This document shows positions 1-64,000 of a stretch of 64,000 bases of DNA, piece after piece. Position numbers and translations under genes: made by a program. Position 1 is the first letter of the stretch; the number at the start of each line of letters is the position of its first letter. Below the pieces are notes generated by a model. It was not told the DNA's origin, did no database searches, and was given only the letters and a program-made list of their open reading frames with translations. The DNA is taken from the NCBI GenBank assembly GCA_002170165.1, contig NHFY01000012.1:1-64000 (forward strand), in the 5' to 3' direction. The DNA comes from Flavobacteriales bacterium TMED123 (GTDB lineage Bacteria > Bacteroidota > Bacteroidia > Flavobacteriales > BACL11).

Positions 1-151
1 ACCGTAAAGCATTACGAATAGCCAACCTTTTTTCTTCCTTATTCAGGATATCTTTTCTTTTAGGCGCATGGCTAATGTTTGGATTGATATCTTTTTTAGC
101 AGGTAATGTCTTTGAAATACCTCTTAATATAGCTTGTTTAAATTCACTCAT
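1..151 (-). CDS. hutU: Urocanate hydratase, N-terminal fragment (runs off window)
   Basis: Only the first 50 codons are inside the window; the gene continues past base 1. Urocanate hydratase converts urocanate to imidazolone propionate in cytoplasmic histidine degradation, using tightly bound NAD+. The visible N-terminus has the family's opening: a short helix and an LPAKKDINPNISHAPKRKDIL segment, then a KEEKRLAIRNALR stretch, which match the start of bacterial HutU. The ATG at 151-149 overlaps the stop of the upstream DUF5522 gene in an ATGA arrangement, so the two are translationally coupled. Assigned from about 50 residues only; the NAD-binding part is not visible. Confidence 0.8.
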   Translation of the reverse strand, partial: MSEFKQAILRGISKTLPAKKDINPNISHAPKRKDILNKEEKRLAIRNALR

Positions 152-315
152 TTCGTTTTCTTTTTCTCGTCTTTCTTGTAGGGGCAGTGCTTGCAATTAT
201 TGTTGCAACAATAACCCCTTTTTAAATGATATTTTTCTTTAAAAACAATATAGCCTTCAGGAGAGTAATAATACTCATCTTTTTCTAGCAAATGTATTTT
301 TGAGAATTCCTTCAT
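148..315 (-). CDS. Small Cys-rich DUF5522-like protein
   Basis: A 55-residue protein. It carries the sequence EGYIVFKEKYHLKRGYCC followed by NNNCKHCPY, i.e. a CC-x3-C-x2-C cysteine cluster preceded by a His-Lys-Arg-Gly-Tyr motif. This pattern is typical of the short DUF5522 proteins of Bacteroidota and suggests metal or Fe-S binding, but no function is established to my knowledge. The stop overlaps the hutU start by four bases, so the genes are probably co-transcribed. An exact -7 box lies 8 bases upstream of the ATG. Confidence 0.75.
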   Translation of the reverse strand: MKEFSKIHLLEKDEYYYSPEGYIVFKEKYHLKRGYCCNNNCKHCPYKKDEKKKTK

Positions 316-323
316 TTAGCCTG

Positions 324-331
324 CAAAATTA
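324..331 (-). promoter_or_regulatory. -7 promoter box for DUF5522-hutU
   Basis: Reads TAATTTTG on the minus strand, an exact match to the Bacteroidota TAnnTTTG box. Only 8 bases separate it from the ATG at 315, so the 5' leader would be a few bases at most. A near match on the plus strand (GATATTTG, 333-340) lies next to it and 5 bases before the gene at 346, so this looks like a compact divergent promoter. Confidence 0.5.
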
Positions 332-345
332 AGATATTTGCACAA

Positions 346-1242
346 ATGAAAATAGAAAGCCAAGAAATATCATTATCGCTATTAAAAGAAAAAGCAATTC
401 GCTTATTTGTAAAACGGATTGATAAGATGCATCCTTTTATTGCTGGCAATAAATGGTACAAGCTTAAATACAATTTAATTGAAGCAAAAAAACAGCAAAA
501 AAAGACTGTTTTAACTTTTGGTGGCGCTTATTCTAATCATATTGCTGCTACCGCTTTTGCTACAAAGGAAAATAATTTAAAAAGTATTGGAATTATAAGA
601 GGAGAGGAGCATTTCCGATTAAATCCAACACTTGCTTTTGCTAAAGCAAATGGGATGGATCTAAATTATAAAAGTAGGAGTGATTATAGAACAAAAAAAA
701 CTTCTGATTTTTTAGTAAAACTCAAACAACAATTTGGTGAATTTTATTTGATTCCTGAAGGTGGAACAAATATGTTGGCCATACAAGGAACTGTAGCAAT
801 TTTGGATAAAAATGATACGCATGATATTATTTGTTGTGCGGTAGGTACAGGTGGAACAATGGCTGGAATCATAAACGCTTCTAATAAACAGCAAACTGTA
901 ATTGGCTTTCCAGCTATTAAGGGAATAAAGCAATTAGAGCACGACATAAGAAAATGGACAAATAAGGAAAACTGGAAACTGATAAATGATTATGTGTTTG
1001 GTGGCTATGCTAAATTATCGGATAAATTAGTTGATTTCATTATAGATTTTAATAACAAGCATCAAATTTCACTAGATGCTATATATACAGGAAAAATGAT
1101 GCTAGGTATTTTAGACTTAATATCCAAAGATTATTTTCCAAAAGGAAGCAGTATTTTAGTCATACATAGTGGAGGTTTACAAGGCAATAAAGGAATGAAT
1201 GAAAGGCTAGGTCTTAGTTTGCCAACAAATCAATATCTTTGA
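346..1242 (+). CDS. PLP-dependent ACC deaminase / D-cysteine desulfhydrase family protein
   Basis: A 298-residue cytoplasmic fold-type II PLP enzyme. Members deaminate 1-aminocyclopropane-1-carboxylate or desulfhydrate D-cysteine to pyruvate, ammonia and sulfide. The substrate here cannot be told. The N-terminal FIAGNKWYKLKYNL segment holds the candidate Schiff-base lysine. GGAYSNHIAATAF follows, and VGTGGTMAGI near residue 170 is the glycine-rich phosphate-binding loop. The length is slightly short of the usual 300-340. The start ATG lies only 5 bases after a near-consensus -7 box. The GH73 gene begins 3 bases after its stop, so they form a two-gene operon. Confidence 0.85.
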   Translation: MKIESQEISLSLLKEKAIRLFVKRIDKMHPFIAGNKWYKLKYNLIEAKKQQKKTVLTFGGAYSNHIAATAFATKENNLKSIGIIRGEEHFRLNPTLAFAKANGMDLNYKSRSDYRTKKTSDFLVKLKQQFGEFYLIPEGGTNMLAIQGTVAILDKNDTHDIICCAVGTGGTMAGIINASNKQQTVIGFPAIKGIKQLEHDIRKWTNKENWKLINDYVFGGYAKLSDKLVDFIIDFNNKHQISLDAIYTGKMMLGILDLISKDYFPKGSSILVIHSGGLQGNKGMNERLGLSLPTNQYL

Positions 1243-1245
1243 AGA

Positions 1246-2103
1246 ATGAAAAAGTATTTCCTTTTTTTCTTTCTTTTTCTTTTATCTATGCATCTTTTAG
1301 CACAAAGCAAAACGGAAATTTATATTACAAAATATAGTCAGCTGGCTGTTGATGAAATGCATAGGTACAATATTCCAGCTTCTATTACTCTGGCGCAAGG
1401 CATACTAGAAAGTGGAAATGGAGAAAGCCGATTGGCAGTAAAAGGCAATAATCATTTTGGGATAAAATGTCATGCCGGATGGGAGGGGGAAAGCATCATT
1501 GAAGATGATGATGAAAAAGGAGAATGTTTTAGAAAATATGATAAAGTTGCTGATTCTTATAGAGATCATTCCTTGTTTTTAACCGAAAGAAATCGCTACA
1601 GCTTTTTATTTACTTACAAATTATCAGACTATAAAAAATGGGCAAAAGGATTAAAAAAAGCGGGTTATGCCACAAATCCAAAATACTCTACATTATTAAT
1701 TGATTTGATAGAGAAATACGATTTGAGTCGCTTTGACAAAGATGCACCAGCACAGCAAAAACAACTGTATGTTGCTAACGCTTACGGACTACCTTATTTG
1801 ATAGGAATTGGCGCTTATTATTTTCATAATAAATCAATTTATTTTACTGAGGTAAATACTTCATTTGTATTTAGTAGCGCTTCATTAGGCTATGATTATG
1901 AATTTTTCAATAATTTCTATGCTGGAGCAAATGCTGGAATCATTTATCAACCTACAAAAGAGAAGGATATTTCCACTCATATTTCGGCTGAGCTATTCTA
2001 CAGAAAGCAAAATTATTTAATAAGAGGTGGAGTGCAACTCCCATTGGAGCAAATGGAATATCCATTTATTCCTTATTTGCGATTGACTTATTTGCTTAAC
2101 TAA
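1246..2103 (+). CDS. Secreted GH73 endo-beta-N-acetylglucosaminidase with C-terminal barrel-like domain
   Basis: A 285-residue exported peptidoglycan hydrolase. The signal peptide is residues 1-20 (ending LLAQ). Residues about 25-165 are a GH73 glucosaminidase domain. The catalytic Glu is in AQGILESGNGES, and the family's NNHFGIKCH and YDKVADSYRDHSLFL blocks follow. Bacteroidota relatives usually continue into LysM repeats. Here the last ~110 residues instead alternate polar and aromatic/hydrophobic residues with turns and end in YLRLTYLLN, like short outer-membrane beta-strands. I infer an outer-membrane or surface location for this tail. The stop directly abuts the stop of the convergent gene with no gap. 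Confidence 0.85.
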   Translation: MKKYFLFFFLFLLSMHLLAQSKTEIYITKYSQLAVDEMHRYNIPASITLAQGILESGNGESRLAVKGNNHFGIKCHAGWEGESIIEDDDEKGECFRKYDKVADSYRDHSLFLTERNRYSFLFTYKLSDYKKWAKGLKKAGYATNPKYSTLLIDLIEKYDLSRFDKDAPAQQKQLYVANAYGLPYLIGIGAYYFHNKSIYFTEVNTSFVFSSASLGYDYEFFNNFYAGANAGIIYQPTKEKDISTHISAELFYRKQNYLIRGGVQLPLEQMEYPFIPYLRLTYLLN

Positions 2104-4737
2104 TTATTCAATTTCAAAATTATAGAGAAATGCATCTCTACTGATAATAAGGTTCAGTTTTCCATCTTTATCTAAATCATTTACTGCAGTAAATCCATCA
2201 GTTTCAATAGGTGTCCCTTCTTTAAATTCTCCATCTTTACATACATATATTGAGGTAGTAGTTTTAATCACTAAGTTTCCATTATAATGACTAATTTCTT
2301 CAACTTTATATCCAAGATTAAAAGTGTGTAAAAGCTCAAAATTTTTATCCAGTACAAAAACAGTTTTGTTATTTGAATAAATCAAATTATTATCAGTAAT
2401 TAAGAATTTAGAATTTGGAATTAAATTAGTAAGAGGAAGCTCTGTTGTATTACCATCTACCTTTGCTCTCCATAACTTGCCTTCATTTGTTATTCCATAA
2501 ATTGTACCCTCACTATCTGTTTGGAAAGGGGAATCATTAAAAATTGGAATACTGTTGTAACTTACTCTTTTTGTGCCATTTCTGGCCAAGAGTTGTGTAT
2601 TCTTATCTTTAGAAGCATACAAAATATAATCTTTCCCATTTTGTACAAAGTGTTTTGCTGGATTAACTAATTTACTATTGGTTTTTTTGAATTTCCATCC
2701 ACTAACTGCTTTTACTTTTTTATTAAAATTATACAGCATACCATCATTTCCAGCTATTAAAATTCTGTAATTTCTATTTTTAGTGTAATCAAAAAGTGCA
2801 TGGCCGTTTGTTGCTTGAAAAGTTAGTTTTTTAGGATAATCTTCTAACCATCTGCCTAATCTGTCAATGATATAAAGTTTGTTTTTGCTGTTAAATAGAA
2901 TTTGCATCTTTTTATTCTTGTAAAAATCAATTTGAGAAACATTTCCGATAATTTGCTCATCAATCTGCTTTTCCCAAAGTTTCTCTCCACTTGTTGAAAA
3001 AAGATAAATTTTATTACTTAAATCCTGAACAAAAACTTGCTCCTTTTTAGTAATGTAATTGTAAATAATTTGCGGATTCATTGCAAAAGAAGTGTCTAAT
3101 TGCCCATACCACTCTTGCTTTAATTCTTCTTTGAATTCTTCATCATAAAACAAAATGATATTATTCAGAAATAAAGGTGAGCCTACATTGAGTTGATAAG
3201 CGAAAGCAGTAAATTTTTGTAAAGAATCCTCATTAATCGCTAACAAATCTCCCCATTTTTTATTTAAACTGTTATTCAGCAAATCAGCAGACTTACCAGG
3301 ATTTACATAAAAAAAGAAATTTGATTTTTCGGATATTTGTTGGCTAAACTTTTTAAAATGATTGCTGCTGCTTAAAGTATTTCTGCTTTTGAAATTATCA
3401 ATTACATACTGAACTGCAGAACTTGAATTTCCGAAAATTAAATAATCTTCAATAGCAACAAAATAGCTATTCTCCTTTGCTGAAAAAATATCGCCAAACA
3501 AAAATGAGAGAAGTTTAGGTTCTTTAATATTAAAAATAGTCTGCTCTAAATATTCGGATTTATCTTCAGAATTCACCAATTCACTTAAAAATATTGTGGA
3601 TTGATTAATGTTTTTACTTTTTATAAAAGAATAAGATTGCTCAAAAGTGTCTTTACTCTTTGAGGCAATAGTAAAAACTCCAATTTCCTGTTCTACATAT
3701 TTCAAAAATTCATTCAATTCAAATTTATAATTTTCTTGTAAATTTTTCTTCTTCTTTTCCCATGAATAATAAGCATTGTGTCTTTGTAGAAAGCTATTTT
3801 TCTTATCTGCTAACATTTTTGTATTGCTAAAACTAAGCGTAAGGAGAATTGAAGTGTTATGCGGTATGATATTTTGAATATTTTGTTTTGCTGATTTTTG
3901 ATTTTTTAATGCCGTCAAATAGTTGTCTTTCTTATTTGCATCTAATAAGCCATTTGCAAAAAAGGAGTTGTTTTTAATAAAAATATCAGTAGCAGCCCAA
4001 TCTGAAAAATGATTTAAAAAAATGTTTTTTTGTATTTTTTCTTCAATATAAATATCCGCCAGTTCAGTCAGATGATTAAAATTATAGTACAAATTCGCAA
4101 CCGCATAATCAGATGTAGTTTCTTTCACTTTTAAAAAAGCTTTATTGCTTAGCAAGTTGCTTTTTGCTCCTGATTGTCTGATGGCGTCCTGGACTAGAAT
4201 CTTAGATTTACTCCCAAATATTACACCTTCTATCTCGGTAATGAAATACTTTTTTGATTTTATCTGCAATTCTAAAATATCCTCATTCTCATAATCGTGT
4301 ATCAATATCTCATTTTGCCTTACACCTATTGTTTTTGCAATCAAATCTTTGAGGTTAAAAGAATTTTCAATTGTTGTTGAAAAAAGTATAGCGGCATCAT
4401 TATAACTAGATTTGTGAGTGGAAAAGAAGAGTTTGTTGGTTTGTGTCTTTTCTGAGTTATATGCAAATTCAATAATAGAATCTAAATGTTGAATATCGGA
4501 ATGCAAACTATTGGCATAAGTTGATAATCTGCAGTTATTCCAAATTACTGAATTATTGAGTTTTCTTTTTAGTTCTTCAAAATCATTAATTTGTAAAATC
4601 AGTGAAGCATTAGTAGGAATAAGTAAAAGCGGACTGTTGCTCTTAGTTGCTATTTGTTTGTAATTTCTATATCCGAAAAATCCAATCAATGCAATTAAAA
4701 ACAATAATATAATGATTCTAAGATGCTGACTTTTCAT
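2104..4737 (-). CDS. Membrane-anchored DUF3352-like protein with beta-propeller-like C-terminus
   Basis: An 877-residue protein of unknown function. One N-terminal membrane anchor (about residues 7-23) is followed by a large exported region. Its first part, beginning LLLIPTNASLILQINDFEEL, resembles the DUF3352 proteins of Bacteroidota. From about residue 565 to the end there are repeated short strands of the type 'VFVQDLSNKIYLFSTSGEKL' and 'YRILIAGNDGMLYNFNKK', which look like a PQQ/WD-type beta-propeller. It is the last gene of a leftward operon (glycosyltransferase, rnhB, this gene), 2 bases after rnhB. The link to rnhB is probably only positional. Confidence 0.7.
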   Translation of the reverse strand: MKSQHLRIIILLFLIALIGFFGYRNYKQIATKSNSPLLLIPTNASLILQINDFEELKRKLNNSVIWNNCRLSTYANSLHSDIQHLDSIIEFAYNSEKTQTNKLFFSTHKSSYNDAAILFSTTIENSFNLKDLIAKTIGVRQNEILIHDYENEDILELQIKSKKYFITEIEGVIFGSKSKILVQDAIRQSGAKSNLLSNKAFLKVKETTSDYAVANLYYNFNHLTELADIYIEEKIQKNIFLNHFSDWAATDIFIKNNSFFANGLLDANKKDNYLTALKNQKSAKQNIQNIIPHNTSILLTLSFSNTKMLADKKNSFLQRHNAYYSWEKKKKNLQENYKFELNEFLKYVEQEIGVFTIASKSKDTFEQSYSFIKSKNINQSTIFLSELVNSEDKSEYLEQTIFNIKEPKLLSFLFGDIFSAKENSYFVAIEDYLIFGNSSSAVQYVIDNFKSRNTLSSSNHFKKFSQQISEKSNFFFYVNPGKSADLLNNSLNKKWGDLLAINEDSLQKFTAFAYQLNVGSPLFLNNIILFYDEEFKEELKQEWYGQLDTSFAMNPQIIYNYITKKEQVFVQDLSNKIYLFSTSGEKLWEKQIDEQIIGNVSQIDFYKNKKMQILFNSKNKLYIIDRLGRWLEDYPKKLTFQATNGHALFDYTKNRNYRILIAGNDGMLYNFNKKVKAVSGWKFKKTNSKLVNPAKHFVQNGKDYILYASKDKNTQLLARNGTKRVSYNSIPIFNDSPFQTDSEGTIYGITNEGKLWRAKVDGNTTELPLTNLIPNSKFLITDNNLIYSNNKTVFVLDKNFELLHTFNLGYKVEEISHYNGNLVIKTTTSIYVCKDGEFKEGTPIETDGFTAVNDLDKDGKLNLIISRDAFLYNFEIE

Positions 4738-4739
4738 AT

Positions 4740-5336
4740 TTATAATGTGAGTTCCAATTGCAAAGGTAAAAGTTTAAATGAGCGTCTGTGGTGTTTTGTT
4801 GGACCGATATTAACAAGGCATTGTCGGTGAAATTTAGTGGGATATCCTTTGTTTTTATTCCAATGGAATTGTGGATATTCTTCATGTAATTCTTGCATCA
4901 ATCGATCCCTATGGTTTTTAGCCAATACAGATGCTGCCGCAATACTTAGATATTTGCTGTCTCCTTTTACAATACACTTATGTGGTACATCCTTATAAGC
5001 ATGAAATCGATTGCCATCAATTATCAAAAATTCTGGCCTTACTTTTAATTGTTCTATCGACAAATGCATGGCTTTTATAGATGCATTTAGAATATTTATT
5101 TTGTCAATTTCTTTGTTCCAAACAATTCCAATGCTCCAACAAAGCGCTTCTTTTTTAATAATTTTTTCTAGCACCAATCTATTTTTCTCACTTAGTTGTT
5201 TAGAGTCATTTAATAGGTTGTTAGAAAATTTTTTAGGTAATATTACAGCTGCAGCTATCACAGGGCCGGCCAAGCAGCCCCTTCCTGCCTCATCACAACC
5301 AACCTCTATTTTATTGCTAAAAGATGATTTAAGCAT
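4740..5336 (-). CDS. rnhB: Ribonuclease HII
   Basis: A 198-residue cytoplasmic enzyme that cuts RNA in RNA:DNA hybrids and starts removal of misincorporated ribonucleotides. The active-site carboxylates are visible: D15 and E16 in CDEAGRG, D107 in LIIDGNR, and D126 in VKGDSKYLSIAAASVLAKNH. The length is typical. The start codon overlaps the end of the upstream glycosyltransferase gene by 8 bases, and the DUF3352-like gene starts 2 bases after its stop, so this is the middle gene of a three-gene operon. Confidence 0.96.
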   Translation of the reverse strand: MLKSSFSNKIEVGCDEAGRGCLAGPVIAAAVILPKKFSNNLLNDSKQLSEKNRLVLEKIIKKEALCWSIGIVWNKEIDKINILNASIKAMHLSIEQLKVRPEFLIIDGNRFHAYKDVPHKCIVKGDSKYLSIAAASVLAKNHRDRLMQELHEEYPQFHWNKNKGYPTKFHRQCLVNIGPTKHHRRSFKLLPLQLELTL

Positions 5337-6456
5337 TTAAATTTGATACTAAAATTTTCCAAACTTTATCAGCTGCTTTATCCCATGAAAACTCATTTTT
5401 TCTGATTTTACAATTTTCTATAAGCTTTTCTCTTTTTTCAGAATTCTTATACACTTCTTGCATAGCATTTGCAATACTATTTACATCATTAGGATTGGTG
5501 TAAATAGCCGTATTTCCTGCAATTTCCGGAAGACAAGAAACATCTGATGTTATAATAGGGGTATGGCAATTCATGGCTTCCGCAAGAGGAATACCAAAGC
5601 CTTCAAAATGCGGTACAAAAGTTAAAGCAGTGGCAGCTGCTGTAATCTTTGAAAGCTCATCAATCTCTTTTCTTCCTAAAAATAGAATCTGTTGTTTATG
5701 TTCTAATTTATTAAACTCAAGCTCAATATTTTTATTTTTCCACATCTGCTCACCAATAATTAACAACTTATAGTCAGTATTTGTTTGTCCAATAAACTGA
5801 TCAAATCCCTTTATCAAATTAATAATGTTTTTTCTTGGATGCAAGGAGCCAACAAAGTAAAAATAATCAGATCCTGATGCATATTTTGTTTTTACCTTTT
5901 TCTTCACATATTCCTCAATTGGCCGGTACACACTATTTGCTCCATTGTAAATTACTGAGATCTTCTCACTTTCTATACCATATTGACTTATAATGTCTTT
6001 TTTAGATGCTTCTGATACAGTAATTATTTCTTCTGCTTTCTTGCAAAATTTTGGCGTAAAATATTTGTAGTAGATTCTAATTAAAAATGGCAATTGTTTT
6101 GGGAAATGCTCAAAGTTCAAATCATGAATAGTAAGTATTGTTTTTACATTTGTTTTTAAAGTAAGGTAACCATCTGGAGAAAAGAACAGATCAATTTTGT
6201 TTTTTCTTAAAAATTTTGAAACAGCAAATTCAAACCATATATACCATAAAAAGGGATGTCTGCTTTGAGGAGATAAAACTATAGGAATTACATTTTTTGC
6301 TAATACAAAATCCTTATGGTACTGGCGATCAAAAAGCAAATAAAAATCATGTTCAGGATGGTTTTTTACCATACGGCTCACAATCTCAAAGCTGTACCAA
6401 CCAATACCTTCTAATTTGTTTTTCAGCAAAAGCCTACAGTTAATAGCAATTTTCAT
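5329..6456 (-). CDS. GT4-family glycosyltransferase
   Basis: A 375-residue GT-B fold glycosyltransferase. The open frame extends to 6516, but I take the ATG at 6456. The protein then begins MKIAINCRLLL, a proper first beta strand, and the 20 preceding codons look non-coding and run into the divergent gene. The C-terminal donor site carries the EX7E motif in FEGFGIPLAEAMN, followed by PIITSDVSCLPEIAG. This is typical of family 4 enzymes that use nucleotide sugars for surface polysaccharides. The divergent flippase, Wzz-like and ligase genes support a role in O-antigen or capsule assembly. Acceptor and sugar are unknown. Confidence 0.88.
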   Translation of the reverse strand: MKIAINCRLLLKNKLEGIGWYSFEIVSRMVKNHPEHDFYLLFDRQYHKDFVLAKNVIPIVLSPQSRHPFLWYIWFEFAVSKFLRKNKIDLFFSPDGYLTLKTNVKTILTIHDLNFEHFPKQLPFLIRIYYKYFTPKFCKKAEEIITVSEASKKDIISQYGIESEKISVIYNGANSVYRPIEEYVKKKVKTKYASGSDYFYFVGSLHPRKNIINLIKGFDQFIGQTNTDYKLLIIGEQMWKNKNIELEFNKLEHKQQILFLGRKEIDELSKITAAATALTFVPHFEGFGIPLAEAMNCHTPIITSDVSCLPEIAGNTAIYTNPNDVNSIANAMQEVYKNSEKREKLIENCKIRKNEFSWDKAADKVWKILVSNLNA

Positions 6457-6483
6457 AGGCAATAAAAATATACTTTTTTCATT

Positions 6484-7836
6484 ATGATTGTTGTAGATTT
6501 GCTGTTCAATTATCAAAAACGCAATTTGAAAGAAAAAATATATAAGTTATTGCTTATTATTTCCAAATCGGAAATCGCAAAAAAAGGAAGTTGGGCATTG
6601 TTTTTTAAGATAGGAGGAATGTTTACTATTTATCTTTTCCACTTTTTGCTAGCAAGAAGAATAGGAGCAGAGGCCAATGGTATTTTTTCTACATTTTTTA
6701 CCATCTTGAGCATATTTGCTGTTTTCTCTATCTTAGGAATGGATACTTTTCTTTTGAAAAAAATTGCTCAATTCAATTCGCAAAAAAAATGGGCTGAGTT
6801 AAAATCGATTTACAAAAAGGCACTATCATTAATACTGATTATTAGTATTTTCTTAATCGCTATTTTACAATTTCTTTACTCTTTTGACCATCTAGAATCA
6901 TATCATCAAAATGAGTTACTTCCATATGTGGCTCTTGTACTTATTCCCTTTTCAGTATTGCACATTAATGCTGAAAGCTTTAGGGCTATAAAGAATATTA
7001 AATTATTTTCCTTCTTTAAGAATTTCTCAATATTTGGTGTTGCCGCTTTTTTACTATTGTTTCCATTCAATAACACACCAACAATAGCAGTTAAAACCTT
7101 TGTTTTGAGCGTTTTTGTATTAGCAATAGTAAGTTATGTTTTATGGAAAAAACAATTAAAAATCAATGATAGTGTTTTAGTAGAGGAATTCGATAATAAA
7201 AGCATTATAAAAGAGTCTTTTCCTATGTTTCTGTCAGGCTCCCTTTTCTTACTGATGAGTTGGGTAGATATTTTAATGCTCGGTCATTTCAACTCACAAT
7301 CTGATGTAGGGATTTATACCATTGCATTAAAATTAGCAGCCCCTTGCACTTTATTTTTATTTGCTGCTAATACTATTTTGGGGCCAAAAATATCAGAATT
7401 ATATCATCGGAATAAAACAGAAAGATTATCAAAGATAGTTCAAGATACGACTAAGTATTCTTTTTTGCTTAGCGTACCAATTTTTGCAATTATTTTAATT
7501 TTTCCAGATTTCTTATTGTCATTGTTTGGTGCTGAGTTTAATAACAAATTAGCTACTGAAACTTTGGTAATTCTATCAGCTGGACAAATGGTTAATGTGT
7601 TTTTTGGAGCAGTAATTTATATATTAGATATGACAGGAAAGCAGATTAAATCTAGAAATATATTATTATTTACAGCAATCATCAATATATTGCTGAATTG
7701 GTATTTGATTCCAATATATGGCATTAAGGGAGCAGCAATGGCTACAGCATTTTCAATTTTCTGTTGGACAGTGCTAGGAGCAATTGCTGTCAAAAAATAC
7801 TTTGGTTTTTATGCTTTTCCATATTTTAAGAATTAA
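6484..7836 (+). CDS. Polysaccharide flippase (Wzx / MOP-superfamily)
   Basis: A 450-residue integral membrane protein with about 12-14 predicted transmembrane segments, beginning with GSWALFFKIGGMFTIYLFHFLLA. The repeating pattern, the conserved small-residue GAEANGIFSTFFTI segment after helix 1 and the length fit the Wzx-type lipid-linked oligosaccharide flippases. It would move undecaprenyl-linked sugars across the inner membrane. It diverges from the glycosyltransferase gene with only 27 bases between starts. A one-mismatch -7 box (TACTTTTT, 6471-6478) lies 5 bases before the ATG. Next downstream are the Wzz-like and ligase genes. Confidence 0.85.
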   Translation: MIVVDLLFNYQKRNLKEKIYKLLLIISKSEIAKKGSWALFFKIGGMFTIYLFHFLLARRIGAEANGIFSTFFTILSIFAVFSILGMDTFLLKKIAQFNSQKKWAELKSIYKKALSLILIISIFLIAILQFLYSFDHLESYHQNELLPYVALVLIPFSVLHINAESFRAIKNIKLFSFFKNFSIFGVAAFLLLFPFNNTPTIAVKTFVLSVFVLAIVSYVLWKKQLKINDSVLVEEFDNKSIIKESFPMFLSGSLFLLMSWVDILMLGHFNSQSDVGIYTIALKLAAPCTLFLFAANTILGPKISELYHRNKTERLSKIVQDTTKYSFLLSVPIFAIILIFPDFLLSLFGAEFNNKLATETLVILSAGQMVNVFFGAVIYILDMTGKQIKSRNILLFTAIINILLNWYLIPIYGIKGAAMATAFSIFCWTVLGAIAVKKYFGFYAFPYFKN

Positions 7837-7852
7837 AAACATAATAAAGCTG

Positions 7853-7860
7853 TATTTTCG
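7853..7860 (+). promoter_or_regulatory. -7 promoter box before the Wzz-like gene
   Basis: TATTTTCG, one mismatch from TAnnTTTG, 21 bases before the ATG at 7882. This is the same spacing as in front of several other genes here. It suggests the Wzz-like and ligase genes can be transcribed independently of the flippase. Confidence 0.4.
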
Positions 7861-7881
7861 CACATATAAAATTATAAAAAT

Positions 7882-8871
7882 ATGAGTAATAGCATTTTAG
7901 ATAATAGTTCACTTTTTTCTCTATTGTACAATTGGAGAAAAAAGATTATCATTATTTCTTTTCTTGCAGCAGTTATTGCAGCAATAGCTTCTCTTTTTAT
8001 TACTAATAAATACAAGTCAGAAGTAATTCTTTTTCCAACAATGAATCTTTCTACTGGAAAAGCTCTTCTAAATGAGTATAACGATTTTTTAGAGATAGGT
8101 GAGGAAGAAGAGTTAGAACATATGATGCAAATTTTGCAGTCAAACGATATATTTAATAGAGTAGTTGATAAGTTTGATTTGCTCAATCATTATGAAATTG
8201 ACACTAATAATGAGTTGTATTTTGTTGATTTAATGAAAGAATATCAAGGTAATATTAAATCAGAAATCACAAAATATTCATCTATTAAAATATCTGTTCT
8301 AGACACTGACCCTCAAATGGCTGCAGATATAGCCAATGAAATTTCATCTTTGATTGATACTGTAATGAATAATCTGCAAAAAAACATGGCACAACAAGGA
8401 TATGAATCTTTAATTAGAGATAGAGATTATGTGCTTTCTGAGATAAAAGTCCTAGAAGATTCTATTGTCAAAATTAGAGCATTAGGCATTAATGATTATG
8501 AATCTCAGGCAGAAGTGTTAAACGAGCAATGGGCGGTTGCAAAAATTAAAAATAATCATGCGGCAGCTACTGCTATTGAAAAAAAGTTAGAATTACTTTC
8601 CAAATATGGCGGTCAGTATAGTGCCCTAAGGGATGATTTAGTCCATTCCAGAGGAAGGTTAAATTATGTGCTGAAAAAACTGAATGAGCATAAGCTTACA
8701 GCACAGGAACAATTGGAGCATAAATTTATTGTAAATGCTGCAGTCCCCGATTTGAAAAAAAGCTATCCAATAAGATGGTTGATTGTGGTTACTACTGCAT
8801 TTTCTACCACTTTGTTTTTGATTGTATTAATTGCTTTTAAAGAACAATTAAAGCAGATAAAGCAAAGGTAA
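7882..8871 (+). CDS. Wzz-like polysaccharide chain-length determinant protein
   Basis: A 329-residue inner membrane protein with the classic two-helix layout. One transmembrane segment lies near residues 18-42 and a second near 296-316, with a mostly helical periplasmic domain between them (coiled-coil-rich around residues 170-285) and a short basic C-terminal tail. This matches the Wzz/PCP family, which sets the modal length of O-antigen or exopolysaccharide chains. There is no C-terminal tyrosine kinase domain, so it is not a PCP-2a fusion. The ligase gene starts on the base after its stop codon, so the two are translationally linked. Confidence 0.85.
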   Translation: MSNSILDNSSLFSLLYNWRKKIIIISFLAAVIAAIASLFITNKYKSEVILFPTMNLSTGKALLNEYNDFLEIGEEEELEHMMQILQSNDIFNRVVDKFDLLNHYEIDTNNELYFVDLMKEYQGNIKSEITKYSSIKISVLDTDPQMAADIANEISSLIDTVMNNLQKNMAQQGYESLIRDRDYVLSEIKVLEDSIVKIRALGINDYESQAEVLNEQWAVAKIKNNHAAATAIEKKLELLSKYGGQYSALRDDLVHSRGRLNYVLKKLNEHKLTAQEQLEHKFIVNAAVPDLKKSYPIRWLIVVTTAFSTTLFLIVLIAFKEQLKQIKQR

Positions 8872-10293
8872 ATGCTCAAAAAAATACAATCTTATCAGCT
8901 TGTATTGCTTACTGCACTATTTGTATTGCTTAATGCCGTTCTCTTAACAAATGAGTTTTTTTTGCTAAGCTTATTGCCAATTGTCCTACTAGTTGTTTTT
9001 TTAGCCTTCTTCTCATTAGAAAAGTTGTTGCTTCTTATTGTATTTTTCACACCTCTTTCGTTTAGTTTAGAGAGTCTTGATTTTGGTGGTGTTGGCATGT
9101 TTATTCCAACAGAACCGCTTTTATTTGGAGTATTGTTATTGTTCTTTATTAGATTAATTGCAAATACTAAAGTTGATACTAAAATTAAAAATCATCCTAT
9201 CACTTATGCTATTCTGTTTTATTTGTCTTGGATGACTTTTACTATTTTAACTTCAGAGATGCCTTTGGTTTCGGTTAAGTTTCTTATTTCAAGAATGTGG
9301 TTTATACTTCCATTTTATTTTTTAGGAGCAGCTTTTTTCAAAAAGAACCAAAACATCAAGAAATTTCTTTGGTTTTATTTGCTGCCCTTATCTGCTGTTA
9401 TTTTAATCACCTCTTATAAGCATTCTCTTTTTAATTTTGATTTAGAATCCGCTCATTTGGTAATGTACCCCTTTTTTAAAGATCATACTAGATATGGTGC
9501 AGTAATTGCATTTATGATTCCTTTAGCGCTTTACTTGTTCACTGTAAGTAAAAACAAAAATATTGTATTGGGAATTATTGCAGTTTTAGTTTTAGGGTTG
9601 GTGCTTTCTTTTACAAGGGCAGCTTGGGTCAGTCTGGCTGCAGCATTCCTATTTGCTATAGTGCTAAAATCTAGAATTTCATTTTCAAGATTTCTTGCCT
9701 TAATAATTGCAGGAACAGGAGGATTACTTCTTTCTTGGAGTACAATCATTATGGCTTTGGAAAAAAACACACAAGATTCCTCATCATCATTAAGTAAACA
9801 TGTTGAGTCTGTTTCAAACATCTCTACTGATGCTTCAAATCTGGAAAGAATAAACAGGTGGAATTGTGCAATAAGAATGTTTAAGCAAAAGCCGCTTGTT
9901 GGTTGGGGTCCTGGTACTTATGCTTTTCAATATGCGCCATTTCAAAGGTCGAAAGAAAAAACAATTATCAGTACAAATCAGGGTGATTTAGGTAATGCAC
10001 ATTCTGAATTTTTAGGTCCATTAGCAGAATCTGGAATTTTAGGATTAATCAGTTTCCTGCTTTTAATGCTTGTGGTTTATTATAAGGGTATGAAGCTATA
10101 TTATCAGCTAGAAAAAGGAGAATTAAAAAACTTAGTTTTTTTTAGCTTACTTTCCTTAACTACTTATTTTTCTCACGGCTTATTAAATAATTTCTTAGAT
10201 ACGGATAAGTTAGCCATACCTTTTTGGTCATGTATTGCTTTTCTGCTAGTAGTCGATATTTACCACAAGCAAAATCCTACTACTCAGGAGTAA
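8872..10293 (+). CDS. O-antigen ligase / Wzy-like polymerase family membrane protein
   Basis: A 473-residue polytopic membrane protein with about 11-12 hydrophobic segments. The large periplasmic loop in the second half contains RINRWNCAIRMF, VGWGPGTYAFQYAP and NAHSEFLGPLAESGILG. This is the Wzy_C/WaaL signature, including the conserved His of the HSEFL block. Such proteins either polymerise O-units or ligate undecaprenyl-linked glycan to an acceptor; sequence alone does not separate these. Its neighbours (flippase, Wzz-like) fit a Wzx/Wzy route. Its 3' end overlaps the convergent gene by 14 bases. Confidence 0.85.
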   Translation: MLKKIQSYQLVLLTALFVLLNAVLLTNEFFLLSLLPIVLLVVFLAFFSLEKLLLLIVFFTPLSFSLESLDFGGVGMFIPTEPLLFGVLLLFFIRLIANTKVDTKIKNHPITYAILFYLSWMTFTILTSEMPLVSVKFLISRMWFILPFYFLGAAFFKKNQNIKKFLWFYLLPLSAVILITSYKHSLFNFDLESAHLVMYPFFKDHTRYGAVIAFMIPLALYLFTVSKNKNIVLGIIAVLVLGLVLSFTRAAWVSLAAAFLFAIVLKSRISFSRFLALIIAGTGGLLLSWSTIIMALEKNTQDSSSSLSKHVESVSNISTDASNLERINRWNCAIRMFKQKPLVGWGPGTYAFQYAPFQRSKEKTIISTNQGDLGNAHSEFLGPLAESGILGLISFLLLMLVVYYKGMKLYYQLEKGELKNLVFFSLLSLTTYFSHGLLNNFLDTDKLAIPFWSCIAFLLVVDIYHKQNPTTQE

Positions 10294-11167
10294 TTCCCAT
10301 TTTCGGCCTTCCTGTTTTAGGTGTAGCGTTTGTATTTGGATTATTCACAGTTATATCACTTCTAAAAAGCCATTTTCCATTACTATAATTCATGGAGTCA
10401 TAAGTGCCATCTGGGACATAGTATTCATACAAGCCTTCCAAATCTTTTCGCATAGGGATAAGATGATCAAATACAATTCTTTCTTGCTTTTGCTGATAAC
10501 GAACACTGATTGTAGATGATTTGTTGTATTCTAAAATTACCCTTTTGCTTGTCATTTTATCTTTTTTAAAAATAGGTGCCCCAAATCGAATTTGTCCTTT
10601 TCCAGCAATATACATTACATCAATAATTTTTTTCGTACTTACATCATTATTCCCATCCCATCCAAGGAGAGTGTAATATTTTCGTCCCTTTTTCTTTATA
10701 TAGATGATTTTATAATAAAGTGCGCCAAACCAATTTGTATTGTCCAAAACTTCATTTTCAGCCCTTCTGATTTTTTCAGAATTATCAATAAGCTCAATTA
10801 CCTCAAATCTTTTTTTTGCTTTGTTATGGTAATGAACAAAGGCAAAATAGTTATAACTTCCATTATCCCTTCTAAGAAACCATGAATAGATTTTCACTCT
10901 TTTATCTGAAGAATTTTCTATTGATATTGTTTTTAAGGAATCGAAAGGATAATTAAAACTCCTCTCAAACTGCAAAACCTCTTTAAGGGTAATCATAAAG
11001 CTTTTATTTGCTTTTTGCTTTATTGTATCGTATTCCCCATTCATGATAATATGCGCCATTACTTTCAAAGTGTCCTCATATTCTGCAATCAACTCTTTAG
11101 AAACTTTTTGGGCAGCAGCATTTGTAAGAAAAGAAAAAGTCAAAAAAAATGTGAATAATATTTTCAT
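10280..11167 (-). CDS. Secreted protein of unknown function
   Basis: A 295-residue exported protein; I do not recognise a named domain. The signal peptide is residues 1-19 (ending NAAAQ). The mature part is a mixed alpha/beta region with lysine-rich loops. It includes YYKIIYIKKKGRKYYTLLGW and GKGQIRFGAPIFKK, a pattern I associate with a conserved Bacteroidota family. The C-terminus is polar and Pro/Thr-rich (NNPNTNATPKTGRPKMG), with no sorting domain. It is a single gene, diverging from the acyl-CoA reductase and convergent with the ligase gene. A periplasmic location is inferred. Confidence 0.7.
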   Translation of the reverse strand: MKILFTFFLTFSFLTNAAAQKVSKELIAEYEDTLKVMAHIIMNGEYDTIKQKANKSFMITLKEVLQFERSFNYPFDSLKTISIENSSDKRVKIYSWFLRRDNGSYNYFAFVHYHNKAKKRFEVIELIDNSEKIRRAENEVLDNTNWFGALYYKIIYIKKKGRKYYTLLGWDGNNDVSTKKIIDVMYIAGKGQIRFGAPIFKKDKMTSKRVILEYNKSSTISVRYQQKQERIVFDHLIPMRKDLEGLYEYYVPDGTYDSMNYSNGKWLFRSDITVNNPNTNATPKTGRPKMGITPE

Positions 11168-11195
11168 TTTATGAAAAGCGGAAGAAACTAAAAAT

Positions 11196-11203
11196 TATTT
11201 TTG
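11196..11203 (+). promoter_or_regulatory. -7 promoter box for acyl-CoA reductase gene
   Basis: TATTTTTG, an exact match to TAnnTTTG, 18 bases before the ATG at 11222. It lies in the short divergent space shared with the secreted-protein gene. Confidence 0.6.
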
Positions 11204-11221
11204 TACAAAGATAAATAATTG

Positions 11222-12208
11222 ATGAATTTAGAAGAAAGAATAGGAGTATTTAGCAAATTGGCAGCAGCTATGGAAACTATTCCTGAGCAACTGTTTTTTC
11301 AGGCAGAGAGTCAAAATCCATGGTTTACAGTTGAAAACCAAAAACAAGCCATTAAATCATGGATAAATCAACTGTCAAATGAAAATTTGAATGCTTGGCT
11401 TAAGCCCTATCAGATAAAAGAGAATATACAATCTCAAAATGTATTGATTATTATGGCAGGGAATATCCCACTTGTTGGTTTTCATGATTTATTGAGTGTG
11501 CTGATAACAGGCAATAAGGCGGTAATAAAAATGTCATCTAATGATTCTGTTTTGCTTCCATACATAATTGATATGCTAGTAAAAATTGAAAGTAGGTTTG
11601 CAGATTTTGTTGGTTTTATTGAAGATGTGAAAGGCAAAAAGTTTGATGCAATAATTGCAACAGGTAGTAATCAATCAGCTAAGTATTTTGAGTATTACTT
11701 TCAAGATTTAAAAAAAATAATTCGAAAAAATAGAAATTCGCTTGCTGTTTTGGATGGCAGTGAAAGTAAATCAGATTTATCAAATCTTACTAAGGATGTG
11801 TTTTCTTATTTTGGGCTTGGATGTAGAAATGTTTCAAAAGTTTTTTTACCAAAAAACTATGATTTGGACTTGTTGTTTGACGCTTTTTTCTCCTTCAAAG
11901 ATATAATTGAGTACAAAAAGTATGCTAATAATTACGATTATCATAAGTCTATTTTTCTGATGGGAAGCCATCAGCTTATAGAAAATGGATTTTTATTATT
12001 GAAAGAAGACGTTTCATTAAAGTCTCCTCTAGCTATGTTGCACTATGAATATTATGAGGATCTGAGTCAAGTTGAAAAATATATTGAAGAAAATGAAGAA
12101 AAAATCCAATGTGTAATTTCAAAAGATAAAATTCCATTTGGACAAGCACAAGCCCCTCATCTTTGGGATTATGCTGATGGTGTAGATACCATAGCATTTC
12201 TCCTATAA
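11222..12208 (+). CDS. LuxC-like acyl-CoA reductase
   Basis: A 328-residue protein of the LuxC/acyl-CoA reductase family, which reduces acyl-CoA (or acyl-enzyme) to an aldehyde with NAD(P)H. The central [19 protein letters not shown] segment, followed by [17 protein letters not shown], is the Rossmann-type cofactor region. [15 protein letters not shown] holds the candidate catalytic cysteine (the Cys-Arg-Asn-Val context is conserved). The end, [22 protein letters not shown], is typical. I chose ATG 11222 over an in-frame TTG three bases earlier. There is no luxE or luxD partner nearby, so this is not bioluminescence. The 3' end overlaps lgt by 40 bases. Confidence 0.85.
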
Positions 12209-13344
12209 AGAATATAAGTGCCAATAATTCCAATGATTATAAGACAAAAAGAAATAATTTCAGCTTGGGTAATTCCGCCTAAAATATCGTATTTGGTATT
12301 TACCCTTATTTTTTCAATTAAAAAGCGCTCAATCCCATTTAATGTTAGATAGATGCAAAACAATACACCAGCTATATTTATGCGTTTTCTTATAGTCCAT
12401 AAAATTGAGAAAATTATAGTTGCCAAAACAGTTTCATAGAATGCTGTTGGAAAAACTGGTTGTGCTAATTCATAGCAATAAGGATGCCAAAATTTTTCTC
12501 CACAATTTTGCATTGGAATACCTGCATTTATAACGTTATGTGGAAAATTATAACTCCACATCCAATCAGGGAGAAAGGACATCCAGTCGGGTTTTGCAGC
12601 AAGATTTGGAACACCCCAATCTCCATCACCAGAGACTTGGCAACCAATTCTTCCAATTCCATAGGCGAGCATCAGCCCAGGAGCAGTAGCATCAGCAAGT
12701 ACTAATGGCTTTATACCATACTTCTTGCCATACCAAATTACACCAGCAGCACCTCCAATCAAGCCTCCATAAAAAGTAAGACCACTAAAAGCTACAAGTT
12801 GCCCAATAGGATCAGCAATAAAATCTCCTATATTTTCCAAATTATGAAAAAGTTTAGCGCCTATAATTCCAGCAATAGCAGCAATCATTGTTATATTACC
12901 AACCAATTCATAAGGATGTATTTCTTTTTCAATCCACTTTGGACTATCTAGTTTTGTTTTATTTTTCTCTCTGTATTTTGAAAAAACAAAAACTGCCGCA
13001 ATGATGATACCTCCTACAAGATGCCCTCTTAACGACAGAATAAAGGCTTGGGGATTAGCTACCAAATCAGCATAATTAAAAACAGCTTCTACTCCCTTAA
13101 AACCAATTAAAAAACCGCTAATTAATGATGATAGTATATCTGAATTGGTTATTCCTTGTCCAATCAGTTTTTTTACTTTAGTGCTTGCTACAATCCCTTG
13201 TTTTTCTTTTCGTTTTAAATCTAGTAAAAGAAACCAGCTTGCAGCTAAAAATGCAAGGGCTACAAAAAAACCAAAAGTTTGTATTGGAAGCGGAATCTGC
13301 AGGCCAAATAAATCAAAAATAAGATGACTAATTGTAGGATACAT
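12169..13344 (-). CDS. lgt: Prolipoprotein diacylglyceryl transferase
   Basis: A 391-residue inner membrane enzyme. It transfers diacylglycerol from phosphatidylglycerol to the lipobox cysteine, the first step of lipoprotein maturation, and so acts on the lipoproteins encoded in this window. About seven transmembrane segments are seen. The Lgt signature is [16 protein letters not shown], and the upstream [12 protein letters not shown] and [12 protein letters not shown] blocks are also conserved. It is longer than the proteobacterial form (~290) because of extra loops, as in other Bacteroidota. It follows mtaB by 11 bases and is co-transcribed with it. Its last 13 codons are antisense to the end of the acyl-CoA reductase gene. 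Confidence 0.95.
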
Positions 13345-13355
13345 TTTCTATAAAT

Positions 13356-14639
13356 TTATACTAGCTCTGATAGTACATTTCCATCACTATCAAATGAAAG
13401 TAGGTTAATATTTAGTTTTTGTTGAATGTGCTTTTCAGCAAATGTAATTTTTACTTTGATATAGTTATCAGTAAAACCAAATAAAAATCCACCTTTATTT
13501 TCTCTCTCAAATAGTGCTGTTTGTTCTGTTTGTAGGTATTTTTGATAAAAACTTCTTTTTAATTTGTCTGATAAGATTCTAAGCATTTTACTTCTTTCAC
13601 TTCTTATCTGTTTGCTTACTCCTCCATCAAAATTAATGGCTGCTGTGTTTTCTCTTTCCGAATAAGTAAAAACATGCAAATAAGCAAGCGGTAAATCTTT
13701 GATAAAATTTAATGTTTTTTCGAATTCTTTCTCAGTTTCTCCAGGAAAACCAACAATTACATCTGCACCTATACATACATCTGGAATTGCTTTTGTAATT
13801 GCTAAAATTTTACTACTATATAATTTTGTGTTGTATCTTCTTTTCATCTTGCCTAAAATAAAATCAGATCCGGATTGCATAGGAATATGAAAATGAGGCA
13901 TAAATTTCTTGCTTTTGCTTACAAATTCAATAATGTGTTCTTTTATTAAATTAGGCTCTATAGAAGATATTCTGTAGCGCTCAATTCCTTTAACTTCTTC
14001 TAATTTTACAATCAGATCATAAAAACTCTCTTTACTATTTAAGTCTTTGAACTCTCCAATATTTACCCCTGTTAGTACAATTTCTTTAATGCCATTCTCG
14101 GCAATCTCATTTACATTTCTTAAAATATTTTCAACTGTATCACATCTGCTTTTACCTCTAGCAAGTGGAATGGTACAATAAGTACAAGGGTAATCGCATC
14201 CGTCTTGAATTTTTAAAAATGAACGGCTTCTATCGTTCAAAGAGAAAGAGGAATGATAATCTAAATTTTCTAAATTAGAATTAAATACTTTATGTTCACT
14301 TTTTATTTTTAGAAGATCTGGAATATTGAACTTTTCATTAGCCCCCAGAACCATATCCACTCCATTTATACTAGCAATCTCTTTGGGTTTTAGCTGGGCA
14401 TAGCAGCCAGTTACTATTACTTTAGAAAGAGGTGCTATTTTTTTAGTTTTTCGAATAATTCTTCTACATTCTTTGTTTGCATTTTCAGTTACAGAACAAG
14501 TGTTGATTACATACAAATCAGCCTTTTTATCAAAATTAGTTTTTGCATAACCCACCTTACTAAGTTGCCTGCCAATGGTGGAAGTTTCCGAAAAATTCAG
14601 TTTACAGCCTAGAGTATAAAAAGCAACAGTTTTTTTCAT
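13356..14639 (-). CDS. mtaB: tRNA t6A37 methylthiotransferase MtaB
   Basis: A 427-residue radical-SAM enzyme of the methylthiotransferase family. It adds a methylthio group to t6A at position 37 of ANN-decoding tRNAs. The N-terminal domain binds one 4Fe-4S cluster through C12, C48 and C79. The radical-SAM cluster cysteines are C148, C152 and C155 in DGCDYPCTYC. The opening LGCKLNFSET, with Asn-Phe-Ser-Glu after the first Cys-Lys, separates MtaB from MiaB and RimO. A C-terminal TRAM-like region follows. An exact -7 box sits 4 bases before the ATG, so the message may be leaderless. It is the first gene of an mtaB-lgt operon. Confidence 0.93.
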   Translation of the reverse strand: MKKTVAFYTLGCKLNFSETSTIGRQLSKVGYAKTNFDKKADLYVINTCSVTENANKECRRIIRKTKKIAPLSKVIVTGCYAQLKPKEIASINGVDMVLGANEKFNIPDLLKIKSEHKVFNSNLENLDYHSSFSLNDRSRSFLKIQDGCDYPCTYCTIPLARGKSRCDTVENILRNVNEIAENGIKEIVLTGVNIGEFKDLNSKESFYDLIVKLEEVKGIERYRISSIEPNLIKEHIIEFVSKSKKFMPHFHIPMQSGSDFILGKMKRRYNTKLYSSKILAITKAIPDVCIGADVIVGFPGETEKEFEKTLNFIKDLPLAYLHVFTYSERENTAAINFDGGVSKQIRSERSKMLRILSDKLKRSFYQKYLQTEQTALFERENKGGFLFGFTDNYIKVKITFAEKHIQQKLNINLLSFDSDGNVLSELV

Positions 14640-14643
14640 CCTA

Positions 14644-14651
14644 CAAAAGTA
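14644..14651 (-). promoter_or_regulatory. -7 promoter box immediately before mtaB
   Basis: TACTTTTG on the minus strand, an exact match to TAnnTTTG. Only four bases separate it from the mtaB ATG. With the usual distance from this box to the start point, transcription would begin at or within a base or two of the A of ATG. Confidence 0.5.
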
Positions 14652-14737
14652 GAAAATCCTTTTTCATAATAGTCTTTTGTAACCTTTGATTATTTTTTTC
14701 CGTTTTTTAAATAACAGTAACTAAAACCCACAAAGCA

Positions 14738-17700
14738 ATGACTATAGTTCTACGTTATCTTCTGCTTAAAAAAAATATCAATCTGAATACAAATAAGATT
14801 GTTTACTGTTTCCTAAATCTTATAGCCCTTTTGATTACAAGTAGTGCAACCTCACAAGTTACGGCTAATTTTACTACTGTGGATTCAACAAGCGCTTGCG
14901 GTTCTTTAATAGTGGACTTCCATGATCTGTCAACAGGCAGTCCGACTTCTTGGCTATGGGATTTAGGGAATGGTAATATCTCAACATTGAAAAACCCTAT
15001 AGCAATTTATACTAACCCAGGTGTTTATCATGTAGAATTAACCGTTTCAGATGGTCTAACAAATGATTCTAAAGTTGAATTTGGTTACATTACAGTTTTT
15101 GAGAATCCTACTGCAAATATTGATGTTGTAAATTCAACTTTAGGTTGTGTTTCTCATCTTGTAGAGTTCTTAGATGTCTCTCAAAGTTCTGACATAATAA
15201 TTTCTTGGTTCTGGGATTTTGGAGAAGGAGGAAATAGTAATATACAGAATCCTAGCTATACATACCTGTCTGATGGTTTATTTAATGTTTCTTTATTGGT
15301 TGAAGACAGAAATTCTTGTCAAGATTTGATTACTATTACTGATTATATTGAGGCTGAAAGTCAGCCAATTGCCAATTTCACTGCAGATATTTTGTTATCT
15401 TGTAATACTAATGAATCTATATCATTTCATAATCTGTCTTCAGGAACTAATTTATCTTATTTTTGGGATTTTGGTGATGGTTCCACGTCTACTTTAGCTA
15501 ACCCAATACATAATTATAGTAGTGGAATTTTCACGATAACATTAGTTATTAATAATGGGTTTTGCTCTGATACGCTTATTATGCAAGATTATATTGAAAT
15601 TGGTGCTACATACACAACCAATTTCACTTCAAATACTAATTCTGGTTGTGCTGATTTAATGGTTCAGTTCATAGATAATTCATCAATAGGTACTGATAAT
15701 TGGTTTTGGGACTTTGGTGATGGAACAACTTCTTACTTGCAAAATCCTACACATATTTACGCTATTGCTGGAATTTATAATGTTTTACTAGAAACATCAA
15801 TAAATGGAAATTGTGAATCTGACAAGATGATTTTTGGAGCTATTGAAGTATTTGATAAACCCAATATATCCTTTAATGCTATTGAAAAATTTAGTTGTGA
15901 CACTCCTTTTATAGTTGATTTTACCGATCAAACTTTAGGAGTGGGCTCATGGAGTTGGGATTTTGGTAATGGCTTAACATCTAATCTACAAAGCCCTAGC
16001 GTACTTTATGATTCAATAGCTGCATATACTGTTTCATTATCCGTAGTTGATGTCAATTCATGTACTAATACTTTAACCAAAACCAATTTCATTACAATTG
16101 ATAAACCTTTATCTGCATTTAATGCCACTAACTTAAGTGGCTGTAGCCCGCTTAATACGGCCTTTGTAGATACAAGTCAAAGCACTCAAGCTGTCGTTGC
16201 TTGGTTTTGGGATTTTGGTGATGGGAACAGCTCTACTTTACAGAACCCAACTCATGAATACAATTCTAGTGGATTTTATGATATTAGTTTACATATAATA
16301 GATAGTTTAGGTTGTAGTTCAGTTACAACAACTAATAATTACATACAAGTAGCTAATGCACCTCAAACTGATTTTACAGCAAATCTACATATAGTATGTG
16401 CTGGCACTAACATAAATTTTACTGATTTATCAACTACTTCAACAACTATTGATGGTTGGTATTGGAACTTTGGTGATGGTGCTTCATCAACCTCTAAAAA
16501 CCCTTCACATTCTTATAATATTGTTGGAAATTATAATGTTTCTCTTGTTTCTTCCACAATTGGATGTGTAGATACTCTTAGCGTTAATAATTATATTCAA
16601 GTCATAGAGCCGACAGCATTTTTTAGCGAAACATATAATTGTCCAGACCCTTTAAAAGTTGAGTTTACAAATCTTTCTATTGGTGCAGATCAACTGTTTT
16701 GGGACTTTGGAGATGGCTCAATTTCAACATTGAGCAATCCAATTCACGTTTTTCCTTCAAGAGGAACTTATAATGTGAAATTGACAGCTACAAATAACAC
16801 AACACAATGTACTCACGATTATACCTTCCCTATAAAGATTACTGATCCAGTTGCAAACTTTACTTATCTAGTGAATCCTAATAACGGATTAGAAGATTCT
16901 GTAGGTTGCCGACCACATCATGTGCATTTAGATAATCTATCTCAAGACATGTCTTATTATAGGGTGCTTTGGGATGATGGGTATATAGGATATGGAAGAA
17001 TTGATCATTTATTTGATACAGTTGGCACATTTGATGTGAGTATGGTAATATGGGATATTCATGGTTGTAAAGACACTTTTACTTATCAAAATATGTTTTC
17101 AATAAAAGATGTAAAGGCTGATTTTGAGATAAGTAATGTGATGGGATGTGATTCCTTGATGGTAGAATTTAATAATTTAACAATTCCAAATTCCTCAGTT
17201 TTATGGGATTTTGGTGATGGAGGTGCTTCTAGCCTTAATCAAGCACAACATCTTTATTATAATGAAGGGGTATATGATGTTGCACTTTTTGCTGAATCAT
17301 CTTATGGCTGTAAAGATACAATGCAAAAAAAACAATACATAAAATTTGTTTATCCTGCTGCTGAATTTACTGCTAATAAAAATACAGCTTGTTTTGATGA
17401 GCAAATCAATTTCATTAATCAGTCCTCAGGTATAGGTTTAAGTTATCTTTGGGATTTTGGAGATGGTATTACTTCAACTAATTTGAACAATACTCATTCA
17501 TATAATCAAAATGGAATGTACGACATTTCCTTATCGGTGGTTGATTCTTTTGGTTGTACTAACTCTTTGCAAAAAAAAGCTCATATTCAAGTACAAGAAC
17601 CAATTGCTAATTTCTCAGTAAATACAGTAAGTTCAAATTGCCCTCCACTTATTAGCGATTTCAGCAACCTCTCCTCAGTTGATGCATCTATTTTCAGTTG

Positions 17701-20092
17701 GGATTTTGGTGATGGAACAACTTCTAATTTGGCATCACCATCTCATCTTTATGCTTCTTCAGGAGTGTATGATGTGCAACTTATGGTTGAAAATAACTTT
17801 GGCTGTAAGGACACCATTATGCATAATGGGCTTATAAATATCTCAGGGCCTCTTGGTAGCTTTACCATTTCAAATACTCAAATTTGCATAGATGATACCG
17901 CTATTTTTATGCCTTTTGTTAGTAATACTGCTTCTTATTTCTGGGATTTTGGAGACGGTACATTTTCGGCAGATAGTCAAGCAACACATTTGTACACGAA
18001 TGCAGGTGTTTATTATCCATCTTTGGTTTTAGCAAATAGTTCTGCTTGTCAGTTTACAGTACAATCAGCTGATTCAATTGTTGTGCGCACAATTAATATT
18101 GATGCTGGTGCTAGTACTTCAGTTTGTAGAAATGATAGTGTTACGCTTCTTGCTATTGCTGATTCTGGAAGTATCTTATGGTCTCCCGCAACATTACTAT
18201 CTAATCCTAATGTATTGAATCCTATGGCCAAACCAACTACAACAACAGTCTTTAAAGCCACTATCTCAGATGGTCTTTGTGAGGTTACAGATTCTGTTTT
18301 GGTTGTTGTTAATCAACAAGTGCCAAATCCAACAATTAATGTGAATAATCTATGTGAAGAAGATACTTTGGTTTTTTCTGCGAATTCTGGCTTAAGTACT
18401 AATAACATTGCTTGGTTGTGGGATTTAGGAAATGGCACCCATTCTAATTCACAAGATGTTCATCAGAAATATCCAGCTGCTGGAAATTACTTGATTAGCT
18501 TGCTGGTTACTAATCTAGACAATGCATGTGCAACAGAAATCTATCAAACAATTAATGTTTACAAAACTCCTATTGCAGATTTTACAGCTGATGAGGTATG
18601 TCTTGGAGAAACTACATTTTTTAGTGATTTATCTAATTCTTCTGATGGAGCAATCGTGCAATGGTTCTGGGATTTTGGAGATGTTGCTGCTGGTCTTTCT
18701 ACTTTTAAAAATCCAAAATATCAGTATGCCAATCATGGAACCTATTCTGTCAGTTTAAATGTAATGTCAGATTATGGATGTGAGCATACAATTACAAAAA
18801 ATATAATGGTTCATGAGTTGCCAATAGCTGATTTTAATGTACTAGATGCTTGTCAAAATGAGTATAATTTATTTCAGTCCACATCATCAATAGGCTTAGG
18901 AAGTATCAGTGTTTGGAATTGGGATTTTGGAGATGGAAATACTTTTTCTGGAGATAGAGAAACCCAACATTTGTATCAAAATGACGGAATTTTTGATGTT
19001 ACACTTCTGATAGCTTCTGATAAAGGGTGTGAGGCAGAAACCACAATGCAAACATTGGTATATGCTTTACCAAATCCTTTCTTTACAACAAATTATAATT
19101 GTTTTGGTGATTTTACTGCTTTTTATGAAGATGCCAGCATCTCCAATGGAAGTATTATTGCTTGGAATTGGGATTTTGGTGATGATATAGGGACAGCCAA
19201 TCATAATAATCCTAACTATCAGTATTTAGCGGCAGGAACTTACCCTGTGAGTTTAACGCTTTTGAGCGATAAATTGTGTGAAAACTCAATCACAAAGAAT
19301 GTTACTATCTCAGCTCTCCCAAATGTCGCAATCTATGGTGATGAAAAAGTTTGTGTAGGAGATGAAATTGAGCTTGTCGATTTATCTTTGGTAGATGGTG
19401 GGTATATTACCAATTGGAATTGGGATTTAGGGGATGGGACAACAATTAACCAACAAAAAGTAAATCACTCTTATCAATTTGCAGGAACTTATACTGTTTC
19501 ACTAGCTGTCACTTCTAGTTCTGGTTGTTCTAACTCTAAAACATTCTCAAATATGATAAATGTATTTGCGAAACCAATAGCTGATTTTTCAGTATCAAAT
19601 CAATTCTTATCCATTAATAATTCAACTGTGGAGTTGATTAATAAATCAGTTGGTGCTGATAGTTGGGTCTGGGATTTAGGAAATGGATTTAATTCTAAAC
19701 TGCAAAATCCATCAGTTACTTATCAGGATACTGGCAAATACATTGTTTCTCTTCTTGCTACTAATATTTATGGTTGTTCAGATAAGGCTTATAGAGAGAT
19801 TCATGTTGCACCTGAATTTACACTTTTTATTCCAAATTCTTTCACGCCAAATAGAGATGGGCTAGATGATGATTTTTTGGCTTACGGGGAGGGTGTGGTT
19901 TCCTTCAAAATGAATATTTATAACAGATGGGGAGAAATTATTTTCACTTCCTTTGATAAAGAGCTTGGTTGGGATGGAAAAGATAGTTTTAATAATCTTA
20001 TTCCAAATGGCGTTTATTTATACCATATTGCTGTTACTGATTTTAAAGGAAAAGCTTGGGTATATAATGGAGAAGTTAATTTGATGAGATAA
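14738..20092 (+). CDS. Giant PKD-repeat surface protein with T9SS type B sorting domain
   Basis: A 1784-residue secreted protein. An N-terminal signal segment (hydrophobic core about residues 22-36, ending ATSQ) is preceded by an unusually long basic n-region. The body is a chain of PKD domains marked by WDFGDG-type motifs. I count 18 clear copies plus one degenerate copy (LWDDGYIGYG). One different Ig-like module (SVCRNDSVTLLAI...LWSPATLL) lies at about residues 1115-1190. The last ~88 residues, from IPNSFTPNRDGLDDDF through YNRWGEIIF and GWDGKD to the Leu-Met-Arg end, are the CHU_C/type B C-terminal domain that directs export by the type IX system. Likely a cell-surface adhesin or matrix protein. 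It stands alone, with no PorP/SprF-like gene beside it. Confidence 0.93.
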   Translation: MTIVLRYLLLKKNINLNTNKIVYCFLNLIALLITSSATSQVTANFTTVDSTSACGSLIVDFHDLSTGSPTSWLWDLGNGNISTLKNPIAIYTNPGVYHVELTVSDGLTNDSKVEFGYITVFENPTANIDVVNSTLGCVSHLVEFLDVSQSSDIIISWFWDFGEGGNSNIQNPSYTYLSDGLFNVSLLVEDRNSCQDLITITDYIEAESQPIANFTADILLSCNTNESISFHNLSSGTNLSYFWDFGDGSTSTLANPIHNYSSGIFTITLVINNGFCSDTLIMQDYIEIGATYTTNFTSNTNSGCADLMVQFIDNSSIGTDNWFWDFGDGTTSYLQNPTHIYAIAGIYNVLLETSINGNCESDKMIFGAIEVFDKPNISFNAIEKFSCDTPFIVDFTDQTLGVGSWSWDFGNGLTSNLQSPSVLYDSIAAYTVSLSVVDVNSCTNTLTKTNFITIDKPLSAFNATNLSGCSPLNTAFVDTSQSTQAVVAWFWDFGDGNSSTLQNPTHEYNSSGFYDISLHIIDSLGCSSVTTTNNYIQVANAPQTDFTANLHIVCAGTNINFTDLSTTSTTIDGWYWNFGDGASSTSKNPSHSYNIVGNYNVSLVSSTIGCVDTLSVNNYIQVIEPTAFFSETYNCPDPLKVEFTNLSIGADQLFWDFGDGSISTLSNPIHVFPSRGTYNVKLTATNNTTQCTHDYTFPIKITDPVANFTYLVNPNNGLEDSVGCRPHHVHLDNLSQDMSYYRVLWDDGYIGYGRIDHLFDTVGTFDVSMVIWDIHGCKDTFTYQNMFSIKDVKADFEISNVMGCDSLMVEFNNLTIPNSSVLWDFGDGGASSLNQAQHLYYNEGVYDVALFAESSYGCKDTMQKKQYIKFVYPAAEFTANKNTACFDEQINFINQSSGIGLSYLWDFGDGITSTNLNNTHSYNQNGMYDISLSVVDSFGCTNSLQKKAHIQVQEPIANFSVNTVSSNCPPLISDFSNLSSVDASIFSWDFGDGTTSNLASPSHLYASSGVYDVQLMVENNFGCKDTIMHNGLINISGPLGSFTISNTQICIDDTAIFMPFVSNTASYFWDFGDGTFSADSQATHLYTNAGVYYPSLVLANSSACQFTVQSADSIVVRTINIDAGASTSVCRNDSVTLLAIADSGSILWSPATLLSNPNVLNPMAKPTTTTVFKATISDGLCEVTDSVLVVVNQQVPNPTINVNNLCEEDTLVFSANSGLSTNNIAWLWDLGNGTHSNSQDVHQKYPAAGNYLISLLVTNLDNACATEIYQTINVYKTPIADFTADEVCLGETTFFSDLSNSSDGAIVQWFWDFGDVAAGLSTFKNPKYQYANHGTYSVSLNVMSDYGCEHTITKNIMVHELPIADFNVLDACQNEYNLFQSTSSIGLGSISVWNWDFGDGNTFSGDRETQHLYQNDGIFDVTLLIASDKGCEAETTMQTLVYALPNPFFTTNYNCFGDFTAFYEDASISNGSIIAWNWDFGDDIGTANHNNPNYQYLAAGTYPVSLTLLSDKLCENSITKNVTISALPNVAIYGDEKVCVGDEIELVDLSLVDGGYITNWNWDLGDGTTINQQKVNHSYQFAGTYTVSLAVTSSSGCSNSKTFSNMINVFAKPIADFSVSNQFLSINNSTVELINKSVGADSWVWDLGNGFNSKLQNPSVTYQDTGKYIVSLLATNIYGCSDKAYREIHVAPEFTLFIPNSFTPNRDGLDDDFLAYGEGVVSFKMNIYNRWGEIIFTSFDKELGWDGKDSFNNLIPNGVYLYHIAVTDFKGKAWVYNGEVNLMR

Positions 20093-20111
20093 TAAATTAT
20101 TTTCTAATTTT

Positions 20112-20156
20112 AGCCAGATTAAATTTTTGCATGAACTTTAAATCTGGCTTTTTTTT
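20112..20156 (+). terminator. Terminator-like hairpin overlapping the start of the next gene
   Basis: Perfect 9-base arms AGCCAGATT (20112-20120) and AATCTGGCT (20141-20149), a 20-base loop, and a run of eight T (20149-20156). It is well placed to end transcription of the PKD gene, 19 bases after its stop. The loop contains the ATG (20131) of the next gene, and the T-run encodes part of that gene's signal peptide. It may therefore act as an attenuator for the lipoprotein gene as well. Confidence 0.55.
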
Positions 20157-21690
20157 ATTATTACTTTTTTCTCTTTCTTGCGGAAGCCCCTTACAAGATG
20201 AGAAGTTATCTATTTTCAAATACAATCAGGCTTCCGGAATTGCAACATTAGACCCTGCATTTGCCAAAGATCAAGCTACTATTTGGGTGTGCAATCAGCT
20301 TTTTAATGGTTTGGTACAGCTTAATGAAAAACTTGAAGTAGTGCCATCTATTGCTAAAAATTGGGACATCTCTAATGATGGTTTGAGTTATACTTTTTAC
20401 TTGCGAGATGATGTGTTTTTTCATCATCATGAAATTTTTACTCAAGAGAGAAGGGTGGTGGCTTCTGATTTTTCTTTTAGTTTTAATAGGTTAAAAAGCA
20501 AACAATTGGCTTCTCCTGGGGCTTGGGTACTTGCTAATGTGAACAGTTATACAGCAATAAATGATTCTACATTTAATATAATGTTAAAAAACCCTTTTCC
20601 TCCCTTTTTAGACTTGCTTTCTATGCCATATTGTTCGGTTATTCCTAAAGAAATTGTAGAAAATACTGATTTTAGAGCTAATCCAATTGGAACGGGCCCT
20701 TTTCAGTTTCAATACTGGAAAGAAGGGGTAAAATTGGTTTTTCGTAAAAACCAAAATTATTTTGAGAAAGAGGAAGGCAAGAGCTTACCATATTTGGATG
20801 CTGTAGCTATTACATTCATAAAAGATAAGCAAGCTGCATTTCTAGAGTTTTTGAAAGGAGACTTAGATTTTATATCAGGATTAGATGCTTCTTATAAAGA
20901 TGAAGTGCTTAAAAGAGATGGAGGCTTGCAAGAAAAATACAAGGGAAAAATTAATTTGCAATCCGAACCTTATTTGAATACCGAATACTTAGGATTTTTA
21001 ATGGAAAATGCTCTTCCGATAGAAATTAGGCAAGCCATTAATTATGGTTTTGATAGAAAAAAAATGCTTAAATACTTACGTAATGATATAGGTACTCCTG
21101 CTTTGCAAGGTTTTGTGCCAAAAGGATTACCTTCTTTTTCAGAGGAGTTAAAAGGATATGACTACAATCTAGAGAAAGCTAAACAATTGATTGCTGCAAG
21201 TGGTTTTGATGCAAATAAAGAAATTGTTTTATCCACCACATCTTCCTATTTGGATTTGTGTGAATACATACAAAATGCTTTGTTTGAGATTGGACTTAAT
21301 ATTAAAATAGAGGTAAATCCGCCCTCCACCCATAGACAAATGGTAGCTACTTCAAAACTTTCATTTTTCAGAGGGAGTTGGATTGCCGATTATGCTGATG
21401 CTGAGAATTATTTGGCGCTTTTTTATAGTGAAAATTTTTGTCCAAATGGGCCTAATTACACTCATTTTGCAAATGAAAAGTTTGATGATTTGTACGAAAG
21501 GGCAAGCAAAGAAACCAATGATAGTGTTCGCTTTTTACTCTATAATAAAATGGATGAAATCATCATAAATCAGGCAGCTATTGTCCCTCTTTATTATGAT
21601 AAGGTATTGCGTTTTTCTCATCTGAATATTTCAGGCTTTAATTCTAATCCTATGAATTTGTTGGATTTGAAAAGGGTGAAAAAACAATAA
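20131..21690 (+). CDS. Extracellular solute-binding lipoprotein, family 5 (peptide/oligopeptide type)
   Basis: A 519-residue lipoprotein of the SBP_bac_5 family (OppA/DppA-like), which binds peptides or similar ligands for ABC import. The signal peptide is very short, with lipobox LSLSC and lipidation at C17. The N-terminal block GIATLDPAFAKDQATIWVCNQLFNGL and the following PSIAKNWDISNDGLSYTFYLRDDV segment are hallmark sequences. TGPFQF and KLVFRKNQNYF follow. No permease or ATPase gene is adjacent, so any transporter partners lie elsewhere. The ATG lies in the loop of a terminator-like hairpin. Confidence 0.9.
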   Translation: MNFKSGFFLLLLFSLSCGSPLQDEKLSIFKYNQASGIATLDPAFAKDQATIWVCNQLFNGLVQLNEKLEVVPSIAKNWDISNDGLSYTFYLRDDVFFHHHEIFTQERRVVASDFSFSFNRLKSKQLASPGAWVLANVNSYTAINDSTFNIMLKNPFPPFLDLLSMPYCSVIPKEIVENTDFRANPIGTGPFQFQYWKEGVKLVFRKNQNYFEKEEGKSLPYLDAVAITFIKDKQAAFLEFLKGDLDFISGLDASYKDEVLKRDGGLQEKYKGKINLQSEPYLNTEYLGFLMENALPIEIRQAINYGFDRKKMLKYLRNDIGTPALQGFVPKGLPSFSEELKGYDYNLEKAKQLIAASGFDANKEIVLSTTSSYLDLCEYIQNALFEIGLNIKIEVNPPSTHRQMVATSKLSFFRGSWIADYADAENYLALFYSENFCPNGPNYTHFANEKFDDLYERASKETNDSVRFLLYNKMDEIIINQAAIVPLYYDKVLRFSHLNISGFNSNPMNLLDLKRVKKQ

Positions 21691-21727
21691 ATAGAGTTAC
21701 GCTTAATTATTTTGAATACAAAAAGGA

Positions 21728-22588
21728 TTATATCACTTCCAGTACTTTTGAAATCATCTTATCTACAGTCTTTTTATAATCTTTACTTTGGGTTTTAGAA
21801 ATTCTGTTGCCAATTATAGCACAAATCGTAAGCGCGTGATGCCCTAGTGCTTTTGCTAAAAAATAAAGTGCTGAAGTTTCCATTTCAAAATTTGTAATTC
21901 TATTTCCTTTATAGCAGAAAGTATTCATCTTTTGGTGTAAATCTTCTATAGTGGGCGCTATTCTCAATTTTCTGCCCTGTGGAGCATAAAAACCAGAAGC
22001 AGTTGCGGTAATACCTTTAGCAAAGCTGTCAAACTTTTTTAACAATTCTTCACTTCCTTTTACAATATAAGGATAAGCTGATTGCTTTGGCCAATTACTA
22101 TGAGTAGCAAATGCACTACTCATTTTCTCATCTATTATATTTTCAGATTGATAAAAATGCGCTAATCCGTCAAATCCAAGCCCATGAGTAGCCATTAAAA
22201 AACTATCTACTTTTACATCTTTTTGTAAAGCGCCAGAGGTTCCCAATCTAATAATATTTAATGATCTTTTCTTTTCTTTTATGGTTCTAGTTTCTAAATC
22301 AATATTTACTGCTGCATCCAATTCATTCAAAACTATATCAATGTTGTCAGTGCCAATTCCTGTAGCTACTACAGAAATTCTTTTTCCATTATATGTTCCA
22401 GTATGGGTTAAAAACTCTCTGTTTTTAATCTTAATATCAATGTTATCAAAATGTTGAGATACTTGCCTTACCCTTGCTCTATCACCAACAACAATAATAG
22501 AATCGGCAATTTCTTTGCCTAAGAGATTAAGATGATACACCTTGTTTTCAGCGGTAAGTATTAATTCAGTATCTTTGATAACTTTCAT
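21728..22588 (-). CDS. Nucleoside phosphorylase, uridine phosphorylase-like
   Basis: A 286-residue cytoplasmic PNP/UDP family enzyme that splits nucleosides (probably uridine) with phosphate to base and ribose-1-phosphate for salvage. Seen: ADSIIVVGDRARVRQVS at the phosphate-binding start, VVATGIGTDNIDIVLNEL, IRLGTSGALQ, and ITNFEMETSALYFLAKALGHHA with the Met-Glu ribose-binding pair. The frame opens at 22615, but I take ATG 22588. It gives the normal N-terminus MKVIKDTELIL and lies 24 bases after a perfect -7 box. The longer N-terminus would run through that promoter. Confidence 0.9.
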   Translation of the reverse strand: MKVIKDTELILTAENKVYHLNLLGKEIADSIIVVGDRARVRQVSQHFDNIDIKIKNREFLTHTGTYNGKRISVVATGIGTDNIDIVLNELDAAVNIDLETRTIKEKKRSLNIIRLGTSGALQKDVKVDSFLMATHGLGFDGLAHFYQSENIIDEKMSSAFATHSNWPKQSAYPYIVKGSEELLKKFDSFAKGITATASGFYAPQGRKLRIAPTIEDLHQKMNTFCYKGNRITNFEMETSALYFLAKALGHHALTICAIIGNRISKTQSKDYKKTVDKMISKVLEVI

Positions 22589-22598
22589 AATAATGTAG

Positions 22599-22606
22599 TA
22601 AATTTG
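22599..22606 (+). promoter_or_regulatory. -7 promoter box for the universal stress protein gene
   Basis: TAAATTTG, an exact TAnnTTTG match, 21 bases before the ATG at 22628. It is back-to-back with the box for the uridine phosphorylase gene, 6 bases away on the other strand. Confidence 0.6.
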
Positions 22607-22612
22607 CAAAAT

Positions 22613-22620
22613 CAAAAATA
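22613..22620 (-). promoter_or_regulatory. -7 promoter box for the uridine phosphorylase-like gene
   Basis: TATTTTTG on the minus strand, an exact match, 24 bases before the preferred start at 22588. The two divergent boxes interleave, so both polymerases probably cannot initiate at once. Confidence 0.6.
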
Positions 22621-22627
22621 AGAAATT

Positions 22628-23506
22628 ATGTCAATAGAAAGCAGTGGAATTTTAGTTCCTATCGGATTTTCTAATCAGTCTATGATTGCACTAGGCCAAG
22701 CTTTTAATTTGGCTAAAATTAAAAAATCAAAAATCATTTTACTATCGGTAATTGAAGAGCCAAGCAAGATAGAGTCTCTTTTTTTAGACGATAAAACGCA
22801 TGAGTTACAACAGAAGGTAAATCAAAAACTAGTGGAAGTTGGAAAAGATTATGCGGAAAAATATAATGTTGAGGTAGATACTATGGTAGCTAAGGGAAGG
22901 GTTTATGAGCAAATTATTGATGTAGCTGAAATGCTTAGTGTGGATTTAATTGTAATGGGAACAAATGGCACTCCAAAAGAAGTGATGAAAAGAGTAATAG
23001 GTTCTAATGCCGAGAGAGTAGTTCGTTTGGCGCATTGTCCTGTAATTACCATAAAAGGAAAGGATCATAAAAATGGATGCAAAAACATTATACTTCCACT
23101 TGATTTAGAAAAACAAACCAAAGAGAAGGTTACGTTAGCCATTGAATACGCTAGATATTGGAATGCTACTATTCGTGTGGTTTCAGTCTTATTAAGAGAT
23201 AAACAAGAGATAAAAGATAAGTTGGTACGAAATCTAAATCAGGTAAAAAAGTTTATTCAAGATGCCAAATTAAATTGTACTGCCGAACTATTAGTAGGCA
23301 AGAAGGGAAAGGGTTTAGCTGAATCCATTCTTGATTATGAGGAAAATTTTGAATCAGATTTAATCTTGATTATGACAAGACAAGAAGATATTTTTTCCAA
23401 TAAGTTAGGTACTGCAGCTAGAGAGATTATCTATCAGTCTGAAATTCCTGTCATGAGTATAAAACCACATGAAAGGGAAGATATACCTTCTCCATTTACT
23501 TATTAG
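22628..23506 (+). CDS. Tandem-domain universal stress protein
   Basis: A 292-residue cytoplasmic protein made of two UspA-type domains. The first (about 6-142) has the ATP-binding signature MGTNG then GSNAERVV followed by CPVITIK. The second (about 150-285) begins NIILPLDLEKQTKE and keeps a TRQED...GTAAREIIYQSEIPVMSIK version of the same loop, which is degenerate and may not bind ATP. Universal stress proteins of this kind respond to starvation or redox stress, with the biochemical role often unknown. The CinA-like gene starts 11 bases after its stop. Confidence 0.9.
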   Translation: MSIESSGILVPIGFSNQSMIALGQAFNLAKIKKSKIILLSVIEEPSKIESLFLDDKTHELQQKVNQKLVEVGKDYAEKYNVEVDTMVAKGRVYEQIIDVAEMLSVDLIVMGTNGTPKEVMKRVIGSNAERVVRLAHCPVITIKGKDHKNGCKNIILPLDLEKQTKEKVTLAIEYARYWNATIRVVSVLLRDKQEIKDKLVRNLNQVKKFIQDAKLNCTAELLVGKKGKGLAESILDYEENFESDLILIMTRQEDIFSNKLGTAAREIIYQSEIPVMSIKPHEREDIPSPFTY

Positions 23507-23517
23507 ATTTTACTTTT

Positions 23518-23997
23518 ATGTCACCAAATGACAATTGGCAAACTTTAGTAAAAGAAATTGCGGCTTTTTTGACTGCTCAAAAAAACACTATATCGGTAGC
23601 TGAAAGTTGTACAGCAGGAAACATTGCTACTATGCTTACCTCTTTATCAGGAAGTTCTAATTTTTTTGAAGGTGGAATTATTGCTTATTCCGAAAAAGCA
23701 AAAATAAATCAACTTCAAGTAAAAAATCAGGATATAAAAAAATATTCAGCTGTAAGTGAGCAAGTAGCACAGCAAATGGTTGTAGGGGTTAAGAGTCAAT
23801 TTCAATCAGATTACGCCTTAGCAACCACAGGTTATGCAGGTCCAACAGGCGATAAAGTGGGGCAAGTTTTTATTGCCTTTGCTGCCAAAGAAGAAATCTA
23901 TGTGTCTTCACATCTTTTTGAGGGAGCAAGAAAAGAGATTGTATGTCAAGCAGCTGTTAAAGCTTTAAGTATTTTATTGTCAGAAATAAAAAAATAA
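23518..23997 (+). CDS. pncC: CinA C-terminal domain amidase (PncC-like nicotinamide-nucleotide amidase)
   Basis: A 159-residue stand-alone CinA_C domain. PncC deamidates nicotinamide mononucleotide to nicotinate mononucleotide in the pyridine nucleotide cycle. Diagnostic blocks: VAESCTAGNIATMLTSLSGS, FFEGGIIAYSEKAK with the conserved Tyr, and ATTGYAGPTG, which corresponds to the usual GIAGPxGG and is slightly divergent. The N-terminal MoCF-like domain of full CinA is absent. It lies just after the universal stress gene and before rpmB, a cinA-rpmB neighbourhood common in Bacteroidota. The gene symbol is given from the domain, not from proven activity. Confidence 0.85.
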   Translation: MSPNDNWQTLVKEIAAFLTAQKNTISVAESCTAGNIATMLTSLSGSSNFFEGGIIAYSEKAKINQLQVKNQDIKKYSAVSEQVAQQMVVGVKSQFQSDYALATTGYAGPTGDKVGQVFIAFAAKEEIYVSSHLFEGARKEIVCQAAVKALSILLSEIKK

Positions 23998-24026
23998 AAA
24001 AGTTTTCTAATCAATTGAAAACTAAC

Positions 24027-24034
24027 TATATTTG
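24027..24034 (+). promoter_or_regulatory. -7 promoter box for rpmB
   Basis: TATATTTG, an exact match followed by CAG, 20 bases before the rpmB ATG. Confidence 0.6.
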
Positions 24035-24054
24035 CAGTCCAAAAATTAATAGAA

Positions 24055-24294
24055 ATGTCAAGAGTTTGTCAAATAACAGGGAAAAAAGTAATGAGTGGAA
24101 ACAATGTTTCCCATGCAAAAAACAAAACAAAAAGAAAGTTCTATCCGAATCTTCAAGCCAAAAAGTTTTATATCCCAGAAGAAGATAAATGGATTACCCT
24201 TAAAGTCTCTGCTAATGCGCTTAGAACTATCAATAGAAAAGGAATTTCAGCTGTGCTAAAAAAAGCAAAAGCTAACGGTAATATAGTTTTATAA
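24055..24294 (+). CDS. rpmB: 50S ribosomal protein L28
   Basis: A 79-residue basic ribosomal protein. The N-terminus [20 protein letters not shown], the following [18 protein letters not shown] and the C-terminal [12 protein letters not shown] are characteristic of bacterial L28. There is no Cys-x2-Cys zinc ribbon. It has its own exact -7 box. In related genomes rpmG normally follows directly. Here a lipoprotein and an M1 peptidase gene intervene. Confidence 0.97.
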
Positions 24295-24368
24295 CTTTTA
24301 GTAAATAGACTTTTTCTAAAAGTCGTTATATTTCGTGTTATTTTTTTCATTAATTTAAATATAAAATC

Positions 24369-24920
24369 ATGAAAAATTATACAAGAATCTTAATCATGAT
24401 GATTCTCTCATCACTATTTATCATCTCTTCGTGTAAAAAAGAGGAGGAAGTGATTGAAGGATGTCCTGATTCAGGTGCCATGAACTATAATTCTAATGCA
24501 ACGGTTAATGATGGTAGTTGTATTTTTTCTTATGATATTGCGCAAGGATTATGGTTTTTTGATTTTACATGTGATAGTATTAGTGGTGGTATATCAATTG
24601 ATCTAATTAAGGAGTTTTTACCTAATTCTGTTATTGTTAATGGTGTTGCAAGTGGAGAATTAGTTTTTAATCTAGATACAATTTCAATCAGTGGAACAAT
24701 TAACAAAAATGGTAATCTTCTAATTCCAGAACAGACTTTATTTTCTTTCGACACACTTCTCTTTGGTGTTCCAATAACTGTGCCGATTAATATAGATGGA
24801 GATGGAAATATTTTATCTCAGAATCAAGGAACCTTAAGGCTTAATTATTCAACCATAGATCTGTTTCCTGTTCCTGGATTTCCTTTTACTTGTGAGGCTA
24901 TATTAAATAGAGAGGAATAA
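24369..24920 (+). CDS. Lipoprotein of unknown function
   Basis: A 183-residue lipoprotein. The signal peptide ends in a lipobox-like IISSC with C22 as lipidation site, followed by KKEEEV. Residues about 31-51 form the GCPDSGAMNYNSNATVNDGSC motif, a Cys-bounded Asn-Tyr-Asn/Asp-Gly-Ser-Cys element repeated in many secreted Bacteroidota proteins. The rest (about 55-180) is beta-rich with a pattern like lipocalin/DUF-type lipoproteins, and a C-terminal Cys. Probably surface or outer-membrane periplasmic. It is followed 24 bases later by the M1 peptidase, which suggests co-expression. Confidence 0.8.
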   Translation: MKNYTRILIMMILSSLFIISSCKKEEEVIEGCPDSGAMNYNSNATVNDGSCIFSYDIAQGLWFFDFTCDSISGGISIDLIKEFLPNSVIVNGVASGELVFNLDTISISGTINKNGNLLIPEQTLFSFDTLLFGVPITVPINIDGDGNILSQNQGTLRLNYSTIDLFPVPGFPFTCEAILNREE

Positions 24921-24944
24921 TGTGTTTTTATTAACAATTCTTAC

Positions 24945-26594
24945 ATGAGATTATTTTGTTTATCTTTAATTATATTATTTTGTTTACCAGGTTATTCTCA
25001 AATATTTTCTAGACAAGATTCTTTAAGAGGAAATCTAACCTCTTTAAGGACTTGCTATGATGTTACTTTTTATGATTTATTTTTAATTATTGATATTAAT
25101 GAAAGGGCTATAGAACGATCACACAACACCATACATTTTACGGCTACTGAGGATTTTAAGAAGATACAAATTGATTTAGCACAAAATATGGAGCTAATGG
25201 TTGTTGAGTTTGAAGGAGAGCACCTGAAATTTGAGGAAGAATTTGATGTCCGCTTTATTCATTTCCCAAGGAAAATAAAAAAAGGAGAAAAGTTAAAAAT
25301 AAAGTTATGGTATGGTGGTTATCCTATAGAAGCAGTAAACCCACCTTGGGATGGCGGTTTTTCATGGGAAAAAGATAAAAACGGAAAAGATTGGATTGGG
25401 GTCTCTTGTCAAGGATTGGGCGCAAGTAGTTGGTGGCCTTGTAAAGATCATCAATCGGATGAGCCAGATAGTATGCGTATTGTATGTGCAGCCAAGTATC
25501 CAAACAAGATAATTGCAAATGGAAATTTAAGAAAAGATACTACTATATGGAGTGACTATTTGAATTGCTGGCTCAATCAGAGTGAGTGGTTTGTTTCTTA
25601 TCCTATTAACAACTATGATGTGAGCATAAATATTGGCGATTATGTGCATTTTTCAGATGTTTATGTTAGTGATAAAGACAGTCTTGATTTGAGTTATTAT
25701 GTGCTTTCCTATAATGAAGAAAAAGCAAGAAAACACTTTTTACAAGTAAAACCGATGATGCAATGTTTTGAAAAATATTTTGGAAAATATCCTTTTTGGG
25801 AGGATGGTTTTGCGCTAGTAGAAACGCCTTATCTGGGTATGGAGCATCAATCTGGAATTGCTTATGGAAATAACTATTTGCCAGGATATCATGGTAATAC
25901 ACGCTTTATAGCAGGGCTGGATTTTGACTATATTATTGTTCACGAAAGCGGACACGAATGGTGGGGCAATTCCATCACTACAAACGATATTGCCGATATG
26001 TGGGTGCAAGAAGGTTTCTGTACTTATTCAGAGGTGCTTTATGTTGAATGTATGTACGGATATCAAAAGATGTTGGAATATGTAAATAATCAGAAAAGAA
26101 GCGTTCGAAACGACAAGGCAATTATTGGTCCTTATCATGTAAATAAAAGAGGAAGTGGAGATATGTACCAGAAAGCATCCCTTATGTTACATACGCTCAG
26201 AACGCTCATTGAAGATGATGAATTATGGTTTGAAATACTTTTTGATCTTACCAAAAATTTTGAATATCAAACCATAGATGGGCAGGAAGTGATTGATTAT
26301 ATCAATGAAAGAAGTGGCAAAGATTTTTCTGTTTTCTTCAATCAATTCCTAGAAAATAAAGATTTACCCGAATTTCAATACAAGCTGATGAAACAAGGTA
26401 GAGATATAACTTTAATGTATAGATGGGAGGCCATAGCTGAATTTAATATGCCTATTCTAGTTAATGCAGGAAAAGATAGTTTTTGGATTTATCCAAATAC
26501 GAACTGGAAAGAGCAGAGTTTAGGTAAAATGGATATAGATGATTTCTCGGTTGAAGAGGACTTATTTTTAATTGATATTAAAAAGATAAAATAG
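24945..26594 (+). CDS. Secreted M1-family metallopeptidase
   Basis: A 549-residue exported zinc aminopeptidase-like protein. The signal peptide is residues 1-18 (ending PGYSQ). An N-terminal beta-sandwich domain (about 40-240) precedes the gluzincin domain. LGMEHQSGIAYGN is the GxMEN-like substrate-binding motif, with His in place of Asn. The zinc site is H333-E-S-G-H337 with the third ligand E356 in MWVQEGFCTY. The catalytic Tyr is probably in the GSGDMYQKASLMLH block. It is shorter than classical aminopeptidase N because it lacks the C-terminal ERAP domain. It may release amino acids from peptides in the periplasm or outside. Confidence 0.92.
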   Translation: MRLFCLSLIILFCLPGYSQIFSRQDSLRGNLTSLRTCYDVTFYDLFLIIDINERAIERSHNTIHFTATEDFKKIQIDLAQNMELMVVEFEGEHLKFEEEFDVRFIHFPRKIKKGEKLKIKLWYGGYPIEAVNPPWDGGFSWEKDKNGKDWIGVSCQGLGASSWWPCKDHQSDEPDSMRIVCAAKYPNKIIANGNLRKDTTIWSDYLNCWLNQSEWFVSYPINNYDVSINIGDYVHFSDVYVSDKDSLDLSYYVLSYNEEKARKHFLQVKPMMQCFEKYFGKYPFWEDGFALVETPYLGMEHQSGIAYGNNYLPGYHGNTRFIAGLDFDYIIVHESGHEWWGNSITTNDIADMWVQEGFCTYSEVLYVECMYGYQKMLEYVNNQKRSVRNDKAIIGPYHVNKRGSGDMYQKASLMLHTLRTLIEDDELWFEILFDLTKNFEYQTIDGQEVIDYINERSGKDFSVFFNQFLENKDLPEFQYKLMKQGRDITLMYRWEAIAEFNMPILVNAGKDSFWIYPNTNWKEQSLGKMDIDDFSVEEDLFLIDIKKIK

Positions 26595-26596
26595 TA

Positions 26597-26626
26597 TTTG
26601 TTGTTCGGATATTTTACTTATTTTTG
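26597..26626 (+). promoter_or_regulatory. Promoter for rpmG-DUF4295 (-33 TTTG and -7 TATTTTTG)
   Basis: TTTG at 26597-26600 and an exact -7 box TATTTTTG at 26619-26626 with 18 bases between them, the best two-part match to the Bacteroidota promoter seen here. The rpmG ATG lies 24 bases downstream. Confidence 0.6.
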
Positions 26627-26650
26627 CAGCCCAATAAATTTTTTTAGATA

Positions 26651-26833
26651 ATGGCAAAGAAAGGAAACAGAGTTCAAGTAATTTTAGAATGTACCGAACA
26701 TAAAACAAGCGGTAAACCAGGTACTTCTCGTTACATTACTACAAAAAACAAAAAGAACACACCAGATAGAATGGAGTTGAGAAAATTCAATCCAATCTTG
26801 AAGAAAATGACTGTTCATAAAGAAATAAAATAA
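26651..26833 (+). CDS. rpmG: 50S ribosomal protein L33
   Basis: A 60-residue ribosomal protein. [38 protein letters not shown] and the end KMTVHKEIK are typical of L33 in Bacteroidota. The C-x2-C zinc pairs of the zinc-binding L33 form are absent (a single Cys), so this is the zinc-independent type. The DUF4295 gene starts 6 bases after the stop. Confidence 0.97.
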
Positions 26834-26839
26834 AAGGAA

Positions 26840-26992
26840 ATGGCAAAGAAAACAGTAGCGTCCCTACAGAAAAAAGGGGCGAAAGCATTTACAAAAGCTG
26901 TAAAAATGGTAAAAAATGAAAGAGGTACATATTCTTTTAAATCAGAAATATTACCCAAAGACAAGGTAAACGACTATTTTGCTAAAAAATAG
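26840..26992 (+). CDS. DUF4295 family small basic protein
   Basis: A 50-residue, very lysine-rich protein. It starts MAKKTVASLQKKGAKAFTKA, has ERGTYSFKSEILPKDKV and ends YFAKK. This is the DUF4295 family, found almost always directly behind rpmG in Bacteroidota. The tight linkage to L33 and the basic character suggest a ribosome-associated protein, but this is inference. A strong terminator follows 19 bases after the stop. Confidence 0.92.
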   Translation: MAKKTVASLQKKGAKAFTKAVKMVKNERGTYSFKSEILPKDKVNDYFAKK

Positions 26993-27011
26993 AAATTTTT
27001 TAGTTTAATGT

Positions 27012-27050
27012 AAAAGCTTCTTTCTATTTTTGAAAGGAGCTTTTTTATTT
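27012..27050 (+). terminator. Rho-independent terminator after DUF4295
   Basis: Arms AAAAGCTTCTTTC (27012-27024) and GAAAGGAGCTTTT (27032-27044) pair over 13 positions with one G-T wobble, a 7-base loop and a T-rich tail. This closes the rpmG-DUF4295 unit before ftsY. Confidence 0.85.
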
Positions 27051-27067
27051 TATAAAGCAAAGAAATT

Positions 27068-28402
27068 ATGGGAATTTTTAAAAATATCAAAAAACTTTTT
27101 TCAACTGAAAAGAAAGAAGAAAAACAAAAAGTAGTTTCTACAGAAAAAGAAGCAGTAAAAAAAGAACAGGATTTAGCAGTTGAAAATGAGATTTTTGAAG
27201 AGAAAGAAAAAATTGAGCAAAAAGTTGTAGAAGAAAAGGAACAGGAGAAAACTACTGTTGAAGAAGATGAAAAAAATGAATTAGAACAAGAACAAAAAGA
27301 GGTTATTGAAGAACTTGCAGCAGAAACTACTAAAGGAATTCAACAAGATATATACGATAATGAAACACAAGATGTAGCTAAACAAGAAGAAACAGAAGCG
27401 GATTCTACCTCAATAATAGAGCAGAAGGAAGAAATAATTGTAGCGGAAGACAAAAAACCGATTAAACTAAAAAAAGAAGAATCCACACAACATACAACAG
27501 AAAAAGAAAAATTAGAAGCTGGACTTCAAAAAACAAAGGATAGCTTTTTTGGAAAATTAGCCAGAACAGTAGCTGGGAAATCAACTATTGATGAATTGGC
27601 GCTTGACGATATTGAGGAAACATTAATCACTTCTGATATTGGAGTGGAAACTTCCTTAAAAATTATTCAAAAGCTAGAGGCGAGAGTGGCAAGATACAAG
27701 TACATCAACACCTCAGAATTAAATCAATTCTTGAAAGATGAGATTTCAGTTTTGATGAAAGATTCTTATGTTAAAATTCCTAAAGTTGAAGGTCCTTATG
27801 TTATAATGATTGTTGGGGTGAATGGGGTAGGAAAAACTACAACCATAGGTAAGTTGGCTCATAAATTTAAGCAAGAAGGTAAAAAGGTGGTATTGGGAGC
27901 AGCCGATACTTTTCGTGCGGCTGCAGTGGATCAGTTAACAATTTGGGCTGAAAGAGTAGGTGTAGATATTGTAAAACAAGACATGGGTTCTGATCCTGCA
28001 GCTGTTTGTTTTGACACCATACAATCGGCAAAAGCAAATAATGCTGATGTAGTGATTATTGATACTGCTGGAAGATTACACAACAATGTAAATTTGATGA
28101 AGGAATTAGGAAAAATCAGAAATGTAATGGCTAAAGTTATTCCTGAGGCCCCACATGATGTTATGTTAATTCTTGATGCATCAACAGGGCAAAATGCCAT
28201 TGAGCAGGCCACTCAGTTTACGGCTGCTACTGATGTAGATTCCATTACATTAACAAAATTAGATGGGACAGCTAAAGGCGGAGTTGTTATTGGTATTTCT
28301 GATCAATTCCAAATTCCCGTTAGGTATATTGGTGTAGGAGAAGGTCCAGATGATTTGCAAGCATTTAACAAAGTAGATTTTGTCAATTCCTTATTTAATT
28401 AA
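27068..28402 (+). CDS. ftsY: Signal recognition particle receptor FtsY
   Basis: A 444-residue SRP GTPase that docks ribosome-SRP complexes to the Sec translocon. Residues about 10-165 are a long, highly charged Glu/Lys/Gln-rich region, as in E. coli FtsY. The N domain (about 165-240) and the G domain follow. The P-loop is GVNGVGKTTTIGK (about 250). AADTFRAAAVDQL, DTAGRLHNN and TKLDGTAKGG are the other GTPase signatures, and the C-terminus is the GEGPDDLQAFN motif of FtsY. Its stop overlaps the rimO ATG by one base (TAATG). Confidence 0.97.
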   Translation: MGIFKNIKKLFSTEKKEEKQKVVSTEKEAVKKEQDLAVENEIFEEKEKIEQKVVEEKEQEKTTVEEDEKNELEQEQKEVIEELAAETTKGIQQDIYDNETQDVAKQEETEADSTSIIEQKEEIIVAEDKKPIKLKKEESTQHTTEKEKLEAGLQKTKDSFFGKLARTVAGKSTIDELALDDIEETLITSDIGVETSLKIIQKLEARVARYKYINTSELNQFLKDEISVLMKDSYVKIPKVEGPYVIMIVGVNGVGKTTTIGKLAHKFKQEGKKVVLGAADTFRAAAVDQLTIWAERVGVDIVKQDMGSDPAAVCFDTIQSAKANNADVVIIDTAGRLHNNVNLMKELGKIRNVMAKVIPEAPHDVMLILDASTGQNAIEQATQFTAATDVDSITLTKLDGTAKGGVVIGISDQFQIPVRYIGVGEGPDDLQAFNKVDFVNSLFN

Positions 28403-29712
28403 TGCGTACAAAACAGCTAAAAAAAAATAAGATTAATGTCATCACATTAGGTTGCTCTAAAAATGTATATGATTCTGAAGTGTTGATGGGGCAGTTAGCA
28501 GCTAACGAGATTGATGTAGAGCATGAATCCAAAAAAGATGATGCAAATATTGTAGTGGTCAATACATGTGGTTTTATTGACAATGCAAAAGAGGAATCCA
28601 TAAATACAATCTTAGAGCAGGCTAGAAAAAAAGAAAAAGGAGCTATTGACAAGCTTTATGTAACGGGTTGTCTTTCTGAGCGCTATAAACCAGATTTGGA
28701 AAAAGACATCTCAAATGTAGATCAGTATTTTGGAACTACTGATTTACCAAAATTACTAAAAGTTCTAGGGGCTGATTATAAGCACGAATTGATTGGAGAA
28801 AGATTAACCACTACTCCAAACCATTATGCCTATTTGAAAATATCAGAGGGATGTGATAGGCCGTGTTCTTTCTGCGCGATTCCCCTTATGAGAGGAAAAC
28901 ATAAATCTACTCCTATTGAGCAATTGGTAATAGAGGCTAAGAGTTTAGCTAAAGATGGAGTAAAAGAGTTGATTCTCATTGCTCAGGATTTAACTTTTTA
29001 CGGCTTAGATATTTATAAAAAGAGAAGGTTAGCCGATTTGCTTATCGCTCTTTCAGATGTAAATGGAATTGAGTGGATTCGCATTCATTATGCTTTCCCT
29101 ACAGGCTTTCCTCAAGATGTTTTAGATGTTATTCGAGACAACAAAAAAGTTTGTAATTATATCGATATTCCTTTACAACACATTAATGACGATATTTTAA
29201 CCTCTATGAAAAGAGGAACTTCTCATCAAAAAACAGATTTATTATTAAAGAATTTTAGAGCAAAAGTCCCAAATATGACTATCAGAACTACACTTATTGT
29301 AGGTTATCCTGGAGAAACGGAAGCCAACTTTCAGGAGTTAAAAAAATGGGTACAAGACACTAAATTTGACAGATTAGGTGTTTTTACTTATTCCCATGAA
29401 GAAAACACTACAGCTTTTGATTTGGTTGATGATGTTCCTGAAGAATTAAAGAAAGCAAGAGCGGAAGCAATTATGGATTTACAAAGCCAAATTTCATACA
29501 ATCTAAATCTGCAAAAAGTTGGTAAAACTTTTAAGGTGTTATTCGACAGAAAAGAAGGAGATTACTTCATTGGCCGAACTGAATTTGATAGCCCTGATGT
29601 TGATAATGAGGTGTTGGTAAAGGCAAATAATACATATATTAGATTGGGTGATTTTGCGAATATTAAAATTGAAAAAGCAGATCATTTTGATTTGTATGGT
29701 GTAGTGGTATGA
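28402..29712 (+). CDS. rimO: Ribosomal protein S12 methylthiotransferase RimO
   Basis: A 436-residue radical-SAM enzyme that methylthiolates the conserved aspartate of ribosomal protein S12. The auxiliary cluster cysteines are C18 (LGCSKN), C56 (NTCGF) and C90. The radical-SAM cluster cysteines are C151, C155 and C158 in EGCDRPCSFC. LGCSKNVYDSE, rather than LGCKLNFSE, marks RimO and distinguishes it from the mtaB product at 13.4-14.6 kb. A C-terminal TRAM domain spans about 370-436. It is coupled to ftsY upstream and overlaps bshC by four bases downstream. Confidence 0.96.
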   Translation: MRTKQLKKNKINVITLGCSKNVYDSEVLMGQLAANEIDVEHESKKDDANIVVVNTCGFIDNAKEESINTILEQARKKEKGAIDKLYVTGCLSERYKPDLEKDISNVDQYFGTTDLPKLLKVLGADYKHELIGERLTTTPNHYAYLKISEGCDRPCSFCAIPLMRGKHKSTPIEQLVIEAKSLAKDGVKELILIAQDLTFYGLDIYKKRRLADLLIALSDVNGIEWIRIHYAFPTGFPQDVLDVIRDNKKVCNYIDIPLQHINDDILTSMKRGTSHQKTDLLLKNFRAKVPNMTIRTTLIVGYPGETEANFQELKKWVQDTKFDRLGVFTYSHEENTTAFDLVDDVPEELKKARAEAIMDLQSQISYNLNLQKVGKTFKVLFDRKEGDYFIGRTEFDSPDVDNEVLVKANNTYIRLGDFANIKIEKADHFDLYGVVV

Positions 29713-31253
29713 TGGAAATCACAAAAATTCCATATGATCAAACTAATAGCTTTTCAAAGCACCTGATTGATTATTTGACAAATGATAAGAAATTAAAACC
29801 ATTTGTCAATCACTTCCCATCCATTGATGCATTTAAGCAACAAATAATAGAAAAGCAAAAGCATACCATAAATAGAAGCGTTCTAGTTAAGGTACTTAAA
29901 AAACAAAATGCATCAGTTGAATTATCAGATAAAACAGAAGCAAATATTGATTCATTGCTCTTAGAGGAAACTTTTACAGTTACAACAGGTCATCAACTGT
30001 GTTTATTTACTGGCCCACTGTATTTTCTTTACAAAATAATTTCTACTATAAACCTTGCAGAACAATTAAAAGAAAAATACCCTGCTAAAAACATTGTCCC
30101 TATCTATTGGATGGCTACTGAAGATCATGATTATGAGGAAGTCAACCATGCATATATTTTTGGTAAAAAGAGAAGTTGGAATAGCGAGCAAAGCGGTGCT
30201 GTTGGGCGAATGAAATTGGATAATATTGATAATTTGCTAAATGAGCTCAGATCAATTTTAGGAGAATCAGATGATGCAATGCAACTCATGCAACTTTTTA
30301 AGAAAGCATATCTAGAGCATCAAAATCTTGCTGATGCTACCAGATTTTTAGTGAATGATATTTTTGGTCAATACGGTCTTGTCATTATTGATGGAGATGA
30401 TAAAAAGTTAAAGGAGCAATTTATTCCCCTAATCAAAAAGGATGTTTTAACCAAAGGCTTTGCTGATGCCATCAGAAAATGTACTGAGCAATTAGCGAAA
30501 GATTATAAGGCTCAAGCATATGTGCGAGATGTTAATTTCTTTTATCTTTCAAATGGCAGTAGAGGGCTGATAAAAGATGGCGTCTCAGTTGCTGACATTG
30601 AAGAAAGTCCTGAAACATTTAGTCCAAATGTATTGATGCGTCCACTTTATCAGGAAAGTGTTCTGCCAAATGTTGCTTACATTGGAGGAGGAGCCGAACT
30701 GGCTTATTGGATGCAGTTAAAGACTGCTTTTGAGCAAGAAGAGATGCCATTTCCAATTTTTCTATTAAGGAATTCAGCTTTATTGGTATCAGAGCAACAA
30801 ACACAAAAATGGGAATCATTAGGTTTTGAGATAACAGATTTATTCTCCTCTCAGGATGAGTTGAAAAAGAAGTATATTTTATCAAAAAAATCTTTCAAAC
30901 TATCATTACAAACTGAAAAGGAAGAACTGTTAAAAACATATGCTAAAATCCTCAAAAAAACTACTGATGATGGCTTGCAAAAGAGTGTGAGAGCTAATCT
31001 TCAAAAACAGCTTAAATCTTTAGAAAAGTTAGAGCAAAAACTATTGCGTTTAGAAAAGAAAAAACACGAATCAACCCTTAATCAAATCGAAAAAATAAAA
31101 GCTCAATTGTTTCCAAATAATAGCTTGCAAGAACGACATGATAATTTTATTCCATTTTATTTACAATATGGGGATAACTTTATTGAAATATTAAAAAAGA
31201 GTTTAAATCCTCTTGATGCTAATTTTGTAGTTTTGTCCCATTTAATAAAGTAG
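29709..31253 (+). CDS. bshC: Bacillithiol biosynthesis cysteine-adding enzyme BshC
   Basis: A 514-residue cytoplasmic enzyme proposed to add cysteine to GlcN-malate in the last step of bacillithiol synthesis. Family blocks: VTTGHQLCLFTGPLYFLYKI near residue 95, PIYWMATEDHDYEEVNH, and GGAELAYWMQLK. A long coiled coil lies at about 395-470. Two ATGs (29709, 29712) are possible. The first overlaps the rimO stop as ATGA, the usual coupling form. The pathway's glycosyltransferase, bshA, lies 23 kb away in this window; bshB is not visible. Confidence 0.94.
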   Translation: MMEITKIPYDQTNSFSKHLIDYLTNDKKLKPFVNHFPSIDAFKQQIIEKQKHTINRSVLVKVLKKQNASVELSDKTEANIDSLLLEETFTVTTGHQLCLFTGPLYFLYKIISTINLAEQLKEKYPAKNIVPIYWMATEDHDYEEVNHAYIFGKKRSWNSEQSGAVGRMKLDNIDNLLNELRSILGESDDAMQLMQLFKKAYLEHQNLADATRFLVNDIFGQYGLVIIDGDDKKLKEQFIPLIKKDVLTKGFADAIRKCTEQLAKDYKAQAYVRDVNFFYLSNGSRGLIKDGVSVADIEESPETFSPNVLMRPLYQESVLPNVAYIGGGAELAYWMQLKTAFEQEEMPFPIFLLRNSALLVSEQQTQKWESLGFEITDLFSSQDELKKKYILSKKSFKLSLQTEKEELLKTYAKILKKTTDDGLQKSVRANLQKQLKSLEKLEQKLLRLEKKKHESTLNQIEKIKAQLFPNNSLQERHDNFIPFYLQYGDNFIEILKKSLNPLDANFVVLSHLIK

Positions 31254-31256
31254 TAG

Positions 31257-32792
31257 ATGCAACACGAAAAGGTACTTATTTTAGATTTTGGATCTCAATA
31301 TACTCAGCTAATTGCCAGGAAAGTTAGAGAGTTGAATATTTATTCGGAGATACATCCTTACAACAATATGCCTGTAATTGATGGAAGTTGGAAAGCGGTT
31401 ATATTATCTGGCTCTCCACATTCAGTTCGTGAAGAAAATGCACCAATTCCTAATTTATCACAAATAAAAGGAAAGCTGCCTTTATTGGGCGTTTGCTATG
31501 GTGCTCAGCATTTAGCCCATGAATTTGGAGGAGAGGTGTTGCCTTCCAATACTCGCGAGTATGGTCGCGCAAATTTATCATTTGTTGATGAGAATTCTAT
31601 TTTAATGCAAAATGTATTTTCCAATTCCCAAGTTTGGATGAGCCATGGAGACACCATTGCAACAATTCCTGAGCATTATAAGGTGTTGGCATCCACTAAT
31701 GATGTTGAGGTAGCCGCTTATGAAATTAAGGGGGAGCAAACCTATGCTTTACAGTTCCATCCAGAAGTATATCATTCTAAAGATGGAACAATAATTTTAA
31801 ATAATTTCTTAGTTGATATTTGTGGTTTTTCTCAAGATTGGATGCCTGCTACTTTTGTAGAAGAAACAGTTGAAGGACTAAAAGAAAAATTAGGAAATGA
31901 CAAAGTAGTTTTAGGACTTTCAGGAGGTGTTGATTCTACTGTTGCTGCAGTTTTGTTACACAAAGCAATAGGAGAAAATTTGTATTGCATTTTTGTTGAT
32001 AATGGACTGCTAAGAAAAGATGAATTTGATAATGTTTTAGTCCAATACAAAGGTATGGGGCTAAATGTAAAAGGTGTGGATGCAAAGGATAGATTTTATG
32101 AGGCATTAGCTGATGTTTCTGATCCTGAAAAGAAACGCAAAGCTATTGGCGCTAAGTTTATTGATGTGTTTGATGATGAGGCTAATCAAATTAAAGATGT
32201 AAAATGGTTAGCACAAGGCACTATATATCCTGATGTTATTGAGTCGGTTTCTGTAACTGGTGGACCTTCTCAAACCATCAAGTCGCACCATAATGTTGGG
32301 GGGCTGCCTGATTACATGAAACTCAAAATAGTTGAGCCACTAAATGCTTTGTTTAAAGATGAAGTAAGGCGAATAGGTCGTTCCATGCATATTGATGAGA
32401 ATATTTTAGAAAGGCATCCTTTTCCAGGACCTGGATTGGCCATCAGAATTTTAGGGGATGTTACTGAAGAAAAGGTACGCATTCTGCAGGAAGTTGATGC
32501 TATTTTCATTTCTTTATTAAAATTATATGGATTGTACGATAAGGTGTGGCAAGCAGGAGCAATGTTACTTTCTGTGCAATCAGTTGGAGTTATGGGTGAT
32601 GAAAGAACTTATGAAAATGCAGTAGCATTAAGAGCTGTAGAGTCCACTGATGGCATGACAGCTGATTGGGTGCATTTGCCGTATGACTTTTTAGCCAAAG
32701 TATCAAATGATATCATCAATAAAGTAAAAGGTATAAACCGAGTTGTGTATGATATATCTTCAAAACCACCAGCAACAATTGAATGGGAATAA
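31257..32792 (+). CDS. guaA: GMP synthase (glutamine-hydrolysing)
   Basis: A 511-residue enzyme that aminates XMP to GMP. The N-terminal class-I glutamine amidotransferase has the nucleophile C80 in [10 protein letters not shown] and the His/Glu pair in [10 protein letters not shown]. The ATP pyrophosphatase domain has the PP-loop [13 protein letters not shown] (about 218-230). The C-terminal dimerisation domain ends [13 protein letters not shown], the canonical GMP synthase terminus. Full length. It starts 3 bases after the bshC stop and overlaps the LysM gene by 10 bases, so it is inside an ftsY-rimO-bshC-guaA-LysM run. Confidence 0.98.
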
Positions 32793-34147
32793 TTAAAAAA
32801 ATAACATTCTTCTTTTTATTCTTTTGCTTTTGTATCCTTTCAGCACAAACCACCACGGATACGCTCATTGTAAAAGGACAAATGTATGTTAAACATATTG
32901 TCAAGCCAACAGAAACTTACAAATCGATTGCAGAATATTATAACATAAATATAGGGGAGCTAAAGCGTCATAACAAAAAATCCAAACTATATTACAACCA
33001 ATCTTTACTTATACCAATCAAATCTACACTAGCAGAACGATTGCTTTTCAAAGACAAAAAATCAAACCAATCATTTCTGTCAAATGGGAAAAGAGCCAAT
33101 ACATTAAAGCAATTTTCGAAAAAGGATACTTTAAATATTGCAGTACTATTGCCTTTTTATTCTACAAAAAACGATTCACTTTTATCTTTCTTGTCACAAT
33201 CAGATCAGTCCAAAGAGGATATACATAAAGATTCTTATATGGCATTAAATTATCTGGAAGGATTGATGGTTGCTACAGATTCACTAGCAAAAGCAGGAAT
33301 GAAGATTAATTTGTTTGTATATGACACTGAGAATGATACAACAAAAGTACAGGCAATAGTTGGGTCTGGAAAAATGAAAAATATGGATTTAATTTTTGGA
33401 CCTGTCTTTACAAAAAACCTGAGGATTGTTACTAAAGTATATGGGAAAAATAAAGATAAAACCATCATTTCCCCACTTTCTAGAAATAGTACTCCCTTGA
33501 AAGATGGAGCTAATATTTTTCAAATTATTCCTCCATTTTCATTACAAATGAATAAAATAGCTGCTCATGTTTCAAGAAAATATAAAAAAGAGAAGATCCT
33601 TATTCTTGCACAACAAAAGGAAGAAGATTCAGCAAATGATTATAAAAGTTATTTTAGGAATAAAAAAATAAAAGCAAAGTTGTGTTTGTTTGATGGACTG
33701 AATACGATCACAAGAGATACGCTTTGTAAGTTCTTAAGCAATCATAGATATGTGGTTTTAATCCCTTCTGCTGATAGGTCATTTGTTTCAAAAGTAATTC
33801 CTGTTTTGGGTACTATTGATACTAATATGGTAGTTTTTGGACTGCATAATTGGAGTGCTTATGAAAATTTAGATATTGCTACATTAATGAAGCTTAATGT
33901 ACATTTTCCTCATCCTTATTTCTTTGACAATACACAAAAAGAGAACCAAAGATTTAATGCGCTTTTCGCTCAAAAATTTAATGCACTTTCTAGTAAATAT
34001 GCCCAAATTGCATTTGAGCAATGCATGTACTTTTGTACTAATAAGGGAGATTATAAATTCAAAAAGCATTATATTAAAGGCGGTTATGTAAATACTGATT
34101 TTCCTATTGTAAAGTATTCAGATTTTGAGATTCAGCAAGTTGATTAA
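32783..34147 (+). CDS. Exported LysM and periplasmic-binding-like protein
   Basis: A 454-residue envelope protein. The signal peptide is residues 1-21 (ending ILSAQ). One LysM domain lies at about residues 38-80 ([20 protein letters not shown] through QSLLIPI), which binds peptidoglycan. From about residue 112 comes a type 1 periplasmic-binding fold: [38 protein letters not shown] and KTIISPLSR resemble the ABC amino-acid receptor and LpoA-like families. No transporter is nearby. A wall-bound sensor or synthase regulator is an inference. The start overlaps the guaA end, where its codons read in another frame. Confidence 0.85.
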
Positions 34148-34189
34148 TAACTCTTTATGAGAAGTTACTTTTTCATTACCTTTATTTTC

Positions 34190-34197
34190 TAAATTTG
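34190..34197 (+). promoter_or_regulatory. -7 promoter box for the secreted-protein cluster
   Basis: TAAATTTG, an exact TAnnTTTG match, 21 bases before the ATG at 34219. It heads a run of three closely spaced co-directional genes for secreted proteins. Confidence 0.6.
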
Positions 34198-34218
34198 TAG
34201 AAAGAGATTTAGTTTCTT

Positions 34219-35379
34219 ATGCGTAACTGTATACAATTATTATCTATCGGTTTTGTTGTGATTATATTTGCTCACACTTCGCTTGCTCAATGTGGTGTTT
34301 TTATAGATGCTTCAAGTATTAGTCATACAACATGTGTTGGAAATGCTGATGGTAGTGCAAGTTTATTGTCTTCCTCTACTTTTATTCATTATTCTTGGAA
34401 TAATGTTACAAATGGCCAAAATTATGGAAATGGTGTTAACGTAACTTCTGTTAATAACTTGGATGCAGGACTTTATGTTGTCACTGGAACAATTCCTTTT
34501 GGCTCATGTCCAAGTACAATGTATTCAGATACTTTTGAGATATTAGATAATAGTAGTTTACACATTACGGTTAATCTTACAGATACGATTCAATGTTTTG
34601 GAGATTTTGCTACTATAAATGTAGTTTCAAGTGGTGGTCCGGGTTGGTATTTGTATCAATTAAATTATTTGGTTTTGGGTAACTGGCTTCCGTTTAGTCA
34701 ACAAAATACATATGATACAGCAGTTTTCACAATGCTTCCAGCAAACACCTATCAAATAGATGTTTCTGACACCTCTTTTAGTTGTAATACAACAGCTAAC
34801 TTAATAATTACTCAGCCTAGTCAATTATTTTTATCAATGTCTTCAAACCAAATAATTTGTAATGGCGGAACGCCTTCTGCATTAAGTGCTAGTAGTGGGG
34901 TTTCTGGAACATATATCTGGAGTCCTACTTCTTATCTGTCTAATCCTAATGTTCAAAGTCCATCTTTTAATTCTAGTTTTACAAGTTCAACAACTTATTT
35001 TGCAACTTTTACCAATGCAAATGGATGTACTGCAACAGATAGTGTTAGGATAATTGTCAATCCTGTTCCCACAGCAACACTTACAGCTATGCCTTCTCCA
35101 GCTTGTGTTGGTGATGATATTATTTTAACAGCAACCCCCTCAATGCCATCAAATTTTTATAGATTTCAGTATAGAACTAGTATTAATTGGATCAATATGA
35201 CAAATCCACAAATGGGAAGTGCAAATCCTATTGTATTATCAAATATTACTACAACAACCCGATTCAGGGTAAAAGTAAGACAGGCTTTAGGATGTAATAC
35301 CAGTAGCTGGCAGCCAAATTCTCAAGGGATAACGGTCCCTATTTCCAATGTAGTAACTCAACCTATAAATCATTATTAA
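34219..35379 (+). CDS. Secreted SprB-repeat/Ig-like protein without sorting domain
   Basis: A 386-residue exported protein. The signal peptide is residues 1-24 (ending TSLAQ). The first part resembles an SprB-type repeat (SHTTCVGNADGSASL...). Residues about 210-290 are an Ig-like module (IICNGGTPSALSAS, TYIWSPTSYLSNPN, ATDSVRIIVNP) related to the repeats of the 1397-residue protein at 37.2 kb. It lacks a CHU_C or type A sorting domain and ends abruptly in VTQPINHY. The neighbouring 190-residue protein ends in GPIQHF, a similar Pro-Ile-x-His-aromatic terminus. Possibly a partner or assembly component of the secreted proteins downstream. Function not recognised. Confidence 0.75.
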   Translation: MRNCIQLLSIGFVVIIFAHTSLAQCGVFIDASSISHTTCVGNADGSASLLSSSTFIHYSWNNVTNGQNYGNGVNVTSVNNLDAGLYVVTGTIPFGSCPSTMYSDTFEILDNSSLHITVNLTDTIQCFGDFATINVVSSGGPGWYLYQLNYLVLGNWLPFSQQNTYDTAVFTMLPANTYQIDVSDTSFSCNTTANLIITQPSQLFLSMSSNQIICNGGTPSALSASSGVSGTYIWSPTSYLSNPNVQSPSFNSSFTSSTTYFATFTNANGCTATDSVRIIVNPVPTATLTAMPSPACVGDDIILTATPSMPSNFYRFQYRTSINWINMTNPQMGSANPIVLSNITTTTRFRVKVRQALGCNTSSWQPNSQGITVPISNVVTQPINHY

Positions 35380-35399
35380 CTATTTTATTAATCAAAAAC

Positions 35400-35972
35400 A
35401 TGAGAATCATGAAAACAACAAACAACACATTAAAAGCATTACTTTTTGTAGTATTGTTTTTAGCAGGGGGTCAGATATTGGCTCAAACAACAACAAATCC
35501 TGATACAGTATGTGTAGGTGCAACAGGAGAGGCTTATTTGGTAGCTAATACTGCTGGATCCACTTATAACTGGACTATTGCCGGAGGTGGTGGTACGCAA
35601 GTAACTGGTGGAACAACTAGCTCTATTACTGTAGATTGGGGTTCAACTCCGGGGATTTATACCAATGCAGTTTCTTTAACTGAAACTGATGCTAACGGTT
35701 GTATAGGTGCGCCAATTTATTTGGATGTTCGTATTATTCAAGTAGCACTTTCAGCTTTGGGTCCATTTTGTGCTGGAGATCCTGCACAGGCTTTGAGTCC
35801 AACTCCAACAGGTGGGACGCTTGCAGGAACAGGTGTTGTGGCAGGTAATTTTGATCCAACAGTAGCTGGAACGGGAACGCATACCATAACTTATGATTTA
35901 GCAGGATGTACAACTACAATAAATGTAGTAGTGAATCCAGGACCAACAACAGGACCTATACAGCACTTCTAG
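35400..35972 (+). CDS. Small secreted protein, module shared with next gene
   Basis: A 190-residue exported protein. The signal peptide ends ILAQ at about residue 29; the start could be the ATG at 35400 or the one at 35409. The mature protein is Gly/Thr-rich. Residues about 34-105 (CVGATGEAYLV, STYNWTIAGG, TSSITVDWG, ETDANGCIG) align by eye with the first module of the next gene's product. The end GPIQHF resembles the PINHY end of the preceding protein. There is no sorting domain. It lies 20 bases after the preceding gene and 6 bases before the next. Confidence 0.72.
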   Translation: MRIMKTTNNTLKALLFVVLFLAGGQILAQTTTNPDTVCVGATGEAYLVANTAGSTYNWTIAGGGGTQVTGGTTSSITVDWGSTPGIYTNAVSLTETDANGCIGAPIYLDVRIIQVALSALGPFCAGDPAQALSPTPTGGTLAGTGVVAGNFDPTVAGTGTHTITYDLAGCTTTINVVVNPGPTTGPIQHF

Positions 35973-35978
35973 GGATTT

Positions 35979-37046
35979 ATGCTGAAACTCAGGCGCATTT
36001 TATTTGTGTGTCTATCGGTATTTTTTAGCAATTCCTACTGCCAAAACAACTTACATTTATGTGAAGGTGTTGGCGTTGAGAATTTTAGGGTTCCTTATTT
36101 GCAAGGTTCAATTTACCAATGGCAAATAAATGGTCCGCCAGGGATTGCTAATATAGTAGGCGGAAACGGTACATCACAAATTCTGGTTGATATTCAATCT
36201 GCTGGGAATTTTGTGTTATCGGTTGAAGAAACTGATAGTAATGGCTGTAAAGATGCTGATAGTATGCACGTAATTATTCATCCTTTGCCACAAGTTGACT
36301 TTCTATTTAGTGGTAATTGTTTGGAGAATCTTACTTTTTTTAATGATAATTCTACCATAATTTCCGATAGTTTAGTAGATTTTATTTGGGAATTTGGTGA
36401 TGGGGGAGTTAGTGCAGGAAGTAGTACATCTCACTATTATCAGATGCTAGGAAATTATCCAGTAATACTTATGGTGACATCGAGTTTTGGATGCAGGAAT
36501 TCTGTAATTAAAAATGTGCAAGTTTTACCAAAACCCATTGTTGATTTTTCCTATAATCCACTTTCATCAACCATAATAAATCCGATAATCGATTTTACAA
36601 ATCAAAGCATTGATGCTCTTCCAACTATTTGGAATTTTGACGATTCTACATTTAGTTTTTTAGAAAATCCAACACATGAATTTAGCTATCCTGGTAGTTT
36701 TGATGTCATGCTTGTTGCTGCCGATAGCAATAATTGTGTAGACTCTACTATACATACTATTAATATTTTTTATGAATTTCTACTTTATATGCCCAATTCC
36801 TTTACTCCTAATGGAGATGGTGATAATGATGTTTTCTTGCCAAAAGGCTTCAGAATGAACAATTACCAGAGCTATCAATTTATTGTCTACAACAAATGGG
36901 GGGAAGCAGTTTTTACTACCAAAAAAATAACAGAAGGATGGGATGGTGCTGATTCCAAATCAGATCTATTTACATGGGTAATCATTATAAAAGATGAAAT
37001 GGGCACAATTCGTAAAAAAGTAGGGGAGGTGAGTTTGATTAGGTAA
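35979..37046 (+). CDS. Secreted PKD protein with T9SS type B sorting domain
   Basis: A 355-residue exported protein. The signal peptide is residues 1-21 (ending SYCQ). An N-terminal module (about 25-105: CEGVGVENFRV, IYQWQINGPPG, ETDSNGCKD) matches that of the preceding small protein. Two PKD domains follow (FIWEFGDGG near 138 and a degenerate TIWNFDDS near 215). The CHU_C domain spans 268-355 (MPNSFTPNGDGDNDVF, YNKWGEAVF, GWDGADS, terminal Leu-Ile-Arg). It is therefore exported across the outer membrane by the type IX system. Its N-terminal resemblance to the previous gene suggests they assemble or interact. Confidence 0.88.
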   Translation: MLKLRRILFVCLSVFFSNSYCQNNLHLCEGVGVENFRVPYLQGSIYQWQINGPPGIANIVGGNGTSQILVDIQSAGNFVLSVEETDSNGCKDADSMHVIIHPLPQVDFLFSGNCLENLTFFNDNSTIISDSLVDFIWEFGDGGVSAGSSTSHYYQMLGNYPVILMVTSSFGCRNSVIKNVQVLPKPIVDFSYNPLSSTIINPIIDFTNQSIDALPTIWNFDDSTFSFLENPTHEFSYPGSFDVMLVAADSNNCVDSTIHTINIFYEFLLYMPNSFTPNGDGDNDVFLPKGFRMNNYQSYQFIVYNKWGEAVFTTKKITEGWDGADSKSDLFTWVIIIKDEMGTIRKKVGEVSLIR

Positions 37047-37132
37047 AGCCGACAAATGTTATTGTTTGGTGTTATGCTTTTAGAGTAAACGATAGTCACA
37101 TTATTTTCAAGAATACCTGTTAAGAGAAGATA

Positions 37133-37190
37133 AATAAATTATTAGTCTTTCTAGACAGAGTGAGCAGAAAAAGATTTTAATTTATTTTTT
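37133..37190 (+). terminator. Probable terminator after the secreted-protein trio
   Basis: Imperfect hairpin: AATAAATTA (37133-37141) pairs with TAATTTATT (37178-37186), and TCTTT (37146-37150) pairs with AAAGA (37070-offset positions 37170-37174), followed by a T-run to 37190. Nothing else is seen in the 196-base gap before the next gene except a one-mismatch -7 box (TAGTTTTA, 37216-37223). Confidence 0.5.
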
Positions 37191-37242
37191 CTTCTTTAAT
37201 TTAAATAAAAATAATTAGTTTTACGAAACAAATCACTTTAAG

Positions 37243-40200
37243 TTGGAAAGGTATTTTATTTTTTTTATTTTTTCTTGCTTATTACCTACATTGTTACTTG
37301 CACAAAGCTTTAATGATGGCCCTATTGATGTGCAAGTAAAACTTAGAGAAGTGCAGAGCAATTTTGCAGCAACTGATGAGGCATTGCTTGGCATTGGTTT
37401 TGCACCAGATGAACTTTCTTTTAAAATATGGACAAAAGATAATTTGAATACCTATCCTTGGACGGGTGGAGTGTGTAATCAGGATTTGAATTTTACACCA
37501 ACTGTTGCAGGTACCAATTCTATAGATTTTAATAATACTTTTGCGTCTTTTTCTTTTCAAAGTGGTACTGTTCCACAAAGTTTGGATTTTAAAATAGATG
37601 CTTGGGAAGATGATTTACCTTCTGATAATTTATTAGGATTTTGTGCAAGTGGAACAGCCTGTAGTTGGGAAGATATGGAATGTTGTGGGGTGTATTTATT
37701 TAACTTATGTGTAGGGGTAGAAACAGGTGATGATTATAGATGTGATGCTGATCCTTTTTATCAAGGTTTAACTTACAGAAGTGGTCCGCCATGCCAGTGG
37801 TATTCTCATGGCTATATCAATGGAAGTGGCTGTGTGAATATCAGTTCTCAACCTAATGCTCCAAATACTGATGGCTACTACAAGCCAAGAATTGAAACTT
37901 TTTGGTGCTATACAAAAGGCACTTCATTTAACAATGCCATTGATTTAGGGACGCTTACTTCTGGAACGCCTCTTATTCATTTTAATAGCAATGAATGCTA
38001 TACCGATTATTATACTGCAAGTTCAGGAAATGATGTGATTTATGCATTTAATGTTGCAAATCCAACAGGTGTAAATGTTTCTCTTTGTGGTGCAAATGGA
38101 GCGCAATATGATAGCTATCTTTATTTGGTATATGATACTACTGCTATTGCGCTTGCATTTGATGATAATTTTTGCGGATTACAATCTGAGATCACAACCC
38201 CTTTATGTGATGTGGGTACCTATTATGTAGTGGTAGATGCGTCCTTACCATCTGAATTGGGTACATTTACATTAACCATTACAGAAGATGTAAATAGTGC
38301 ATTTTTAAGTAATATATCTACCACATCTGTTTCTTGTAATGGCGTAAATGATGGGGAAATAAATGCCAGCTTAAATGGTGGAGTTAGTCCTTATACTTAT
38401 AGTTGGTACGACATCAATATGAATCAAATAACTAGTTCCAATACTACAATTAATAATACTGATTCTGTATCAGGATTGTCGGCTGGAAGTTATATTTATC
38501 AAATTGCTGATTTTAATAATTGTATCATATCAGACACTGTAATTATTACTCAACCTAATCCGATTGCATTAAATACAACAACTACAGGAGCGTCTTGCTT
38601 TGCTGTAGCAGATGGTAGCGCTACTGTAAGTGTTTTAACTGGAGGAACATCACCATTTTCATATAGTTGGAATTCGGTTCCTATTCAAAATAATCCTTCA
38701 GCTGTTTTTCTTGCTAATGGTAATTATCAAGTAGTTGTAACCGATTTTAATGGATGTGCTGATAGTGCTATTGTAACAATTCTAGAACCACCCCCAGTTC
38801 CTGTTGTAATAAATAATTTTACTTCAACCGTATGCCCTGGAGGGAGCATTAATTTATCAGCAAGTGGGGCAAACACTTATTCTTGGTCGCCAAGCAATTG
38901 GTTAAATGCAAATACTGGTGCAAATGTGGTTTCAACTCCTGTTGCTTCTATTAGTTATGTGGTAACAGGAACAGATATAAATGGATGTAGTAATACAGAT
39001 ACTATTGGAATAAATGTGACACAGTCTGTTAATGTTGTTGTAAATCCACCCAATCCAATAGGTTGTCTTGGTGAAGATGTTTATGTCGGTTTGTCTGCTG
39101 GTCCTAATGTAAGTTATTCTTGGTTTCCTGCTTCATCTGTAGTTGCTGTACCTACTAATCCTAGTGCTGGATTTTTACTTACTCCACCAAACTCAACCAA
39201 TTATCAAGTGTTTGTAAATTATGGCACAGGCTGTATAGATACCATTACAGTGCCCCTTACGCTTTTACCTGTTCCATCTGTAAATGTAACAAGCAATCCT
39301 TCTATTTGTGAAGGGAGCTCAGTTGCACTAATGGCAACAGGAACCAATAGTTACAATTGGTTTCCAAATACTGGACTTAATAACACAATAGGAACAGTAG
39401 TAACCGCAACACCATCAGTGAGCACTACATATAGTGTTGTAGGGCAAGATGCTAATGGTTGTAAAGATACTGTAACTACAACAGTGAGTGTAAATCCAAA
39501 ACCTACACTTACTACTTTTCCATCAAATTCAAATGTGTGTATGGGAGATACTACTGCGCTATATGTAAGTGGTGCAAATACTTATATTTGGTCGCCAAAT
39601 ACTGCAATTAGCTCCACTAATACAGATACAGTTAGTATTTTTCCAATAGTAAATACTACTTATAATGTTTTAGGAATTGACAGTTTAGGATGCTCTTCTA
39701 TTGCAAATATTCCAGTGATAGTAAATCCTCCTCCTATTGTCACATCAAGTCCTAATACTTCTATTTGTTTAGGAGAATCAACAATTCTAACAGCAAGTGG
39801 AGCTATGCAATACAATTGGTCACCAGCTACTACTTTAAGTAGTGCAACAGGTAGTTCCGTTTCAGCAACTCCAACAACAAATATAACTTATTTAGTAACA
39901 GGTATAGATGCAAATGCATGTTCTGCAACTGCAAGTACTATGGTAAATGTATTACCTTTACCAACTTTACAGATTAGCCCAACTTCCGCTGCTATTTGTG
40001 ATGGAGAAAATATAGCCCTCACTGGAAGTGGTGCATTAACTTATTTATGGTCTCCCGCATTAGGATTAAATACTACTAGTGGAAATACAGTTGTTGCCAC
40101 ACCAAACACATCCACAACTTATACTGTTACAGGAACAGATATAAATAATTGCTCAGATGTTATAGCTGCAAATATTACTGTAAACCCATTGCCAAATGTG

Positions 40201-41436
40201 AGTGTACAACCTGCTATTGCTTCCATTTGTGAAGGAAGTAGTGTAAATGTCAATGCCTTTGGAGCAAATAATTATTCTTGGAGTCCTGCAATAGGATTAA
40301 ATACTTCAGTAGGGAACACTGTAGTTGCAAGTCCGCAATCTACCATTGATTATAACGTCAGTGGTACAGATGCCAACAATTGTACAAATACTGCAAATCT
40401 GCATGTGGATGTAGGGGTGCTTCCAATTATTACAGTTAATACGCCATTACCAACAATTTGTGAAGGCAGTAGTATTACTCTTTCTGCTTCTGGAGCAGCC
40501 AGCTTTAGTTGGGCGCCTTCAACAGGATTGAGCGCTACTGTAGGAAGCACAGTAAATGCAAGCCCTATTACAACTACAACTTATAATATTGTGGGTGCTG
40601 ATGCCAATAATTGTGCCGATAGTATTAAGCTAACTGTAAATGTCAATCCATTACCAACAGCTACTATTACACCAAATAGTGGAGGAACTATTTGCTCAGA
40701 AGATAGTTCGCTTATTATTGTACAGCTTTTTGGAAATCCTCCTTGGGACATTGTATATACTATTAATGGTACAGCTCAATCTAATATCAATACAAACGGT
40801 AATCCGCTTTTAATTTACGGCAATACAGACGGAAATTATGATATTGCATCTGTAATAGATGCTAATGGCTGTAGTAATATTGGAAGTGGCAATGCTAATG
40901 TACAGTTGCTTTATACGCCTTATGCAAATTTTGATTTTTACCCTCAACCCACTACCATTCTAGAGCCAAGTATTACATTTACAAATAATTCTATGTTGGC
41001 TTATAATTGGATGTGGGACTTTGGAGATGGTTTCTCCAATAGTACAGATTTTAGTCCTATTCACGAATATTTTGATGTGGGCACTTATCAGGTTTCATTA
41101 GTTGTATTTAATGGTGTTTGTTCCGATACTGCTACTGCACAAATTATTATAGATCCTGTATTTACGCTTTATATTCCAGATGTGTTTTCACCAAATGATG
41201 ACAGCTTAAATGATGAATTCAGACCAATGGGTGAAGGTGTTGCAACTTATGAGATTTTTATATTTAATAGCTGGGGAGAGCTTATTTTTACTTCCAATAA
41301 TTTTAATCAATATTGGGATGGTAGTATAAGTGATGGTAAAATAGCGCCCAATGGACAATATTCTTACGTTATAAATGTTTTAGATGATATGAAAGTAGCG
41401 CATACTTTTAAAGGAAATTTGCTATTGCAGAAATAA
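37243..41436 (+). CDS. Large Ig-like/SprB-repeat adhesin with T9SS type B sorting domain
   Basis: A 1397-residue secreted protein. It starts at TTG 37243: no ATG lies between the upstream in-frame stop and the signal peptide MERYFIFFIFSCLLPTLLLAQ, and TTG sits 19 bases after a -7-like box. Residues about 22-220 are a Cys/Trp-rich unique domain. About 225-350 resembles a pre-peptidase (PPC) jelly roll, and about 352-520 holds two SprB repeats. About 520-1140 holds eight Ig-like repeats of the CxGxSVxLxAxGAxxYxWSP type, plus one divergent unit. One PKD domain (MWDFGDG near 1257) and CHU_C (about 1310-1397) follow. Likely a surface adhesin exported by the type IX system. Confidence 0.9.
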   Translation: MERYFIFFIFSCLLPTLLLAQSFNDGPIDVQVKLREVQSNFAATDEALLGIGFAPDELSFKIWTKDNLNTYPWTGGVCNQDLNFTPTVAGTNSIDFNNTFASFSFQSGTVPQSLDFKIDAWEDDLPSDNLLGFCASGTACSWEDMECCGVYLFNLCVGVETGDDYRCDADPFYQGLTYRSGPPCQWYSHGYINGSGCVNISSQPNAPNTDGYYKPRIETFWCYTKGTSFNNAIDLGTLTSGTPLIHFNSNECYTDYYTASSGNDVIYAFNVANPTGVNVSLCGANGAQYDSYLYLVYDTTAIALAFDDNFCGLQSEITTPLCDVGTYYVVVDASLPSELGTFTLTITEDVNSAFLSNISTTSVSCNGVNDGEINASLNGGVSPYTYSWYDINMNQITSSNTTINNTDSVSGLSAGSYIYQIADFNNCIISDTVIITQPNPIALNTTTTGASCFAVADGSATVSVLTGGTSPFSYSWNSVPIQNNPSAVFLANGNYQVVVTDFNGCADSAIVTILEPPPVPVVINNFTSTVCPGGSINLSASGANTYSWSPSNWLNANTGANVVSTPVASISYVVTGTDINGCSNTDTIGINVTQSVNVVVNPPNPIGCLGEDVYVGLSAGPNVSYSWFPASSVVAVPTNPSAGFLLTPPNSTNYQVFVNYGTGCIDTITVPLTLLPVPSVNVTSNPSICEGSSVALMATGTNSYNWFPNTGLNNTIGTVVTATPSVSTTYSVVGQDANGCKDTVTTTVSVNPKPTLTTFPSNSNVCMGDTTALYVSGANTYIWSPNTAISSTNTDTVSIFPIVNTTYNVLGIDSLGCSSIANIPVIVNPPPIVTSSPNTSICLGESTILTASGAMQYNWSPATTLSSATGSSVSATPTTNITYLVTGIDANACSATASTMVNVLPLPTLQISPTSAAICDGENIALTGSGALTYLWSPALGLNTTSGNTVVATPNTSTTYTVTGTDINNCSDVIAANITVNPLPNVSVQPAIASICEGSSVNVNAFGANNYSWSPAIGLNTSVGNTVVASPQSTIDYNVSGTDANNCTNTANLHVDVGVLPIITVNTPLPTICEGSSITLSASGAASFSWAPSTGLSATVGSTVNASPITTTTYNIVGADANNCADSIKLTVNVNPLPTATITPNSGGTICSEDSSLIIVQLFGNPPWDIVYTINGTAQSNINTNGNPLLIYGNTDGNYDIASVIDANGCSNIGSGNANVQLLYTPYANFDFYPQPTTILEPSITFTNNSMLAYNWMWDFGDGFSNSTDFSPIHEYFDVGTYQVSLVVFNGVCSDTATAQIIIDPVFTLYIPDVFSPNDDSLNDEFRPMGEGVATYEIFIFNSWGELIFTSNNFNQYWDGSISDGKIAPNGQYSYVINVLDDMKVAHTFKGNLLLQK

Positions 41437-41491
41437 GTCAAATGTGTATCATTGCTTTTTAAATTTTTTAAAACCCAAAAAAATAGATAAA

Positions 41492-41980
41492 ATGAAAAAG
41501 TTACTTTACATCTTTTTAGTAGCAGGTATCTTACTTTTCTCTTGTTCCGATGAAGTGGGTGAAGATTCTTTTACGCCTACCTCATCATTCATATGTCAGA
41601 TTGACGGTGAACAACTTTCAGATGCAGCACCAACTGCAGAAATATTAACAACAAATCCGGCCATAAATGGTGCTTTGGAAATTATTGGTTCTTCAAATCT
41701 TCCAAATGGTAGGGTAATGAATACTATTACACTTACGATCTATAATTTTAGTTCAATTTCTGAAAACACAACTATTTATCTTGGTTCTCAGGGCCAAGGA
41801 AAGCTGTGGAAAGGTGCTGATGAATTTATCACTATGCAACCTCTGTTTATTGGCTCAATTAGTTTTTCAAAAATAACACCAAATAAAGTATCAGGAACTT
41901 TTAGTTTTGAAGCATATAATGCAGATAATAGTACCTCAGTATCCGTAACAGAAGGAACATTTTCAAATATTAGTTATTAG
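41492..41980 (+). CDS. Lipoprotein of unknown function (DUF6252-like)
   Basis: A 162-residue lipoprotein. The open frame begins at 41444, but the ATG at 41492 gives a proper signal peptide (MKKLLYIFLVAGILLFSC) with lipidation at C18. The mature part, SFICQIDGEQLSD through NKVSGTFSFEAYN and TEGTFSNISY, follows the pattern of small Bacteroidota lipoproteins of the DUF6252 type (beta-rich, ending in an 'EGTFSNI' strand). The family name is from memory and tentative. Its stop lies 3 bases before the PRTase start. Confidence 0.75.
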   Translation: MKKLLYIFLVAGILLFSCSDEVGEDSFTPTSSFICQIDGEQLSDAAPTAEILTTNPAINGALEIIGSSNLPNGRVMNTITLTIYNFSSISENTTIYLGSQGQGKLWKGADEFITMQPLFIGSISFSKITPNKVSGTFSFEAYNADNSTSVSVTEGTFSNISY

Positions 41981-41983
41981 TTA

Positions 41984-42478
41984 ATGGAAAAGACTTTAGT
42001 ATTAAACAAGAGACAATTAGCACAAAAAATAGATCGTTTGGCTTGGCAAATCTATGAGCAGAATTACAAGGAAAAAGAAATTATTATTGCTGGAATTGCT
42101 AATAATGGAGTACTTATTGCAAAAAGAATTGCGGAAAAACTAGCTGAGATTACTAATGTAAAATTAACACTAGCGATTATAAAATTAGATAAGGTCAATC
42201 CTTACAATGATATAGAAGTTGATATAAACGAAAAAGATTATAAAGATAAGGTGCTTATTTTGGTAGATGATGTGCTTAACTCAGGAAAAACACTAATGTA
42301 TGGCGCCAAATATTTTCTCTCAGTTCCCTTAAAGAAACTATCTACTATTGTGCTTGTTGATAGAAATCATAATCGTTTTCCTATAAAAGCTGATTTTGTA
42401 GGCCTTTCTTTATCCACAACTTTAAAAGAGCATATTTATGTGGAGTTGGAAGAGAATGTGGGTGTTTATCTTTCTTAA
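41984..42478 (+). CDS. Phosphoribosyltransferase family protein
   Basis: A 164-residue cytoplasmic type I PRTase. The PRPP-binding motif is LILVDDVLNSGKTLMYG (about residues 88-104), preceded by a hood region with IIIAGIANNGVLIAKRIAEKL. It resembles PyrR/hypoxanthine-type enzymes, but the base specificity cannot be told and PyrR regulation is not evident. In other Bacteroidota a similar PRTase lies beside shikimate kinase, as here. It is tail-to-tail with aroK, with a 4-base overlap. Confidence 0.88.
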   Translation: MEKTLVLNKRQLAQKIDRLAWQIYEQNYKEKEIIIAGIANNGVLIAKRIAEKLAEITNVKLTLAIIKLDKVNPYNDIEVDINEKDYKDKVLILVDDVLNSGKTLMYGAKYFLSVPLKKLSTIVLVDRNHNRFPIKADFVGLSLSTTLKEHIYVELEENVGVYLS

Positions 42479-42972
42479 GTTAGCAATTTTAGTACTGATT
42501 CAGAACTAATATTTTTCCCTTCAACAATAAAATCTGCTTGATTGTAAAAGTCTTCCCTTTCTAAAAGAGTAGATTTGATAAAATCAAATAATTCTTTTTC
42601 AGATTTATTGTTAAGAAGTGGTCTTTGGGTTTGCTTATTTACCAATCTTTCTTTCAATTCCTCTGCTTCCATTTTGAGATAAATGGATCTTCCTTTATCT
42701 AGTATAGTTTGCATGTTTTTTAAAAAACAAGGGGTTCCTCCACCAGTTGCAATTACAATATTATTCTTTTTGCAAATTTCCAATAAGGCTATTCCTTCTA
42801 TCTTTCTGAAAGCAAGTTCTCCTTTTTTTTTAAAAATCTGTTGAATGCTTTTTACTTCTTTCTTTTCGATATACTTGTCTAAATCAATAAAATCAAAGCC
42901 CATCTGCTTTGCTAATTCTTTTCCAATTGTGCTCTTTCCACAGCCCATAAAACCTATTAAGAAAACTCTCAT
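42475..42972 (-). CDS. aroK: Shikimate kinase
   Basis: A 165-residue cytoplasmic kinase that phosphorylates shikimate at the 3-OH in the chorismate pathway. The Walker A is GFMGCGKST (7-15). The shikimate-binding DLDKYIE, the AFRKIEG Arg and the GGGTP loop are present, and the lid is in NKQTQRPLL. The length is standard. It follows the SDR gene by two bases on the same strand, so these two form an operon. Confidence 0.95.
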   Translation of the reverse strand: MRVFLIGFMGCGKSTIGKELAKQMGFDFIDLDKYIEKKEVKSIQQIFKKKGELAFRKIEGIALLEICKKNNIVIATGGGTPCFLKNMQTILDKGRSIYLKMEAEELKERLVNKQTQRPLLNNKSEKELFDFIKSTLLEREDFYNQADFIVEGKNISSESVLKLLT

Positions 42973-43770
42973 TTACAAACGCTTTTCCTTTTTGAAATGA
43001 TTAAACACCAATCTTTTCGCAATTTTAGGGAAAAAGCGATTGAGCCAAACTGCAATTTTTCCATTTACACTTAACGTTAAATTATCTTTTCTACATTTAA
43101 TTGCACGTACTATATGGTCTGCAACTTGCTCTGCCGACATCATTTTTTGTTCATTTCTAGGACTCTCATTTTGAGTACTCCCATCTTTTGTAAGTGCTGA
43201 TTTTCTGATATTACTAGCTGTAAATCCAGGGCATGCAATAAGTACATGCAAATCATTTTCCATATTTTCACTTCTCACAGATTCCAAAAAACCATGCATA
43301 GCAAACTTGGAAGCCGAATACGCACTTCTTTCTGGCAAACCAATATGCCCAGCAATAGAGGAAACGCCAACTAATGATCCTTTCGTCTTAAGTAAATAAG
43401 GAAGTGCATATTTGGTGCAAAATACCGTTCCCCAAAAGTTGGTGTTTATTACTCGTTCAAGTACTTTTAGATTCGTCTCATTAAAAAGTGAACGCATAGA
43501 AATTCCAGCATTATTAATCAAAATATCAATTCTACCATATTCCGACATGCATTTATCAATTAAGTTTTTACATTCTTTCTTAATAGCAACATCAGTTACT
43601 ACACTCAAAACAGCTATTTTCTTAGCTTTTATCTCCTTTGTTATCGTACTCAGTTTTTGCAAATTTCTTGCAGCAAGCACCAATTTATTATCATTTTTTG
43701 CTAGTGAAAAGGCAATTGCTTTTCCAATTCCTGATGAGGCGCCTGTAATAATGATGACTTTATCTTTCAT
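42973..43770 (-). CDS. Short-chain dehydrogenase/reductase
   Basis: A 265-residue classical SDR. The nucleotide-binding motif is TGASSGIG (9-16), NNAG is at 86-89, the catalytic Ser at about 137-138, and the Y151-x3-K155 pair in YSASK. After the catalytic site the C-terminal part is basic and ends HFKKEKRL, suggesting a membrane-associated lipid or sterol-like substrate as in other SDRs with such tails. Substrate unknown. It is the first gene of the SDR-aroK operon, divergent from the GNAT-like gene. Confidence 0.92.
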   Translation of the reverse strand: MKDKVIIITGASSGIGKAIAFSLAKNDNKLVLAARNLQKLSTITKEIKAKKIAVLSVVTDVAIKKECKNLIDKCMSEYGRIDILINNAGISMRSLFNETNLKVLERVINTNFWGTVFCTKYALPYLLKTKGSLVGVSSIAGHIGLPERSAYSASKFAMHGFLESVRSENMENDLHVLIACPGFTASNIRKSALTKDGSTQNESPRNEQKMMSAEQVADHIVRAIKCRKDNLTLSVNGKIAVWLNRFFPKIAKRLVFNHFKKEKRL

Positions 43771-43809
43771 AAATTATGTTAATTTTACGCTACAAATTAA
43801 GGAATTTAA

Positions 43810-44973
43810 ATGCAATTAGTTGAAGTAAATAACAAAAGGACTATAAAAAGTTTTCATCAGCTTCCTTTCAGAATATATAAAAATAATAAAGTTTGGATTC
43901 CTCATCTCAAGCAAGATGTAGAAGCTGTGTTTGATAAACAAAAGAATAAGCAGCTAAGGCATGGTGAGGCTGTAAGATGGGTTCTGCTAAATGCTAAGGG
44001 TAAAATTATTGGTAGGGTTGCTGCCTTCGTAAACCGAAAGATGAAAAGCGGAAAATTAGCTGTTGGTGGAATGGGATTTTTTGAATGTATTGACAATAAA
44101 GATGCAGCTTTTACTTTATTTAATGCTTGCAAAAAATGGCTCAACGAAAGAGATTGTAATGCAATGGATGGCCCCATTAATTTTGGTGAAAAAGATAAGT
44201 TTTGGGGACTATTGGTTGAAGGATTTGAGAATCAGTCGGTTTATGCCAATAGTTATAATCCATATTATTATCAAAGCTTTTTTGAAAGCTATGGCTTTCA
44301 AACTTATTACAATCAGCATGTTACAATTAGGGAAGTAACAGCCCCTTTGCAGGAAAAGTATAGACTTAGAGCTGAGAATATTGCTCAAGATGAGCATTAT
44401 ACTTTTGAACATCTTAAAAAGAAGAATAAATTAAAATATGCAGAAGATTTTCGTATAGTGTATAATAAAGCATGGGGAAATTCTTTTCGCAACTTTCAGG
44501 CTATGAAGCCAAAACAGGCGGCAAGTATTATCAATAAAATGAGTCCAATAATGGATGAAAAGGTTATCTGGTTTGCTTATTACAAGAATGAGCCTATTGC
44601 CTTCTCAATATTTTTGCCTGAACTAAATGAAGTTTTCCGATATTTAAATGGCAATTTAAATTTATGGGGAAAGCTTATATTTCTCATTAGGTTAAAACTT
44701 TTTCCTCCTAAAAATGTGCATGGAGTTGTATTTGGAGTTGCTCCAGAGTTTCAAAAAAAAGGAGTAGAGGGGGCACTTATAAGCTGTGTTTCTAATTATC
44801 TTATAGAGAGTAAAAAGTATAAGAATATCATCATGACATGGGTTGGAGATTTTAATCCTAAAATGCTAAAGATTATAAAAGGACTAGGTGCAACTGATTA
44901 TCAAAAACTTAAAACATACCGTTATTTGTTTGATAGAGATGCAGAATTTAAGAGGTATGCAATACATGAATAA
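43810..44973 (+). CDS. GNAT-like N-acetyltransferase family protein
   Basis: A 387-residue conserved protein. Residues about 1-130 resemble a first GNAT-like fold (HQLPFRIYKNNKVWIPHLKQ, IIGRVAAFVNRK). The C-terminal half carries a clearer acetyl-CoA motif, VFGVAPEFQKKGVEGALI, followed by MTWVGDFNPKMLKIIKGLGA. This double-GNAT-like arrangement is seen in a widespread Bacteroidota family without a known substrate. It is a single gene, upstream of tRNA-Lys. Confidence 0.8.
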   Translation: MQLVEVNNKRTIKSFHQLPFRIYKNNKVWIPHLKQDVEAVFDKQKNKQLRHGEAVRWVLLNAKGKIIGRVAAFVNRKMKSGKLAVGGMGFFECIDNKDAAFTLFNACKKWLNERDCNAMDGPINFGEKDKFWGLLVEGFENQSVYANSYNPYYYQSFFESYGFQTYYNQHVTIREVTAPLQEKYRLRAENIAQDEHYTFEHLKKKNKLKYAEDFRIVYNKAWGNSFRNFQAMKPKQAASIINKMSPIMDEKVIWFAYYKNEPIAFSIFLPELNEVFRYLNGNLNLWGKLIFLIRLKLFPPKNVHGVVFGVAPEFQKKGVEGALISCVSNYLIESKKYKNIIMTWVGDFNPKMLKIIKGLGATDYQKLKTYRYLFDRDAEFKRYAIHE

Positions 44974-45011
44974 AACTTATGAATAAAAGATTTTTTAATG
45001 AGAAATAGTAA

Positions 45012-45019
45012 TATATTTG
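45012..45019 (+). promoter_or_regulatory. -7 promoter box for tRNA-Lys
   Basis: TATATTTG, an exact match followed by CAG, 15 bases before the mature 5' end of the tRNA. Confidence 0.65.
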
Positions 45020-45034
45020 CAGCCGTTTTGATAA

Positions 45035-45107
45035 GACCTGATAGCTCAGTTGGTAGAGCATCTCCCTTTTAAGGAGAGGGTCCTGGGTTCGAGCCCCAGT
45101 CAGGTCA
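45035..45107 (+). tRNA. tRNA-Lys (anticodon TTT)
   Basis: All arms fold. The acceptor GACCTGA pairs with TCAGGTC. The D arm is GCTC/GAGC. The anticodon stem TCTCC/GGAGA has loop CTTTTAA (anticodon TTT). The T arm CTGGG/CCCAG has loop TTCGAGC, and the discriminator is A. The CCA end is not encoded and must be added after transcription. Its -7 box lies just upstream and a terminator hairpin follows 5 bases after it. Confidence 0.98.
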
Positions 45108-45112
45108 CAAAT

Positions 45113-45136
45113 ATCCCGTTTTATGCGGGATTTTTT
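45113..45136 (+). terminator. Terminator between the two tRNAs
   Basis: ATCCCG (45113-45118) pairs with CGGGAT (45126-45131) around a 7-base loop, followed by a T-run to 45136. It would end the tRNA-Lys transcript before tRNA-Leu, for which I see no clear separate promoter. Confidence 0.75.
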
Positions 45137-45153
45137 ATTCAATAATGCATCTT

Positions 45154-45238
45154 GCCCAGGTGCTGAAATTGGTAGACAGGCATGGTTGAGGGCCATGTGC
45201 TCTTTATGAGCGTGCGGGTTCGACTCCCGCTCTGGGCA
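45154..45238 (+). tRNA. tRNA-Leu (anticodon GAG)
   Basis: An 85-base class II tRNA. The acceptor GCCCAGG pairs with TCTGGGC (one G-T). The anticodon stem CATGG/CCATG has loop TTGAGGG (anticodon GAG). A long variable arm (GCTC/GAGC) follows, then the T arm CGGG/CCCG with TTCGACT. Discriminator A, and the CCA is not encoded. Only 5 bases separate it from the stop of the convergent gene. Confidence 0.96.
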
Positions 45239-45243
45239 CTTTT

Positions 45244-46302
45244 CTACATTGCCAAGTTACTCTCAATCGCTTTATGATCCGATAGTTTTGCTTTATGTGT
45301 TGTAAAAGATTGAATTTTTACATTCGGACTATGCAAAATATAGTCTATTCGCAAAAAAGGTATCTTTCCTAAGAATGTGCTTCCAAAACCACTACCTTTT
45401 TGCAAAAAAGAATCATTTAGACCATTAACTATTTTTTGATAAGAGAATGAATTAGGCGTATCGTTAAAATCACCGCAAACTACAATTGGATAAGGAGAAT
45501 CATTCATATGATTTTTGATTACTTCTACTTGAAATGCACGTTTTTTGAAAGATATCTTTAGTCTTTTAGCTATGCTCAACACACCTTTTTTGATGGCATC
45601 TTTGTTTATTTCAGGATTTTCTATAAAAGCCAAATCGCTTTTATCAAACCAATTAGAAGCCAAATGAATATTATAAATCCTAATAGTGTCAGTGGATATT
45701 ATTAAATCTGAAAAGATACACGTATTGTTCATACGCTCTCCCTTTATACTTACCGTGCCTTTTTTGATTTGTGGAAATTGACTATAAATAGCCATATGCC
45801 ACTGGCTTTTTTTGTTTTGTAATCCTATATGCTGATAATTAAAATCTATTTTTGGCAATTTCTCAGGAGCATAAAACTCTTGAATACATAAAATATCAAC
45901 ATCTCTTTCTTTGAATAGATCAAATATTTTTCCTTTTATCCCGTCCTCCTTTATCCAATTGTAAGCATTAAAAAGCCGTACATTATAACTCATAATACTG
46001 AATGAATTTTCAATATCTTCTAGGGATGTTTTTTCACCATTACCAATTATTTTGCTAATTGAGTTCAGGCCAATAATCAGCACTATCAGATTTGCCCAGA
46101 ATTGCCGTTTCATTTGTATAAGCCAAAACACCAGAAAAAACAGATTCACAAGAAAGAAAATTGGGAAAAGCAATCCGAAAAATGCAATAGGCCAAAAAAC
46201 ATTTGGGCTTACAAATGGAGCTAAGTACGAAAGTAATTGTCCAATTAGTAGTATTGAATTTATCAAAAAAAGTAATTTGTTTATAAGTGATAATCCTCTC
46301 AA
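45244..46302 (-). CDS. Membrane-anchored endonuclease/exonuclease/phosphatase family protein
   Basis: A 352-residue protein. Two to three transmembrane segments (about 8-75) precede a periplasm-facing or cytoplasmic EEP domain (about 95-352). The metal and catalytic residues are visible in LCIQEFYAPE, HLASNWF, VVCGDFNDTPNS and LSDHKAIES. The EEP fold includes nucleases and lipid/inositol phosphatases, and the substrate is not evident. It is the last gene of the leftward run small protein-mutL-rhomboid-rhomboid-EEP, an arrangement I associate with Flavobacteriia. Confidence 0.88.
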   Translation of the reverse strand: MRGLSLINKLLFLINSILLIGQLLSYLAPFVSPNVFWPIAFFGLLFPIFFLVNLFFLVFWLIQMKRQFWANLIVLIIGLNSISKIIGNGEKTSLEDIENSFSIMSYNVRLFNAYNWIKEDGIKGKIFDLFKERDVDILCIQEFYAPEKLPKIDFNYQHIGLQNKKSQWHMAIYSQFPQIKKGTVSIKGERMNNTCIFSDLIISTDTIRIYNIHLASNWFDKSDLAFIENPEINKDAIKKGVLSIAKRLKISFKKRAFQVEVIKNHMNDSPYPIVVCGDFNDTPNSFSYQKIVNGLNDSFLQKGSGFGSTFLGKIPFLRIDYILHSPNVKIQSFTTHKAKLSDHKAIESNLAM

Positions 46303-46305
46303 AAC

Positions 46306-47172
46306 TTACTTTTTACTTGCTTTAAACAATATGTCTTTTTCTTCTTTTGTCATTCCTTCATATCCAGATTTAGCAATTTTTTCTAACACCTTATCAACTT
46401 TTGCTTGTTCTTTTATAATTTTCTGATTAGATTTTGTTCTGCTATATACTTTTTTTAATTTGTTTTTGTACTCAAAAAGCTCTGATAAATAATCCATTAT
46501 TTTATTAAACCCACTAGAAATATCATTTCCTCTATTTAATTTTTTTACATATAAAAAGCCAAAAAATGCACCTCCTAAATGTGCTAAATGTCCACCGGCG
46601 TTCCCTTTAGGGATGCTTAAAATATCAAGTATAATACATGCCAATGCAATGTGCTTTAATTTGATATTTCCAATAAAAAACAATCGGATGGGATAATTAG
46701 GAGACTTAGTAGCAATTGCTAAAACAATAGCAAGTACAGATGCAGATGCACCTATGGCGATTGCATACTGTACATTATTCGCAAAGACTGGGAAAATATT
46801 AAAAGATAGAACAAATAAAATTCCACCACAAATTCCACCGAGAACATAGGTGCTTATTAATTGCTTGTTGCTGAAAAAAGATAAAAATATTTTACCGCCA
46901 AAATATAGCCAAAGCATATTAAAAAGCAGATGCAGGAAACTTTGATGCAAAAACATATAGGTTATAATTGCCCAAGGTTTTTTAGCTAATGTATTTATAT
47001 CTGCTGGAAGGGCAAAAAAGGAGGGAAAGCGTAAATCAGCTATGCTTAATAAAAAAGAAAACACAATAAGAATTTGAAACAATAAAAATACACCTACATT
47101 AATGTAAATGAGTTTTGTTAATGCATTTCCAGTGTTAAAGTTTCTTTTTATGTCTTCAATTACATTACTCAT
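46306..47172 (-). CDS. Rhomboid-family intramembrane serine protease (second copy)
   Basis: A 288-residue polytopic membrane protein. Six hydrophobic segments lie between about 20 and 210. The candidate catalytic Ser is S143 in IGASASVL, where the usual GxSG reads GASA, and the His is H198 in GHLAHLGGAFFG. LHQSFLHLLFNMLWLY is the conserved HxxxHxxxN helix. A cytoplasmic Lys/Glu-rich tail (about 215-288) follows. The Ser-context change could alter activity. It is adjacent to a second, canonical rhomboid with a 1-base gap. Confidence 0.88.
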   Translation of the reverse strand: MSNVIEDIKRNFNTGNALTKLIYINVGVFLLFQILIVFSFLLSIADLRFPSFFALPADINTLAKKPWAIITYMFLHQSFLHLLFNMLWLYFGGKIFLSFFSNKQLISTYVLGGICGGILFVLSFNIFPVFANNVQYAIAIGASASVLAIVLAIATKSPNYPIRLFFIGNIKLKHIALACIILDILSIPKGNAGGHLAHLGGAFFGFLYVKKLNRGNDISSGFNKIMDYLSELFEYKNKLKKVYSRTKSNQKIIKEQAKVDKVLEKIAKSGYEGMTKEEKDILFKASKK

Positions 47173-47173
47173 T

Positions 47174-47914
47174 CTAAAAGAAAGTGTTAGAGTTTTTACG
47201 CCAATATTTAATTAAAAAATAGCCAAAAATCATCCCTCCCAAATGAGCAAAATGCGCTACATTGTCAGCAGGATTATTGTTTAAGCCTAAATAAAGCTCC
47301 AAAAGGCCATAAAAGATTACAAAGTATTTTGCTTTGATAGGCAAAGCAAAATAAATATACAAAAGTGCATTAGGGAAAAGCATTCCAAATGCAAGTAGTA
47401 CACCAAATACCGCTCCTGAGGCACCTACAGTTGGTGTGTGAATTAGTAAATTAAGTTTGCTAAGTAAATGATGCGTATAATTTTGTCCTCCAGCCAGAAT
47501 ACTTCTTCCCTCATTGATTATCATATAGTATTCATTTGCACTCATATTGGATTGTAAACTCATAATTTCGTATTGAGTTACTGCCAAATGAATGGCTGCT
47601 GCTCCTAAGCCAGTAATCATATAGTAAATAAGAAATCGCTTACCACTCCATACATTTTCCAATACTTTTCCAAACATCCAAAGCGCAAACATATTAAAGA
47701 AAAGATGTGTGAAATTTCCATGCATAAAGAGGTGCGTCACCAATTGATGTGGCTTAAAATCAGATGATTGAAACTGATGCAAGCCAAAATATTTATACAT
47801 ATCAAATCCTATCCCATCTAAAGATATGGTGGCTAAAAAAAATAGTACATTTATAATCAAAAGATTTTTAACTACATCAGGCAAATGGGTGAAACTACTA
47901 GGGTGATAGTTCAT
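47174..47914 (-). CDS. Rhomboid-family intramembrane serine protease (first copy)
   Basis: A 246-residue membrane protease with a canonical dyad: S166 in VGASGAVFG and H224 in HFAHLGGMIFG. FMHGNFTHLFFNMFALWMFG is the conserved second-helix block. Six transmembrane segments, with an insertion of about 40 residues (about 118-158) between helices 3 and 4. It lies one base from mutL and one base from the next rhomboid, so the three are co-transcribed. Substrates unknown. Confidence 0.92.
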   Translation of the reverse strand: MNYHPSSFTHLPDVVKNLLIINVLFFLATISLDGIGFDMYKYFGLHQFQSSDFKPHQLVTHLFMHGNFTHLFFNMFALWMFGKVLENVWSGKRFLIYYMITGLGAAAIHLAVTQYEIMSLQSNMSANEYYMIINEGRSILAGGQNYTHHLLSKLNLLIHTPTVGASGAVFGVLLAFGMLFPNALLYIYFALPIKAKYFVIFYGLLELYLGLNNNPADNVAHFAHLGGMIFGYFLIKYWRKNSNTFF

Positions 47915-47915
47915 T

Positions 47916-49667
47916 TTAGAATTGTTTAAGTATACTTGCTAAATCCAAATTCATAATGATTTTATTCCCCTTTGGACAGATTGTTGGGGTTTTGCATTGC
48001 ATTAAATTTGACAATAATGTTCTCATCTCTTCTTGATCTAATTCTTTACCAGTTTTTATTGCCATGGATTTAGCTAAAACCTTAACCACTCCAATATTAC
48101 TGCTGTTTTCAATTGTTTCTTCATTTTTTTCTTGCTCTAAGAAATCTTCAAAAAGACCTTGTAAATTTTCTTTTGAAAGCTTATTTGGAATTGCATTTAC
48201 TTCAATTTCATTTTTTTCTAAAGTTTCAAAATAAAAGCCAAGTGTTTCTAATTTTTGTTTTAATTGTTTAACGATAGTAAAATCAGCAGTTGAGAATGTT
48301 AATTTTTCTGCAAAGGCTAATTGTTGAGCATTTATTTGTTGCTTTTGCAAAAAGAACTCAAAAAGGATACGCTCGTGCGCTCTTTGCTGATGAATAATGG
48401 AGATCCCATTCTCTCCTTCATATACAATGAATTGGTTAGCAATTTGTGAAAAATTCTTATTGCTTAAATCCTTCTCCCATTTCACTGCTATTTCTTGCTG
48501 AGTGAATTCCTGCTGTTTTTCTACAACATCTCCCCAAGAGAAAATTTCTGTTGGCTTTTCTCTTTCAAAGGGATTAAAGTTAGTGTCTACTTTAATTTGA
48601 GGTTGAACATATACTTTCCCACTTTCTTTTGATTGTATATCAAAAGAATGTTCCTGATTAAAATCAATACTTGGTGCTACATTATATTTGCCTAAAGAGT
48701 GTTTTACAGCCGAACGAATTATCGCATAAATTGCTTTTTCGTCCTCAAACTTAATTTCTGTTTTTGTAGGATGAATATTAATATCTATAAGATGTGGCTC
48801 TACTTCTAAATACAAAAAATAAGAAGGAAAATAATTGTCAGGGATTAAGCCTTCAAAAGCTTTCTTAATCGCATGATGAAGGTAATGGCTTTTTATGAAT
48901 CGTTTGTTCACAAAGAAATATTGTTCTCCTCTTGTGCGTTTGCAAAATTCAGGCTTGCCTACAAAACCACTTAGTTTTACCAAACTTGTTTCCTCTTCAA
49001 CCGGCACTAATTTCTGATTACTTTTTATACCACTTAGATTTACAATTCTTTGTCTTTTATTTGATTTCTCTAAATGTAAATATTCAGTATCATCCATATA
49101 CATACTTAAACTTACATCAGGATTGGCCAAAGCTATTCTACTGAATTGTTTAATAATATGTTTTAATTCTACTTTGTCCGATTTCAAGAAATTTCTTCTA
49201 GCAGGAACATTATAAAAGAAATTCTTGATTGCAATTGAAGTGCCATTTGCGCAAGCACAACTTTCTTGTTTTTTTACCTGGCTCCCTTCAATTTCTATAT
49301 GTGAACCGACTTCCTGATCAGTTTGTTTGCTTTTAAGTTGTATGTGAGAAATAGCAGCCATAGATGCCATAGCTTCACCTCTAAATCCCATACTTTTTAT
49401 AGCAAACAAATCATCTGCACCTTTTATTTTTGAAGTTGCATGCCTTTCAAAACAAATCAAAGCATCTTTTTTACTCATTCCACAACCATTATCTACTACT
49501 TGCAAAAGTGTTTTTCCAGCATCTTTCACATAAAGTTTGATGTCATTAGCACCAGCATCCAAAGCATTCTCCAGCATCTCTTTTACTGCTGATGCAGGCC
49601 TTTGAATTACCTCGCCAGCTGCTATTTGGTTTGCTACATGTTCAGGAAGAAGTTGAATAATATCCAA
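47916..49667 (-). CDS. mutL: DNA mismatch repair protein MutL
   Basis: A 583-residue mismatch repair ATPase that links MutS recognition to strand excision. GHKL ATPase motifs: EMLENALDAGA, DNGCGM, and GFRGEAMASMAAIS. The linker is about 335-395, and the C-terminal dimerisation domain about 395-583. At the place of the endonuclease motif DQHA-x2-E the protein reads H426-Q-Q-R-A-H-E432, so the metal-binding Asp and His are replaced. CPKGNKIIMNLD near the end replaces the CPHGRP motif. Endonuclease activity is therefore doubtful. It follows the 78-residue small gene by 10 bases. Confidence 0.95.
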   Translation of the reverse strand: MDIIQLLPEHVANQIAAGEVIQRPASAVKEMLENALDAGANDIKLYVKDAGKTLLQVVDNGCGMSKKDALICFERHATSKIKGADDLFAIKSMGFRGEAMASMAAISHIQLKSKQTDQEVGSHIEIEGSQVKKQESCACANGTSIAIKNFFYNVPARRNFLKSDKVELKHIIKQFSRIALANPDVSLSMYMDDTEYLHLEKSNKRQRIVNLSGIKSNQKLVPVEEETSLVKLSGFVGKPEFCKRTRGEQYFFVNKRFIKSHYLHHAIKKAFEGLIPDNYFPSYFLYLEVEPHLIDINIHPTKTEIKFEDEKAIYAIIRSAVKHSLGKYNVAPSIDFNQEHSFDIQSKESGKVYVQPQIKVDTNFNPFEREKPTEIFSWGDVVEKQQEFTQQEIAVKWEKDLSNKNFSQIANQFIVYEGENGISIIHQQRAHERILFEFFLQKQQINAQQLAFAEKLTFSTADFTIVKQLKQKLETLGFYFETLEKNEIEVNAIPNKLSKENLQGLFEDFLEQEKNEETIENSSNIGVVKVLAKSMAIKTGKELDQEEMRTLLSNLMQCKTPTICPKGNKIIMNLDLASILKQF

Positions 49668-49677
49668 TCTTGTAATT

Positions 49678-49914
49678 TTAAGTCAGTAATAAATAGAAGA
49701 GCAAAAATAAAGCAATTAAAATAATAAGTAATCGTTTTGACCTGTTTAAATTTCCTGCTTTTGTTTTTCTGTTAAAAAACTTACCCTTTGTTCTCTTTCC
49801 TTGTTTTTTTAGTTGTTCTAAAGCTTCTTTTCTTTCATCATAATACCTTGGTTTAAAGTTAAATGATTTAATTCTAGGAGTTTTGAAAAAAGAAGGGATT
49901 TTTGGTACATGCAT
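49678..49914 (-). CDS. Small membrane protein upstream of mutL
   Basis: A 78-residue protein. The N-terminal half is basic and aromatic (FFKTPRIKSFNFKPRYYDERKEAL). The C-terminal about 18 residues (RLLIILIALFLLFYLLLT) form one membrane helix, so it is probably tail-anchored. The KPRYYDERKE motif recurs upstream of mutL in Bacteroidota, so I take it as a genuine conserved gene without known function. It is the first gene of the mutL-rhomboid operon, with an exact -7 box four bases before its ATG. Confidence 0.8.
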   Translation of the reverse strand: MHVPKIPSFFKTPRIKSFNFKPRYYDERKEALEQLKKQGKRTKGKFFNRKTKAGNLNRSKRLLIILIALFLLFYLLLT

Positions 49915-49918
49915 AGCA

Positions 49919-49926
49919 CAAAACTA
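49919..49926 (-). promoter_or_regulatory. -7 promoter box for the mutL operon
   Basis: TAGTTTTG on the minus strand, an exact match, four bases before the ATG at 49914. As for mtaB, this predicts a leaderless or nearly leaderless transcript. Confidence 0.5.
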
Positions 49927-50030
49927 ATGAAATATTCAGTCTGATAAATAGAAAATATTATTTAAATATTGTTCATAATTGATAATTGTGATTATCTGCT
50001 GAGAAACATAAATTTTTACTTTTACAACTT

Positions 50031-52955
50031 ATGTTGAAAAAAATAATATTTCTTAGTTTTGCGTTAGTATTTTCATTGTCGGCATTTACACAGAGCCTTT
50101 GGAAACCTGTATTCCATAATACAGAAACACAATGGGCGGACAGTATCTTTTCTACCCTTTCAGAGGAGGAAAGAATAGCACAACTTTTTATGGTTGCTGC
50201 TTATTCGAACAAAGATGATAAACATAAAGAAGAAATTTCCAATTTAGTTCAAAATTATAAGATTGGAGGATTGATGTTTTTGCAAGGAAGTCCAACTAAG
50301 CAGGTGCGACTAATCAACCATTATCAATCTATTGCAAAAACGCCTCTTATGATAGCCTTAGATGCCGAATGGGGTCCTGCAATGCGAATAGATTCTTTAA
50401 TGCGTTTTCCTTGGCAGATGAGTTTAGGAGCTATACAAGATGAAAAATTAATTTATCAGATGGGTGAGCAAATTGCACATCAATGTAGGTTGTTAGGCAT
50501 TAATATCAATTTTGCTCCAGTTGCGGATATTAATTCTAATCCTAAAAATCCAATTATAGGTAATCGATCATTCGGAGAAGATAAAGCGCAAGTTTCTAAA
50601 TTGGCAGCTGCTTATATGAACGGTATGCAAGATAATGGTATTTTGGCCTGTGCTAAGCACTTTCCTGGTCATGGAGATACGGATGCCGATTCACACAAAA
50701 CTCTGCCTGTTATCAGGCATAGCAAATACCGATTAAATAAAACTGAAATCGTTCCTTTCAAACAGCTAATTACAAAAGGATTAGGAAGTGTTATGGTTGC
50801 ACATATTCGTATTCCATCTTTAGATGTTACAGAAAACTTGGCAGCTTCCTTATCTGAAAAAGTAGTTACAGATATATTGATAAAAGAGTTGGGTTTTCAA
50901 GGGTTGATTTTTACAGATGCCCTGAATATGAAAGGGGTAAGTAAATATTTTAAAGCAGGAGAATTGGATGTGAAAGCGCTTTTAGCTGGAAATGATGTTT
51001 TACTTATGTCGGAAGATGTACCAATTGCCATTGAAAAAATAAAAGAGGCAATTACTAAAGGAGAAATAACACAAGCAGAAATTGATAATAGATGTAAAAA
51101 GATATTGTTAGTAAAGAAATGGATGAGTTTAGATAAGCTAGAAACAATTCCTATTAAAAATGTAAGACAAAAAATAAATAATTCTTCAGCAGAGCTAACA
51201 AATAGAAAGTTAGTTGAAAATTCACTCACTTTATTGCAGAATTATGACAATCTAATTCCTCTTGAAAGCTTAGATACATTAAAAATTGCATCCGTAGCTA
51301 TAGGAGAAAAAACTACTCATTTTACTGATATGTTGAGTAATTATGCGTCTGTTGAGCATTTTACAATAGTAGAAAATCCTGATTCAGAAAGCAGAAATGA
51401 ATTATTAGATAAATTGGTTAAGTATAACCTGGTAATAGCAAGCATTCATCAATCAGATGAAAACCCTTGGAAAAAGCATGTGATATCAAGAGATGCAGAT
51501 TTGTTTTTGCAATCTCTCGCTATCCAGTCCAAACTATTGGTTAGTGTTTTTGCAAACCCATATACACTAAATAACTTTTTATTCACTAATAATTTTGATG
51601 GATTAATTTTAGCATATCAAAATAGTAAAACGGCTCAAGAACTTGCTGCACAATCAATTTTTGGTGGTATTGCCTTAAAAGGCAAATTGCCTGTTTCTAC
51701 TCATCACTATAAATTAAATAGTGGAAAAACTACAATGGCATTTCGTATGAAATACAGTATACCTAAAGAGGTTAATATTGATGAAAGGTTGCTTTACAAA
51801 ATTGATAGTTTGGCAGAAAATGCAATAAAAGAAAAAGCAACTCCAGGTTGCCAGATTGTAATTGCAAGGGATGGAAAAGTATTTTTTCAAAAATCCTATG
51901 GATTCCACACTTATAATAATGTGCATCTAGTCAGAAATACAGATATTTACGATTTAGCATCCATCACAAAAATAGCAGCTACAGTGCCAATGCTCATGAA
52001 AATGCAAGAAGAAGGAGGTTTTTCTTTTGGATATAAGTTAGGAAAATTAAACGAAAGATTATATTATACTAATAAGGGTCAAATGCGCGTAAGAGATGTT
52101 TTGGCACATCAAGCAGGGTTGCAAGCTTGGATACCCTTTTATAAAAATACAATTGATGATGATAAAACTTTAAGAGATACGCTATATCAAAATATCTTTT
52201 CTGCAAAATACCCAATTAAAGTTGCTGAAGATTTGTTTTTACACCACAGTTATTCTGATAGCGTTATGCTAGAAATTGTAGAGTCAGATCTTTTAGAAAC
52301 CATTGAATATCAATATTCCGATTTAGGCTATTATCTTTTCAAAGAGATCATTGAAGAAAGATATAATAAACCACTAAACATATTAGTTGATGAAGGATTT
52401 TATAAGCCACTTGGTTTGGCTACAATGACTTATTTGCCTAAAGAAAAATTTGAAAAAGAAAAAATTGTACCCACAGAAGATGAAAATTATTTCAGGAATC
52501 AGTTGTTGGTAGGTGATGTACATGATATGGGTGCAGCTATGTTAGGAGGAGTTGGTGGCCATGCTGGGCTTTTTTCCAATGCAAATGATCTGGCTATTTT
52601 AATGCAAATGTATTTGCAAGAAGGAAAATATGCCGAAAGACAGTATTTCAAATCCTCAACTATAATAGAATATACTAAATGTCAGTTTTGTAAGGATGAT
52701 AATAGAAGGGGTGCAGGTTTTGACAAGCCAGCTTTACCCAATCAAGAGGGAGGCCCTACTTGTCAATGTGTTTCTCTTTCAAGTTTTGGGCATTCAGGTT
52801 TTACAGGGACTTTAGCTTGGGCAGATCCTGAAACGGGCATAGTTTTTGTATTTTTATCAAATCGAATTCATCCTACAGCTGAGAATAAAAAATTATTAGA
52901 TATGGATGTAAGGACAAATATTATGCAAGTCGTTTTTGATGCAATCGAAAAATAA
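50031..52955 (+). CDS. GH3 beta-N-acetylglucosaminidase fused to a serine beta-lactamase-like domain
   Basis: A 974-residue exported fusion with a signal peptide at residues 1-20. Residues about 30-580 are a GH3 enzyme of the NagZ type: KHFPGHGDTDADSH carries the catalytic loop and D296 in FTDALNMKG is the nucleophile. It would remove GlcNAc from peptidoglycan fragments. Residues about 595-974 are a class C beta-lactamase/DD-peptidase-like domain: S644-I-T-K647, Y762-S-D, and H921-S-G. The usual Tyr-x-Asn reads Tyr-Ser-Asp, so it is more likely an esterase or peptidase than a lactamase. Such NagZ-AmpC fusions are known in Bacteroidota. It overlaps bshA by 17 bases. Confidence 0.93.
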   Translation: MLKKIIFLSFALVFSLSAFTQSLWKPVFHNTETQWADSIFSTLSEEERIAQLFMVAAYSNKDDKHKEEISNLVQNYKIGGLMFLQGSPTKQVRLINHYQSIAKTPLMIALDAEWGPAMRIDSLMRFPWQMSLGAIQDEKLIYQMGEQIAHQCRLLGININFAPVADINSNPKNPIIGNRSFGEDKAQVSKLAAAYMNGMQDNGILACAKHFPGHGDTDADSHKTLPVIRHSKYRLNKTEIVPFKQLITKGLGSVMVAHIRIPSLDVTENLAASLSEKVVTDILIKELGFQGLIFTDALNMKGVSKYFKAGELDVKALLAGNDVLLMSEDVPIAIEKIKEAITKGEITQAEIDNRCKKILLVKKWMSLDKLETIPIKNVRQKINNSSAELTNRKLVENSLTLLQNYDNLIPLESLDTLKIASVAIGEKTTHFTDMLSNYASVEHFTIVENPDSESRNELLDKLVKYNLVIASIHQSDENPWKKHVISRDADLFLQSLAIQSKLLVSVFANPYTLNNFLFTNNFDGLILAYQNSKTAQELAAQSIFGGIALKGKLPVSTHHYKLNSGKTTMAFRMKYSIPKEVNIDERLLYKIDSLAENAIKEKATPGCQIVIARDGKVFFQKSYGFHTYNNVHLVRNTDIYDLASITKIAATVPMLMKMQEEGGFSFGYKLGKLNERLYYTNKGQMRVRDVLAHQAGLQAWIPFYKNTIDDDKTLRDTLYQNIFSAKYPIKVAEDLFLHHSYSDSVMLEIVESDLLETIEYQYSDLGYYLFKEIIEERYNKPLNILVDEGFYKPLGLATMTYLPKEKFEKEKIVPTEDENYFRNQLLVGDVHDMGAAMLGGVGGHAGLFSNANDLAILMQMYLQEGKYAERQYFKSSTIIEYTKCQFCKDDNRRGAGFDKPALPNQEGGPTCQCVSLSSFGHSGFTGTLAWADPETGIVFVFLSNRIHPTAENKKLLDMDVRTNIMQVVFDAIEK

Positions 52956-54081
52956 AAAATATAAAATAGGAATTGTTTGTTATCCAACTTATGGAGGTAG
53001 TGGGGTAGTGGCAACTGAATTAGGTATGGCACTTGCAAACAAAGGGCATGAGGTGCATTTCATTTCCTATAATCAACCCTTCCGCTTGGATGTTTTTTCT
53101 AATAAAATAAACTTTCATGAAGTGAGTGTTCCAGATTATCCACTTTTTGAATTTATACCTTATGAACATAACCTTACCGCAAAATTAGTTGATGTAGCCA
53201 TTCACGAGAAATTAGATTTTTTGCATGTGCATTATGCAATTCCACATGCTTCTGCTGCTCTTTCAGCAAAACAAATTTTAGCTTCAAAAGGAATGAAGCT
53301 ACCTATTATCACTACCTTACATGGCACTGATATTACTCTTTTAGGTAAAGATAAATCCTTCAAATCGGTCATTGAGTTTGCAATTAATAATTCAGATGCA
53401 GTAACGGCTGTGTCAAAGAGTTTGAGAAAGGACACAATGGACTCTTTTAATATTCAAACAGCAATAAAAGTAATTCCTAATTTTATTGATTCAAATTTAT
53501 ATCATTATGAGCAGGATGATGTTTTAAGAAATAGTTTTGCCTATTCAACTGAGAAAATCATTATTCATATCTCTAATTTTAGAAAAGTAAAAAGGGTGCA
53601 AGATGTTTTGAATGTATTTGCTAAAATTAATGAGTCTGTCCCTTCAAAATTATTGCTTATTGGTGATGGGCCAGAACGTTTAAAAATGGAACAATTATGC
53701 AGAAATTTAGGGTTATGCGATAGCATTCGATTTATAGGAAAGCTAAAAGTAGTTGAGAAAGTTTTGTCAGTTTCCGATTTGTTTTTGCTGCCTTCAGCTA
53801 CTGAAAGCTTTGGTTTAGTTGCACTAGAAGCTATGGCTTGTAAGGTAGCTGTAATTTCTTCTAATTCTGGCGGATTGCCAGAAGTAAATATTGATGGAAA
53901 AACGGGATTTTTGTTGGATGTAAAAGATGTAGATGGAATGGTAGAAAAAGCTATTTATTTACTGAAAAACCCTTCCATTTTAGAAAACTTTAAACAAAAT
54001 GCATATAAGCATGCCATGGAATTTGATTTGCCGAATATATTACCTTTGTATGAGCAGATTTATCAGCAATTAAGCAAATGA
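52939..54081 (+). CDS. bshA: N-acetyl-alpha-D-glucosaminyl L-malate synthase BshA
   Basis: A 380-residue GT4 enzyme that makes GlcNAc-malate from UDP-GlcNAc and malate, the first step of bacillithiol synthesis. The start VCYPTYGGSGVVATELG, and the segments HFISYNQPFRLD and LHVHYAIPHASAA, are diagnostic. The EX7E donor motif is SATESFGLVALEAMACK. I take ATG 52939 rather than the TTG three bases earlier. It overlaps the end of the GH3 gene and couples to coaE by an ATGA overlap. bshC lies at 29.7 kb, so the pathway is split. Confidence 0.96.
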   Translation: MQSKNKKYKIGIVCYPTYGGSGVVATELGMALANKGHEVHFISYNQPFRLDVFSNKINFHEVSVPDYPLFEFIPYEHNLTAKLVDVAIHEKLDFLHVHYAIPHASAALSAKQILASKGMKLPIITTLHGTDITLLGKDKSFKSVIEFAINNSDAVTAVSKSLRKDTMDSFNIQTAIKVIPNFIDSNLYHYEQDDVLRNSFAYSTEKIIIHISNFRKVKRVQDVLNVFAKINESVPSKLLLIGDGPERLKMEQLCRNLGLCDSIRFIGKLKVVEKVLSVSDLFLLPSATESFGLVALEAMACKVAVISSNSGGLPEVNIDGKTGFLLDVKDVDGMVEKAIYLLKNPSILENFKQNAYKHAMEFDLPNILPLYEQIYQQLSK

Positions 54082-54656
54082 AAAAAATAGGTCTTACAGG
54101 AGGAATTGGTGCTGGAAAAACATTCGTAGCTTCTATTTTCCAAAAAATGGGTATTGATGTTTTTTCAGCTGATATTTATGCAAAAAGGTGTATGCAAGAA
54201 TCTAAGGAGTTGAAAGATGTAATTGTTCAGTGTTTTGGAGCTGATATTTATAAAAATGGAGGATTGCAAAAACAAAAATTGGCTGAAATTGTTTTCTCAG
54301 ATTCTGAAAAATTAAATGTGCTAAATAAATTGGTACATCCATTTGTGCAAATAGAATTTGAAAAATGGTGTAAAATCCAAACCTCTAGTTTCTTGCTAAA
54401 AGAAGCCGCAATTTTATTTGAGAGTGACTCACATAAAAATCTGGACGCAATAATTTGTGTTAGCGCGCCATTGCAGATACGTATTGAAAGGGTTATGCAA
54501 AGAGATAGATGCTCAGAACAAGCTGTTTTGAAACGCATAGCAAATCAGATGCCAGAAGAAGAAAAAGAGCATTTGTCAGATTTTGTAATTGTAAATGATA
54601 GTAAGGAAAAGTTATTGCCTCAAATTATAAGTATTAGTAAAAAACTAACTAATTAG
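54078..54656 (+). CDS. coaE: Dephospho-CoA kinase
   Basis: A 192-residue cytoplasmic kinase that finishes coenzyme A synthesis. The P-loop is GGIGAGKT (8-15), followed by IDVFSADIYAK with the substrate-binding Asp. LVHPFV and EAAILFES are conserved blocks, and the LID-like RVMQRDRCSEQAVLKRIANQ follows. The length is typical. Its last 12 bases are antisense to the end of a 39-codon small gene. Confidence 0.95.
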   Translation: MKKIGLTGGIGAGKTFVASIFQKMGIDVFSADIYAKRCMQESKELKDVIVQCFGADIYKNGGLQKQKLAEIVFSDSEKLNVLNKLVHPFVQIEFEKWCKIQTSSFLLKEAAILFESDSHKNLDAIICVSAPLQIRIERVMQRDRCSEQAVLKRIANQMPEEEKEHLSDFVIVNDSKEKLLPQIISISKKLTN

Positions 54657-54764
54657 CCATTGAATAATAAAATACAGTATGGCTAAATCTAAAAAAAGCA
54701 ATATTCCGAAAAGAGTAGGGTTAGCATCATGCAACTCTTTTAATTTATTCCAAATATTTTTCAT
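54645..54764 (-). CDS. Putative 39-residue membrane protein
   Basis: ATG at 54764 to TAG at 54645. The N-terminus is polar and amphipathic (MKNIWNKLKELHDANPTLFG), followed by one hydrophobic helix (ILLFLDLAILYFIIQWL). This is the layout of many real small membrane proteins. It is 26 bases behind the 50-residue gene on the same strand and has no promoter box of its own. It overlaps coaE by 12 bases. I do not recognise a family. Confidence 0.5.
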   Translation of the reverse strand: MKNIWNKLKELHDANPTLFGILLFLDLAILYFIIQWLIS

Positions 54765-54790
54765 CTTTAATATTAGGAATTCGTTCTTAT

Positions 54791-54943
54791 TCAATTATTA
54801 TACGTTAAGCCTCTAGTTCTATTGTATGTATAGTCGCTATTGTGAGGTTTATAGAGTAATGTGTCATTTGATGTGCAAGGCGATGATATTTGAGCAGAAC
54901 TTAAAAAAGGAATTAGAACTAATATTAATAATAGGTTTTTCAT
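54791..54943 (-). CDS. Putative 50-residue secreted protein
   Basis: ATG at 54943 to TGA at 54791. It has a clear signal peptide (MKNLLLILVLIPFLSSAQ) ending at the SSAQ cleavage context seen in other exported proteins here. The 32 mature residues are polar with one Cys and several Tyr/Asn. An exact -7 box (TATGTTTG, 54964-54971) lies 20 bases upstream, the spacing seen before other genes. This raises my confidence that it is expressed. No family recognised. Confidence 0.6.
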   Translation of the reverse strand: MKNLLLILVLIPFLSSAQISSPCTSNDTLLYKPHNSDYTYNRTRGLTYNN

Positions 54944-54963
54944 AGTTTTTTATTTTAATTCCT

Positions 54964-54971
54964 CAAACATA
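54964..54971 (-). promoter_or_regulatory. -7 promoter box for the two small genes
   Basis: TATGTTTG on the minus strand, an exact TAnnTTTG match, between the rlmD stop and the 50-residue gene. Confidence 0.55.
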
Positions 54972-54979
54972 ATTATATT

Positions 54980-56392
54980 TTATCTTTTGTCCAAAACAAC
55001 TATATTTTCTACATGTTGTGTTTGCGGGAACATATCTAATGCTTGTAGCTGAGTTACTTTATACATTCGATCTATTAGCGATAGGTCACGCGCTTGTGTT
55101 GCAGAATTACAACTTACATAGACCACTCTTTTCGGTCCAATTTTTAGAATTTGTTCTACTACTTTTTTGTGCATTCCATCTCTAGGAGGGTCGGTAATAA
55201 TTACATCAGGATTTCCATTTTGTTCAATAAATCCATCTGTAAAAATCTCTTTCATATCTCCAGTGTAGAAACTGCAGTTATTGATATTATTTCTTTCTGC
55301 ATTTTTATAGGCCGCTTTAATTCCTTCTTCTACAGAATCTATTCCAACTACTTCTTTGGCGGTATTGGCAACATATTGGGCTATAGTTCCAGTTCCAGTA
55401 TAAAGGTCGTATACTATATCGTCTGAGTTGATATTTGCTAGTTCTTTTGTTTTTCGGTACAGAATTTTAGCTTGCTCTGAATTAGTTTGGAAAAAAGATT
55501 TGGCACCAATCTTAAAATAAAGTCCGTCCATTTCTTCCATAATATGATTTTTTCCATGATAACAAATCACTTCTTGGTCGTATATAGTATTATTTGCTTT
55601 CTGATTGATAATATAAAGTAAAGAAGTAATTTCAGGAAAAGAAGTTTTAAGATGCGCCATTAAAAGTTGAATATTTTTTTTATCTTTCTCATAAAACTGA
55701 ACTAAAACCATTAGGTCTTGAGTGGAAGAAGTTCTAATCATTAAGTTTCGTAATAGGCCATTATGATTGCGAATATCAAAATAAGTGAGTCCGTTTTTGT
55801 CTGCAAATTGTTTTACGGATAAACGAATTGAGTTAGAAGGTTTTTTTTGTAAGTAACAATTTTGCAAATCAATTACTTTATCAAACATTCCTGGAATATG
55901 AAATCCGAGTGCATCTTTATCAGAAATTTCTTCTTTAGACTGGATTTCATCTAGAGTCAACCATCTTTTATTAGAAAAGGTAAATTCCATTTTATTTCTG
56001 TAGAAATACTGATTTTTACTACCTAAAATTTCATCATGTCGAGGCAATTCTATTCCTCCAATTCTTTTTAAGTTGTTTAGTACTTCATTTTGTTTAAATT
56101 CTAGTTGAGAAGAATATTGCATGTTTTGCCACTTACAACCTCCACAAGTGCCGAAATGCTCGCATTTTGACTCTATTCTTTTCTTTGAATATTTGCGTAT
56201 TTTTTCTATTTGGCCTTCCCAATATTTTTTTCTTCTTTTAAATACGGTAATATCACAAATATCGCCAGGAACACCTCCTTGTACAAATATGGCTCTTCCT
56301 TCATGTTTTGCTACCGATTTTCCTTTACTAGCAGTATTTATTATCTTGATATTTTCAAGAAATATTGGTTTTCTTCTGTTTTGTCTTGTCAT
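54980..56392 (-). CDS. rlmD: 23S rRNA (uracil-C5)-methyltransferase RlmD
   Basis: A 470-residue SAM-dependent methyltransferase that forms 5-methyluridine in 23S rRNA (RlmD/RumA type). An N-terminal TRAM domain (about 10-65) precedes the 4Fe-4S cysteines C77, C83 and C86 in CEHFGTCGGC, with the fourth near 175. The SAM-binding block is DIVYDLYTGTGTIAQYV. IITDPPRDGMH and the catalytic Cys in VYVSCNSATQARDL complete the family set. The exact target uridine may differ (RlmD or RlmCD). It follows the TonB receptor by 5 bases on the same strand. Confidence 0.92.
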   Translation of the reverse strand: MTRQNRRKPIFLENIKIINTASKGKSVAKHEGRAIFVQGGVPGDICDITVFKRRKKYWEGQIEKIRKYSKKRIESKCEHFGTCGGCKWQNMQYSSQLEFKQNEVLNNLKRIGGIELPRHDEILGSKNQYFYRNKMEFTFSNKRWLTLDEIQSKEEISDKDALGFHIPGMFDKVIDLQNCYLQKKPSNSIRLSVKQFADKNGLTYFDIRNHNGLLRNLMIRTSSTQDLMVLVQFYEKDKKNIQLLMAHLKTSFPEITSLLYIINQKANNTIYDQEVICYHGKNHIMEEMDGLYFKIGAKSFFQTNSEQAKILYRKTKELANINSDDIVYDLYTGTGTIAQYVANTAKEVVGIDSVEEGIKAAYKNAERNNINNCSFYTGDMKEIFTDGFIEQNGNPDVIITDPPRDGMHKKVVEQILKIGPKRVVYVSCNSATQARDLSLIDRMYKVTQLQALDMFPQTQHVENIVVLDKR

Positions 56393-56397
56393 TTTTA

Positions 56398-58845
56398 TTA
56401 AAAACTTAAAATCAGTTTGGCATTAATTTGCCTTGCAGTAAGGTAATTAGGAACAGCATATTGTCTTCCCGTAACATCCGACACCCAAAGATAAGAAACC
56501 GTATTGTTAATTTGCAAAAGATTAAACACTTCAAAGCTTAGCCAAATGGCATTAAAATGCCTAAAAAAGCTACTTTTCTTTTCTCCCTCTTTTATCAGTT
56601 CTTTCGAAAATCCAATATCCACTCTTCTGTATGCAGGGATGCGCAATATATCTTGATGTTTTTCCGATTTTGGAGGGCCAAAGGTAAGACCAGTTCCATA
56701 CACTAAATTCAAATGCATTTTATAGCTAGGGTTTTTAGGTATGTAATCCTGAAAATAAAGCGTAAAATTTACCCTCTGATCGGTAGGGCGGGGGATGTAT
56801 CCTGCCTCTTGTCTATTGCCATTTTCATCCGTATAATAGTCACCAACTATATCTTCTTCCGTTTTCATAAAAGATAAACTAGCCCATGATTCTATTCCAG
56901 GAACAAACTCTCCATTTATCTTCATGTCTATTCCACTTGCATAACCATTTGATGTCTCAAAAGGCAAATACCTTATTCGTACATTATCAACTTTATATGG
57001 AATCAAATTTTCCAATTGCTTATAATAAAGTTCACTTACCCACTTAAATGGCCGTCCCCATGCATAAAACAAATAATCTGCTCCAAGAATAAAATGAGTT
57101 GATTTTTGCGCTTTTATATCTCTGTTTATCCTACCATCAAAATCTCTTAATTCTTTGTAAAATGCCGACTGATAATAAACGCCACTTGCGCCTTTAAATA
57201 CTACATCTTTTTCCCAGTTTGGGATATAAGCAAGTGTAAGTCTTGGGCTTAAAATAAATTCTTCATTAAAAGTCCAATAATTTCCTCTTACTCCTGATGT
57301 GAGAGAAAAATTTCCAATATCTTTTGTAAACTGCATATAGCCTGAATTTCTATATGAGGATAAGTTAATTTGGGTTTTCAACAAATCATTTACAGATACT
57401 ACAATTGGAGGCTGCAAGTTAGGGTTTGTATAGCCTACCGAATCAGGCGTATGTGGCAAAGTAAATCCTGAAGAGTCAATTAAATTCCACTCACTTATTT
57501 TATCTTCTATTTCTTCCTTTTGCATTCTTAGTCCCCATGCTAATTCAGCGTCTTTTGTATTGTATTTCCCACTATGCTGAAAGTTCATTACGCTAGCATT
57601 CAAACTATTCCTAGCATGATTAATATAAGTACCAATTCCTCTGTCAAACTTTACATCACCAAAACTTTCACTCCCCAAACTATTATCTAGCTGATAAAGC
57701 CAATATTGCCCCCTTATATCAAAGTTCTCTTGCTCAAAAGTGCTAAAAGCGGAAGCAGTAAATTTTAAATCTAATTTTTCATTTGGATGGTAAGAGCTGC
57801 TCAAAGCACCAAAAAAAGTATTGTACTCATCCACTTCCTGCCCATCTAAAAAGATAGTGAGCTTCAAAGCTTCATTCAATGTGCCGAATTCTGTATCTCT
57901 TTTTTGTGGTACCATCCTGTAAGTGTTATTGGATATATTTCCCAAAAAGCTAATATCCCAATCTGAGCTTATATCATATTTCACAAAGGTTTGAATATCG
58001 GTAAATTTAGGTTTGTATTCCGCTTCTGTATCTAAACTACTAAGTATATACTGTGTGGTTTTTCTTCTAATTCCTGTCATAAAACTGAAACGGTTGTTTT
58101 TACTGCTACCTTCAAAATGTGCACTTCCACCTAGCAAACTCATATTTAAGGAAGCGCCAAATTTTTTAGGTTTCTTGTATTTTATATCTAGTACAGAAGA
58201 CATTTTATCACCATACTTTGCTTCAAATCCTCCTGCCGAAAATAAAATACTTCCTACCATATCAGGATTAATAAAGCTCAATCCTTCTTGTTGCCCTGAT
58301 CTTACTAAAAAAGGTCTATACACTTCTATTCCATTTACATATACCAAGTTTTCATCAAAATTTCCACCTCTAACTGAATATTGAGAACTCAATTCATTGG
58401 CAGAGCTTACTCCAGGTAGTGTTTTTAATAATGCCTCAACTCCTCCAGATGAGTTTGGAATTACTGTAGCATGTTTTGGTTTTATCCTGGTTAGTGTCTT
58501 CTTTCTATTTTGTTTGTCTTCAACAATAATTTCATTTTTAATGAAACTTTTGGTAATCAGTTGCTGATTCAATACATATTCCTGCCCTTTTTTTAGCATA
58601 GGAATCCTAATTTTTACAGTTTCATAGCCAATAAAAGTAAAGCTTATAAGATACGATCGGTTGGCTTTAAGTTGCAATAAATAAGCTCCCTTTTCATTTG
58701 TAGAAGTGCCAATTTGCTTTCCAGTCACCGATACATTTACCGCTTCAATTGGTAAATTTTTCTCATCTGTTACCACTCCTATTAGTGTTTGGGAAAATAA
58801 AAGATGAGGAAATAGAAAAAATAATATGAAAAGTCGTTTCAACAT
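56398..58845 (-). CDS. TonB-dependent outer membrane receptor
   Basis: An 815-residue outer membrane receptor. The frame opens at 58920, but I take ATG 58845. It gives the signal peptide MLKRLFILFFLFPHLLFSQ, and the longer form would overlap the preceding gene. A carboxypeptidase-regulatory-like domain (about 20-105) is followed by a plug (about 110-240) containing LLKTLPGVSSANE, YSVRGGNFDENLVYVNG and GGFEAKYGDKMSS. A 22-stranded barrel ends in LILSF. There is no SusD partner beside it, so it is not a classic glycan PUL. The ligand is unknown. It is 16 bases behind the interrupted CarboxypepD-like gene. Confidence 0.92.
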   Translation of the reverse strand: MLKRLFILFFLFPHLLFSQTLIGVVTDEKNLPIEAVNVSVTGKQIGTSTNEKGAYLLQLKANRSYLISFTFIGYETVKIRIPMLKKGQEYVLNQQLITKSFIKNEIIVEDKQNRKKTLTRIKPKHATVIPNSSGGVEALLKTLPGVSSANELSSQYSVRGGNFDENLVYVNGIEVYRPFLVRSGQQEGLSFINPDMVGSILFSAGGFEAKYGDKMSSVLDIKYKKPKKFGASLNMSLLGGSAHFEGSSKNNRFSFMTGIRRKTTQYILSSLDTEAEYKPKFTDIQTFVKYDISSDWDISFLGNISNNTYRMVPQKRDTEFGTLNEALKLTIFLDGQEVDEYNTFFGALSSSYHPNEKLDLKFTASAFSTFEQENFDIRGQYWLYQLDNSLGSESFGDVKFDRGIGTYINHARNSLNASVMNFQHSGKYNTKDAELAWGLRMQKEEIEDKISEWNLIDSSGFTLPHTPDSVGYTNPNLQPPIVVSVNDLLKTQINLSSYRNSGYMQFTKDIGNFSLTSGVRGNYWTFNEEFILSPRLTLAYIPNWEKDVVFKGASGVYYQSAFYKELRDFDGRINRDIKAQKSTHFILGADYLFYAWGRPFKWVSELYYKQLENLIPYKVDNVRIRYLPFETSNGYASGIDMKINGEFVPGIESWASLSFMKTEEDIVGDYYTDENGNRQEAGYIPRPTDQRVNFTLYFQDYIPKNPSYKMHLNLVYGTGLTFGPPKSEKHQDILRIPAYRRVDIGFSKELIKEGEKKSSFFRHFNAIWLSFEVFNLLQINNTVSYLWVSDVTGRQYAVPNYLTARQINAKLILSF

Positions 58846-58861
58846 TTTGTCGGCAAATTTA

Positions 58862-59482
58862 TCAATCTTTTCTTTTGAAATCCCCATTCTTCCAAGCTTC
58901 AATAAAGGCTGCCCAAGCAAAAGGATTCAGAATAGGAATAAAGGTTACTCCACCAGACATGATGTATTGTTGTCTTTCCATATCATTCATAAAACTTTTG
59001 AAATTTTCTTTTCCGTCATTGGGCATTTGCGCAATCATAATATCTACAAAAGCATTATCTATATTCTTTTTTGCTCTTTCAATCTCATCATCAGGTATAT
59101 CAGTAGTTAGAAATGCTTGTTTAAATTGTTCTCTGCTTGGTCAAGGATACACCTTTGTTTCTTTTAGTATTATGGTATCGCTTGCTAATTTTTGAACTAC
59201 TGTGATAAAATTTTCATCTGTTTTCATTGGAATGATGTATCTAGCCCTTTTGTAGCCTAAGCAAGAAAATATTATAGTATCACCTTTGTTCGCAACCAAA
59301 GAGAAATAACCATAGAAATCACTAATTGTTCCTTGCTCTTTGTTTTTAATAAGCACATTGGCAAAAGGAATGGTAAGCAAACTATCAGTTGAAACCAATA
59401 TACCAGTGAGTTGCACGCTTTTATCCTGAGAAAAAGCATTAAAGCTAAAAGCAATAAATAATATGATGGGTATTTTTCTCAT
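58862..59482 (-). pseudogene. CarboxypepD-regulatory-like exported protein interrupted by one in-frame TGA
   Basis: Read through, this is a 206-residue protein. The signal peptide is residues 1-18. A carboxypeptidase-regulatory-like domain follows (QLTGILVSTDSLLTIPFANV, GYFSLVANKGDTIIFSCLGY), with a C-terminal region of about 92 residues (PSREQFKQAFLTTDIPDDEI ... NPFAWAAFIEAWKNGDFKRK). Codon 114 (59143-59141) is TGA. From memory, relatives read Tyr-Pro-Trp-Pro at this point, so TGG became TGA. No frameshift is needed, and the downstream part stays fully coding in the same frame. Nonsense mutation, assembly error or read-through are all possible. It is the first gene of a run with the TonB receptor and rlmD. 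Confidence 0.8.
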
Positions 59483-59496
59483 AATAAAAAAACAAC

Positions 59497-59504
59497 CAAA
59501 AATA
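59497..59504 (-). promoter_or_regulatory. -7 promoter box for the interrupted gene and TonB receptor
   Basis: TATTTTTG on the minus strand, an exact match, 14 bases before the ATG at 59482. An intact promoter argues that transcription of the whole run persists despite the in-frame TGA. Confidence 0.55.
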
Positions 59505-59566
59505 AATTAAATTTTGGCTGCATAAGCTAAAACAACTAAGCTTCTTTTATATTGTAAGAATTCTCC

Positions 59567-59574
59567 TATTTTTG
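59567..59574 (+). promoter_or_regulatory. -7 promoter box for the ArsC-like gene
   Basis: TATTTTTG, an exact match, 26 bases before the ATG at 59601. Confidence 0.6.
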
Positions 59575-59600
59575 TTTGTTCAGCTTAAAAGAAATAAAAT

Positions 59601-60020
59601 ATGAAAAAAGTATTGATAGTTTGCACAGGTAATTCCTGTCGTTCGCAAATGGCAGAGGGTTGGATTCGTCAATTTGCAAAAGATAAAGTTGAAGTTTATA
59701 GTGCAGGAACACATCCAGAGCCTGTAAATTCTGTCGCCATCAAAGTAATGCAAAGCCTTTGTGTAGATATATCGCAACATCAATCTAACCTACTTGATGA
59801 GTATTTGAATTTAGATTTTGATTATGTAATAACGGTATGTGATAGCGCAAAAGAGCTTTGTCCTACTTTCCCATCAGCTAGTAAGGTAATTCATAAAAGT
59901 TTTCCCGATCCTGCAAAAGCAAAAGGAACAGATGAGGAAGTTTTAGCAGTTTATAAAAAGGTGCGTGATATGCTCAAATCTTTTTGTAAGGAATTTCTGC
60001 AAAAGGAATTAGGTATTTAA
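59601..60020 (+). CDS. arsC: Arsenate reductase, thioredoxin-coupled LMW-phosphatase type
   Basis: A 139-residue cytoplasmic protein with a low-molecular-weight tyrosine phosphatase fold. The P-loop is C8-TGNSC-R14-S. D103 in SFPDPAKAKG is the general acid. Two further cysteines at C80 and C87 give the same spacing as the C10/C82/C89 redox relay of the staphylococcal pI258 arsenate reductase. This supports a thioredoxin-dependent arsenate reductase rather than a plain phosphatase. There is no arsR, arsB or acr3 gene nearby, so this is an isolated gene. The following 142 bases hold no gene or signal I can support. Confidence 0.88.
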   Translation: MKKVLIVCTGNSCRSQMAEGWIRQFAKDKVEVYSAGTHPEPVNSVAIKVMQSLCVDISQHQSNLLDEYLNLDFDYVITVCDSAKELCPTFPSASKVIHKSFPDPAKAKGTDEEVLAVYKKVRDMLKSFCKEFLQKELGI

Positions 60021-60162
60021 TTCAATGAAAGTATTTTTGTTTCGATTAAAATTCCAGAATAGCATTTCCAAACTTCATAAAAATTTTACGAATCATTGCT
60101 CGGAGAATCAATTTATGAATAAGAAATAAATTTTTCTTTACATGGTTTTTTTGGACCAGCAG

Positions 60163-61857
60163 CTAACGAAAAAATTCAGCCGTATAGTTTTTTTTATTTT
60201 TCAGTTTGTCGCTTACTGTTAGTTTAAAGGTGTGCTTTCCAGTCTTAAAATCTTTTGGAATGTCAAATGTCAATAATTTCCTTTTATAATCATATTCCAT
60301 TAAAATCCATTTACCATCTATTTCCGATCTAAAATTGTCTATACCACTTTCTTTGTCTTCAATAGTGCATTTAATACTTGTTTGTGTATTGATTTTTTTT
60401 CCAGGATAAATATTTACCCCTTTGATAATTGGATTGATGGTGTCTGCTATTATACAAAAGTTACCAAATCTTATCACCTTTGCCGAGAGCATGTTATTTC
60501 TCCAAATATTACCCATATACGAGAAATTACCCTTCTCATCTACTTTAGCAACATATACTTTTTCCTTTAATTGCTTTGGTATTTCTGCTTTTAATGAAAT
60601 TACAAAACTTTTATGCACAGGCACATAATCAAAATGACACTGATGTACTGCTCCATAAGTACCTTCAATAGTATCTAGCTGGTCATATTCAAAATTCAAA
60701 TCCTCATAAAGCGCAAAATTTCCCATATGCAAATGAAAATCCTTGTCCTTGAAAAGGTTAGGTTTCATATAACTGAAATGTTGCGAGAAGGGACTAAAGG
60801 TCATGCTATTTTCATTTTCCATTTGCTCAGTTGTACTCTTTACTTTGAAGGATAAGATGCTTTTGTTTTGTGCAAAATCCAACACTTCAAATTGTACTAG
60901 ATGTGTGGTGTCATCTGTGAATTCAACTATTCCTTGTTTAAGCATTTTCTGATAAACAGATAGTTTGTTGTTAGCTAATCTGTAGCATCTGTGGAATTTG
61001 CTTTTGTTTAGACTTTTTTCTTTGTAATCAATATGCGCATTGATGTATCTGCTTTCAGCAAATGAAAACTCATCCATTTGAAAATGATATATCAAATTGC
61101 TGTCAATAAATAATTTTATGGCATATACACCATTTTTATTATATGCATTGTTTAGTTTGTCAAAGGTGGAGATGCTAAATGCGATTTTCCCTTTTACAAT
61201 AGGAACCTCATCTTTGATAGTGTATTGATTCTCATCTTTTTTTAGAATATAACTTTTATCTTGAAATTCTCTATCAATGCTGCCATCTATGGCGTATAAC
61301 TTTATCTTGCTAATTGTTGGTTTGATATTATCTGCTACATCAAAAAATTGCAAAGGATTGATAGGGTGTTCTGTTTTTGTATTTCTGATCTCAAAATGAA
61401 GATGTGCACCAGCACTAGAGCCAGTATTTCCTGAAAAGCCAATCACTTCACCTCTTTTTACAATAAACTTATCCTTTGGTGGGAAAAGTTGAATTTCAAA
61501 ATTTTCTTTTTTATATTGATTTTCAACTACATAATTGTTTATTGATTCAGAAAATTTTTGCAAATGAGCATAAACAGAAGTTTTGCCATCAGGATGAGTA
61601 ATGTAAAGCGCTTTCCCATAGCCCCAAGTTGACACTTTAATTCTAGATACATACCCATCGGCAATACTATATACTTTTTGTCCTTCTACTCCTTCTGTTT
61701 TTATGTCAATTCCAGCATGAAAATGATTGCCTCTAAGCTCACCAAAAGTGCCTGAAAGCAGGATCTTAAAACCAACAGGAGGATGATAATCTTGAGGAAA
61801 AGCTGACAATGTAAGGGTGGCTAAAAAACCAAAAAAAATAAAAAATCTACTAAACAT
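60163..61857 (-). CDS. Exported M23-family metallopeptidase
   Basis: A 564-residue envelope peptidase. The signal peptide is residues 1-20. The LytM/M23 domain (about 25-170) has zinc ligands H47 and D51 (NHFHAGIDIK) and the pair H152-x-H154 (GAHLHFEIR), so it is catalytically complete. It probably cuts peptidoglycan cross-bridges during growth or division. Residues about 175-564 are a beta-rich exported region of unknown role, ending in an Ig-like domain (KGVNIYPGKKINTQTSIKCT, FKLTVSDKLKNKK). Single gene, divergent from the zapA unit. Confidence 0.92.
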   Translation of the reverse strand: MFSRFFIFFGFLATLTLSAFPQDYHPPVGFKILLSGTFGELRGNHFHAGIDIKTEGVEGQKVYSIADGYVSRIKVSTWGYGKALYITHPDGKTSVYAHLQKFSESINNYVVENQYKKENFEIQLFPPKDKFIVKRGEVIGFSGNTGSSAGAHLHFEIRNTKTEHPINPLQFFDVADNIKPTISKIKLYAIDGSIDREFQDKSYILKKDENQYTIKDEVPIVKGKIAFSISTFDKLNNAYNKNGVYAIKLFIDSNLIYHFQMDEFSFAESRYINAHIDYKEKSLNKSKFHRCYRLANNKLSVYQKMLKQGIVEFTDDTTHLVQFEVLDFAQNKSILSFKVKSTTEQMENENSMTFSPFSQHFSYMKPNLFKDKDFHLHMGNFALYEDLNFEYDQLDTIEGTYGAVHQCHFDYVPVHKSFVISLKAEIPKQLKEKVYVAKVDEKGNFSYMGNIWRNNMLSAKVIRFGNFCIIADTINPIIKGVNIYPGKKINTQTSIKCTIEDKESGIDNFRSEIDGKWILMEYDYKRKLLTFDIPKDFKTGKHTFKLTVSDKLKNKKNYTAEFFR

Positions 61858-61893
61858 TTTTATCTTAAAAATTACTAATTATATAAAAGTACA

Positions 61894-61901
61894 CAAATAT
61901 A
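61894..61901 (-). promoter_or_regulatory. -7 promoter box for the M23 peptidase gene
   Basis: TATATTTG on the minus strand, an exact match, with 36 bases to the ATG at 61857, a longer leader than elsewhere in the window. Confidence 0.55.
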
Positions 61902-61936
61902 ACAGCAAAAAACTGTAGAAAGTATAAAGAAAAAAT

Positions 61937-61944
61937 TAAATTTG
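61937..61944 (+). promoter_or_regulatory. -7 promoter box for the coiled-coil/zapA unit
   Basis: TAAATTTG, an exact match, 22 bases before the ATG at 61967. Confidence 0.6.
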
Positions 61945-61966
61945 TAACAATAATTTTAAACAATAA

Positions 61967-62248
61967 ATGAAAGTAATTGTTGACAGCTTGGAAGTCAAGA
62001 TTAAGCAGTTAATATCTTTGTACAGCAAAACGAAACAAGAAAAGCATCAAGCCATAAATGAGGCAGAAGATCTTAAAAATTCATTAGCCGAAAAGCAAGA
62101 AGTTATTAATAGTTTGGAAGAAAAAATAAAGCTTATAAAGATGTCTAAAGTTGTTTCTTCATCAAATGAAGATAACAAAAAGACAAAACAAAAGATAAAT
62201 GAATATGTGCGGGAGATTGATAAATGTATTGCATTGTTAAATAAATAG
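61967..62248 (+). CDS. Small coiled-coil protein upstream of zapA (ZapB-like position)
   Basis: A 93-residue protein that is almost entirely a predicted coiled coil (heptads across about 5-60 and 70-93), rich in Lys and Glu, with no signal peptide. Small coiled-coil proteins occupy this place before zapA in many Bacteroidota, and its look is ZapB-like. I infer a role near the division ring. There is no sequence motif that proves it. It starts after its own -7 box, and zapA follows 15 bases after its stop. Confidence 0.75.
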   Translation: MKVIVDSLEVKIKQLISLYSKTKQEKHQAINEAEDLKNSLAEKQEVINSLEEKIKLIKMSKVVSSSNEDNKKTKQKINEYVREIDKCIALLNK

Positions 62249-62263
62249 AGTAGTAGTTTTTTG

Positions 62264-62548
62264 ATGAGTAAGTTATCGATAAAGATAAATATTGCGGGTA
62301 GAATTTATCCTATGAAAATTGAGAAAAAAAACGAAGAGGGGATAAGAAAGTCAGTTAATATAATAGAGCAGAGGTTAAAGTTTTATCAGCAAAATTATGC
62401 AATTAAGGACAAGCAAGATTTACTAGCAATGTGCCTTGTTGAGTTTGCAGCAAAATACGAAACTGTTAAAGATAAAAAGGTTTTAGAGGATGATGGTATT
62501 GAAGAAAAATTAATGATACTAGACTCCCTTTTAGCAAACAATATTTAA
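62264..62548 (+). CDS. zapA: Cell division protein ZapA
   Basis: A 94-residue cytoplasmic protein that stabilises FtsZ filaments. The start LSIKINIAGRIYPMKI, the helix EEGIRKSVNIIEQRLKFYQQ, and KQDLLAMCLVEFAAKYE are typical of ZapA. I take ATG 62264 instead of a TTG three bases earlier. It is followed by a probable 6S RNA, as zapA is in E. coli. Confidence 0.88.
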   Translation: MSKLSIKINIAGRIYPMKIEKKNEEGIRKSVNIIEQRLKFYQQNYAIKDKQDLLAMCLVEFAAKYETVKDKKVLEDDGIEEKLMILDSLLANNI

Positions 62549-62587
62549 GTTCTTTTACATAAAAAATAAATTACCCGCATTAATTAA

Positions 62588-62745
62588 AACTGTTAAACTC
62601 AACAGATAAAATATTAGAGTTTGACTTGTTTGGTTCAGAATAGGCCTCAGCCAATTTTGGTTTCTCAATTTTCGAGAACAGTGGACATTCGATACCAAGT
62701 GGCTGCTCTACCCATGCTTAAATGGAGTTTAACAAAATAGTTAGT
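62588..62745 (+). ncRNA. ssrS: Probable 6S RNA
   Basis: The 229 bases between zapA and rny hold no gene but a long-range fold. TGTTAAACTC (62591-62600) pairs perfectly with GAGTTTAACA (62725-62734). Unpaired stretches of about 23 bases on each side form a central bulge. ACTTG (62624-62628) pairs with CAAGT (62696-62700), and TTCTC/GAGAA (62662-62666/62674-62678) closes a terminal hairpin. A closing stem, a large central bubble and a terminal stem-loop are the 6S RNA plan, and 6S is next to zapA in other bacteria. 6S RNA binds housekeeping-sigma RNA polymerase in stationary phase. Ends are approximate. A T-run at 62751-62756 may end it. Confidence 0.7.
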
Positions 62746-62777
62746 GTGGGTTTTTTATTAACTAAAAATGAATTAAA

Positions 62778-64000
62778 ATGGAAATAATAATAACTATTGT
62801 AGCACTCATTATAGGAGCTGGTGTTTCTTATTTTGTTTTTAACAATTTGGCAAAAACAAAAGCAAGCACTTTTATAAATGAAGCAAAAAAAGAGGCAGAG
62901 CAAATTAAAAAGGAAAAACTCTTGCAAGCAAAGGAAAAGTTCTTAGAGTTAAAATCTGATCATGAGAAGATGATAAACAATAAGAGCAATGAGCTTTCAA
63001 AGGCGGAAAATAGAGTAAAAGATAAGGAAAATTCTTTATCAAAAAAGTTGGCAGAGAACAATAAAAAAGAAAAGCAATTAGAAGAGCAGAAAAACAATCT
63101 CAACCAGCAAAAAGAAGTATTACAAAAGCGCCAAGATGAGTTGACTAAATCGCACAAAAAGCAAGTAGAGCAATTAGAAACCATATCCAAACTTTCAGCA
63201 GAAGAAGCTAAGGAGCAGTTGGTAGAAGCTCTAAAAGATGAAGCTAAAACCAAAGCTTTGGAAATTGTGCAGGCAACCATTGAAGAAGCAAAACTAACGG
63301 CTAATCAGGAGGCTAAAAAGGTGGTGATTCAAACCATTCAAAGAACAGCTACTGAGCAAGCTATTGAAAATGCGGTCTCAATCTTCAACATTGAAAGTGA
63401 TGATATAAAAGGTAGAATTATTGGTAGAGAAGGAAGAAACATCCGCGCCATTGAAGCAGCCACAGGAGTTGATGTAGTAGTGGACGATACGCCAGAGGCC
63501 ATCATCATTTCTTGTTTTGATCCTGTAAGAAGAGAAATTGCGCGTCTTTCCCTTCATAAATTGGTGACTGATGGCAGGATTCATCCTGCCAGAATTGAGG
63601 AGGTAGTAAAGAAAACAAAAAAAGAAATTTCTCAAGAGATTATTGAGATTGGCAAAAAAACTACTATCGATTTGGGCATTCATGGATTGCATCCAGAGCT
63701 CATCAGAATGGTTGGAAGAATGCGCTATCGTTCTTCTTATGGGCAGAATTTGCTGCAACATTCAAGGGAAACAGCTAACTTATGCGCTACTATGGCTGCT
63801 GAGTTGGGTTTAAATATTAAACTAGCAAAAAGGGCTGGTCTTTTGCATGATATTGGTAAAGTGCCAGAAGATAATGCAGAAATACCTCATGCTATTTTGG
63901 GAATGCAATTGGCAGAGAAATATGGAGAAAAGCCAGAAGTCTGCAACGCTATTGGTGCGCACCATGATGAAATAGAAATGACTGCTCTTATTTCGCCTAT
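62778..64000 (+). CDS. rny: Ribonuclease Y (runs off window)
   Basis: 407 codons are visible and the gene continues past 64000. It is a membrane-anchored endoribonuclease for mRNA decay. The N-terminal anchor is residues 3-22, followed by a long charged coiled coil (about 25-165). The KH domain carries [15 protein letters not shown] near 215. The HD domain begins with [15 protein letters not shown] and GLLHDIGK near 350. Order and sequence match RNase Y closely. The start ATG 62778 is the only one that gives the membrane anchor. Confidence 0.95.

Follow-up and report, generated by a model that had tools for sequence, protein, structure and literature searches.

N-terminal domains of the CarbopepD_reg type are widespread in the outer-membrane proteins of Bacteroidota. 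A subunit of the BAM complex of Flavobacterium johnsoniae, BamP, has a layout of an N-terminal folded domain, a linker and a three-helix C-terminal domain (PMC12611786). BamP was reported to be restricted to the Flavobacteriaceae, and the authors of that study considered that proteins of analogous mechanism may exist, so far unrecognised, in other Bacteroidota (PMC12611786). The gene examined here encodes a product of similar size to BamP (206 versus 251 amino acids), and the two proteins are alike in having a CarboxypepD_reg-like domain at the N-terminus and, after it, a largely helical C-terminal part (BamP structure, PDB 9n2d chain E). They are unlike in that the similarity ends at about residue 116 and the C-terminal parts are unmatched (hhalign probability 1.6%). 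The NCBIfam model for BamP (NF053692) gave 31.7 bits against a cut-off of 230 and covered residues 3 to 113 only. Membership of the BamP family was rejected, as NCBIfam, a PDB sequence search, a profile-profile alignment and a fold search matched only the common N-terminal domain.

The reading frame of this gene is interrupted by a TGA codon, and two types of described system offer a comparison. Recent nonsense pseudogenes of streamlining bacterial lineages are alike in being one base away from a sense codon, in having a frame that is otherwise intact and recently constrained, in losing a conserved part of the product, in having intact orthologues at the same locus in close relatives and in being wholly absent from sister genera; they are unlike this gene in that the stop is known here from the consensus of one genome. 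Programmed UGA read-through is alike in the position of a single UGA after the first domain and in the conservation of the downstream frame, but differs in that the stop here is not conserved, no stimulating structure was found and the decoding machinery is unchanged. Our analysis indicated that the stop is probably a recent single-base nonsense mutation at Trp114, and that the affected gene is dispensable in a small-genome family of the Flavobacteriales.

Results

An in-frame TGA within a conserved gene

The following features of the gene were defined in the window, which is the whole 64,000-nucleotide stretch of DNA that was analysed.

58862..59482, minus strand: interrupted gene, encoding 206 residues when codon 114 is taken as Trp, with stop-free full-length homologues in three congeners
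59141..59143, minus strand: in-frame TGA followed by a C, codon 114 of the interrupted gene, at which all relatives have Trp
59153..59407, minus strand: CarbopepD_reg_2 domain, spanning residues 26-110 and lying entirely before the stop (Pfam PF13715, 45.4 bits against a cut-off of 32.2)
58865..59140, minus strand: cut-off C-terminal part, residues 115-206, helical by a low-confidence prediction, ending in AWxxFIEAWKNGDFK

The minus-strand open reading frame at 59482-59141 encodes 113 amino acids and terminates in the TGA at 59143-59141. A first-pass annotation had described an open extension of 92 codons past this stop, and both the coordinates and the extension were confirmed by translation of the frame and then by homology: 92 intact codons continue in the same frame to a TGA at 58864-58862. 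The chance of a stop-free run of this length is p ~7e-4 at the composition of the window. Alignment of the joined 206-residue product to homologues, as that annotation had proposed, gave a full-length match, with end-to-end identities of 79-81% to the three congeners. The full-length match and the low chance probability indicated that the extension is not a product of chance. At the 3' end of the gene, the final TGA is directly followed by a TAA, while the congeners have TAA alone; a 3-base difference accounts for this second TGA.

The product is small and looks secreted, with a signal-peptide-like start (as judged by eye from the sequence) ahead of a CarbopepD_reg_2 domain that scored above the Pfam gathering cut-off. 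An invariant Pro-Trp-Pro (PWP) lies between the N-terminal domain and the C-terminal part. The structure model is weak past residue 110, with pLDDT values of 40-60 over most of this region. The premature stop cuts off 92 residues, some of which are at invariant positions.

A search with the family profile detected a match in 324/395 Bacteroidia genomes, with one match per genome, and a literature search on the gene family found nothing. A TonB-dependent receptor like that of the window adjoins the gene in 29/46 loci and an M23 peptidase gene does so in 13/46, these counts being rough as many of the loci are short and the window itself is included. BamP was detected in 11 of the 395 sampled genomes, all in a single family (f3). 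Among the matches listed, none of the f3 genomes carried the interrupted gene's family, which was thus not seen together with BamP. This complementary distribution is a lead rather than a demonstration.

Codon 114 in relatives and the age of the stop

The first-pass annotation gave Tyr-Pro-Trp-Pro as the sequence of relatives at the site of the stop, and this was found to be right. In a codon-by-codon alignment, codon 114 was TGG in all 17 homologues, and Trp was present at this position in 47/47 other sequences of a larger homologue set that included the congeners. Codon 114 of the window differs from that of the congeners by one base, in keeping with the proposal that a single change of TGG to TGA accounts for the stop. 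No homologue ending naturally at the Tyr-Pro was found. Of the 324 Bacteroidia genomes with a match, about 150 were listed, and among these the stop was present in the window genome only. The gene was intact with Trp at codon 114 in each of the three congeners (G001-G003), and the neighbouring genes were the same in G002 and G003.

A comparison of 464 kb of the window's genome with congener G003 yielded 98 gene pairs (35,536 residues), within which the TGA at codon 114 was the sole stop inside a gene body, and split genes were not detected. Apparent stops in the M23 peptidase gene and a coiled-coil neighbour were located upstream of the start codons used in the window and were rejected as interruptions. 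A further apparent stop, in a gene on contig C13, falls close to where the alignment runs out and appears to mark a gene that ends a little sooner.

Nei-Gojobori dN/dS values against the three congeners were 0.05-0.08 for the part downstream of the stop and 0.09-0.10 for the upstream part, values that are rough since synonymous sites are near saturation. These values and inspection of the frame gave no sign of relaxed selection or of a second disabling change beyond the stop. The near-equal constraint on the two sides indicated that the change is very recent, or else a consensus error. If real, the stop would have arisen in a small last part of the branch. As a mark of downstream damage is absent, the allele is claimed only as very recent and not as an established pseudogene.

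Loss of the gene and decay at the same locus

The surroundings of the gene contain the following features.

59497..59504, minus strand: Bacteroidota -7-like box TATTTTTG (TAnnTTTG), a sequence match, kept in three congeners
56398..58842, minus strand: TonB-dependent receptor, a conserved neighbour whose N-terminal domain is of the kind present in the interrupted gene
59601..60020, plus strand: ArsC-like gene of the low-molecular-weight phosphatase family, a divergent neighbour
60163..61857, minus strand: M23 peptidase gene, an upstream neighbour with conserved synteny

An exact -7 box had been reported ahead of the gene and a TonB receptor directly after it. Both were located: the box is at 59504-59497 and is kept in 3/3 congeners, with the TAnnTTTG motif occurring 120 times in the window, and the receptor starts with an ATG at 58842, 19 nt past the final stop. 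Following the ArsC gene, positions 60018-60162 contain a remnant of a glyoxalase-like domain, of about 48 residues with four in-frame stops, the remainder of the domain being missing. Two congener loci (L031 and L032) encode an intact ArsC-glyoxalase fusion of 262-278 amino acids; the ArsC genes of five sampled loci of other genera are without the glyoxalase-like domain. The state of this four-stop remnant indicated that decay has occurred at the same locus.

Within the family of the window genome (f1), the gene was detected in 4/52 genomes, all of its own genus. It was absent from the 48 genomes of 14 other genera, some of which are incomplete, and the most complete bins (98-99%) agreed. The adjacent TonB receptor was retained in 44 of the 52 genomes. 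Furthermore, 17 loci were examined in which the M23, ArsC and TonB genes are in order, with the small gene missing between them. As 14 sister genera are without the gene and yet keep its neighbours, these results indicated that it is dispensable in this family; one loss common to the 14 genera would be enough to explain the absence. In loci of other genera of the family (L143-L169), the TonB receptor is still beside the M23/ArsC pair without its small partner gene, and the ability of the receptor to hold its place indicated that it is independent of the small gene in f1.

Consensus error as an alternative explanation

An error of assembly or sequencing in the consensus, or a minor strain variant, in a species that carries an ordinary full-length gene, is a serious but less likely explanation of the stop. 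In its favour, the source is a marine metagenome bin that is 73.6% complete and 2.6% contaminated, the constraint past the stop is normal and the gene is otherwise undamaged. The error rate that it implies, a single false nonsense codon in ~100 kb of coding DNA, would not be extreme. Against this, the 64 kb window is without an ambiguous base, as compared to many single N in some contaminant contigs of the same bin, which suggests that the base call was undoubted. Neither a further gene-body stop nor a split gene was present in the 98 shared pairs, and the affected gene is one that is absent from sister genera, a choice for which an error has no reason.

Decoding of the UGA codon

In E. coli, UGA is the leakiest stop codon; its misreading yields mainly Trp and amounts to a few percent in some contexts, and at one reporter position the relative signal was 0.7-6%, varying by stop codon (PMC11126739). 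Functional read-through of codon 114, giving a short single-domain form and a long form, is improbable. This leakiness, the conservation of the downstream frame and a stop placed just past the N-terminal domain are in its favour, but the location of the stop is already accounted for by the location of the Trp, and a stop at this codon was present in no relative (17 codon-aligned homologues, the 47-sequence set and the matches listed, about 150 of 324). RNA folding at and after the TGA detected no unusually stable structure (z-scores of +2.1, -1.1 and +1.1), and an Rfam search around the stop gave only chance-level matches, with none near a gathering score. RF2 is present and intact in the window's genome. 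The tRNA-Trp, located on a contig (C28) with a host-like GC content of 0.35-0.37 around the tRNA, has a CCA anticodon and a fully paired anticodon stem; a recently described mechanism that involves a short-stem tRNA-Trp (PMC13092985) is hence not applicable. A variant of the read-through explanation, in which the TGA is retained on purpose so that a short form is made together with a small regulated amount of the full-length form by UGA misreading, is given even less credence. The level of the long form would in that case depend on the efficiency of termination.

Insertion of selenocysteine at the codon-114 UGA was also considered and was dropped as scarcely credible. The bin does contain a tRNA-Sec (67.6 bits), SelB (434.6 bits) and a SelA-like gene, but these were found only on contig C63 (locus L059, 1-7672), in a bin whose host part is incomplete, and C63 looks like a foreign contig contaminating the bin: its GC content is 0.487 with many single N, compared to a GC content of ~0.33 and no N in the window. 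An ORF on this contig contains a UPYC motif, the U of which is an in-frame TGA. A search of 10 relatives found no SelB over the cut-off. Furthermore, the relatives have Trp and never Cys at codon 114 (47/47), and no hairpin follows the UGA.

Reassignment of UGA to Trp, whether complete or under way, merits almost no weight, in agreement with the first-pass annotation: TGA terminates fewer genes of the window than either other stop codon (4/47 genes, counting the interrupted gene), but three other genes, confirmed as 346-1242, rimO and bshA, end in TGA as a normal stop, 345 other Trp sites are retained as Trp in the G003 comparison when the standard code is applied, codon 114 being the only site with TGA, RF2 is intact, and no tRNA with a UCA anticodon was found besides the foreign-looking tRNA-Sec. 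Overall, no sign of a special mode of decoding was seen.

Discussion

A fresh nonsense mutation, which agrees with all of the data, is ranked first among the explanations of this stop. A consensus or assembly error or minor variant, whose fit is almost as good, is second, and functional read-through, for which there is no specific support, is a distant third. What counts against a fresh nonsense mutation is that the downstream constraint and the conserved promoter box are equally expected of a functional gene, whether its stop is read through or is a miscalled base.

According to the favoured explanation, a single G-to-A change would have converted the conserved Trp114 codon to TGA recently in the lineage of the window. 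Normal termination at this codon would produce a 113-residue stub with a complete CarbopepD_reg domain but with neither the PWP motif nor the helical C-terminal part, and this stub protein is most likely non-functional. As misreading of UGA in E. coli inserts mostly Trp, any read-through at codon 114 would yield the native protein. Low-level misreading by the near-cognate tRNA-Trp(CCA) would insert the native residue, such that the full-length protein may still be made in trace amounts. Of the possible nonsense changes, a TGA in place of a Trp codon is the least severe, and the best explanation of the allele is an early, possibly leaky, loss of function. The allele probably represents an early stage of a loss that is already finished in sister genera.

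As a nonsense allele, this stop is ordinary. It captures, or resembles, the opening step of a loss that the other genera of the family have already been through; the neighbouring ArsC-glyoxalase remnant illustrates later decay, while the interrupted frame past the stop is still undamaged. The gene itself is more interesting than its stop, being widespread in Bacteroidia, unnamed beyond its N-terminal domain and often paired with a TonB receptor.
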